Shown here: positions 1 to 38,087 of the stretch, piece by piece | How the letters are laid out: each line of letters opens with the position of its first letter | Numbering within the stretch: the stretch's first letter is position 1 | Assembly (NCBI GenBank): GCA_023666885.1 | Contig: JAMPBB010000010.1 | Coordinates: forward strand, 1 to 38,087 | Reading direction: 5' to 3' | Source of the DNA: Muribaculaceae bacterium | GTDB lineage: Bacteria; Bacteroidota; Bacteroidia; Bacteroidales; Muribaculaceae | Length of the DNA stretch: 38,087 bases | Made by a program: the position numbers and the translations under genes | The notes under the pieces: generated by a model | Databases searched by the model: none | Told to the model about the DNA's origin: nothing | Seen by the model: the letters and a program-made list of their open reading frames with translations, nothing else

Positions 1-127
1 TTACCCGGGTAAGGGCATTATACGGTTATTTAATTTCTAAATGAAAGAGCCGTGGTGGTGACCAAGGAATATGCTGTGTCAGCCATGCTTTTTGACCTTA
101 GGTATTATTGGCGGGCCTGGAAATAGG

Positions 128-156
128 GGAGGCCGCTCCGGGTGGGGGCGGCCTCC
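128..156 (-). terminator. GC-rich hairpin after the M16 protease gene
   Basis: A perfect 9-bp stem (GGAGGCCGC paired with GCGGCCTCC) with an 11-nt loop lies 23 bases past the protease stop on the minus strand. There is no good T-run after it, only CTATTTCC, so it may be a weak terminator or an RNA-stabilising end. It could serve either direction. The rest of positions 1-127 shows no gene I can support. Confidence 0.5.
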
Positions 157-178
157 TGATGTATGTGGTGTGGGGGGA

Positions 179-3013
179 TTACTCTGCGGGCTGGGGGTCA
201 AGGACTATCACACGATAGTTTTTCTGATCCAGAAGCTGCTTCATGAATGCCTTGACATCGGCTGTGGTGATGGTGGCGAGCACATCGGTATTGCCGTTGA
301 ATGTGTCCACGCCGTTGCGCAGCCATCCGGTTATGGCGCTGAGCCATGGGCCGTTCTTTTCGCGGTTTTCCACGTAGCTCTTGGCCATGTATTCTTTTAC
401 GGTGGCAAGCTCTTCATCGGATACGTTGCGGGTCATGTCCTCAAACTGCTCGCGGATTATATCAAGCACTTTCTGCTTCAATTCGGGCTTCATGGGGAAA
501 GCGGTGAGTATCTCGGCATTGTCCTGCTCCAGACGGTCCATGGCTCCCTGAGCGCTGATGGAGTACACGGCTCCTTCTTTCTCGCGCACTATATCAAGCA
601 GGCGCTTGGAAAGTATCTGGGCGGCTATGCTGTTGAGCTGTGACGCCTTGGTGCTGAAGGGTAGGGTGGCGAAGCTGGTGATGTACACCCATGTCTGCGG
701 TGTTTGCATGGCTGTGGTGTAGGTGTCGGTGCCGGTGCCCTGGACGTTGCGAAGCGATGCGTTGTAGCGGATCTTGCGGTTCTTCTCGGCGGCTTTAGCA
801 TCAGCGGGGAGTGATGCTATGTACTGCTCTACGAGAGGGCGCAGCGCCTGAAGGTCAACGTTGCCCACGAATACGAAGGTGTATTCAGCGGCATTGGCTG
901 TCATGTCATGGGCTATTTTGATTATAGTCTGACGGTCAGCCTTGTCAACGTCCTCGTGGGTAAGGGCGCGCATACGGGGTGAGCGGAACAGGCTTTCATA
1001 TATCTTGGTCTGGAATATGAACTGCGGGTCAGCTTCCTGATTCTTTATCAGAGCTGAGTACTGGCTCTGAAGGGCTTTGAATTCATCCTCGGTGAAGTTG
1101 ATTCCGGTGAAGTTCATGTACAGGAGCTCCATCATGGTGGGCAGATCCTTGGGAGTGGTGTTGCCTGCTATGGTGCGGGAGTAGATGTTGAATGCCGGGC
1201 TGACGTTGGCCTGCTTGCCTGACAGGTATTTGTCAAGGTCACTGTTGGTATATGTGCCGAGGCCACGGTAGCTCAGTGCCACGGGGCTGAACAGTATGTC
1301 GGCCACCATTGATTCGGGCAGCTCTGATGTGCCGTTGGGTGCTACGGCGGCCATGGATATGTCATCCTTCTTGAAGTCAGTGTGCTTCACTATCACCTTG
1401 GCACCGTTGCTCAGGGTCCACTGTGTGGCGCCCCACTGTGTCAGCTCTTCTTCCTTCACTATCTTGCCGGGTGTGGGCATCTGAGCTATGAGGGGTTCGG
1501 TCTTGACATCGTCAACGAATGCGGCTATCTCTTCGGAGTCAACGGCTGCCAGTGCATCGGCAAACTGATCCTTGGTAGGATATACATTCTCGGCATTGTC
1601 CGGGCAGAGGCAGAGGAGCAGGCGGTTGTCAGGCGTAACGAGTTCCTTTATGGTGGCGTTTATGGCCTGTACGGGCAGCTGCTGCGCCAGAAGCTTTATG
1701 GTGTTGTATTCTTCTTCTATGTCAGGTATGGCGTTGCCGTCAAGGAAATGGCGTACATATTCCTGAGCGAAGGCGGTATTTTCGCGTGTCTCGCGGTTGT
1801 TGTATGCCTTTTCGTATCGTGAGAGCAGCTCCTGACGGGTGCGGTCATACTCTGATGCGGTGAATCCGCCGCGCACTGCACGCAGCAGTTCACGGTAAGC
1901 CTGAGCCATTGCCTCAGGGGCTGTGGCGCCCTTCGGTATCACACCCAGTGTAAGGCCGTCCTTGGTCTTGGATATACCCAGAAGGCTGCCGTAGTACACC
2001 TGTGCTGCCGCATAGAGTGCATCGGGCTTTTTGGAGGCCTCATCAAGGCGCTGGTTTATCATGCTGCATATGGCGTTGAGCATGTAATTCTGAGCCAGCA
2101 GAGCCATGGTGCCACGGTATTCGCGGGGCAGGGGATCGGACTTCATCATGAGCTGTACCATGGTTATGGTCTGTTCCTTGTCATGGCCTATGTAATAGAT
2201 GGTACCCTCGGTGTCAGGGATGGGGAAGTAGATGCGTTCGGCCGGATTTTCGGGCATCTCTATATCGGCGAACATCTCTTTGATTTTGGCTTCTATGCGA
2301 TCCACGTCAATGTCACCAACCACCACTATACCCTGAAGGTCGGGGCGGTACCACTTCTCGTAGTAGTCACGCAGAGCCTGGGGCGGGAAGTTGTCCACCA
2401 CGTCCATGGTGCCTATGGGCATACGGTAGGCATACTGAGTGCCTTCAAGAAGTACGGGGAGCGAATTTTCAAGAATGCGCATCTGCCCTACGTATGACTG
2501 GCGCCATTCTTCATGTATCACAGCACGCTCGGCATCGATCTCCTCGGGCAGGAGCAGAAGGTCGTTGGCCCAGTCATGCAGTATGAGCAGGCAGGAATCC
2601 TGAACGCCCTGACGGGTGACAGGCACATTGTTTATGCGGTAGACGGTTTCATCCACGGCGGTATAGGCGTTGAGGTTTACACTGAACTTCACGCCTACGC
2701 TTTGCAGATAGTTTATAAGGTTCTTACCGGGGAAATTAGTGGTGCCGTTGAAGCACATGTGCTCAAGGAAGTGAGCCAGACTGCGCTGCTCATCGTTTTC
2801 AAGCACGGAGCCTACCTTTTGGGCAATGTAAAAGTCGGCCTGTCCCTTAGGATAGTCGTTGTGGCGTATATAGTAGGTGAGCCCGTTGGGGAGCTTGCCT
2901 ATACGCACTTCCTTGTCTATACCCATGGCCGGAAGCTGCTGTGCCTTAGCCAAGGAAGGCATCAACAAGCTAAGCAGCATGAGTACTGACAGTGTACTGA
3001 ATAGTTTTTTCAT
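179..3013 (-). CDS. M16 family zinc metallopeptidase (pitrilysin-like), exported
   Basis: This is a large two-unit M16 peptidase of 944 residues. The start at 3013 is preferred over an upstream in-frame codon at 3058 because it begins a textbook signal peptide (MKKLFSTLS..., cleavage near SLAKA-QQ). The inverted zinc motif H-F-L-E-H is at residues 81-85. The downstream Glu-rich helix (ERAVIHEEW, about 162-170) supplies the third metal ligand. The second half repeats the M16 fold without a zinc motif, which is normal for the family. It probably acts in the periplasm or at the outer membrane and degrades peptides or small unfolded proteins; the substrate is unknown. It is alone in its unit, with a -7-like box just upstream and a GC hairpin downstream. 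Confidence 0.93.
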   Translation of the reverse strand: MKKLFSTLSVLMLLSLLMPSLAKAQQLPAMGIDKEVRIGKLPNGLTYYIRHNDYPKGQADFYIAQKVGSVLENDEQRSLAHFLEHMCFNGTTNFPGKNLINYLQSVGVKFSVNLNAYTAVDETVYRINNVPVTRQGVQDSCLLILHDWANDLLLLPEEIDAERAVIHEEWRQSYVGQMRILENSLPVLLEGTQYAYRMPIGTMDVVDNFPPQALRDYYEKWYRPDLQGIVVVGDIDVDRIEAKIKEMFADIEMPENPAERIYFPIPDTEGTIYYIGHDKEQTITMVQLMMKSDPLPREYRGTMALLAQNYMLNAICSMINQRLDEASKKPDALYAAAQVYYGSLLGISKTKDGLTLGVIPKGATAPEAMAQAYRELLRAVRGGFTASEYDRTRQELLSRYEKAYNNRETRENTAFAQEYVRHFLDGNAIPDIEEEYNTIKLLAQQLPVQAINATIKELVTPDNRLLLCLCPDNAENVYPTKDQFADALAAVDSEEIAAFVDDVKTEPLIAQMPTPGKIVKEEELTQWGATQWTLSNGAKVIVKHTDFKKDDISMAAVAPNGTSELPESMVADILFSPVALSYRGLGTYTNSDLDKYLSGKQANVSPAFNIYSRTIAGNTTPKDLPTMMELLYMNFTGINFTEDEFKALQSQYSALIKNQEADPQFIFQTKIYESLFRSPRMRALTHEDVDKADRQTIIKIAHDMTANAAEYTFVFVGNVDLQALRPLVEQYIASLPADAKAAEKNRKIRYNASLRNVQGTGTDTYTTAMQTPQTWVYITSFATLPFSTKASQLNSIAAQILSKRLLDIVREKEGAVYSISAQGAMDRLEQDNAEILTAFPMKPELKQKVLDIIREQFEDMTRNVSDEELATVKEYMAKSYVENREKNGPWLSAITGWLRNGVDTFNGNTDVLATITTADVKAFMKQLLDQKNYRVIVLDPQPAE

Positions 3014-3055
3014 ATTATGATAATAAAATGGTTTGTGTCTGTATGTAATATGACG

Positions 3056-3063
3056 CAAAAGTA
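3056..3063 (-). promoter_or_regulatory. Bacteroidales-type -7 box upstream of the M16 gene
   Basis: The minus strand reads TACTTTTG, a full match to TAnnTTTG, 43 bases upstream of the ATG. I find no TTTG at the expected 19-21 bases further up, so only the -7 element is supported. Confidence 0.45.
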
Positions 3064-3092
3064 GCTAAAATGTCACAAGCGAGGAGCGAAAT

Positions 3093-4406
3093 TCATGAAA
3101 ACTTTCGGGGAAAGCGCAGTATAATGCTCAGTCCCACCATCAGCGCCAACGCCCAAGGGTAGTAAAGGTACGGCCATGGGGCGGCCGGAGATATGCCTGC
3201 AAGCCCGGTGGCCAATAGCGTCTGCGCCCCGTACGGGATGAGGACCTGTACTATGCATGAGCACGAATCCAGAAGCGATGCGGCCTTGCGCGGGTCTATG
3301 CCGGCGCGTTCGGCCAGCTCGCGGCTCATGGAGCCCACTGTTATGATGGCTACGGTATTATTGGCCGTGCACAGGTTTACCACACCCACCAGTGCGGCTA
3401 TGCACCACTGTGTGGCGCGGCTGCCGCTTATGCCTCGTGTGAGGGTGTGCAGTATGAAGGTTATGCCCCCTGAGGCTTTGACCATACCAAGCATTCCGGC
3501 GGCGAGCAAGGTTATCACTATGAGCGACCCCATTGATTCTATGCCTGAGCCCATCAAGGAGCATGAATCCAAAAGGCTTACGCCTCCCGTCAGGCCGAGT
3601 ACGGCTGCTGACAGGATTCCGCACGTAAGTACTATTGTGACATTTATCCCGCTAACAGCCAGCACTATGATAAGCAAGTACGGTATCACTAACCACCACT
3701 CTGCTGACGGGCTCTGCGATATGGCATGATATGTAGTGGGGTATTCATGGCCTAATACCACATACAGCACTAATGTGAGCACGGCTGCCGGTACCGCTAT
3801 CCATACGTTGGCCTTGAACTTGTCGGCCATGTCACAGCCTTGGGTGCGTGTGGCGGCAATGGTAGTGTCGGATATGAACGACAGATTGTCGCCGAAGAAA
3901 GCGCCTCCAAGTACCGTGGCTGTGTATAGAGCCACATCGCCGCCTCCCTCACGGGCCAGTTCCACTACAAGGGGTGTCAGCGCTACCACAGTGCCTACTG
4001 ACGTGCCTATGGAAAGTGATATGAGGCATGCGGCCACAAATATGCCCGGGAGCAGATATTCCGGTGGAAACACCTTCAGCGTAATCCCTACCGTAGCGTC
4101 TATGCATCCTATCCCCTTGGCCAAAGCGGCAAAAGCGCCGGCAAGGATAAAAATCCATATCATGTACAGAATGTCGGAATGCCCTGCGGCTCGTGAAAAC
4201 ACATCGATGCGGTCCGCCAGCCTGTGGCCTCGGTATATGGCCACAGCCCATACCGAGGCAGCCGCCATGGCTACCGGTATGGGCATCCGATAGAAGTCAT
4301 CAAGCAGCAGTGATACTGCCAGATACAGCGCCATGAAGACTATTACGGGCGATATGGCTATCAAGCCCTGTATTGTAGATATCCCTCGGGTGGAAGTGGC
4401 GTGCAT
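3093..4406 (-). CDS. NhaC-family Na+/H+ antiporter
   Basis: A 437-residue polytopic membrane protein with about 11-12 hydrophobic segments, beginning with one at about residues 13-35. The stretch S-I-G-T-S-V-G-T-V (about residues 153-161) and the G-G-A-F-F-G-D-N-L-S-F-I-S-D-T-T block are hallmarks of the NhaC family of the IT superfamily. Family members exchange Na+ for H+, or malate and lactate together with Na+ and H+ in the MleN branch, so the exact substrate cannot be fixed from sequence. It is an inner membrane protein. The ATG is at 4406, and a TAnnTTTG box 20 bases upstream implies a very short leader. Its stop lies about 80 bases before the M16 start, so the two genes may be partly co-transcribed. 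Confidence 0.88.
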   Translation of the reverse strand: MHATSTRGISTIQGLIAISPVIVFMALYLAVSLLLDDFYRMPIPVAMAAASVWAVAIYRGHRLADRIDVFSRAAGHSDILYMIWIFILAGAFAALAKGIGCIDATVGITLKVFPPEYLLPGIFVAACLISLSIGTSVGTVVALTPLVVELAREGGGDVALYTATVLGGAFFGDNLSFISDTTIAATRTQGCDMADKFKANVWIAVPAAVLTLVLYVVLGHEYPTTYHAISQSPSAEWWLVIPYLLIIVLAVSGINVTIVLTCGILSAAVLGLTGGVSLLDSCSLMGSGIESMGSLIVITLLAAGMLGMVKASGGITFILHTLTRGISGSRATQWCIAALVGVVNLCTANNTVAIITVGSMSRELAERAGIDPRKAASLLDSCSCIVQVLIPYGAQTLLATGLAGISPAAPWPYLYYPWALALMVGLSIILRFPRKFS

Positions 4407-4425
4407 GAACTAAGTGATTAGGATG

Positions 4426-4433
4426 CAAAGATA
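4426..4433 (-). promoter_or_regulatory. -7 box upstream of the NhaC gene
   Basis: The minus strand reads TATCTTTG, a full TAnnTTTG match, 20 bases above the antiporter ATG. No TTTG is found at the usual spacing. The identical octamer precedes the GH20 and PBP1 genes in this window, which supports it as a real promoter element. Confidence 0.5.
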
Positions 4434-4458
4434 AGCATTTTGTGTCAATAATGAAGAG

Positions 4459-4490
4459 GCGTCCTGCCACAAGTGTTTGTGGCGGGACGC
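4459..4490 (-). terminator. Hairpin after the glutaminase-like gene
   Basis: Twelve-base arms (GCGTCCTGCCAC and GTGGCGGGACGC on the plus strand) with one non-Watson-Crick position and an 8-nt loop. It lies about 50 bases past the glutaminase-like stop and just upstream of the antiporter promoter. The T-run is poor (CTCTTCATTATT on the minus strand), so its efficiency is uncertain. Confidence 0.5.
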
Positions 4491-4542
4491 GCTCAATAGT
4501 TGTGAATATAGTAAAGTGAAATGAAGGTAAAGGGAAAGAATA

Positions 4543-5505
4543 TCAATCAATTACGATATTTGCGCTACCAAAGGCGCTTATATCCAAACGCCTCATGATG
4601 CTCGCTATGGCGCGGGCTGCTTTAACCGGTACTCCGGCGCGGTTCAAGGCCGGTGATGCCGCAGCTATGGCCATGACGCCGGGTATCACGCCTACTATGG
4701 CTCCGCCTTCGCCCGATATTGCCGGCAGTCCTGCAAGTACGTTCCATGGTACAGTCATCTTCTTGCTTGGGCCTTTTGCGGCCATCATGCCTACAATGCT
4801 CTGTGATATCTTGCCGTCAAATACCTCTTGCCGGGTTACGGGGTTTACGCCGTCGGCGGCTATGGTAGCGCCCATGGTGGCTAACTGTACAGGGGTGGCC
4901 TGTAGCGCCATGAGCTTGGCTGTAAGGTCTATGGCTATAGGCGCATTGTCATACAGATAGTAACCTGTATCAGTGAGCACATTCTCTACATTGGCGGCAG
5001 CAGCAGCCTCCACCTGCTTCTTGTAGAAGGTGTCGGACATCACGGGATCATCGCCCATCATGGCTTCAATGCATCCTTCTATAATGCCGTACTTGCCTTC
5101 AGGATCGCCCGTAGGCTCAACGGCGCTCACCGCACGTATGATATGGGCGCTCATGCCGGCCTGACGCATAGTGGCTTTGCGTGCCTTCTTGCTGTCAGGG
5201 GCGCATGTGCCGTTTGCGCATGCGCAGTCCATCTTGCCGCTTTTCTTTACAAGCTCCTCTGCGCTTCCGAGCTGACCTAACAGCTGTATGTGTACCGGAA
5301 TAGTAGCTATACGGCCTATTATAAACGGTGTACGGGCATCGCCCTGTTCTATCACGCGTCCATCAGTGGTTACCACGCTTATTCCGAAATTAGCGGCCGG
5401 TGTATCCACGCGAGGATTTACTTCACCATCGGTTACGCCTTTCATCTCTTCATATGCGGCCGCTACGGCAGCCTCGATATCACTGAATTTGATTTTCCTA
5501 TCCAT
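4543..5505 (-). CDS. Glutaminase-fold protein lacking the Ser-Lys catalytic residues
   Basis: A 320-residue homologue of GlsA-type glutaminases (serine beta-lactamase-like fold). The C-terminal half fits the family well: Y-Y-L-Y near residue 182, the T-P-V-Q-L-A-T-M-G helix, and L-P-A-I-S-G-E-G-G-A-I-V-G near 260-272. The active-site element F-S-x-Q-S-I-S-K is instead F-I-I-G-R-I-A-T (61-68), so the nucleophilic Ser is Arg65 and the general-base Lys is Thr68. The N-A-G-A substrate loop appears as I-E-G-C (142-145). A short insertion carries C94-A-C96 and C101. There is no signal peptide, so it is probably cytoplasmic. Hydrolysis of glutamine by the known mechanism is unlikely; a binding, regulatory or changed catalytic role is inference. 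It sits alone between two hairpins. Confidence 0.8.
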   Translation of the reverse strand: MDRKIKFSDIEAAVAAAYEEMKGVTDGEVNPRVDTPAANFGISVVTTDGRVIEQGDARTPFIIGRIATIPVHIQLLGQLGSAEELVKKSGKMDCACANGTCAPDSKKARKATMRQAGMSAHIIRAVSAVEPTGDPEGKYGIIEGCIEAMMGDDPVMSDTFYKKQVEAAAAANVENVLTDTGYYLYDNAPIAIDLTAKLMALQATPVQLATMGATIAADGVNPVTRQEVFDGKISQSIVGMMAAKGPSKKMTVPWNVLAGLPAISGEGGAIVGVIPGVMAIAAASPALNRAGVPVKAARAIASIMRRLDISAFGSANIVID

Positions 5506-5542
5506 AGGTATGTATAAGTTTTTTAAGTTTCATATTATGCTT

Positions 5543-5580
5543 ATAAAACAAGGCGCACACATGAAAGTTAGTGCACCTTG
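5543..5580 (-). terminator. Intrinsic terminator of the porin gene
   Basis: On the minus strand the stem CAAGGTGCAC pairs with GTGCGCCTTG (one G-U pair) and is followed at once by TTTTATAA. It starts 18 bases past the porin stop. Confidence 0.8.
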
Positions 5581-5597
5581 CAATATTTAACATACCG

Positions 5598-6878
5598 TCA
5601 GAAACTGAACTTGAGCATACCCATTATGCGGTTGGCTCGCCCTAACTCGCCGTTGAGATCCTTACGATTGCCGTGAATGTATTCTATACCGGCCTGAAGG
5701 TTACGTACCACTTCATAGAATCCTGATACGGTGATGTAACGTCCGTAGCGGTAAGTGTCGGCACTCATGTAGCCCGTGCCGAGCAGACGCGCCTGACTGT
5801 AGGCGCCCGATATGAATAGTGACGGAGTGAAGTCAACGCGTGCGCCTATCTCATAATTGTACATGCGTGGAGCCTCCATGCGGCCCGGGGTCTGGCTGTA
5901 TACAAGGTCGAACCCATGTCCGCTCAGGTCATTGACATACTGTCCGTAGCCGCGTCCATATGCGCCCTGGAAGTAAGCTCTTACAGCCGATGTTATGCCA
6001 CATGTGCCGCTGAGCTGGGCACCCCATCCTGTCTTGAAGCGGTTTTTGCCGCTTACAAGGTCACGGTACGACATGTTGCGCAGTAGAGCCGACAGGCGTA
6101 CATGGCTGTTGCCGCCGTCCCATGCATATTGTATATTGACCGGTATGTCAGGTACACGCTGGCTTATCTTCTGCACCGTAGCACCGGTAGTGGACGATAC
6201 TTGCGGCACTTCCACCGAAGCCGCTACCCGGAAGCCTTGACCGAATGTGCGGGCATAACGAAGGAGTATATTATTGCAGAAAAACTCGCCTGCCGGTCCT
6301 TGGTCGTCAATGACGGGTGTACCGGCTGAACCGTCAACGAAAGTGCTTCGTGTCAAACCGGCTGTTACATTGCCCATGCTTACATACGCTTGCTTGAGTT
6401 TCAATCCGTAGCCTGTGGCTCCGTTGCCGCTGAAGTTGGTCTGGATATACATCTGGTAATAGCCGAACCGGCTGTTATGCCCCACAAGTTGGAGCAGTAT
6501 GGTGGAGTGATTGGCGGTTCCGTCAAAGGCCGAGCGCTGAGCCGGGTCGTTAGGCACAGGTATGTCATAGCAGTAGAATGTTGAACCTTTGTCAATGGAG
6601 CCGTCAAAGTCATACTGCATGGTGCCCTTTACATAGCCGCCTATACCGAATGCCACTTTGCCCTCGCGGTCAAAGAATAGGAAGCGAGGCGCGTTAGGGT
6701 CGGAATGGTGCAGATCGGTACGGTTATACAGTACCGCTATCAGATCCTGAGCCTTGTCAGGATTTCCTGTTACCACTATGGCGTTCTGCGGTACGTAGAG
6801 TGAGTCCGGAGCCTCTGCAGCACTTGCATATGTAGATGAGGCTGCCAATAAGGCCGTGATGAGAAGGTGATGTTTCAT
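5598..6878 (-). CDS. DcaP-like outer-membrane porin
   Basis: A 426-residue beta-barrel protein. A signal peptide (MKHHLLITALLAASSTYASA) is followed by a short periplasmic region with the A-I-V-V-T-G-N-P-D-K-A-Q-D-L-I block and F-L-F-F-D-R-E-G-K-V-A-F-G-I-G-G. Both resemble the DcaP-type porins I know from Bacteroidetes. Alternating hydrophobic strands then run to a final aromatic residue (L-K-F-S-F), the usual barrel end signal recognised by BamA. It likely allows diffusion of small or anionic solutes across the outer membrane; the substrate is not readable. I see no recognisable promoter in the short gap upstream, which also carries the lipoprotein terminator. Its own terminator follows the stop. 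Confidence 0.75.
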   Translation of the reverse strand: MKHHLLITALLAASSTYASAAEAPDSLYVPQNAIVVTGNPDKAQDLIAVLYNRTDLHHSDPNAPRFLFFDREGKVAFGIGGYVKGTMQYDFDGSIDKGSTFYCYDIPVPNDPAQRSAFDGTANHSTILLQLVGHNSRFGYYQMYIQTNFSGNGATGYGLKLKQAYVSMGNVTAGLTRSTFVDGSAGTPVIDDQGPAGEFFCNNILLRYARTFGQGFRVAASVEVPQVSSTTGATVQKISQRVPDIPVNIQYAWDGGNSHVRLSALLRNMSYRDLVSGKNRFKTGWGAQLSGTCGITSAVRAYFQGAYGRGYGQYVNDLSGHGFDLVYSQTPGRMEAPRMYNYEIGARVDFTPSLFISGAYSQARLLGTGYMSADTYRYGRYITVSGFYEVVRNLQAGIEYIHGNRKDLNGELGRANRIMGMLKFSF

Positions 6879-6942
6879 TGTGTTAAGATTGCTGTATAGT
6901 TCTTAAACACTCGTAGGATATATATGGTTTCGGCAGTACAGC

Positions 6943-6979
6943 AAAAAACCGTAATGACACATATTCGGTCATTACGGTT
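6943..6979 (-). terminator. Intrinsic terminator of the repeat lipoprotein gene
   Basis: A perfect 12-bp stem (AACCGTAATGAC paired with GTCATTACGGTT) with a 9-nt loop, followed on the minus strand by TTTTTGC. It begins 29 bases past the lipoprotein stop. This is one of the strongest terminators in the window. Confidence 0.9.
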
Positions 6980-7008
6980 GGTTATCATATTTCGGGTATG
7001 CTTACTGA

Positions 7009-7572
7009 TCAGTTGAACACGTTCTTAAGTTTGTCCTTGGCCTCATCAGCTTTTTCCTTGGCTTTGTCAGCAGCCTTATCGGCGGCATCGCTTATCTTTT
7101 CCTTAGCAGCGTCAGCCTTTTCCTTGGCGGCATCTTTGGCTTGTCCTACGGCATCGCTTACGGCTTCCTTGCCTTCGTTTACCTTGTCGGCGGCTGCATC
7201 TTTAATCTCTCCGGCTTTGTCGGCGGCTGCATCGGCAATACTGTCGGCTGCATTACCTATGGCACCGGGCACCTGTGACAGGGCGCTCTTAACTGATTCG
7301 AATGTGCTCTTAAGGGTAGGGGCCTTTGAGTCGATAACCGGCTCGATCTTGTCCATATATTTACGGGCTTCATCCATCTTGCCCTCGCTTATCAGCTGCT
7401 GTACATATACCTTGGCCTGCTCCACGTATGCGCGGGTGCTGTCAGGGTTGGTACTGTTTTCAATCTTGTCAGCGAGGTTCTCTTCGCTGCGCTCTGCTTT
7501 CTCAGCTGAGGTAGAGCATGAAGCCATGGATATGAATCCGGCTGCCGCAATGATAAAAAGAAGTTTCTTCAT
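7009..7572 (-). CDS. Lipoprotein with seven tandem 11-residue helical repeats (LEA-like)
   Basis: A 187-residue protein starting at the ATG at 7572. An upstream in-frame codon at 7629 is rejected because it would bury the signal sequence. A lipoprotein signal peptide (MKKLLFIIAAAGFISMAS) ends at C19. Residues 22-100 are a charged, probably helical spacer. Residues 111-187 split exactly into seven 11-residue units rich in Ala, Lys, Asp and Glu, for example E-I-K-D-A-A-A-D-K-V-N and Q-A-K-D-A-A-K-E-K-A-D, and end flush with the C-terminus. Such hendecads form long amphipathic helices as in group-3 LEA proteins and apolipoproteins. It is probably lipid-anchored in the envelope. A role in stress protection or membrane association is inference. 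It is monocistronic with a strong terminator. Confidence 0.82.
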   Translation of the reverse strand: MKKLLFIIAAAGFISMASCSTSAEKAERSEENLADKIENSTNPDSTRAYVEQAKVYVQQLISEGKMDEARKYMDKIEPVIDSKAPTLKSTFESVKSALSQVPGAIGNAADSIADAAADKAGEIKDAAADKVNEGKEAVSDAVGQAKDAAKEKADAAKEKISDAADKAADKAKEKADEAKDKLKNVFN

Positions 7573-7691
7573 GTCAGTTGGGTTTTTATAAAATGAATAT
7601 TCTGTGTAAGCGCGTGTGACACAATGCACACATATTCTTAAAACTCAAATGACAGCGGAATGGTTGAACGGTAGAATGTTAAAAAACAATG

Positions 7692-9014
7692 TTAAAATGC
7701 GTAGCTTAATCCTAATGATGGAGCTATGGCATGAACCCGGTAGTCAGCCTTGAACTCCTTGTCCGAGTTTGTGAGGAAGTCACGATACGTCACGGTGGCA
7801 TTATCTTCGCCAAGTCCGGCCACATACATCAGGGCAAAGTCGACGGACAGACCCTTTACCGGACGGAAGGAAAATCCTACAGAAGGCTCTATCTTGGTCA
7901 TGCCTGGTGTTTCGGGGTTGTAATAGCTGGAATTGACCGGTGTGGTGTCTATCATCATACCGGCACGTATGTCAAAGCGGTGTGTCAGTGCATACTGTGC
8001 GCCAAGGTGGAAGCACCATGCATTGCGATACTTTTTCTCCAGATGTTGGTCAAAATCGGTCAAGTGCTCATCAAGGAAGTCAATGTCAAGGTGCTTGTAT
8101 GTGCTCCAGCCGGTAAACTGGGCATCAAAGGCCAGTATGAGAGGCTTGACGGGTTTATAGGACACGCCGAAGGTAAGCGTTTGTGGCATAGGCATCTCGG
8201 CACGGAAGTTGGCGTTGTTTATCAGATTAAGCTTGCTTTCAAGCAGCGCTTTTATCTGTTCGTTTTCAGTGGCATATGATACGGAGGCATCGCCACGGCT
8301 CACTTTAGCCGTCATCTTTGAACGCCAGTTTATGCCTACTGTCACACGGTCATTTATGTCGTACATGGCGCCTAAATTCACGCCCACGGCTATATCGGCC
8401 GTGCCCTTGATGTTGACGGATGCCGGGGTGGTCTGTCCGAACATGGCCGGCATACCCATCGAGGTGAGCAGGCCGTCCATTGATGAGGCTGATACAAGGC
8501 CCTTGTTCAGATCCACACTGCCCCAAGCTAACATCAGACCCGCACCTACGGACAGGCGTGGGGTTATACGCCATGAAAATGTAGGCTGGAGTGTGAATGT
8601 CTTGAGGTCCACTTTCTGGTTCAGCACGGCTCCGGGCCAGTTGTCGCCCCAGTTTATGCTTGAGCCGTAGGGGGTATAGAATGCTATGCCGCACTGCAGA
8701 TTGTCATATATACGGAATGACGCATTGATAGCCATAGGTGTGCTTATGCCATTGTCAGTCTTGTATTCAGTGCCGTTGTGTATGGCGGTGGCATCAGCTT
8801 TTATTCCGGTTATGGAGGCTGACAGGTCTATGGTCTTGTCGGAGAAGGAAAGACCGGCCGGATTGAATATCATACTCTCGGCACCGAGCTTCATGGCCAC
8901 GCCTACATGTCCCATACCTTCCTGTTTGGCGCTGAGGGTATTTATCTGATACCCCTCAGCCCACATAATCAGGGCTGTGGCCACTGCGGCCACTGAAGTC
9001 AAAGTTCTCTTCAT
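7692..9014 (-). CDS. OmpP1/FadL/TodX-family outer-membrane transporter
   Basis: A 440-residue barrel. The start at 9014 gives a clean signal peptide (MKRTLTSVAAVATALIMWAEG); the in-frame codon at 9062 would add a non-signal leader. The mature N-terminus contains S-A-K-Q-E-G-M-G-H-V-G-V-A and E-S-M-I-F-N-P-A-G-L-S, the conserved FadL hatch region. The protein ends in strand-like sequence and a terminal Phe (L-G-L-S-Y-A-F). Family members bring long-chain fatty acids or other hydrophobic compounds across the outer membrane by lateral diffusion. It has its own -7 box right after the GH20 terminator. The 3' flank carries a short direct repeat (AATGTTAAAA twice, about 7672-7696) and no clear hairpin. 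Confidence 0.9.
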   Translation of the reverse strand: MKRTLTSVAAVATALIMWAEGYQINTLSAKQEGMGHVGVAMKLGAESMIFNPAGLSFSDKTIDLSASITGIKADATAIHNGTEYKTDNGISTPMAINASFRIYDNLQCGIAFYTPYGSSINWGDNWPGAVLNQKVDLKTFTLQPTFSWRITPRLSVGAGLMLAWGSVDLNKGLVSASSMDGLLTSMGMPAMFGQTTPASVNIKGTADIAVGVNLGAMYDINDRVTVGINWRSKMTAKVSRGDASVSYATENEQIKALLESKLNLINNANFRAEMPMPQTLTFGVSYKPVKPLILAFDAQFTGWSTYKHLDIDFLDEHLTDFDQHLEKKYRNAWCFHLGAQYALTHRFDIRAGMMIDTTPVNSSYYNPETPGMTKIEPSVGFSFRPVKGLSVDFALMYVAGLGEDNATVTYRDFLTNSDKEFKADYRVHAIAPSLGLSYAF

Positions 9015-9066
9015 AAAGTTGTCTTTTTGTATCTGAAAGATGCTCTTACAGATATAGTTCAAGGGA

Positions 9067-9074
9067 CAAAGGTA
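9067..9074 (-). promoter_or_regulatory. -7 box upstream of the FadL-type gene
   Basis: The minus strand reads TACCTTTG (full TAnnTTTG match) 52 bases above the ATG. A TTTG lies 16 bases further up, inside the T-run of the GH20 terminator, which is closer than the usual 19-21. Confidence 0.5.
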
Positions 9075-9091
9075 TGTATATTTTTCCGTAC

Positions 9092-9133
9092 AAAAAAATC
9101 CGCTGCCACGGCAGTCAGAGCCGGGCAGCGGAT
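9092..9133 (-). terminator. Intrinsic terminator of the GH20 gene
   Basis: A perfect 10-bp stem (ATCCGCTGCC paired with GGCAGCGGAT) with a 16-nt loop that can itself pair in part, followed on the minus strand by seven Ts. It starts 24 bases past the hexosaminidase stop. Confidence 0.92.
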
Positions 9134-9157
9134 ATGCGTGCTTAATATCAGTGTGTA

Positions 9158-11380
9158 TTACTTGATGTAGAGCAGCGTGGTGACACTCTCCTTGCCTCGG
9201 TGATAGAGGCGTGCGCGTACGGTCTTGGTGCCGTTTACGGCTATGGGAGCGGTGTACACCGGTGATGCCTCTGTGGGCTCGCTGTCATCAAGTGTATAGC
9301 GTATCACAGCGTCCGGATAAGGGCTGTTCATGGCTATCTTGCCGTCCACTAACTTTATGCCGGGCTGGCGCATACGGTAGTTGATGCCACGAGCGTCAAG
9401 TTCCGGATATATGTGTTCGTTAATAACCTTGTTATAGCGGGGATAGCTGTAAGTGCTGTCAGCATTCCATCCGCGCTCGGCCAGGCCCATCATCTTCGGG
9501 AACATATAGTAGTCCATCCATTCAGGTGAACGCATGGTTTCGGACCATAGCTGTCCACTTACGCCTATCACATGGCTTTTGGCTCCGTCAGGCTCGGGTG
9601 CGAGGATGCGCGGGTAGCCGTCAAGCGACTTGAATTCATCCACCACGCCGCCCCATATGAGGCCTCGTTCATCAGGATGCTGGTTGTAGGCAAGGTCAAG
9701 ATAGAAATTGCTTACATCGGAGAATATTACCGGATAACCTGAACGCATGGCTGTAGTGCCGGCAGCCTCTTTGCCTCCGCGGGCAGAGTTGACCCACAGG
9801 TTTATGCCTCCGGTGTAAGGAGCTACTTCTGCGTCATATTCCTCGCCGTGACCCAACGCTATTTCCTGCCATCCGTTCATTTTTATGCCACGTTTGTCAA
9901 GCATCTTGGCTATTTCGCGTACCCAATGGGCGTGGAGCTGTTTCTCGGATGTCATGCCGTTCTCCTTCATGAATTTCTGTGCGGAAGGTGAGCCGCTCCA
10001 TGCGCCGTGGGGCACTTCATCGCCGCCTATGTGTATGGCTTCAAGGGGAGCTCCGGCTTCCTTGTACATCTTTATTATTTCATCGCACACTTTTTCCATA
10101 AGGCGGTACGGCCCGGGCAGTGCGGGGTTCATAACGTTGTCACTGAAGTCCTGTGCCGAGTGATAGACAGATGTGTCGCCGTCCTCTATCAGGCGGTAGG
10201 TGTCATCGCCGGTACGGCGATAACGTGCCTCCATTGACTTCACAGCCGCACGGGAGTGTCCGGGAGTGTCTATTTCCGGAATCACACTTATGCCGCGTTC
10301 CTTGCAGTAACGCAGAAAATCAATGAATTCCTTGCGTGTCATGTAGCCGTTGGCCGTGCCTTCGGTGGTATTGGGGTCGCCATTTCCGGCATAAATCTGT
10401 GCCAGGAAGTCATGTTCATCCAGAGTGTAACCACGGCGGGCACCCACCTCAGTCAGCTCAGGTATGCCGGGTATTTCAAGGCGCCATGCCTCATCATCTA
10501 TTATATGGAACTGGAGCTTGTTGAGGCGCAGGTCGGCCATGGCATCGACAAACTTGCGCATCTGTGACAACGGCTGATTGTTACGGGCTATGTCAATCAT
10601 TACCCCACGGTAATGATAGTCAGGATAGTCAGTGATTTCAGCTATGGGCAGTCCGTCAGGATTGGCGGCTATGAGGCGCTCGGCTGTGCGGCGTGCTGTG
10701 CGTAGGGCGTCCTTTGATGCGCCTGTGAGCTTTATCCCTTTTGGGGTTACGCTTATGGTGTAGTATTCGGGATTCTGATTCTTGACTGTCTTGCTTGATA
10801 TTATCTTGCCTCCGGTGTATGTGCCGGTACCTTCCTTCACGCTCTTGAATGACGGTACTATGTCATATGGGCTGAGCGGCTTTTCGGGGGTGGTGATGGA
10901 TTCGTTGAAGTCAAATATGGCATCGCCGTAAGGCATGCGATCCACTCCCATTGATACCCACTGGCGCGGATGGTCAGTGCCGCGACCGCGCGTGAAGTTT
11001 ACATCAAAGGGCTTGCCGTCCTTGTCCACACCGTGTACACCGTCGGGGCCGAAGCTGTATTTAGTGCAGGTACCTGATGTGATTATGTCCACCACTACGC
11101 TGTCAGCGCCTTGGCTGAAACGTGGTGAGCCTATGTAGTAATATCCCGGTATGATGCGTACCACGGTATCGGCAGGGTTTACGGCGGTCATGCCTCTGTC
11201 AAACTGGTTGAACGCAAGCCTGTCAAGTCGACTCATGTCACCTTTTATCACGAACCGCTGTACGTACTGCGGGCGGCCGTTATAGTCAGCCTGATGCGTG
11301 AGATTCTGCCATGTGACATCTACCGTGGCCATGGCCGACGCCGCTGTAAGCAGTGCGGCTGTCAGAAGATAGTTTCTCAT
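9158..11380 (-). CDS. Exported GH20 beta-N-acetylhexosaminidase
   Basis: A 740-residue secreted glycosidase. It has a signal peptide (about 1-18), an N-terminal region, a GH20b-like alpha/beta domain (about 160-250) and a TIM-barrel catalytic domain from about 258 (Y-R-G-V-M-I-D-I-A-R). The catalytic pair D454-E455 lies in H-I-G-G-D-E-V-P-H-G-A-W; Asp positions the substrate N-acetyl group and Glu is the acid/base. The last 80 residues form a small beta domain (I-R-Y-T-L-D-D-S-E-P) of the chitobiase C-terminal or Fn3 type. It removes terminal GlcNAc or GalNAc from host glycans, chitooligosaccharides or peptidoglycan fragments. No SusC/D pair is adjacent, so it is a stand-alone gene with its own -7 box and a strong terminator. 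Confidence 0.95.
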   Translation of the reverse strand: MRNYLLTAALLTAASAMATVDVTWQNLTHQADYNGRPQYVQRFVIKGDMSRLDRLAFNQFDRGMTAVNPADTVVRIIPGYYYIGSPRFSQGADSVVVDIITSGTCTKYSFGPDGVHGVDKDGKPFDVNFTRGRGTDHPRQWVSMGVDRMPYGDAIFDFNESITTPEKPLSPYDIVPSFKSVKEGTGTYTGGKIISSKTVKNQNPEYYTISVTPKGIKLTGASKDALRTARRTAERLIAANPDGLPIAEITDYPDYHYRGVMIDIARNNQPLSQMRKFVDAMADLRLNKLQFHIIDDEAWRLEIPGIPELTEVGARRGYTLDEHDFLAQIYAGNGDPNTTEGTANGYMTRKEFIDFLRYCKERGISVIPEIDTPGHSRAAVKSMEARYRRTGDDTYRLIEDGDTSVYHSAQDFSDNVMNPALPGPYRLMEKVCDEIIKMYKEAGAPLEAIHIGGDEVPHGAWSGSPSAQKFMKENGMTSEKQLHAHWVREIAKMLDKRGIKMNGWQEIALGHGEEYDAEVAPYTGGINLWVNSARGGKEAAGTTAMRSGYPVIFSDVSNFYLDLAYNQHPDERGLIWGGVVDEFKSLDGYPRILAPEPDGAKSHVIGVSGQLWSETMRSPEWMDYYMFPKMMGLAERGWNADSTYSYPRYNKVINEHIYPELDARGINYRMRQPGIKLVDGKIAMNSPYPDAVIRYTLDDSEPTEASPVYTAPIAVNGTKTVRARLYHRGKESVTTLLYIK

Positions 11381-11420
11381 GATGTGGGTTATGAATAAAA
11401 AATGGTTTATGTAACTCCTA

Positions 11421-11428
11421 CAAAGATA
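11421..11428 (-). promoter_or_regulatory. -7 box upstream of the GH20 gene
   Basis: The minus strand reads TATCTTTG, a full TAnnTTTG match, about 40 bases above the ATG. An ATTG 22 bases further upstream could be a weak -33 element. The surrounding DNA is AT-rich and separates this unit from the ribosomal gene terminator. Confidence 0.6.
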
Positions 11429-11497
11429 ATCATAAAAACTAATAGGGTTACAATGTTTATTAATAATAATTTGATTATACAGAGTGTGTACGCAACT

Positions 11498-11543
11498 AAG
11501 GCCGCAGGCTCCCTCATGAGTGGCAGGGGATGACTGCGGCCTT
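11498..11543 (-). terminator. Hairpin ending the rpmB-rpmG-DUF4295 unit
   Basis: A perfect 10-bp stem (AAGGCCGCAG paired with CTGCGGCCTT) encloses a 26-nt loop. It is 76 bases past the last small gene. The minus strand tail is TTAGTTGCG, a weak T-run, so termination may need help. No other gene ends here. Confidence 0.65.
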
Positions 11544-11618
11544 GTTATATCATTTATGTATCACATGCACACCATAGTGTGGTGGCGTGGCATGCGGTTG
11601 AGTTCAAGTAGGTGTGGG

Positions 11619-11768
11619 TTATTTCAGGACGTCCTTTACGGCGTCATTGGGCACCATCTGTTCCTGGAAAGTGTAGGCACCGGTCTTGGGTGACTTTACC
11701 ACTTTGATAACCTTGCTGTAAGTACGGCCTTCACCTTTCTGAAGTGATGCAACGGTTTTCTTTGCCAT
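11619..11768 (-). CDS. DUF4295 small basic protein of the L28/L33 cluster
   Basis: A 49-residue protein beginning M-A-K-K-T-V-A-S-L-Q and ending D-A-V-K-D-V-L-K. I translated it directly from the sequence because it is shorter than a usual ORF cut-off. It fits the DUF4295 family, found next to rpmG in Bacteroidetes. It is rich in Lys, has no membrane segment, and its start is 12 bases past the rpmG stop. The position suggests a ribosome-associated role, but no function is established that I know of. It is last in its operon, with the hairpin at 11498-11543 behind it. In several Bacteroidetes the next gene is ftsY; here it is not. Confidence 0.88.
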   Translation of the reverse strand: MAKKTVASLQKGEGRTYSKVIKVVKSPKTGAYTFQEQMVPNDAVKDVLK

Positions 11769-11780
11769 ATCGTAGGGTTA

Positions 11781-11969
11781 TTATTTGATTTCTTTGTGAA
11801 CGGTTACTTTCTTAAGTATGGGGTTATACTTCTTCAGCTCCAAGCGGCCGGTGGTGTTCTTACGGTTCTTGGTGGTGATATAGCGAGAAGTTCCGGGCAT
11901 TCCACTTGCCTTGTGTTCGGTGCATTCAAGTATCACCTGCACGCGATTACCTTTAGCTTTCTTTGCCAT
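11781..11969 (-). CDS. rpmG: 50S ribosomal protein L33
   Basis: A 62-residue protein starting [18 protein letters not shown], which fits L33. It carries [10 protein letters not shown] and ends [18 protein letters not shown]. Of the usual zinc-ribbon cysteines only the one in L-E-C-T-E remains, so this is the Cys-poor (C-minus) form that does not bind zinc. It is part of the large subunit near the E site. It starts 4 bases after the rpmB stop, so translation is probably coupled. Confidence 0.96.
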
Positions 11970-11973
11970 CTTC

Positions 11974-12231
11974 TTAGAATTCTAAATATGTGATTTCAGT
12001 TAAATAACCCTTTCTGACAGCTTCCTTTATAGCAGCGTCGAGGCCGTTTTTGTTAATGGTGCGCAGGCCATTGGCCGAGATGGTGAGCAGAATCCAAGCC
12101 TGCTCTTCAACCCAGAAGAACTTTTTGGTGAACAGGTTCACATTGAATCTGCGCTTGGTGCGACGCTTCGAGTGCGATACGTTATTACCCGTCATCGCTT
12201 TCTTGCCGGTAATTTGACAAATCTTTGACAT
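11974..12231 (-). CDS. rpmB: 50S ribosomal protein L28
   Basis: An 85-residue protein beginning [11 protein letters not shown] and containing [14 protein letters not shown], the L28 signature. The C-terminal half has [16 protein letters not shown], also typical. It is the first gene of the rpmB-rpmG-DUF4295 operon. The leader of about 130 bases, with a perfect hairpin and an AT-rich stretch, is long for a gene this short and suggests post-transcriptional control; this is inferred, not shown. Confidence 0.97.
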
Positions 12232-12315
12232 GGCTGTTTCTTTGTTACTTAGCTCTGTTGATGTTTTCTTGTTCTAATAATGCGCCCCGTGGCCGCCATC
12301 TCAGTTCTCATATCA

Positions 12316-12340
12316 CCGCTAAACGCATCATTTTTAGCGG
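12316..12340 (-). promoter_or_regulatory. rpmB: Hairpin in the rpmB leader
   Basis: A perfect 8-bp stem (CCGCTAAA paired with TTTAGCGG) with a 9-nt loop. It lies within the predicted untranslated leader, about 85-110 bases before the rpmB ATG. It has no T-run and no gene stops here without another exit, so a regulatory or stabilising leader structure fits better than a terminator. The uvrA stop lies 113 bases upstream, so partial termination of uvrA read-through is an alternative. Confidence 0.5.
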
Positions 12341-12369
12341 CTTTCAAGGATGAGCCACGAAACAGAGTG

Positions 12370-12401
12370 CAAAATAAGTAATTTTTTGGTAAACGGCCAA
12401 A
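12370..12401 (-). promoter_or_regulatory. rpmB: Promoter of the rpmB operon
   Basis: On the minus strand TTTG (12398-12401), a 20-base AT-rich spacer, then TTATTTTG (12370-12377). The -33 element is exact and the -7 element has one mismatch to TAnnTTTG. The predicted start near 12363 gives a leader of about 130 bases. Confidence 0.6.
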
Positions 12402-12452
12402 TCTTTTTGCCTTTATTGTGGCATATTTCAGCGCATTTGATGAGAAACATAA

Positions 12453-15299
12453 TTAGGTGAGCTCTTCACGCAAGAATGGGGCTGTGGGCGACTCTCCGGC
12501 GGCTATCTCCTCCGGGGTGCCGGTGGCTATGATACGGCCGCCGTCACGTCCGCCGCCAGGTCCCATGTCAATTAAGTGATCGGCGCATTTTATCACATCA
12601 AGGTTGTGCTCTATCACAAGTACGGTGTTGCCTTTGTCCACTAAGCGGTTAAACACTTCCAGAAGTACTTTTATATCTTCAAAATGCAGCCCTGTGGTAG
12701 GCTCGTCAAGAATGAACAGTGTGCGCCCGGTGTCACGTTTGGCCAGCTCCGTGGCCAGTTTCACGCGCTGGTTCTCACCGCCTGACAGGGTGCTTGACGG
12801 CTGTCCGAGTTTGATGTAGCCAAGTCCTATTTCTTGCAGCACTTTGATTTTTCTGAGTATGGAGGGCACTGATGCGAAGAACTCCACGGCTTGATTTATA
12901 GTCATGTCAAGGACATCGGCTATGGACTTGCCTTTGAAGCGCACCTCAAGTGTCTCACGGTTGTAGCGCTTGCCTCCGCACACCTCGCACGGCACGAGTA
13001 CGTCAGGCAGGAAATTCATTTCTATGGTCCGGTAACCGTTGCCGGCGCATGCCTCGCACCTGCCGCCGCTTATGTTGAACGAGAAACGCCCCGGTTTGTA
13101 TCCGCGTATCTTCGCCTCCGGGAGGTTCACGAACAGGTTACGTATGTCAGTGAACACTCCGGTGTATGTGGCCGGATTGGAGCGCGGTGAGCGCCCGAGG
13201 GGTGTCTGGTCCACGGTAACCACCTTGTCTATATTCTCTATGCCTATGATTTCGCTATACGGTAGAGGCTGCTGCTGCGAGCGGTAAAAATGAGCGCTGA
13301 GTATAGGCTGTAGAGTGGCGTTTATCAGGCTTGACTTGCCGCTGCCGGATACTCCGGCCACCACGGTAAGTGTGCCCAAGGGCAGCCGTAAGGTCACGTC
13401 ACGCAGATTATTGCCTGTAGCGCCTTTGAGCACGAGCTCTTTGCCGTTGCCCGTGCGGCGTGTAGGCGGCACTTCTATGGAGCGCTGACCGTTAAGGTAT
13501 TCGGCGGTGAGTGTAGAAGTGGAAAGCATCTGCGAGGGTGTGCCTTGAAACACCACCTCGCCCCCACGGCGTCCGGCCCGTGGGCCTATGTCTACCACGT
13601 AATCAGCTTCAAGCATCATGTCCTTGTCATGCTCCACTACTATCACCGTGTTGGAAGCATCGCGCAGTTTCTTGAGCGAGTCAATAAGCCTGCGGTTGTC
13701 ACGCTGATGCAGCCCTATACTCGGCTCGTCAAGAATGTACAGCACATTTACCAGCTCCGACCCTATCTGTGTGGCAAGGCGTATGCGCTGGCTTTCGCCA
13801 CCTGACAGTGTGGCTGAGCGGCGGTCAAGCGAAAGGTATTCCAGACCCACATCCACAAGGAAGCCAAGCCGGGTACGTATCTCCTTGATAATTTCGCGTG
13901 CTATAAGCGCTTGTGTAGGTGACAGACGGCTCTCCACACTGTTGGCCCATTCGTACAGCTCTGCTATATCCATGCGGCACAGGTCAGCAATGTTCTTGCC
14001 GTCAATGAAAAAGTGCAGAGCCTCGCGATTAAGCCTTTGACCCCGGCATTCAGGACACACGGCACGTGAATACCACTGTCCGCTCCACTTGTTGGCAGCG
14101 CTGCCGGCATCATCGCTCTGCTGGAGTTCGATATACTTTACCAGTCCTTCGTAAGTAAGAAAATAATTTGAGGTGGACATGGTATCATTCTTTATGACAA
14201 GGCGTTCGTTGGTGCCGTTTAGTATGTCTGACATGGCTTCATCGCCGAGCTCGCTTACCGGAGTGTCAATGCTGTGGCCGTACTTTTCGCATATGGCGCT
14301 TATCTGCCAGAACACCATGGAATTTTTATACTTGCCTAATGGTAGAATGGCTCCGGCGCGTATGGACAAATGCTCATCCGGTATTATCTTGGCGCGGTCC
14401 ACTATATTGACATACCCGAGCCCCTTGCAGCATGGGCATGCTCCTTGTGGAGAGTTGAACGAGAAGTTGTGGGGAGCGGGCTCGCGATATGAAATGCCTG
14501 TTACCGGATCCATTAGCTGCTGACTGTAGTGGTGTACGGCATCAGTGTCGGCTTCGCACACGGTCATCTGTCCCTGCCCTTGCCGCAGACATTCATGTAC
14601 GCTCTCATTGAGGCGCTGCATGTCCTTGGGCGCAACCTTCAGACGGTCTATCACAAGCTCCACGGTATGGTTCTTGTATCGGTCAAGCTTCATGCCGAGT
14701 GTCATTTCACGCAGCTCGCCGTCAACGCGCACTGTCAGATAGCCTTTCTTGCGTAGTGTTTCAAACAGTTCCTTGTAGTGACCCTTACGGTTTTTGACAA
14801 GAGGTGCCAGAAGGTAAATCTTCTTGCCCGAAAACCGGTCAAGTATCAGATTAACTATCTTTTCTTCGGTATATTTCACCATCGGCTCACCGGAGAGATA
14901 GCTTCGTGCTTCGCCTATGCGGGCATAAAGCAGGCGCAGAAAGTCATATATTTCAGTGGTGGTGCCTATAGTGCTTCGCGGGTTACGGTTTACCGTCTTC
15001 TGTTCTATGGCTATCACAGGGCTGAGTCCGGTAATCTTGTCCACGTCAGGGCGCTCAAGATTGCCGAGCATATTGCGGGCATAGGAGGAGAATGTTTCTA
15101 TATATCGGCGCTGGCCCTCGGCATAGATGGTGTCAAAAGCCAGACTCGACTTCCCGCTTCCGCTCAGTCCGGTTATTACGGTGAGCTTTTCGTGCGGGAT
15201 GTCTACATCTATATTCTTAAGATTGTGCACTCGGGCACCGAGCACACTGAGCGATGTTTCTTCAGCGTTATTTTCAGTATCGGTAGTATTGTGGTTCAT
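12453..15299 (-). CDS. uvrA: Excinuclease ABC subunit A
   Basis: A 948-residue UvrA of normal length. It has the first Walker A G-L-S-G-S-G-K-S (44-51), an insertion domain with the zinc module C-P-C-C and C-P-E-C, ABC signature L-S-G-G-E-S-Q-R, the second Walker A G-V-S-G-S-G-K-S-S, the second zinc finger C-E-A-C...C-E-V-C, and signature L-S-G-G-E-N-Q-R. As a dimer with UvrB it scans DNA for bulky lesions and starts nucleotide excision repair in the cytoplasm. The ATG at 15299 is 15 bases past the lytic transglycosylase stop, so it is the last gene of a run that begins with GH27 or further upstream. No terminator hairpin is obvious before the rpmB promoter. Confidence 0.98.
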   Translation of the reverse strand: MNHNTTDTENNAEETSLSVLGARVHNLKNIDVDIPHEKLTVITGLSGSGKSSLAFDTIYAEGQRRYIETFSSYARNMLGNLERPDVDKITGLSPVIAIEQKTVNRNPRSTIGTTTEIYDFLRLLYARIGEARSYLSGEPMVKYTEEKIVNLILDRFSGKKIYLLAPLVKNRKGHYKELFETLRKKGYLTVRVDGELREMTLGMKLDRYKNHTVELVIDRLKVAPKDMQRLNESVHECLRQGQGQMTVCEADTDAVHHYSQQLMDPVTGISYREPAPHNFSFNSPQGACPCCKGLGYVNIVDRAKIIPDEHLSIRAGAILPLGKYKNSMVFWQISAICEKYGHSIDTPVSELGDEAMSDILNGTNERLVIKNDTMSTSNYFLTYEGLVKYIELQQSDDAGSAANKWSGQWYSRAVCPECRGQRLNREALHFFIDGKNIADLCRMDIAELYEWANSVESRLSPTQALIAREIIKEIRTRLGFLVDVGLEYLSLDRRSATLSGGESQRIRLATQIGSELVNVLYILDEPSIGLHQRDNRRLIDSLKKLRDASNTVIVVEHDKDMMLEADYVVDIGPRAGRRGGEVVFQGTPSQMLSTSTLTAEYLNGQRSIEVPPTRRTGNGKELVLKGATGNNLRDVTLRLPLGTLTVVAGVSGSGKSSLINATLQPILSAHFYRSQQQPLPYSEIIGIENIDKVVTVDQTPLGRSPRSNPATYTGVFTDIRNLFVNLPEAKIRGYKPGRFSFNISGGRCEACAGNGYRTIEMNFLPDVLVPCEVCGGKRYNRETLEVRFKGKSIADVLDMTINQAVEFFASVPSILRKIKVLQEIGLGYIKLGQPSSTLSGGENQRVKLATELAKRDTGRTLFILDEPTTGLHFEDIKVLLEVFNRLVDKGNTVLVIEHNLDVIKCADHLIDMGPGGGRDGGRIIATGTPEEIAAGESPTAPFLREELT

Positions 15300-15314
15300 A
15301 CGTATATGACACTC

Positions 15315-16265
15315 TTATTTTACCCATTCGGGGTTAAACACTTTTTCTATTCCGGAGGAGCGGAACCTTGATTTTTCAGCCGGTATGAGCACCTCGTATC
15401 GCTTGCCGTTTTGGTTGGGAAGCGTCTTTGAGCGAATCCACGGATTGTGCGTGCGCAGGGTCAGGAAGTCTATACCATGCTCTTTGGCCCAGTCGGGCCA
15501 ACTTTTGACTGCGGAGTCAACAATTACGGTTTCGTACTTAACGGGCTGATATAGCTGCTCGGCATCAAGGCGGTAGCCGTATTTGCCGGGATGTTCCATT
15601 ATCTCTTTCATAGCCAGAAGACGGAACATGTATCGTGATGTCTCAGGCACGAGATACAGGTCAAATGCTGAATCCACGTGCTGTGATGCGAGCTCTGATG
15701 ATATGCGTCCCTGGCCGCCGTTGTACGAAGCCGCCACGCTTTCCCAGTTGCCATACTTGGCATAGGCCTGTTTGAGGTATCGGCAGGCAGCCCGGGTAGC
15801 TTTCTCCACATGGTAACGCTCATCCACGTTTTCATTCACTTCAAGGCCGAATTCCTTGCCGGTGGCAGGCATGAATTGCCACAGTCCGGCAGCTTTGGCA
15901 CCTGAAATGGCCATAGGGTCAAGCGTGCTTTCTATACATGCCAAGTAAAGCATATCCATAGGTACGCCTTCCTCTTTTAGTATTGGAGCCATTACGGGGA
16001 ACAGTCGGTTGGCCCTTTTTATGGTAAGCAGTGTGGAGCCGTGCGTGTATGCCATGGACGTAAGCTCACGGTCATAGCGCTCATACATGTTTACCGGATC
16101 AAGATCCACTTCCTGTCCGGCAAATGTCACTGAGCGTGGTATCTCAGGACTTGTAACCACAGAAAATTTCTTGCTGTGACGTCCTGATGCATATATGCCG
16201 GAAAAAGGTATGGCTATCAATGATGCTGATAGCAGTATGCGTATTGCAGATGTGTGTATGTTCAT
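15315..16265 (-). CDS. Exported lytic transglycosylase (SLT domain, MltD-like)
   Basis: A 316-residue envelope enzyme. It has a signal peptide (about 1-27, ending G-I-Y-A-S), an N-terminal region, then an SLT/GH23 domain at about 95-215. The catalytic Glu112 is in L-A-C-I-E-S-T-L-D-P, followed by G-A-K-A-A-G-L-W-Q-F-M-P-A-T-G and A-A-S-Y-N-G-G, all hallmarks of the family. It cuts the MurNAc-GlcNAc bond to form 1,6-anhydro ends. E. coli MltD carries LysM repeats after the SLT domain; here the tail (about 245-316) is a single short possible LysM-like or unassigned segment. It lies 30 bases after the type IX-sorted protein gene and 15 bases before uvrA. Confidence 0.93.
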   Translation of the reverse strand: MNIHTSAIRILLSASLIAIPFSGIYASGRHSKKFSVVTSPEIPRSVTFAGQEVDLDPVNMYERYDRELTSMAYTHGSTLLTIKRANRLFPVMAPILKEEGVPMDMLYLACIESTLDPMAISGAKAAGLWQFMPATGKEFGLEVNENVDERYHVEKATRAACRYLKQAYAKYGNWESVAASYNGGQGRISSELASQHVDSAFDLYLVPETSRYMFRLLAMKEIMEHPGKYGYRLDAEQLYQPVKYETVIVDSAVKSWPDWAKEHGIDFLTLRTHNPWIRSKTLPNQNGKRYEVLIPAEKSRFRSSGIEKVFNPEWVK

Positions 16266-16295
16266 ACGTATGGCTGTTTTGTGTGATATCCGGCG

Positions 16296-17615
16296 TCATT
16301 TGCCGGAATAACCTATAATGTTGATATCGCCGCTGAGGTTATAGACACGGCCATCAGATCCCCGGGCTTTTATCACGTAGTAATATACTCCCGGACTCAC
16401 TAATTTGCCTCGGTACTTGCCGTCCCATCCATCGGAAGGGTTGTGAAACTCGGCAAGCTTTGTGCCCCAGCTGTTGAATATATAACACTCAAACTCCACT
16501 ATTGATTTGTAGCTTACTTTCCAAACATCGTTGACGCCCTTTGAAGCTCCGGGGGAAAAGGCGTTTGGACACTTCAGATCTGACTCACCGATGGATATGA
16601 CATATGTTTCACTCTCAGCCGGGCAGCTTCCTGAGGCATTGTCAGCCGAGAATCGGGCATAATATGTGCCCATGTCAGTGAATGTATACGTAAATTCTGT
16701 GTCCGATGTGCGCAGTACCACATCATAAAATTCCGGATCGGCAGCCAGAAGCCACTCCCGGTATATGGCCGCGCTGCTTGCCGCTGCTGTAAATGTTATT
16801 TCGGCCGGTGCTGAGCCTCCGAGTTCACCACCGGTATCGGCGTTAATCTGATTGTCATGCGTGTCCGATGTTTGTTCAGCCTGTGTTACTGTTTCCACGT
16901 ATGTGGCTGTGAGCATGGGAGTGGTTATGACTTCTTCCATGCCCCATGCCTTGAGGAAACGGTCGGCGGTGAAGTGAAATTCGGTGTCGCGCAGCGGTGC
17001 CGGCAGCTGAATGATGTCAGATATATACGGTATGGACAGTACGGTGTCAATGTCCGCATATATCATGGCCTGGGCATCGGCCCGCTGAGTGGAATACTGT
17101 ACGGTGATATCGCGGCTGAGCTCGTAGCTGCGCCCTGTTATGGATGCGTAGATGAGCCGTGGCGCTGAACCTTGGGCGTAGAGCGTGGCCGTGCCGCAGT
17201 CCTGTTCGGGTGCCGGTGCTATAGCCGATATGTCTACCGGGTGGCGCGAATAATCTATCACCCAAAAATACACGCGTGTATCACCGCATGTTACGCAGTA
17301 GCCGCAATCGGACTCAATGTGTGAAAGGGTGCTTGAATCGGCTCCGGCAGTTATCAATGATGGCTCTACAGCAGTGGCATATGCGGCTCCACGCATGTCA
17401 AACATGGTCCATTCGGCGTTCGTGCCTGAAGGCAAGCCGGACACTGTTACTGACACACCGTCAAGTGAGTGTAGTACATATACACCCTCCAGGCCTGTGG
17501 CCGCACCGGGGCGGTCAATGACCGGAGCCTTGTCCGTACCGGTAAAATTAACGGTGGCGGCATGCACACCGGCATGGATGAGCAGTGTTATCAATAGAAC
17601 AATGAAGTGTCGCAT
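16296..17615 (-). CDS. Secreted protein with gliding-motility/type IX C-terminal sorting domain
   Basis: A 439-residue protein from the ATG at 17615. A GTG at 17636 would add seven residues before the signal peptide M-R-H-F-I-V-L-L-I-T-L-L-I-H-A-G-V-H-A. The first 240 residues are beta-rich and unassigned. Residues of about 260-345 look like a PKD/Ig-like domain (F-T-D-M-G-T-Y-Y-A-R-F-S-A-D-N). The last 90 form a CHU_C/gliding-type domain: C-P-N-A-F-S-P-G, N-D-V-W-K-V, F-N-S-W-G-T-K-L, D-G-W-D-G-K-Y, G-V-Y-Y-Y-V-I-K-A-R-G. This domain is a type B cargo signal for the type IX secretion system, so the protein is probably exported to the surface. It lies 38 bases after the GH27 stop. Substrate or partner unknown. 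Confidence 0.82.
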   Translation of the reverse strand: MRHFIVLLITLLIHAGVHAATVNFTGTDKAPVIDRPGAATGLEGVYVLHSLDGVSVTVSGLPSGTNAEWTMFDMRGAAYATAVEPSLITAGADSSTLSHIESDCGYCVTCGDTRVYFWVIDYSRHPVDISAIAPAPEQDCGTATLYAQGSAPRLIYASITGRSYELSRDITVQYSTQRADAQAMIYADIDTVLSIPYISDIIQLPAPLRDTEFHFTADRFLKAWGMEEVITTPMLTATYVETVTQAEQTSDTHDNQINADTGGELGGSAPAEITFTAAASSAAIYREWLLAADPEFYDVVLRTSDTEFTYTFTDMGTYYARFSADNASGSCPAESETYVISIGESDLKCPNAFSPGASKGVNDVWKVSYKSIVEFECYIFNSWGTKLAEFHNPSDGWDGKYRGKLVSPGVYYYVIKARGSDGRVYNLSGDINIIGYSGK

Positions 17616-17653
17616 ACGGTATATAACGGATTTCACGGGCTACATATTGTATG

Positions 17654-19228
17654 TCATCGCCATCCGGACACCTTTATATAATCTATGTCAGGCATGGCTC
17701 CGGTGTCGTTGTGCAGCCTTATACGGTTTCTGCCCTTGGACAGAAATGCCTTTATGGATGCATTGGTGCGTCCTTCGCTGAAAGTCAGCGTAGCAGCGTG
17801 TGAGCCGTTGATTTCCACGCTCAGTGTCCGTGTGTCAGGCGTTATGCCGCATATGGTTATGTCATGTATGCCATCCCGGTCAGGGACTGATACGTTGTCC
17901 CACGAAATGTCATTGTCCGGAGCTCCTCCCAGATATGCAGCCTTGGCTCCTGTGCTGCATGAGGCATCGGCTACGTAACGCCCGGTCAGGTGCGGACTAT
18001 GTATTTCCTGGTACGAGGTTATAAATCCGGTTTCGGCCTCGTATATTTCACGCGGTATTCTATGCTCGGCTGTGGCTGTATAGATGCGGGTGGCGTGTGG
18101 CGGCAGTGTCACGGAAAAAGAATCAATGTGTATGCCGGCATCCGTACGGTTCATGACATCACGGAGCTTTACCTTTCCGCCAAGCTGTACGTCAGTAAAT
18201 GGCAGCGTAGCGGTGACTTCTGAGTCGGTAGGGTTATAAAAGGCTATAGCTCGTGTCAGTCCGTCAGGTTCAGCTATGTCTTTGGCCAATATGTAGTACC
18301 CGTTTTCAGCCTTTACGGGATAGGCTTGCAGGGCGAGCGGATCCTGATTGAGAGCTATCAGTTCCGGATTGGAAAGCAGAGCCACGGTGGCCGAGTCAGC
18401 TTGCCCTATATCGCATCCTATCATGAGTGGCGATGACATTATGCACCACATCCCGAAGTGAGTAGCGTCCTCTTCAGGTGTCATGCCGCGCCCTACCTCA
18501 AGCATGTCCATATCATTGAAAGCACCGTTACGGCAGTATGCCGACAAGTACATGTTACGATTTATTATGGTCTTTACGGCTCCCCAGTGTGGGGTTATGT
18601 CATGTGATATACGCCATGATGAGGCCACATCGCTTACCCATGTGCCCGGGTAGGCCCATCGGCATACGTTGAGTTTCACGTCCGTGCGTCCGGTGGCTTT
18701 TATGGCTTCCGCTATGGCTCTGTAGCGTGTCTGCTCATCAAGAGCCAGCGAGTCAGTGTTCTGGCGTGCGTCACCACCGCAGAAATCTACTTTTATAAAG
18801 TCAAAGCCATTGTCTATGAAGAAGAATTGCGCATCAGTGTCATCATGGCCGTACATACCCACTCCTGTAGCTATAGAGTCATGGTCCCAGAAATTGCCAC
18901 ATGTGTTTCGCCCGGCATCAGTGTATATTCCGGCTTTCAGCCCTCGGTCATGGATATGGCGCACCACGTGCTTGAGCCCGGAGGGGAATCGTATGGGGTG
19001 GGTCAAAAGCCGCCCCATGGAGTCACGTCCTCCGAAGTATCCGTCATCGATGTTTATATAGCTGTAGCCGGCTTGTGCCAGTCCGCGTGATACCATGGCA
19101 TCGGCTTGCCGCATGATGAGTGAATCAGATATGTTTATGCGGTAGGTGTTCCATGAACTCCATCCCATGACCGGTGTAGCGGACAGGCATATGTATGGCA
19201 GTAAGGCAAGTGTGGTTAAGATGCTCAT
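17654..19228 (-). CDS. GH27 alpha-galactosidase with C-terminal carbohydrate-binding domain
   Basis: A 524-residue exported glycosidase. It has a short hydrophobic signal (1-17) without a basic n-region, then T-P-V-M-G-W-S-S-W-N, the classic GH27 start. Nucleophile Asp148 lies in F-I-K-V-D-F-C-G-G, and the acid/base Asp lies in F-N-D-M-D-M-L (237-243). The barrel is followed by an anti-parallel beta domain to about 380. The final 135 residues (Y-E-A-E-T-G onward, ending D-I-D-Y-I-K-V) look like a CBM35/CBM6-type domain. It releases terminal alpha-galactose from oligosaccharides or host glycans; some relatives cut N-acetylgalactosamine or arabinopyranose. A -7 box 23 bases above the ATG suggests it starts a new unit with the sorted protein, lytic transglycosylase and uvrA. 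Confidence 0.93.
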   Translation of the reverse strand: MSILTTLALLPYICLSATPVMGWSSWNTYRINISDSLIMRQADAMVSRGLAQAGYSYINIDDGYFGGRDSMGRLLTHPIRFPSGLKHVVRHIHDRGLKAGIYTDAGRNTCGNFWDHDSIATGVGMYGHDDTDAQFFFIDNGFDFIKVDFCGGDARQNTDSLALDEQTRYRAIAEAIKATGRTDVKLNVCRWAYPGTWVSDVASSWRISHDITPHWGAVKTIINRNMYLSAYCRNGAFNDMDMLEVGRGMTPEEDATHFGMWCIMSSPLMIGCDIGQADSATVALLSNPELIALNQDPLALQAYPVKAENGYYILAKDIAEPDGLTRAIAFYNPTDSEVTATLPFTDVQLGGKVKLRDVMNRTDAGIHIDSFSVTLPPHATRIYTATAEHRIPREIYEAETGFITSYQEIHSPHLTGRYVADASCSTGAKAAYLGGAPDNDISWDNVSVPDRDGIHDITICGITPDTRTLSVEINGSHAATLTFSEGRTNASIKAFLSKGRNRIRLHNDTGAMPDIDYIKVSGWR

Positions 19229-19250
19229 AATCCGTAGCTGATTAATTTTG

Positions 19251-19258
19251 CAAAAATA
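19251..19258 (-). promoter_or_regulatory. -7 box upstream of the GH27 gene
   Basis: The minus strand reads TATTTTTG (full TAnnTTTG match) in the 39-base gap between the channel and GH27 genes. No -33 TTTG is seen at the usual distance. If real, it splits the long run at 12.4-29.0 kb into two units. Confidence 0.45.
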
Positions 19259-19267
19259 GCAAAAAAA

Positions 19268-19996
19268 TCAGGAACGTGTGCGCGCAAAAGCACGGGTAAA
19301 GTACACGGTGAACACCGGAAACAGCACGAGTCCCGCACCTGAAAGCACTACGCTTATGACCTTGCCGGTGAATGTGACGGGCGAGATGTTGGACCCGCAG
19401 GTGGTCATCTGCATAATGCTGAACCATAGAGCCTGCCAATAGGATGTGACCATTGTATTGACGTAATGTTCCTCTACATAGAACATGAGGCTCATACAGT
19501 ACAGTATGGTGACAAGCATAAGCAGGTAGCCACCGAGCATGCTTGACACCCAGTTACGTGACATTATGCCCGTAACGAGCGCAAAAACATAGGCGGCTCT
19601 TATCAGCGGCATAAAGCGGAGCAGGTACAGTAGCTGTGCTGGGACGTCAAGATTCAGCACACCTATTATGTATGGGTAAGGTATGCTGACTATTATGAAC
19701 AGGATATTGTGTAGCAGGTAGCGCAGTCGGTTACGGCTTAGCGCACACTCCACGGCTATGTCAAGCAGAAAGAATGAGCATACCCAAAGCTGAATTTTCA
19801 GGTATAGCGGATTGGCTAAGAATGTAATGTTGTTAAGAGTGTCGTAGGTTATAAGCGCTATCAGCCCGCACGAAATCAGGAGCAGGAGTATGCGGAATAT
19901 GAGTACGGTACGTGTGCGCCAGTCATGAGCCTGACGCAGCGGTGTGATGTTTATGTTGCTGAACGGTGACACGCGGAAACGGCTTTTGATTATCAA
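19268..19996 (-). CDS. Six-helix ion channel protein with non-canonical selectivity filter
   Basis: About 242 residues with the plan of a voltage-gated-like cation channel. Helices lie at about 31-50, 64-84, 95-115, 123-143 and 150-173, followed by a pore loop (188-204) and a last helix (208-235). The pore loop reads Q-A-L-W-F-S-I-M-Q-M-T-T-C-G-S-N-I-S-P-V-T. The Thr-Thr and Gly of the K+ filter T-T-V-G-Y-G-D remain, but V-G-Y-G-D is C-G-S-N-I (200-204). The fourth helix has only two Arg (127, 133), so voltage sensing is doubtful. The start is uncertain: no ATG precedes residue 129, so TTG at 19996 or GTG at 19972 must be used. Potassium selectivity cannot be assumed. It follows rlmB by about 57 bases. 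Confidence 0.72.
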   Translation of the reverse strand: MIIKSRFRVSPFSNINITPLRQAHDWRTRTVLIFRILLLLISCGLIALITYDTLNNITFLANPLYLKIQLWVCSFFLLDIAVECALSRNRLRYLLHNILFIIVSIPYPYIIGVLNLDVPAQLLYLLRFMPLIRAAYVFALVTGIMSRNWVSSMLGGYLLMLVTILYCMSLMFYVEEHYVNTMVTSYWQALWFSIMQMTTCGSNISPVTFTGKVISVVLSGAGLVLFPVFTVYFTRAFARTRS

Positions 19997-20053
19997 ACGC
20001 CGCCAATGGTGTCAATGTTTGCCGAAGCAGGGGAGAAATGCCTGCTATTGTCC

Positions 20054-20809
20054 TCAGATCACTTCAAGATTGGCCATGAGCCGTTGGCGCACCACCTCAT
20101 ACATCATCACTCCGGCGGCTACGGATACGTTGAGCGATTCTATCTTGCCGAACATAGGTATGGAAACGAATGTGTCACATTCACGTATCACCTCATCGGA
20201 TATTCCTGTATCCTCGGCACCCATTACCAGAGCCACAGGTACGGTATAGTCAGCCATGGTATAGTTTATATCGGCCTTCTCGCTTACGGCCACTATCTTA
20301 TATCCGCTTTCTTTCAGGAATTTTACGGCTGAGAGTGTGGTGCGCTCGCGGCACACGGGTATGTGATGCAATGCTCCGGCTGAGGTCTTGACGGCATCGG
20401 CTTGCACGCTTACGCTTCCATGCTGCGGTATAACTATGGCATCCACCCCGGCACATTCACAGGTACGGGCTATGGCTCCGAAATTACGTACGTCGGTAAT
20501 ACCGTCAAGTACCACTACAAATGGCAGTATGCCCTCTTCATATAGCGCCGGAATCAGATGTCCAAGCCTGTGGTAGGTTATGGCTGACAGTATGGCTATT
20601 ACACCCTGATGATTTTTTCGGGTGATACGGTCAATACGTTGGGCGGGGACACGCTGCACTACTATGCGGTGCTCACGTATGAGTTCCATCAGTTCGCCGG
20701 CAAGCTCTCCGGAAAGGTCTTTCTTTATAAGAATCTTGTCTATCTGCTTGCCGGCCTCTATGGCCTCCATTACAGCGCGTATGCCGAATATGAATTCATT
20801 TCTTTCCAT
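20054..20809 (-). CDS. rlmB: 23S rRNA (guanosine-2'-O-)-methyltransferase RlmB (SpoU/TrmH family)
   Basis: A 251-residue SPOUT methyltransferase. The ATG at 20809 is chosen (M-E-R-N-E-F-I-F-G-I-R-A-V); a TTG at 20818 would add three residues and overlap the recN stop. An N-terminal L30e-like substrate-binding region (1-75) is followed by the knotted catalytic domain with motif 1 N-F-G-A-I-A-R-T, motif 2 V-M-G-A-E-D-T-G-I-S and motif 3 I-P-M-F-G-K-I-E-S-L-N-V-S-V-A-A. It probably methylates G2251 in the ribosomal P loop using S-adenosylmethionine. It starts 5 bases after recN and belongs to the dnaN-exonuclease-coaBC-DUF4835-recN-rlmB run. A sibling SpoU enzyme specificity is possible. Confidence 0.92.
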   Translation of the reverse strand: MERNEFIFGIRAVMEAIEAGKQIDKILIKKDLSGELAGELMELIREHRIVVQRVPAQRIDRITRKNHQGVIAILSAITYHRLGHLIPALYEEGILPFVVVLDGITDVRNFGAIARTCECAGVDAIVIPQHGSVSVQADAVKTSAGALHHIPVCRERTTLSAVKFLKESGYKIVAVSEKADINYTMADYTVPVALVMGAEDTGISDEVIRECDTFVSIPMFGKIESLNVSVAAGVMMYEVVRQRLMANLEVI

Positions 20810-20814
20810 ATGGT

Positions 20815-22482
20815 TCAATCATTGTTTAAGCCGAGCAGCGTCCGCGCCGCAGCCCGTGTGGTTTCTGATGCAAGATCGCCTCCGAGCATTATACTGAGTT
20901 CTTCTATGCGTTGTTCTGTAGATAGCTCCGATATGCGTGTGTGTGTGGCTGACTCATCGTCCTCTTTATATACCTTAAAATGATGTGCTCCTTTTGCTGC
21001 CACCTGAGGGAGGTGAGTTATGACTATGACCTGGATATTGCGTGACATATCCTGCATCATGGCACCCATACGGGCGGCTACTTCACCTGACACACCGGTG
21101 TCTACTTCATCGAACACTATGGAGGGGAGTTGCATCTTGTCGGCTACTATGGCTTTGATACAAAGCATCAGACGTGATATCTCGCCTCCTGAGGCTGCCC
21201 CCTGTACGGGTATGAGCGGCTGATTCTTGTTGAATGCAAAGAGGAATTCCACGCGGTCAGTGCCGGTAAGGGACATATCGGTGGGTTCAATCTTGATTTC
21301 GCATTGCAGATTTTTCATGCCTAACGGTATGGCTCGTTCACTGAGCATGGCTGCAAAGCGCGAGGCGGCTTCACGGCGGGCTTCCGTGATTTCATCGGCT
21401 GCGGCACGTGCTGCGGCACGTGCCTTTCGGGCTGCATTCTCAAGCTCGCTTATAGCTGCCGGACCGCTTTCAAGCCGTTCAAGGTCAGCTCTGAGCTTGT
21501 CGCGAAGGGCTATGAGTTCATCCTCGCTTGATACTTTATGCCGTTTTTGGAGGTCATACAGCTCATCTAATCTTAGCTCTATGCGCTCCAACTCCTCCGG
21601 ATCAGCGCCAAGGCGTTCATCTATGCCGGCCAATGTCTCGGCTATGTCTGTAAGCTCTATACGGGCCTGTTCTATACGTGCCGCAATATTCTCTTCAGCA
21701 GGGATGAGCTGATCCATATCTGTTACAGCCTCATCCACATCTGTGAGCAGTGACAATATGTTGCTGTGCCCGGAGGTAAGTGCGGATAGTGCCCTGTCAA
21801 GAGCCGTCTTGAGTTCGGTGGCATTGGCCTGATTGTCACGTTCACGTTCCAGTTCCTCCTGCTCGCCGGCCCGGGGCCCGAATTCCTCAAGCTTGGAAAG
21901 CTGGTATTCTATCAGTTCGGCGTTTTCCGATGTATGCTGTATTGCGGTCTTGGCGGCTTTAAGTTTCCGTAGTGCTTGGCGGTAGCGTGTATACAGCACG
22001 GCATATTGCTCAAGTCTATCCCCATTTGATGCTATGGCATCGATTATAGAGAGCTGGAATCGTGGATCGGCCAGAAGCTGATTTTGATGCTGGGAGTGCA
22101 CATCTACCAAGAGCAATGCCACCTCCTTAAGCTGTGCAAGTGAAACCGGGGTGTCATTGATAAATGCTCGTGACCGTCCGCCGGGCGAGATTTCACGGCG
22201 CAGTATGCACTGCTCGCTATCCCAGTCAATGTCAAATGACTCTATAAGCGGCTGAATACCCGGTATTCCAGCAGGGTCAAATACACATTCTATAACGGAT
22301 TTGTTCTCGGCACGCTTTACAGTACGACTGTCAGCGCGGGCACCGAGTATCAATGAAAGCGCTCCAAGCAGTATCGACTTTCCGGCACCTGTTTCACCGG
22401 TTATAATGTTCAGTCCCGGATGAAATGTTACGTCTATCCGGTCAATCAGCGCGTAGTTGCTTACGTGGAGTTCTTGAAGCAT
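20815..22482 (-). CDS. recN: DNA repair protein RecN
   Basis: A 555-residue SMC-like ATPase. The Walker A G-E-T-G-A-G-K-S is at 29-36. A long central coiled coil (about 160-375, rich in Glu, Leu, Arg and Ala) has a short hinge. The C-terminal head has the signature region A-S-G-G-E-I-S-R-L-M-L, Walker B I-V-F-D-E-V-D-T-G-V-S-G and the V-I-T-H-L-P-Q-V-A loop. RecN is cytoplasmic and acts early in double-strand-break repair by holding and organising broken DNA. It starts 4 bases after the DUF4835 stop and ends 5 bases before rlmB, so it is translated within one operon. I see no LexA-type box in the tight upstream gap. Confidence 0.97.
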   Translation of the reverse strand: MLQELHVSNYALIDRIDVTFHPGLNIITGETGAGKSILLGALSLILGARADSRTVKRAENKSVIECVFDPAGIPGIQPLIESFDIDWDSEQCILRREISPGGRSRAFINDTPVSLAQLKEVALLLVDVHSQHQNQLLADPRFQLSIIDAIASNGDRLEQYAVLYTRYRQALRKLKAAKTAIQHTSENAELIEYQLSKLEEFGPRAGEQEELERERDNQANATELKTALDRALSALTSGHSNILSLLTDVDEAVTDMDQLIPAEENIAARIEQARIELTDIAETLAGIDERLGADPEELERIELRLDELYDLQKRHKVSSEDELIALRDKLRADLERLESGPAAISELENAARKARAAARAAADEITEARREAASRFAAMLSERAIPLGMKNLQCEIKIEPTDMSLTGTDRVEFLFAFNKNQPLIPVQGAASGGEISRLMLCIKAIVADKMQLPSIVFDEVDTGVSGEVAARMGAMMQDMSRNIQVIVITHLPQVAAKGAHHFKVYKEDDESATHTRISELSTEQRIEELSIMLGGDLASETTRAAARTLLGLNND

Positions 22483-22486
22483 GGTT

Positions 22487-23395
22487 TTATCGCTGTTGTG
22501 GAGGGTTCTTTATGTTTTGAAGGCGTGTCTGTTCCGTAGGGTACAGGCTCTGAAGTAGCTTGTATATGTCATCACGTTCTTCCTGAGTGCCCTTGCTGTA
22601 TACGTTGACAAGCTCATCAAGCTTTGCGTCACGGAACATTGATAGCCCTACGGACATGGGAGCGGCTTCAGCTACTTTGGCCAAATTGGAGAGCAGCGTG
22701 GCGGTTATGTTGGCGCGTCCCTTGTCCGGGCTTACCGACATTTCATCAAGGCCGCGCCTATGATAATCGTAGTATAGGTCACGCAGCGCTTGTGTGGACG
22801 GATCCGTGTAGGCTGATAATATGGCGGCGCGGTTTCGGGTGTCCTCGAATGGCTTCCATCCGGTTTCGCCCGATGACTGAGCCAACTGTACTATTGAGGC
22901 CAGACGGTCATAATACGGGTCGCCTCCGCGCGGGGAGAACGAGTCAAAGTCCAGTGCCAGTATCAGATATGCGTAATAGTTCAGTATGGTGGTAAGGTTA
23001 CTTTCCATATTGTTCTCCGAAAATACCAGCGGCTCGCCCTGCTGATAGGAAAACTCTATTTTGGTGTCCTTAAAGTTAAGCAGGGTGGTGGTGTATGAAC
23101 TGTTGTACACCGGACGGATAGCCTGTATCTGGAGGTCGCCACGCAGTACATTGTCAGCATATTCGGCCACGGTGAGAAACAGCCGGCACTCTATCTTCTC
23201 GTTTGGTGAGAATTGTGCACCGGTAAATTTGTTGTTGTTCATATAGTCAGCCATGGCTGCTTGAAGTGTTTCAAACACATCACGGCCGGTGCCCTCCACC
23301 CTGTCAGAGTTTACCTCTACAGTGCAGTTGAGCTCCTGTGCTGATGCGCATAGGGCTGAGAATACGAATAATATGGATGTCAACAAATACTTCAC
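22487..23395 (-). CDS. DUF4835 exported protein, possibly type IX-secretion related (PorD-like)
   Basis: A 302-residue exported protein. It has a signal peptide (M-K-Y-L-L-T-S-I-L-F-V-F-S-A-L-C-A-S-A-Q, cleavage before ELNC), then a soluble body with no further membrane segment. It has F-E-T-L-Q-A-A-M-A-D-Y-M-N-N-N-K-F-T near the front and a helical C-terminal half. I recognise it as the DUF4835 family always found between coaBC and recN in many Bacteroidetes. I recall this family being named PorD and linked to type IX secretion, but cannot confirm that here. The start is GTG, and its GTGA overlaps the coaBC stop by 4 bases, so it is translationally coupled. Confidence 0.85.
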   Translation of the reverse strand: MKYLLTSILFVFSALCASAQELNCTVEVNSDRVEGTGRDVFETLQAAMADYMNNNKFTGAQFSPNEKIECRLFLTVAEYADNVLRGDLQIQAIRPVYNSSYTTTLLNFKDTKIEFSYQQGEPLVFSENNMESNLTTILNYYAYLILALDFDSFSPRGGDPYYDRLASIVQLAQSSGETGWKPFEDTRNRAAILSAYTDPSTQALRDLYYDYHRRGLDEMSVSPDKGRANITATLLSNLAKVAEAAPMSVGLSMFRDAKLDELVNVYSKGTQEERDDIYKLLQSLYPTEQTRLQNIKNPPQQR

Positions 23396-24603
23396 CGTGC
23401 GCGTGATTTTATTTCGGCTATGCTGTCAAGAATGTCGGCGGCTACCTCAGGCTTGCTCTTTTCAGGATATTCTGTAGTGGTACCGTCGGCCTTTATTATA
23501 GTGACAAGATTGCGGTCAGACCCGAAACATGTCCCGGGATTGCGCATGGAGTTGAGCACTATCATATCCAGATTCTTGCGCTGTAATTTCTCCAGGGCAT
23601 TGGCATGCTCATTGTCCGTTTCAAGAGCAAATCCCACCAAAATTTGGTCGGGGCGTTTAGCCTGCCCGAGTGTGGCGGCTATGTCCGGGTTCTTTACCAG
23701 TTCTATGACGGGAACCTCAGTATGCTCGCGCTTTATTTTCGTTTCAGCGGGATGTGCCGGGGCGTAATCGGCCACGGCTGCACACATTATGGCTATATCT
23801 GTGTCAGGGAATACGGCTTCACACGCTTCCTTCATTTGCCGGGCTGACTCTACGTGCACCACTTTGACTCTGCTGTGCCGCGGACTTACGCTTACAGGGC
23901 CGCTTACTATAGTGACCTCGGCTCCTCGCACAGCCGCTTCATCAGCTATGGCGTAGCCCATTTTCCCGCTTGAAAAGTTGCCTATAAAGCGTACCGGATC
24001 AATACGTTCATAAGTAGGTCCGGCTGTGATGAGCACCTTCCTCCCTGTCATGGACTTATCCGTATTAAAAAAATCGTTTAGTACCTCCAATATCTTTTCC
24101 GGCTCTTCCATACGGCCCTTGCCTATGAGGTGACTGGCGAGTTCGCCTGTAGCCGGTTCTATTATATGGTTGCCGTACGAACGGAGTGTGTCAAGGTTCC
24201 TGACAGTGGAGGGGTGTGCCATCATGTCCAGATCCATTGCCGGGGCTACGAATACGGGAGCCTTGGCTGAAAGATAGGTGGTGACAAGCATATTGTCAGC
24301 CACTCCGGTGGCCATTTTGGCTATGGTGCATGCTGTGGCCGGTGCTATTACCATGGCATTGGCCCATAGTCCCAGATCGACATGGCTGTTCCACTGGCCG
24401 GTATTGGCGGTGAAAAATTCGGTAATTACCGGCTTCCCGGTAAGTGCCGAGAATGTTACCGGAGTGATGAACTCGCGGGCCGAGGGTGTCATTATCACCT
24501 GAACCTCAGCTCCATTCTTTACAAATAGTCTTGCCAGAACAGCTGATTTGTAGGCAGCTATCCCACCGGTAATGCCAAGTATTATGTGCTTGCCCCTAAG
24601 CAT
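23392..24603 (-). CDS. coaBC: Bifunctional phosphopantothenoylcysteine synthetase/decarboxylase
   Basis: A 403-residue fusion for steps 2 and 3 of coenzyme A synthesis. The CoaC flavoprotein half (1-185) has G-I-T-G-G-I-A-A-Y-K, the catalytic His74 in W-N-S-H-V-D-L-G and the clamp P-A-M-D-L-D-M. The CoaB half (about 187-403) has T-A-G-P-T-Y-E-R-I-D-P-V-R-F-I, N-F-S-S-G-K-M-G and K-I-K-R (catalytic Lys region). Two differences from E. coli Dfp are visible: Asp124 in place of the Asn of P-x-M-N, and S157-H-L in the loop that normally holds the catalytic Cys (A-C-G). It overlaps the exonuclease gene upstream by 8 bases and DUF4835 downstream by 4. It is cytoplasmic and FMN-dependent. Confidence 0.96.
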   Translation of the reverse strand: MLRGKHIILGITGGIAAYKSAVLARLFVKNGAEVQVIMTPSAREFITPVTFSALTGKPVITEFFTANTGQWNSHVDLGLWANAMVIAPATACTIAKMATGVADNMLVTTYLSAKAPVFVAPAMDLDMMAHPSTVRNLDTLRSYGNHIIEPATGELASHLIGKGRMEEPEKILEVLNDFFNTDKSMTGRKVLITAGPTYERIDPVRFIGNFSSGKMGYAIADEAAVRGAEVTIVSGPVSVSPRHSRVKVVHVESARQMKEACEAVFPDTDIAIMCAAVADYAPAHPAETKIKREHTEVPVIELVKNPDIAATLGQAKRPDQILVGFALETDNEHANALEKLQRKNLDMIVLNSMRNPGTCFGSDRNLVTIIKADGTTTEYPEKSKPEVAADILDSIAEIKSRAR

Positions 24604-25375
24604 TTTTACGGTGCCCTTTTACGCGGTCATACACTCGCTGGAATGCATTCTTGGTATCCTCTGTGAAGTCGCCCTGCATAATCCAGCCGAAATACCCCGG
24701 CTCGGTACGTAGCACATCCTCTGCCGGGCGCCCCTTGTGCTTGCCGAAGTTGACTATCTCCCGGCCTGAATCATCGTATACGAGTCGGCCCATAAGGTCC
24801 ACGTTGCGGTTATATGAGGTGTAGTCAGAAAGCGCATCCATATCGCGCGGCAGATCCTGGTAGCGTTCAAGCTGAGCCTTCAGCACCTCATAGGTGGCCC
24901 GGGTATCGGCGTTGGCCGAGTGTGCCTGTTCAAGATCTTTGCCACAATAGAAGCGATATGCCGCAATGAGATTGCGAGGTTCGCGCTTATGGAATATGGT
25001 CTGGACATCAATGAAGCGAGCTCCGGAAAGATTGAGCTCTACGCCTGCACGGTCAAATTCCTGTTTGAGCATGGGTATGTCAAATCGGTTGGAATTAAAG
25101 CCGGCTATGTCACATCCGTCAAATATGGCGGCAAGGCTACGGGCCACTTGCTCAAAACGTGGCTCTTCACGTACATCATCATCCGTTATGTGGTGTACCG
25201 CAGTGGCCTCGGCCGGAATTGGGATACCCGGATTTATACGGCGGGTGCGTTCGGTTTCCTGTCCGTCAGGCGTTACTTTTATGAGCGAAATCTCTACTAT
25301 ACGGTCATGGGTAATGTTGGTGCCCGTAGTTTCGAGATCAAAGAATATTATGGGGCGTTTAAGCTGTAGGTTCAT
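24596..25375 (-). CDS. DEDDh 3'-5' exonuclease with ExoX-like C-terminal domain
   Basis: A 259-residue protein. The DnaQ-type domain (about 8-175) has motif I F-F-D-L-E-T-T-G (Asp13, Glu15), motif II with F-N-S-N-R-F-D-I-P-M-L and motif III H-S-A-N-A-D-T-R-A-T-Y-E-V-L, so all DEDDh metal ligands are present. The last 60 residues contain I-V-N-F-G-K-H-K-G-R-P-A-E-D-V-L, Y-F-G-W-I-M and D-F-T-E-D-T-K, matching the small C-terminal domain seen in exodeoxyribonuclease X-like proteins. It could be the proofreading epsilon-like exonuclease for the replicase, supported by dnaN lying directly upstream (15-base gap), or a repair exonuclease. It overlaps coaBC by 8 bases. Confidence 0.9.
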   Translation of the reverse strand: MNLQLKRPIIFFDLETTGTNITHDRIVEISLIKVTPDGQETERTRRINPGIPIPAEATAVHHITDDDVREEPRFEQVARSLAAIFDGCDIAGFNSNRFDIPMLKQEFDRAGVELNLSGARFIDVQTIFHKREPRNLIAAYRFYCGKDLEQAHSANADTRATYEVLKAQLERYQDLPRDMDALSDYTSYNRNVDLMGRLVYDDSGREIVNFGKHKGRPAEDVLRTEPGYFGWIMQGDFTEDTKNAFQRVYDRVKGHRKNA

Positions 25376-25389
25376 GATTAATCAGGCGA

Positions 25390-26517
25390 TTATTCAACTA
25401 TGGTCATGGGCATGAGGAGCATGAGAAGCTCGGTGTCGGCGCTGCTTTCCGAGGGGACGCATATGGCGGGGCGACTGGGGTCGGCCAGTTTTACCACAAT
25501 GTCAGTAGCTGAGAATGTTGACAGTATCTCAAGCAGGTAAAGGCTGGCAAATCCCATCATCATATCGGCACCGGAATAGTCACATGGCACTGACTCCCAT
25601 CCTGATGTGCCGTAGCCCTGATCACATGCCTGAAGGGTGAGTGACCCGCCGGCAAATTTGAACTTTATGAGATTGAGGCCTTCATCGCCAAACACTGATA
25701 CGCGGCGTACGGCATTGAGCAGCAACTGGCGGTCAACGGTCAGTGTATATGGGTTGTTGGCCGGGATAACACGATTGTAGTCAGGGAATACGCCTTTAAT
25801 AAGACGGCAGTCAAAAGTGTATGTAGCTGATTCAAACACTACGTTGACACCGCTTACTGTAACGCGGATGCTCTCTTCCTTGCTGAATACGTTTTTCAGT
25901 ACGGAAGCTCCTTTCAGGGGCAGTATGAATGAGCATTCTATATTAGGCGTAATGGTGGAGTTCGTGTATCGCACCAGTTTACGTGTATCCGTAGATACGA
26001 AAATTATGCGGTCCGGCTTTATGTCCCAGAGTATACCTGTAAGCTGAGGACGCAGCTCCTCATTGCTTACGGCAAAAATGGTGTTTTCTATGCCTTTGAG
26101 CACCACTTCGGCAGGGGCTGTAAACGAGAGTGTATTGTTGCCGTTGTCAGGATTCTGATTGGCACTCGGATACTCGGCTCCGTTTATAGCCATGGTATGG
26201 TAGCAGCCGTTGCTGTACTGTATGGTGACTTCCAGATTGTCGGCCACCTCCACTTGAAGGCCTTGGTCAGGCATGAGCTTGAGCAGCTCCACTATGCGGC
26301 GTGCGTCAAGGCAGAAAGAGCCTTCGCCGTCAACCTCGGTAACTGCTATTCGGCCTACAAGTGAATTTTCCATGTCAGCAGCCTTTACGGTGAGCTCATC
26401 ACCTTCCAGTGTGAACAGGAAGCTGTTAAGAATCTGGATGGGGTTCTTTGAACTTATAATCTTGCTTACTGATGATGTGATGCTGTACAGCGCTTGGCTT
26501 GATACGTTAAATTTCAT
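25390..26517 (-). CDS. dnaN: DNA polymerase III beta sliding clamp
   Basis: A 375-residue protein of the usual clamp length with three repeated folds. It begins M-K-F-N-V-S-S-Q-A-L and includes F-L-F-T-L-E-G-D-E-L, N-T-I-F-A-V-S-N-E-E-L-R-P-Q-L-T-G-I (canonical clamp motif, about 132-149) and the C-terminal L-L-M-P-M segment that lines the partner-binding cleft. As a ring-shaped dimer it tethers polymerase and many repair factors to DNA. It lies 57 bases below PBP1 and 15 above the exonuclease gene. Here dnaN is not next to dnaA but about 9 kb away in the same orientation. Confidence 0.98.
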   Translation of the reverse strand: MKFNVSSQALYSITSSVSKIISSKNPIQILNSFLFTLEGDELTVKAADMENSLVGRIAVTEVDGEGSFCLDARRIVELLKLMPDQGLQVEVADNLEVTIQYSNGCYHTMAINGAEYPSANQNPDNGNNTLSFTAPAEVVLKGIENTIFAVSNEELRPQLTGILWDIKPDRIIFVSTDTRKLVRYTNSTITPNIECSFILPLKGASVLKNVFSKEESIRVTVSGVNVVFESATYTFDCRLIKGVFPDYNRVIPANNPYTLTVDRQLLLNAVRRVSVFGDEGLNLIKFKFAGGSLTLQACDQGYGTSGWESVPCDYSGADMMMGFASLYLLEILSTFSATDIVVKLADPSRPAICVPSESSADTELLMLLMPMTIVE

Positions 26518-26574
26518 GGGATTATATATTTTTCAGTTATTATTCATGATTATATGGAGGCGTATGGATTGCGG

Positions 26575-28983
26575 TTAGTCGAAGACATCATCCATGGATG
26601 CCTCTTCCGCTTCTCCTGACGTTTCAGCCGATAAGGGATCATAGCTCTCATATTTGGCTAATTCATCCTCACAGAGATTTATTTCTGATGGAAACTCGAA
26701 TTTGGCGCTCTGGGTGTATGGCAGATTCGGGTCAGCAAACACTTTCTTCATGAACCTGCCATATATGGGGAGTGCCATGGCGGCACCCTGTCCGTATGTC
26801 ATGCCATTGAAGTGTATAAAGCGCTCTTCACCTCCTACCCATGCTCCGGCTACGAGCTGTGGTGTGAAGCCCATAAACCATCCGTCGGCGTTATAGTTGG
26901 TGGTTCCGGTCTTGCCTCCCATTTCGGCGGTGATATTGTATGGCGCTCCGCGTACACGTCGGCCCGTACCGCTGTCCACTACATTGAGCAGCATGGACAG
27001 AATGCGGAAATATGCGGTTTCGCTTATCACCTCGGTATGCTTCGGAGTAAAGTCAGCTATGATGTTGCCATTGCCGTCAGCTATGTGCGATACCATTATC
27101 GGTTCTACGCGCATGCCCTGATTGGCAAATGCCGAATATGCAGCCACCATCTCCTTTACGGAAATATCCATAGGCCCAAGGCAGAGTGACATTACAGGCT
27201 GCATATCGGTGGTGATACCGAAATTATGTATGGTGCGTACGAGTGCTGCGGGCGAAAGCTGGGAAATCAGTCGTGCCGAGATCCAGTTGTTGGAGTTGGT
27301 AAGTGCCCATCGCAGATCCACCATCTGTCCTACACATGAACGGCCTGAGTTGCGGGGCATCCATTTGTTTCCAGTAACGGGATCCACGATCACAGGCTGG
27401 GAATTAAGCAGCTGGTCACATGGCGTGAAGCCCTCCTCCATAGCGTAGGTGTACAGGAATGGTTTTACGGTGGAGCCTATCTGGCGGCGTCCGGTAGAAA
27501 CCATATCATACTGGAAGAATGAGAAGTCAGGACCGCCCACGTAGGCCTTTACATGGCCTGTAACCGGATCCATGGCCATGAAACCTGTGCGTAGAAAATG
27601 CTTATGGTACAGCATGGAGTCACGTGGAGTCATGACGGTATCCACGGGGTCTGCATAACTGAACACTTTCATTTCACGCGGGGTATTGAAGGCCTTGTCT
27701 ATCTCCTCCTTGGTGCACCCGGCGCTTTTCATTATTCTGTAGCGGTCAGTCTGTTTTATGGCATTTTTTATAAGGTGATTGACTCTTATCTCCGATATTT
27801 CAGTGCGGTTAGTGGAGTATGGTGCGCCCTTGGTACCCCGCTTTTCACGGAAGAACGCGGGCTGAAGATGTCCGCCCATATGTTCGGCCACTGCTTCTTC
27901 GGCGTACTGCTGCATTCGGGTGTCAATGGTGGTGTATATGCGCAGTCCATCGTTATAGATGTCATACTTGGTGCCGTCAGGCTTGGGATTTTTCTCAATC
28001 CATCCAAACAGCGGGTTGCGTTCCCATGCTATGGAGTCAGTAATGAATTTCTGTTTTTCCCATCCGCGATAATTGGCCCGTTCGGGTTTCTTGGCCCGCA
28101 TCATGTAGCGTATCTCTTCACGCAGATACGGGGCTATGCCGTCATTGTGATGCACCCGATGATAATCTATGCCTAAAGGTAGCATCTTAAGCGAGTCCGC
28201 TTCAGCCTCGGTGAGCATTCCGGCTTTGACCATTTGGTCAAAAACCACATTGCGGCGCTCAAGCGTGCGCTCCGGTTGGCGTATGGGGTTGTATATGGAG
28301 GGGTTCTTGACCATGCCTACCAGCATGGCTGCTTCCTGTATGTTCAGCTCTTCGGGCGTCTTGCCGAAGTAAACATGAGCTGCGCTCTTGATACCTACGG
28401 CATTGTACAGGAAGTCAAACTGATTGAGATACATCTTCACTATCTCATCCTTGGAGTAGAAGCGTTCGAGCTTCACAGCTATCATCCATTCTATGGGTTT
28501 CTGCATGGCTCGGGTTATCATGCCGTCGCTTTCCGGCGAATACAGCTGCTTGGCCAGCTGCTGGGTAATGGTGGAGCCGCCGCCAGCGCTTTTACGGCCC
28601 ATAAGCAGCGTCTTGAACGCCACGCGTGCTAGCGCCCGGAAGTCTATCCCGGAGTGTTCCTCAAATCGGGAGTCCTCGGTGGCTATGAGCGCGTCTACCA
28701 CATATGGCGATATTTCATCATATTCGGCGTAGATGCGGTTGCCGGTATTGCGGAAGAATCGGCCTATCTCCTGTCCGTCCGCTGAATATAATATGGATGC
28801 AAAGCGGTCACGAGGGTTCTTAAGCTCTTCTACGGGCGGCATGTAGCCTATTACGCCGTTGTATACAAGTACGAAAAAGAGCACAATCAGTACCGTCACC
28901 GTCACAAACCCACACCAAAGAAGTGTTATGATGTTACGGCTACGGTTGTTGCTTGGTTTTTTATTTTGTTTGGTTTCAGGCAT
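26575..28983 (-). CDS. Class A penicillin-binding protein (PBP1a-like)
   Basis: An 802-residue bifunctional wall synthase. A cytoplasmic tail with many Lys/Arg/Asn is followed by one transmembrane helix (about 19-42). The GT51 transglycosylase has E103-D104-S-R-F-E-E-H-S-G and G-G-S-T-I-T-Q-Q (135-142). The transpeptidase has S504-T-V-K507, S564-N-N and K691-T-G. It polymerises lipid II and cross-links peptide stems at the outer face of the inner membrane. All catalytic motifs are intact. An acidic tail follows the transpeptidase domain. It heads the dense run leading to dnaN, with a -7 box 59 bases above its ATG. Confidence 0.97.
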   Translation of the reverse strand: MPETKQNKKPSNNRSRNIITLLWCGFVTVTVLIVLFFVLVYNGVIGYMPPVEELKNPRDRFASILYSADGQEIGRFFRNTGNRIYAEYDEISPYVVDALIATEDSRFEEHSGIDFRALARVAFKTLLMGRKSAGGGSTITQQLAKQLYSPESDGMITRAMQKPIEWMIAVKLERFYSKDEIVKMYLNQFDFLYNAVGIKSAAHVYFGKTPEELNIQEAAMLVGMVKNPSIYNPIRQPERTLERRNVVFDQMVKAGMLTEAEADSLKMLPLGIDYHRVHHNDGIAPYLREEIRYMMRAKKPERANYRGWEKQKFITDSIAWERNPLFGWIEKNPKPDGTKYDIYNDGLRIYTTIDTRMQQYAEEAVAEHMGGHLQPAFFREKRGTKGAPYSTNRTEISEIRVNHLIKNAIKQTDRYRIMKSAGCTKEEIDKAFNTPREMKVFSYADPVDTVMTPRDSMLYHKHFLRTGFMAMDPVTGHVKAYVGGPDFSFFQYDMVSTGRRQIGSTVKPFLYTYAMEEGFTPCDQLLNSQPVIVDPVTGNKWMPRNSGRSCVGQMVDLRWALTNSNNWISARLISQLSPAALVRTIHNFGITTDMQPVMSLCLGPMDISVKEMVAAYSAFANQGMRVEPIMVSHIADGNGNIIADFTPKHTEVISETAYFRILSMLLNVVDSGTGRRVRGAPYNITAEMGGKTGTTNYNADGWFMGFTPQLVAGAWVGGEERFIHFNGMTYGQGAAMALPIYGRFMKKVFADPNLPYTQSAKFEFPSEINLCEDELAKYESYDPLSAETSGEAEEASMDDVFD

Positions 28984-29041
28984 TTGCGTAACTGTTACAT
29001 ATGGGCGCTGTCATTTGCTGACACGTGCGCATATTAATATG

Positions 29042-29049
29042 CAAAGATA
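29042..29049 (-). promoter_or_regulatory. -7 box upstream of the PBP1 gene
   Basis: The minus strand reads TATCTTTG, identical to the boxes before the NhaC and GH20 genes. A TTTG lies 25 bases further up, wider than usual. It is followed by a leader of about 50 bases before the ATG and probably drives the PBP1-dnaN operon. Confidence 0.55.
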
Positions 29050-29107
29050 CGCTATAAATTCCACTTATAAAAACCAAAATAAGTTAACCATACTATCTCA
29101 TGTGCAG

Positions 29108-31777
29108 TTAACGTGAGGAAACCTCAATAAGGGTGCTGAGCAGGGTGTTGAATTCATCAGCCCGGAGCAGTGATTCGATGGTGAGGTGCATTCGGTAGCG
29201 CCAATAGTGGCGCGGATCAGAGGGGATGTTTATGCGCTCCTTCAGCGGATCCGGATAGCGGAGCTTTCCGTCCATGGCCATCAGATCCTGCCACGGGAGT
29301 ATGCATAACATGGATGGCGACTGCATGTGCATGTTCACTATGGCGCGGCACACATCCGGTGTGGCTTCGTGCGGAGCCGGGCCGGTGCCGTGGAGCACCG
29401 TGTGGTAGAAACGTGAACTGCGGTCATAGTCAGCTTCCCACCATTCACGTATGCCTTCCATGTCATGTGTTGATGTGGCGCATACGGATAAGTAGGGGTA
29501 GCGTGACGTGTCGGCAAATTCGGCGTACAGTTCTTTGGGCATGCGTTGGATTTCAAGCGAGAGTATGCGCAGCTCATCCATCACCTTTGGTACGCAGGCG
29601 GGTATCATGCCGAGATCCTCACCGCATACCAGCATATTGGTTGCTGATATGAGTGAGGGGAGCTTCCATAGGGCACTTTCACGCCAGAAGTCGTTGTGGC
29701 GGTGATAGTAGAAGTCCTCGTGAATGCGGTCAAACATCTCGCGCTCGTGAGCCGTGAGCGACCGGTATATATTGGTGCCGGAGGCCGCTATGCGCGGATG
29801 ATACGAACCTTTCTTTACAGGATCCTCTATGAACAGCACGTCATCTATCAGATTCAGCAGCTCTGTGCGCAGAGCGTAGTCCGTGGGCGACTCTCTGTGT
29901 GTTGCAGCGAAATAATCCATCACTTTACGCTGGGTGTTAAATTCAGGCCGCAGGCGATATGTGCCGTTGTAATGTGCCGTCAGAAATACGCTACGTATAG
30001 TTTCGGATAGCTCCGGATCAATCCGGCCAAGAACATCATCGGTGATGTAAGGATGCGTGAACCTATCTGCGTCAAAGTGGAAATCGTATTCGTATTTTAG
30101 CTCATCGGGAGTAAGGGGGAGTGCCGGATTGAACGTGCCGAGCAGTCCGTGTACGGCATGTAGCGGAATCTGCCATATGCGGAAGAAGCCGAGGATGTGG
30201 TCTATGCGGTACGCGCTGAAATACTCTGCCATTTTGCGGAACCGGGCTTTCCACCATGCAAATCCATCCTGAGCCATCCGCTCCCAGTTATAGGTGGGGA
30301 ACCCCCAGTTTTGACCCATTACGGAGAAGTCATCGGGCGGTGCGCCGGCTGAGCAGTCAAGATTGAACAGCTCGGGGCTTATCCATGCATCAGCGCTGTC
30401 ACGTGATATGCCTATAGGTATGTCGCCTTTCAGTGCTACACCTTTAGCGTTGGCATAGTCACGCACATGACGCAGCTGCCGGTCTAAATGATACTGTATG
30501 TAACATACGTAATCTATCGCCGTCCTGTTGTCATCTATAAACTGCTCTATTTTAGGTTTGTCATAAGTGGAGTAGTCAGCCCATTGTGATGTGTCGGGAG
30601 TGCCGAATCGGTCACGTAACACACAGAAGGCGGCGTAGGGGAGTAGCCAATACTCATTGCTGCCCAGAAATGACCGGTATTCATCCGATGCCATGTCCAT
30701 ATACCCATGTTCGGCAAAAAGGGCGGCGGTATATTCATTCTTTACCAGGTTCACCCTCTCATAGTCCATGGCCGGGAGTTTGTTAAGTTCCAATCGCTGT
30801 GCTTCAAACTGCGCCAGCTGTTCAGCGTTGTACAAAGCTCCCATGGCCTGTGGACGCAGGTACATGGGGTGGAGTGCAAAAGTAGAGTTGGCATTGTACG
30901 GGTATGAATCGGTCCATCGGCCGGTCATGGTGGTATCATTGACCGGAAGCACCTGAATGAACTTCAGCCCGGTCAGTGCCGCCCAGTCAATGAGCGGTAT
31001 CAGATCATAGAAATCACCTACTCCGAAATCGGCCTCTGAACGCAGTGAGAATACCGGGAGCACCACTCCGGCACCACGCCATGGGGCTGAGGATGCGCGG
31101 AAGCGTATGCCCGATAACGCCACCGGAGCAGCCGGAAGATTGTATACGGATCGGTTGGCACTGTCTTCCCATGTTATTACTTCGGAAGAGGCTCTATCCT
31201 TTATAAGCAGCTTGTATTCGAAATAGTCAGGCACTCCGGAACGTGACAGTGCACAGCACCAACGTCCATGGCCTATGTATTCCATGTCCGCGGCCTTGTC
31301 CGGATTCCACTCGCCTACCGCGCTGCATGAGCCGCACAAGGCTAAAGTGTGAGTGGGCAATACCTCAAGAGCTTCCGCAGTGATGAGGAGCGTGTCTCGT
31401 CCTATCTGTGGCACGGCATTGACGTCATGGCGGAATATGCTCTCAGTGAAAGCCGATGAGTACATGGCACTATCCTCGGGTATGTCCTGCCATGCATCGT
31501 AGACGTACGCTTCGGCCAGGCCTTTTGATGTGTGGAGTGTGCGTGGGGAGCCCCATTCCCGGCGTTCGCTGCCATCTTCGCGGCGCAATACGTATCGGTA
31601 TTCTATGTCATACTCTTTGTCCGGTAGCTCCGCTACGGCCCGCCATGTGCTGTAGCCGTGACATTGCATCGGCACTTCACGGAGCGAAGGCTTTCCGTCA
31701 ATGCCCGTAATAGAGGCTATGATGAGCAGGGATTCACCCCAGCGGGTGGCATAATCTATTTCGAATGTCAATTTCAT
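29108..31777 (-). CDS. malQ: 4-alpha-glucanotransferase with two N-terminal CBM20 domains
   Basis: An 889-residue GH77 enzyme of the long, plant DPE2-like form usual in Bacteroidetes. Two starch-binding CBM20-like domains lie at about 1-105 and 125-235 (W-G-E-S-L and G-E-W-N-P-D-K-A). The catalytic barrel starts about 245 with F-S-L-R-S-E-A-D-F-G-V-G-D-F-Y-D-L. Catalytic elements seen are Y-R-I-D-H (nucleophile Asp), C-G-E-D-L-G-M-I-P (acid/base Glu) and S-T-H-D-M-E (third Asp). It moves alpha-1,4-glucan segments between acceptors during maltodextrin or glycogen use. There is no signal peptide, so it is cytoplasmic. It follows nrdJ by 15 bases, which puts it in the same unit despite an unrelated function. 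Confidence 0.96.
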   Translation of the reverse strand: MKLTFEIDYATRWGESLLIIASITGIDGKPSLREVPMQCHGYSTWRAVAELPDKEYDIEYRYVLRREDGSERREWGSPRTLHTSKGLAEAYVYDAWQDIPEDSAMYSSAFTESIFRHDVNAVPQIGRDTLLITAEALEVLPTHTLALCGSCSAVGEWNPDKAADMEYIGHGRWCCALSRSGVPDYFEYKLLIKDRASSEVITWEDSANRSVYNLPAAPVALSGIRFRASSAPWRGAGVVLPVFSLRSEADFGVGDFYDLIPLIDWAALTGLKFIQVLPVNDTTMTGRWTDSYPYNANSTFALHPMYLRPQAMGALYNAEQLAQFEAQRLELNKLPAMDYERVNLVKNEYTAALFAEHGYMDMASDEYRSFLGSNEYWLLPYAAFCVLRDRFGTPDTSQWADYSTYDKPKIEQFIDDNRTAIDYVCYIQYHLDRQLRHVRDYANAKGVALKGDIPIGISRDSADAWISPELFNLDCSAGAPPDDFSVMGQNWGFPTYNWERMAQDGFAWWKARFRKMAEYFSAYRIDHILGFFRIWQIPLHAVHGLLGTFNPALPLTPDELKYEYDFHFDADRFTHPYITDDVLGRIDPELSETIRSVFLTAHYNGTYRLRPEFNTQRKVMDYFAATHRESPTDYALRTELLNLIDDVLFIEDPVKKGSYHPRIAASGTNIYRSLTAHEREMFDRIHEDFYYHRHNDFWRESALWKLPSLISATNMLVCGEDLGMIPACVPKVMDELRILSLEIQRMPKELYAEFADTSRYPYLSVCATSTHDMEGIREWWEADYDRSSRFYHTVLHGTGPAPHEATPDVCRAIVNMHMQSPSMLCILPWQDLMAMDGKLRYPDPLKERINIPSDPRHYWRYRMHLTIESLLRADEFNTLLSTLIEVSSR

Positions 31778-31792
31778 GATTCTATGGACGTG

Positions 31793-34324
31793 TTATCCGC
31801 ACTTGGATGTGCCGCATGATGTACATATCAGGCATCCTTCCTGGTACACAAGCGTTTCCTGCCCGCAGTTGGGACAGCATTGTCCGCTGGCTTTCATACC
31901 GTTAGGCAGGTATTTCTTCAGTGCGCGTTCTACGCCCATTTTCCATGTGTTGATTGACTGGCTGTCAAGCTCCAGGCCGCCTACTAATTTGAGCACCTGA
32001 TCAATGGGCATGCCGTAACGGAGCACTCCCGATATGAGCTTTGCGTAGTTCCAATATTCGGGGTTGAATTTGTCGCTTAAGCCCTCTATTGTAGTCTTGT
32101 AGCCGCGCTTGTTTATAAACTGGAAGTCATAGCGTTTGTTGCCTTTGTCGTCAATGGCTTTTATAATCTTGCCTCGTGTCACTGACTTGGGGCAGAATAT
32201 GCCGTCCTCATCATCGGCAAGACCGGTGAATATTTCATAGGGGCGTCCGTTGCGCAGACCCACGAAAGCTATCCACTTCTCTTTGTTGTTCTGGAAGCGT
32301 ACCACGTCAGCTTCCAGCTCTATGGGGCGCTTTACCGGATGTGGGGCATCGGTTACGGGCGAGGCCTGTTTTTTCTTCTCCACATTCAGCAGCACGCCCG
32401 AGCGCGAGCCGTCGCGATACACGGTGCATCCCTTGCAGCCTGAACGCCATGCCTCGACGTACAGCTTGTTGACCAGTTCTACCGTGACATCGGTAGGAAG
32501 GTTTATGGTTACCGATATGGAGTGGTCCACCCACTTCTGCACCTTGCCTTGCATGCGCACCTTCTCCAGCCAGTCCACGTCGTTGGCGGTGGCCTTGAAG
32601 TAGGGCGATTTTTCTACGAGGGCATCAAGCTCTTCCTGTGTGTAGGAGTCCTTGCGTTCTATGCCGGCAGCCTTCATCCAGTCCATAAACTTGGGGTGAT
32701 ACACTATGTACTCTTCAAAGGCATCGCCCGAGTCATCCACATAGTCCACACGCACATTTACATCGTTAGGATTTACCTTGCGCCTACGCTTGTATACGGG
32801 CATGAACACCGGTTCGATGCCTGATGTGGTCTGTGTCATGATGCTTGTGGTGCCTGTAGGTGCTATGGTGAGGCAGGCTATGTTACGCCGGCCATGTTTT
32901 TTCATGTCGGCATACAGCTCCGGGTCAGCTTCGGCTATACGCTTGATGTATGGATTGTCGGATTCACGTGTGGCATCGTATATCTCAAACGCACCGCGCT
33001 CACGAGCCATGTTGACCGATGACCGGTAGGCGGCAAGAGCCAGCGCACGGTGCACCGATACGGAAAAGTCCGTGGCTTCCGCAGTGCCGTAACGCAGTCC
33101 CATGGCGGCTATCATGTCGCCTTCGCCGGTGGTACCCACGCCGGTGCGGCGTCCCTTAAGGGTCTTGTTCCTGATTTTATGCCACAGGTTGAGCTCGGTT
33201 TGCTTCACTTCCGAAGTTTCCGGGTCAGATTCAATCTTGGCTATTATCTTGTCAATCTTCTCCATCTCCAGGTCTATTATGTCATCCATAAGACGCTGGG
33301 CTTTCATAGTATGGTCACGCAGCAAGTCAAAGTCAAATTCGGCTTGCGGTGTGAATGGATTCTTTACGTATGAATAGAGGTTGATGGCAAGGAGGCGGCA
33401 GCTGTCGTAAGGGCAGAGGGGTATTTCGCCGCAAGGGTTGGTGGATATGGTCTGGAATCCAAGGTCAGCATAGCAGTCGGGTACTGACTCACGGGTTATA
33501 GTGTCCCAGAACAGCACTCCCGGTTCGGCCGATTTCCAGGCATTGAACACTATCTTGTTCCAAAGGCGGGCGGCGTCAGTGCTGCATGTTATTTCAGGGT
33601 CAGCGGAGTCAACGGGAAATTTCTGTGTATACATGGCTCCGTCTACGGCAGCCTGCATGAAGGCATCGTCGATACGCACGGATACGTTTGCCCCGGTCAC
33701 TTTCCCTTCGGCCATCTTGGCGTCAATGAATTTCTCCGAGTCAGGATGCTTTATGCTTACTGTAAGCATGAGCGCTCCACGGCGGCCGTCCTGAGCCACT
33801 TCGCGCGTGGAGTTGGAGTATCGTTCCATAAAGGGTACAAGCCCGGTAGAGGTCAGAGCTGAATTCTTAACCGGAGTGCCCTTGGGGCGTATGTGTGACA
33901 GGTCATGGCCTACACCGCCACGGCGCTTCATGAGCTGGACCTGTTCTTCATCTATTTTTATCACACCGCCGTATGAGTCGGGCTTGCCGTCAAGACCTAT
34001 CACGAAACAGTTTGACAGCGATGCCACTTGATAGTCATTGCCTATGCCGGTCATGGGGCTGCCTTGCGGCACTATGTATCGGAAATGGTCAAGAAGGCTG
34101 AATATCTCCTCCTCGCTCATGGGGTTGGGATAATTACGCTCAATGCGTGCCAGCTCCGATGCTATGCGGCGATGCATGTCGGCAGGGGTGTGTTCATAAA
34201 TGTTGCCGAACGAGTCCTTGAGGGCATATTTGCTTGCCCATACGCGTGCTGCGAGTTCGTCACCATCAAAGTATTCGAGCGATGCCTTATAGGCGTCATC
34301 GTAAGTATAGATTTTCCTTTCCAC
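31793..34324 (-). CDS. nrdJ: Adenosylcobalamin-dependent (class II) ribonucleoside reductase
   Basis: An 843-residue single-chain reductase. It includes N-C-F-V-I-G (active-site Cys region), T-N-P-C-G-E-I-P-L (catalytic N-x-C-x-E loop) and R-R-T-G-V-G-T-T-G-E-G-D. A Cys-rich tail (C-C-P-N-C...C-L-I-C-T-S-C...K-C) may bind zinc and/or re-reduce the active site. The class II enzyme uses coenzyme B12 to make the thiyl radical and works with or without oxygen, so the cell needs cobamide. The start is GTG at 34324: an in-frame TAA lies 18 bases upstream and no early ATG exists. It has its own promoter, divergent from a nitroreductase gene, and leads into malQ. Confidence 0.95.
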   Translation of the reverse strand: MERKIYTYDDAYKASLEYFDGDELAARVWASKYALKDSFGNIYEHTPADMHRRIASELARIERNYPNPMSEEEIFSLLDHFRYIVPQGSPMTGIGNDYQVASLSNCFVIGLDGKPDSYGGVIKIDEEQVQLMKRRGGVGHDLSHIRPKGTPVKNSALTSTGLVPFMERYSNSTREVAQDGRRGALMLTVSIKHPDSEKFIDAKMAEGKVTGANVSVRIDDAFMQAAVDGAMYTQKFPVDSADPEITCSTDAARLWNKIVFNAWKSAEPGVLFWDTITRESVPDCYADLGFQTISTNPCGEIPLCPYDSCRLLAINLYSYVKNPFTPQAEFDFDLLRDHTMKAQRLMDDIIDLEMEKIDKIIAKIESDPETSEVKQTELNLWHKIRNKTLKGRRTGVGTTGEGDMIAAMGLRYGTAEATDFSVSVHRALALAAYRSSVNMARERGAFEIYDATRESDNPYIKRIAEADPELYADMKKHGRRNIACLTIAPTGTTSIMTQTTSGIEPVFMPVYKRRRKVNPNDVNVRVDYVDDSGDAFEEYIVYHPKFMDWMKAAGIERKDSYTQEELDALVEKSPYFKATANDVDWLEKVRMQGKVQKWVDHSISVTINLPTDVTVELVNKLYVEAWRSGCKGCTVYRDGSRSGVLLNVEKKKQASPVTDAPHPVKRPIELEADVVRFQNNKEKWIAFVGLRNGRPYEIFTGLADDEDGIFCPKSVTRGKIIKAIDDKGNKRYDFQFINKRGYKTTIEGLSDKFNPEYWNYAKLISGVLRYGMPIDQVLKLVGGLELDSQSINTWKMGVERALKKYLPNGMKASGQCCPNCGQETLVYQEGCLICTSCGTSKCG

Positions 34325-34344
34325 GGTATCTGTGTTTTATTCTG

Positions 34345-34376
34345 CAAAATTTGCAATAATATTTCAAATGGGCAAA
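34345..34376 (-). promoter_or_regulatory. nrdJ: Promoter of nrdJ-malQ
   Basis: On the minus strand TTTG (34373-34376), a 20-base spacer, then AAATTTTG (34345-34352), one mismatch from TAnnTTTG. The predicted start near 34338 leaves a leader of about 14 bases, which is too short for a cobalamin riboswitch. Confidence 0.5.
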
Positions 34377-34410
34377 TGCGGAGGCAATGTTTTGCACATG
34401 ACATTTGCCC
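34370..34410. repeat. Perfect inverted repeat between divergent promoters
   Basis: GGGCAAATG (34370-34378) and CATTTGCCC (34402-34410) are exact reverse complements with a 23-base centre. One arm covers the -33 element of nrdJ, and the other ends 5 bases before the -33 element of the nitroreductase gene. The layout is that of an operator for a dimeric regulator. A second short repeat GCAAA-A-TTTGC lies on the nrdJ -7 box (34344-34354). Confidence 0.55.
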
Positions 34411-34415
34411 TGATG

Positions 34416-34447
34416 TTTGTGCGGCACGCGCTTAATGCCTATATTTG
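34416..34447 (+). promoter_or_regulatory. Promoter of the nitroreductase gene
   Basis: TTTG (34416-34419), a 20-base spacer, then TATATTTG (34440-34447): both elements match the Bacteroides sigma-AB consensus exactly. The predicted start is near 34454, about 11 bases before the ATG. This rules out the earlier in-frame GTG at 34417 as the start. Confidence 0.85.
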
Positions 34448-34464
34448 CACACATTACAAATTAT

Positions 34465-35226
34465 ATGAGTTTCATTATGGATTCAAACAGTTATTTTGCC
34501 AACAGACGCACGGTACGCCGATTCACGGACCGGCCTGTTACCGACAGTGAGCTGTCAGCCATGCTTGAAGGAGCATTTCATGCTCCTACCACCGGTAACA
34601 TGCAGCTATACAGCGTAGTGGTTACACGAAGCGCTGAGGGTAAGGCTGCTCTGGCGCCTGCTCATTTCTGTCAGCCGGCCTCTACAGGATGCTATGCCAT
34701 GCTTACATTCTGTGCGGATCTGAATATGTTTGCGCATTGGTGTAAGGTGAGTGACGCAGTGCCGGGATATGACAATCTGCAAGGACTTCTGATGGGGATG
34801 CTTGATGCTGTTATAGTGGCGCAGCAGTTTGTCACGATAGCTGAAATGCGAGGGCTCGGCACATGTTATTTGGGCACTACCACGTATAATGCTCCGGATA
34901 TAGCCCGGGTGCTTGAGCTGCCTGACCATGTGGTTCCTGTGGTGACTATAGCTGTGGGCTATCCTGCTGAGAATCCTTCCGACAGTGGGCGTCTGCCTGC
35001 CGATAGCCTGATCCATTTCGAGAAGTACGCCCGGCGTACGGATGATGACATACGCAGTATATACGCTGAAAAAGAGTCACGCGAGGATAGCCGGAAATTT
35101 GTGGCAGAGAATGGGAAGGACACCCTGGCTCAGGTGTTTACCGATGTGCGGTATACCCGCGATGCGTGTGAGGCATTTTCAAAGGTGTATGCTGACTTCA
35201 TAAGGAAGTCGGGATTCAATTTGTGA
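34465..35226 (+). CDS. NfsA-like nitroreductase family oxidoreductase
   Basis: A 253-residue flavoprotein, the only clear plus-strand gene here. The ATG at 34465 (or 34477, M-D-S-N-S-Y-F-A-N-R-R-T-V-R-R-F) fits the promoter. The N-terminal R-R-T-V-R-R-F-T and H-A-P-T-T-G-N-M-Q motifs bind FMN phosphate and ring. M-R-G-L-G-T-C-Y-L-G-T and V-V-T-I-A-V-G-Y-P match the family core, with an NfsA-type C-terminal extension. It likely uses NAD(P)H to reduce quinones, nitro compounds or other small oxidants in the cytoplasm. It is divergent from nrdJ across a shared putative operator and convergent with dnaA (10-base gap, no terminator seen), which allows possible antisense effects on the dnaA 3' end. 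Confidence 0.9.
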   Translation: MSFIMDSNSYFANRRTVRRFTDRPVTDSELSAMLEGAFHAPTTGNMQLYSVVVTRSAEGKAALAPAHFCQPASTGCYAMLTFCADLNMFAHWCKVSDAVPGYDNLQGLLMGMLDAVIVAQQFVTIAEMRGLGTCYLGTTTYNAPDIARVLELPDHVVPVVTIAVGYPAENPSDSGRLPADSLIHFEKYARRTDDDIRSIYAEKESREDSRKFVAENGKDTLAQVFTDVRYTRDACEAFSKVYADFIRKSGFNL

Positions 35227-35236
35227 TGCCGGCTGC

Positions 35237-36628
35237 TTAACGCGGAGAGAGTATGGCGTTTTCGATATTGCTTACGTCAGCCTGAAGCTGCTTTTCAAGC
35301 GTGAGGCGCTCCTCTATGCTCTTACAGGCATAAAGTACGGTGGCATGTGTGCGGCTCAGACGGGTTCCTATGGCTGTATAGGCCATGCTGGCGTGCTTCT
35401 TGGCCATGAACATTACCATCTGCCTGGCATCGGATATTTCGCGCTTCCTTGACTTGGTGAATATTTGGTCAGGCTCTATCTTGTAATATGAGGCTACGGC
35501 CTGTGTCACTATCTCAAAGTTGATCTGTCGGCGGTTGACTTTTACCGCGTTTGACAGCACCTTACGTGTGAGGTCAAGTGATATGGGCTCATCAAGTACG
35601 GTGGCATGTGCTATAAGTGACACCACTATGCCTTCAAGTTCGCGGATGCTTTCCGTAACATTGCGGGCTATGTATTCCACCACGTCATCAGGCAGTTCCA
35701 GACCGTTCTGTTCGGCTTTCAGCAGCAGCACATCGCGGCGGAGTTCGTAATCAGGCTTGTCAAGCTCTGCGGTCATGCCTACTTTGAAGCGTGACAGCAG
35801 ACGCTGTTCCATCCCTTCCATCATGGATGGGCGGCAGTCGCTTGCCAGTACGAGCTGCTTCTGATTACGCATCAAATGATCGAATATGTGGTAAAATGTG
35901 TTCTGAGTGCTCTGCTTCCCTATCAGATCCTGTATGTCATCTATTATAAGGGTGTCAATACTCTGATAGAAGTTGATGAAATCATTTATTTTACCACGGC
36001 GTACGGCAGTGGTAAACTGGCTCTCAAACAGGCGTGCCGTTATGTACAGCACTCGGTTGCGGGGCTGTTTTTCCTTGATGCGTATGCCTATGGCCTGTAT
36101 CAGATGCGTTTTGCCTACGCCGGGTGCTCCGAATATAAATAGCGGATTGAATGTCTTGATTTTCGGATTTTCTGCTATTGCCTCGCCTATGGAGCGGGCC
36201 ACACGGTTGCTCATGCTTCCGCAGTAGTTCTCGAAGGTGTATATAGGGTTAAGCTGGGCATCAATTTCCTGTATAGGCTCTTGCTGCTCGAAGGGATTGG
36301 ACGATGCTCCGGGTTTTGGCGCCACATCGGCCGATGGCTTGGAGCTGCCTATGGTAACTCCGGTAGTGGGCTCGTTTTCTACCTGATTGAATCGGTAATA
36401 TAGTTTTACCCCCTCGCCATACACCTTATATAATGTACGACACATGAGCCTTATGTAGCGCTCCTCGAGCTGCTCCACGAAGAATGGAGAGGGCACGAGT
36501 ACGGTGAGCCGGTTATTCTCGAAGCTGATAGAGGTAACCGGTTCGAACCATGCGCTGTATTGTTCGGCAGGAAGATTGTCCTTGAAAATATTGAGGCATT
36601 CCTGCCAAAGTTCGATATGTGACTTCAT
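35237..36628 (-). CDS. dnaA: Chromosomal replication initiator DnaA
   Basis: A 463-residue DnaA. The ATG at 36628 gives M-K-S-H-I-E-L-W-Q-E-C-L, the normal domain I start; an upstream codon at 36649 is less likely. Domain I (1-80) is followed by a short variable linker with Pro and Ser (about 95-120) and an AAA+ domain with Walker A G-A-P-G-V-G-K-T-H and Walker B L-I-I-D-D-I-Q. The C-terminal DNA-binding domain has Y-T-A-I-G-T-R-L-S-R-T-H-A-T-V (DnaA signature). It opens oriC in its ATP form. A weak TTTG/TAnnTTTG-like pair precedes it. I see no TTATCCACA-type boxes next to it, so oriC or autoregulatory boxes are not evident here. Confidence 0.98.
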   Translation of the reverse strand: MKSHIELWQECLNIFKDNLPAEQYSAWFEPVTSISFENNRLTVLVPSPFFVEQLEERYIRLMCRTLYKVYGEGVKLYYRFNQVENEPTTGVTIGSSKPSADVAPKPGASSNPFEQQEPIQEIDAQLNPIYTFENYCGSMSNRVARSIGEAIAENPKIKTFNPLFIFGAPGVGKTHLIQAIGIRIKEKQPRNRVLYITARLFESQFTTAVRRGKINDFINFYQSIDTLIIDDIQDLIGKQSTQNTFYHIFDHLMRNQKQLVLASDCRPSMMEGMEQRLLSRFKVGMTAELDKPDYELRRDVLLLKAEQNGLELPDDVVEYIARNVTESIRELEGIVVSLIAHATVLDEPISLDLTRKVLSNAVKVNRRQINFEIVTQAVASYYKIEPDQIFTKSRKREISDARQMVMFMAKKHASMAYTAIGTRLSRTHATVLYACKSIEERLTLEKQLQADVSNIENAILSPR

Positions 36629-36646
36629 GTGACATAATTTGTAGCA

Positions 36647-36678
36647 CAAAATTCTTTATTTTTTTGTAGAAAAACAAG
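36647..36678 (-). promoter_or_regulatory. dnaA: Possible dnaA promoter
   Basis: On the minus strand CTTG (36675-36678), a 20-base A/T spacer, then GAATTTTG (36647-36654). Each element has one mismatch from TTTG and TAnnTTTG. The predicted leader is about 12 bases. Support is spacing plus AT content only. Confidence 0.35.
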
Positions 36679-36948
36679 CGACAAAATATTTGGATTTTTG
36701 AAAACGAATACACTTCGCTGATGTTCAGTTTGTTAACTCACAGCACTTCTGTGCTTTAATTTTATATTTAAAATTAAAGCCGTACACCCCAATAAATCAA
36801 CATATTTCAGAGTTGTGGCATTCGTGGAACATGAAGTAACCCTTTAAGCATGATGTATGCTTTGTAGTCGCTTATTTAGGGCGTGAAACGCTGATGCTTT
36901 GCTGCCGGAATGAAAAATGTTGTTATTTAGACTCCGTCTAAATAATGC
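36679..36948. repeat. Hairpin-rich intergenic stretch upstream of dnaA
   Basis: No ORF is convincing across the 384-base gap 36629-37012. It holds a series of perfect inverted repeats: AGCAC/GTGCT (36742-36755); 12-bp arms GCTTTAATTTTA/TAAAATTAAAGC with a 4-nt loop (36753-36780); AAGCAT/ATGCTT (36846-36862); and 10-bp arms TTATTTAGAC/GTCTAAATAA with a 3-nt loop (36923-36945). A plus-strand promoter-like pair, TTTG (36663-36666) and AATATTTG (36685-36692) with an 18-base spacer, could make a small RNA through it. Function is unknown; a small RNA, dnaA control DNA or an unrecognised origin element are all possible. Confidence 0.45.
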
Positions 36949-36986
36949 AAAAACGGACGGACTCACACCTGTAGTGAATCCGTCCG
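36949..36986 (-). terminator. Intrinsic terminator of the MlaD-family gene
   Basis: On the minus strand the arms CGGACGGATTCAC and GTGAGTCCGTCCG pair (one G-U) with a 7-nt loop and are followed by TTTTTGC. It begins 26 bases past the stop codon and insulates dnaA from the upstream unit. Confidence 0.92.
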
Positions 36987-37012
36987 CCTGATATGCGGTT
37001 GCGTGGATGTGA

Positions 37013-37900
37013 TCAGAATACTTTTATGTTTATATATCGCTTGGGATTCTGCTTTACATCCTTAAGCAGTGAGTCAAGGCTCGCAGCAGAATTGTTGAGG
37101 TTATTGTATAGTGCGCGGTCATTCATCAAGGCTCCAAGGGTGGAGTTCGGATCGTTCATCTGTTCCATAAGCACTTTAAGTGATGCTGAAGCCTCGTATA
37201 CGTTCTGCATGGTGGAGTCCAGGGGTAGTTTGTTGAGCTTTGAGGCCATGTCGGTAAGGTCCGTTGACATGGTGTAAAGATTGCCCGTTATGCCTCGCGT
37301 GTCATTGGCTATGGCAGGCATTGATGCCATGAATGTGTTCAGTTGGCGGCTTGAAGTCTCAAGGTTGGCCATTACCTTATCCAACCGTTCTACTGAAGAG
37401 GTCAGTGCAGGATTTGCCACCACTGCGTTCAGTGACACCAATATTGAATCAATCTTAGGCAGCATGCCTATTATGGCAGGGAGCATATTGCCGCTCAGAT
37501 TGTCCATGAGGCCGGCAGCTGTAGAGCCGGGTATTCGGGAACCTACCTTGATGTATCTGTCAGATGTGCCCATGTGCAGCTCTACGGAGGCAGTGCCGAG
37601 CATGTCAGATGCTATCACGGCTTCGGTGCCTTCCGGCAGATGCAGTTCCTTGTCCAAGCTCAGCTCTACGAGTACATGTCCGGGATTGTCATACTCATAG
37701 CGTATGTCACGCACTATACCCACCTTATATCCATTGAGCATTACAGGCGCTGACTGGGCAAGTCCGGCCACATTAGTGTAGCTTGCCGTGTAGTAGTTCG
37801 TGGCTTTGAACATGTTTATGCCCTTGAGGTAGTTGATGCCGAACACAAGCACCAGGAGGGCTACTATCACTGAGAGCCCTATAGCGAACTGTTTCTTCAT
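37013..37900 (-). CDS. MCE/MlaD-family lipid transport protein
   Basis: A 295-residue protein from the ATG at 37900; an in-frame start at 37984 would run into the preceding gene's end and place 28 polar residues before the membrane anchor. An N-terminal transmembrane helix (M-K-K-Q-F-A-I-G-L-S-V-I-V-A-L-L-V-L-V-F-G-I) is followed by one MCE domain (about 35-115, with G-L-A-Q-S-A-P-V-M-L-N-G-Y-K-V-G-I-V). A long helical C-terminal region follows. MlaD proteins form a hexamer anchored in the inner membrane and carry phospholipids across the periplasm with an MlaFE ABC transporter, which is not in this window. The gene follows the probable amidase by 61 bases. Confidence 0.92.
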   Translation of the reverse strand: MKKQFAIGLSVIVALLVLVFGINYLKGINMFKATNYYTASYTNVAGLAQSAPVMLNGYKVGIVRDIRYEYDNPGHVLVELSLDKELHLPEGTEAVIASDMLGTASVELHMGTSDRYIKVGSRIPGSTAAGLMDNLSGNMLPAIIGMLPKIDSILVSLNAVVANPALTSSVERLDKVMANLETSSRQLNTFMASMPAIANDTRGITGNLYTMSTDLTDMASKLNKLPLDSTMQNVYEASASLKVLMEQMNDPNSTLGALMNDRALYNNLNNSAASLDSLLKDVKQNPKRYINIKVF

Positions 37901-37961
37901 ATCTCTATTGACATTGTATGGTTTTGTTCTGTTATGATTTCTGTTTATATACTCTGAGTGG

Positions 37962-38087
37962 TCATTTGGCTCGCTTGCCGTCAATGAATTTGATTACGAA
38001 GGCATCAGGAAATGACTCGCGGATGCGTTTCAGATCCTTGGCAGCTTCCTTCTCGGTACTGTATGAGCCGTAGGTGTACTTTATTAT
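37962..38087 (-). CDS. C-terminal end of a probable N-acetylmuramoyl-L-alanine amidase (SPOR-like tail), cut by the window edge
   Basis: Forty-one residues read in frame to a TGA at 37962-37964: Y-T-Y-G-S-Y-S-T-E-K-E-A, then R-E-S-F-P-D-A-F-V-I-K-F-I-D-G-K-R. This looks like the end of an SPOR/peptidoglycan-binding domain. In Bacteroidales such a tail is found on cell-wall amidases placed just upstream of an MCE/MlaD gene, which is the basis for the name. The catalytic part lies outside the window, so the amidase call depends on context. Confidence 0.6.
   Translation of the reverse strand: MIKYTYGSYSTEKEAAKDLKRIRESFPDAFVIKFIDGKRAK

Follow-up and report, generated by a model that had tools for sequence, protein, structure and literature searches.

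A clade of glutaminase relatives in the Muribaculaceae without the glutaminase active site: a possible family of anion-binding sensors or new enzymes

A gene of a Muribaculaceae bacterium encodes a protein that is recognizable as a relative of glutaminases and lacks the residues of their active site, which raises the question of what such a protein is for. The gene lies in a stretch of DNA of 38,087 nucleotides that was analyzed in full (the window), at positions 4543..5505 on the minus strand. It is an intact open reading frame of 320 codons, with the ATG start at 5505 and the stop included in the interval; the plus strand of 4543-5505 is interrupted by stops in the same frame. An earlier note on this DNA had the coordinates and the intact frame of 320 codons right, as the reading frame and its translation agree, but not the strand. 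The encoded protein (the query) matches the Pfam glutaminase family PF04960 with 109 bits (E = 3.3e-31) and belongs to it by the curated cut-off of 27 bits. The match spans residues 37-312 and profile positions 15-286 of 286, so that the likeness to GlsA, previously noticed for the C-terminal half, is clear and covers most of the length. The nearest solved relative is E. coli YbaS (1u60; residues 12-312, E = 7.2e-22). Against narrower profiles the scores fall short: 152.9 bits for NCBIfam PRK12356 (glutaminase A; cut-off 395) and 96 bits for the TIGR03814 equivalog (cut-off 255.4). An Rfam scan of the window gave no match.

To compare active sites, we used eight residues of YbaS (S66, K69, N117, E161, N168, Y192, Y244 and V262), which we take to represent the site as seen in glutaminase structures. 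The query has R, T, S, Q, A, T, K and E at these positions and thus keeps none of the eight. The assignment was read from four MAFFT settings, all in agreement, and an hhalign profile-profile comparison, with its alignment read by eye, places the same residues at the Ser, Lys and Asn sites. The Ser-x-x-Lys dyad of serine-dependent glutaminases (EC 3.5.1.2) is replaced by R-I-A-T (codons 65-68, 5302..5313, minus strand), and the loss of the catalytic Ser and Lys claimed by the earlier note is thereby confirmed. The other residues expected of EC 3.5.1.2 (Asn117, Glu161, Asn168, Tyr192, Tyr244 and Val262) are likewise absent. Asn is indeed lost too, at S119, but the N-A-G-A motif corresponds to S-A-H-I (codons 119-122, 5140..5151, minus strand; R124 follows at 5134-5136) and not to I-E-G-C at residues 142-145, a placement that both MAFFT and hhalign rule out. 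The first phmmer alignment put N-A-G-A near Q115, again not at 142. A shifted alignment hiding the Ser and Lys can be dismissed as well, given the concordance of the four MAFFT settings with hhalign and the lack of any S-x-x-K motif in the whole query protein. Active-site loss is therefore wider than was first stated, affecting eight aligned sites and not Ser, Lys and Asn alone.

Next, we asked whether this loss is peculiar to one gene. Among 297 genomes of the same family, 118 have a match. Sorted by identity to the query, the genes form two classes: class D (38-53% identity) in 75 genomes, the window's included, and class C (30-36%, plus one split gene) in 51 genomes; the query itself is at most 53% identical to any other class D gene found. 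Sequences were fetched for 74 class D genes and for 26 class C genes, the latter from roughly 54 places, and all of these genes are open frames. One class D protein is a duplicate (L033 equals L051), and L033 was left out of the counts over 75 genes, while one alignment holds 76 class D rows. All 27 members of set A1 match PF04960 at E 0.001 or better.

The two classes differ sharply in their active sites. Of the octet, class D genes (n = 75) keep none (6 genes), one (30), two (23) or three (16) residues, and never more. Tyr244 and Val262 occur in 0/75, Glu161 in one and Asn117 in two. At the Tyr244 site the query reads K-K-M (codons 248-250, 4756..4764, minus strand), the residue at 248 being H, K or R in 73/75 class D genes and Tyr in 25/26 class C genes (one unread). 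The Val262 site holds Glu in the query (codon 266, 4708..4710, minus strand), mostly aromatic residues in class D (F in 58 and Y in 11 of 75) and V in 26/26 class C sequences. The class C octet is complete in 26/26, save that one unread residue at Tyr244. Among 35 further relatives from the order and phylum searches, some of them also class C (L172-L174 were left out of this reading), 34 keep all eight residues and one (L170) keeps seven.

Might class D proteins still act as glutaminases or related amidases through other residues? The fold family is clear, and Ser and Lys occur together in 13/75 class D genes, all of them among the 74 relatives of the query and at unshifted positions. However, all 13 lack Asn117, Glu161, Tyr244 and Val262 and so do not restore the active site, and the query retains 0/8 residues. 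The profile scores point the same way: the best E-values among 27 class D members are 3.3e-62 (PRK12356) and 2.7e-46 (TIGR03814), whereas one class C protein reaches 3.4e-134 (446.6 bits) and 332.3 bits, respectively. We regard continued glutaminase or amidase activity as very improbable for the class, even if residual hydrolysis of another substrate is conceivable in the 13 proteins that keep both Ser and Lys. Judged by their sequences, class D proteins very probably do not split glutamine. The idea that Arg65 and Thr68 might themselves be conserved did not hold: R occupies the Ser site in 3/75 and T the Lys site in 2/75, and the two coincide only in the query. On a class D tree from which the eight sites and the loop described below were excluded, 13 changes (losses or regains) are needed for Ser66, 13 for Lys69 and eight for S-x-x-K. 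Many Ser- and Lys-site changes thus postdate the origin of the clade.

Phylogenetic analysis places class D in a single clade (SH-aLRT 100) in a quick tree of 88 rows, comprising 52/75 class D and 22/46 class C rows thinned by identity. The stem of the clade is long (1.35 changes per column). Class D groups with YbaS-type proteins of the same order at SH-aLRT 100; its nesting inside them has weaker support (93), and a long stem is open to misplacement. No score at the class D level (at least 422 bits) was found outside the window's family in 393 genomes of the order, 395 of the class and 395 of the phylum, samples that overlap and hold few members of the window's family. Plasmid records gave 40 matches, all below 60% identity (26-33% among the 8 matches listed), and carriage as phage cargo was set aside, with no relative found in the viral collection. 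Sequence comparison supports well that class D, which these samples showed in no family but the window's, has lost the glutaminase active site; a YbaS-type acid glutaminase is its probable ancestor.

Loss of catalytic residues may mean that a gene is on its way out. In favor of decay, the query sits on a long branch (0.87 in the class D tree, where end branches have a median of 0.21; 0.72 compared with 0.35 in the 88-row tree), and presence is patchy (75/297 genomes). Yet 75/75 frames are intact, and median dN/dS is 0.096 over 35 class D pairs, compared with 0.103 over 71 class C pairs. These values (NG86, own script; pairs with dS 0.1-2 and more than 65% identity, which share branches) describe close class D pairs, the query being too distant from any other gene to be included. 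Within the class, the query breaks only one of 49 columns conserved in the other members (rank 45 of 75 by breaks), and all ten class-specific conserved residues are present in it. Decay is thus hardly credible, and the view of the earlier note that this is not simple decay stands. The shared loss in 75 intact genes, with close pairs under purifying selection, exceeds chance. With catalytic residues lost, the gene conserved and purifying selection acting in close pairs, class D has the marks of a pseudoenzyme. That dozens of related bacteria keep the altered protein intact suggests a new job.

What has taken the place of the old site? The lid segment with its tyrosine (YbaS 28-30) is deleted in 75/75 class D proteins, so the lid tyrosine expected of EC 3.5.1.2 is absent; we assume that YbaS Tyr29 is the counterpart of Tyr249 in human GLS, because both lie equally far from the catalytic Ser and by a sequence motif. 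The activation loop is replaced by a stretch rich in Cys and Lys (codons 86-120, 5146..5250, minus strand; C94, C96 and C101 in the query). This stretch makes up 8.4% of the length and holds 194/251 class D cysteines (Cys content 9.9%, compared with 0.27% elsewhere); the class C stretch has one Cys in total across 26 sequences. At least two cysteines are present in 67/75 class D proteins, and common patterns are CC or CxC (60 of 75), CxC (54), CxCxC (25) and CxC followed by H or K (27). Cysteines cannot be needed everywhere, since eight proteins have fewer than two and six of the 75 have none. Loop length ranges from 13 to 28 residues.

Charge has changed as well. We scanned for columns with at most 20% basic residues in class C and at least 80% in class D (and the reverse for losses). 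Six columns turned basic (32, 121, 124, 244, 248 and 249), five of which (121, 124, 244, 248 and 249) belong to the segments around the NAGA motif and Tyr244: 121 is within the motif, 124 follows it, and 248 is the Tyr244 site itself. The change reaches beyond the old site, because four columns (7, 77, 179 and 183) went from basic to non-basic and the net charge of the whole protein rose (median -1 in class D vs -8 in class C). Counting seven pocket sites gives a starker picture (five or six basic in 68/75 class D, one in 26/26 class C, five in the query), but these sites were chosen after the alignment was seen, and the column scan is therefore the fairer evidence. Three polar positions are nearly or fully invariant: R or K at 124 (75/75), D218 (75/75) and D230 (76/76 rows, one of them a duplicate), the last found also in 17/28 catalytic-type rows.

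Human glutaminase shows what the replaced parts may once have done. Published accounts describe deprotonation of Ser286 by Lys289 and locking-in of the substrate by the activation loop and the lid tyrosine (PMC10912226), assign roles to Ser286, Lys289, Glu381, Asn388, Tyr414 and Tyr466 (PMC10912226, PMC13204110) and report that a Tyr466 mutant binds glutamine without hydrolysing it (PMC10912226). According to the same accounts, the activation loop of GLS/GAC and GLS2 includes Arg317 to Glu325 (PMC10912226, PMC13204110). The query shares the domain with GLS/GAC and GLS2, and Ser286, Lys289 and Tyr466 are absent at its matching sites. For this comparison YbaS Tyr244 was equated with human GAC Tyr466; human numbers were assigned to YbaS residues by position and not from a printed alignment. 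The stretch replaced in class D corresponds to the one that, in GLS, holds the substrate in place and contacts phosphate or inhibitors. Compared with YbaS, to which they are related over most of their length (PRK12356, PF04960, 1u60), class D proteins keep few active-site residues and neither the lid tyrosine nor the activation loop; their Cys/Lys loop and basic replacements are new.

Whereas the loss of the active site can be read from the alignments, the present job of class D is something we infer. The reading we favor, though we hold it with a little less than even confidence, is that class D represents a conserved pseudo-glutaminase derived from YbaS that serves as a cytosolic anion-binding sensor or regulator with a metal- or thiol-responsive Cys loop. 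According to this reading, the glutaminase fold would be retained. The former glutamine pocket would now be basic and bind an anionic ligand under the control of the Cys loop, which would lie above the pocket and respond to metal or thiols; pocket and loop are both placed here by alignment to glutaminases. The protein would no longer be a glutaminase but a cytosolic sensor or regulator. We favor it on account of the basic residues clustered at the old site and of the loop beside it, which contains most of the cysteines. A somewhat different formulation leaves the role wider: within one family of gut-type Bacteroidales, a new protein family may have arisen from an acid glutaminase as the glutamine pocket turned into a basic site for anions and the activation loop into a metal or redox switch rich in Cys, and it may work as a sensor or a new enzyme with no need of a catalytic glutaminase in the cell; this we put forward tentatively.

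The main rivals of the sensor reading are a new enzyme and metal handling. In the first case, the fold would have been kept and the serine chemistry lost, and a new site (the Cys loop, a metal, or R124/D218/D230) would catalyze another reaction. The strong conservation of the polar residues at 124, 218 and 230, the cysteines in the loop and a selection as strong as in catalytic-type relatives are consistent with this. On the other hand, six of 75 proteins are without any loop Cys, length variation of the kind seen in the loop is unusual for a catalytic element, and no neighboring gene names a pathway for class D as a whole; a new enzyme is accordingly unlikely in our estimation. In the second case, the Cys/His/Lys loop would bind or pass on a metal such as Zn or Cu, with the glutaminase fold as no more than a scaffold. 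The CxC-based patterns of the loop would suit such a protein, but R124 and D218 are conserved even where the loop has no Cys, and no metal transport gene was seen in the 13 neighbor clusters read by eye. We find metal handling distinctly doubtful.

A different kind of role would be that of a regulatory pseudo-subunit that joins a catalytic glutaminase of its own cell in mixed tetramers. Glutaminases form conserved tetramers (PMC8130709). The genome that contains the window (2.17 Mb in 89 contigs, 86% complete) does have a second PF04960 gene with the full active-site octet, on contig 60 (L171; 386 bits). Moreover, class C co-occurs with class D more often than expected, the 22 genomes with both being 22/75 class D genomes compared with 29/222 others (Fisher p 0.002, from genome lists transcribed by hand). 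However, in 37/74 class D genomes no second PF04960 gene was found at E 1e-10, and 18 of these are at least 95% complete, by completeness values likewise transcribed by hand. Class D is therefore no obligate partner of a second family member; in the 37 carriers that do have a second gene, active sites were read for a part. Overall, a role in mixed tetramers appears improbable. The plant protein PDX1.2 of vitamin B6 synthesis is likewise a conserved paralogue without catalysis, and it is described as a regulator of its own pathway, unlike class D, which often has no second family member in the cell. We found no pseudo-glutaminase family of this kind in the literature, searched at the level of titles and beginnings of abstracts, with most subscription journals outside its scope.

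Genomic context was compared over 75 class D loci (L099 left out, L033 kept). The neighborhood varies between loci. The commonest neighbor is a porin-like cluster, present in 22/75 loci and, in 18, located directly upstream on the same strand. In the window it is represented by a porin-like outer-membrane gene (DcaP / Porin_2) at 5598..6878, minus strand (PF19577, 5.4e-9; PF02530, 1.1e-8; DcaP-like structure 6eus, 1.4e-9). The stretch between it and the class D gene (5525..5597, minus strand) contains a terminator-like hairpin with a T run (-23 kcal/mol, z -3.9) that a consensus scan did not report. Such hairpins occur in 7/17 porin-to-class D gaps (17 of the 18 gaps were scanned), the window's included, and two of the seven are weak. 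An operon with a fixed partner is hence not what we see, with a porin-like neighbor in just 22/75 loci and a terminator-like hairpin in 7/17 gaps. The porin link may be inherited, because class C genes have a member of this cluster nearby in seven loci as well; the porin-like gene beside one class C gene (L117) has no Pfam match at 1e-5 and is so named because it clusters with that of the window. In the window, a stretch downstream of the class D gene (4430..4520, minus strand) contains a strong hairpin (-27.7 kcal/mol, z -7.3) that has no T run behind it and was not counted as a terminator. The NhaC-like gene of the window clusters with no other class D neighbor.

A role in nitrogen metabolism, raised as a possibility by the earlier note, receives a weak link from this context: glutamate dehydrogenase lies directly downstream in 5/75 class D loci, but all five belong to a single genus (g3), and the name is Pfam-confirmed for one. 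YbaS/GlsA acid glutaminase is described as the partner of GadB/GadC in glutamine-dependent acid resistance, and a gadB/gadC setting of the glutaminase gene is known for Bacteroides (PMC6250119 and PMC8082179, the latter for Bacteroides). It is class C, not class D, that shares this setting: in 12/25 family loci the class C gene is flanked by a gadB-like gene for a pyridoxal-dependent decarboxylase and a gadC-like one for an amino-acid permease (neighbors named by Pfam from one example each, L132 left out), and the gadB-like cluster was found near class D in 0/75 loci.

Class D may well be labeled 'glutaminase' by general annotation, as the query scores above the Pfam cut-off. Estimates of glutamine, ammonia and GABA turnover in gut communities that rely on gene counts would then be off for class D carriers. 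Class D would also be a clear natural example of enzyme re-use: it has a single origin, a long stem, many later changes at the Ser and Lys positions, and a new Cys loop exactly where its parent has the control loop.

Several other arrangements were observed. In seven loci (L110, L111, L112, L117, L120, L127 and L134), genes for an MFS transporter and an asparaginase come next after a class C gene (Pfam names from L110), and five of the seven have a divergent porin-like gene; this is perhaps a locus for the use of amide amino acids, apart from the gadB/gadC setting. Some class D genes (for example L056, L064, L068, L083 and L089) come after genes for a Crp-like regulator and an SNF-type sodium symporter, and a small divergent lipoprotein-like gene lies in between (names by sequence reading). 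In the window, a helical protein is encoded at 7009-7629 on the minus strand; its apolipoprotein-like and lipoprotein matches are weak, all below curated cut-offs. The region 12453-37984 carries housekeeping genes, including those for UvrA, DnaN, Dfp, ribonucleotide reductase and DnaA, and dnaA lies about 30 kb from the pseudo-glutaminase gene.
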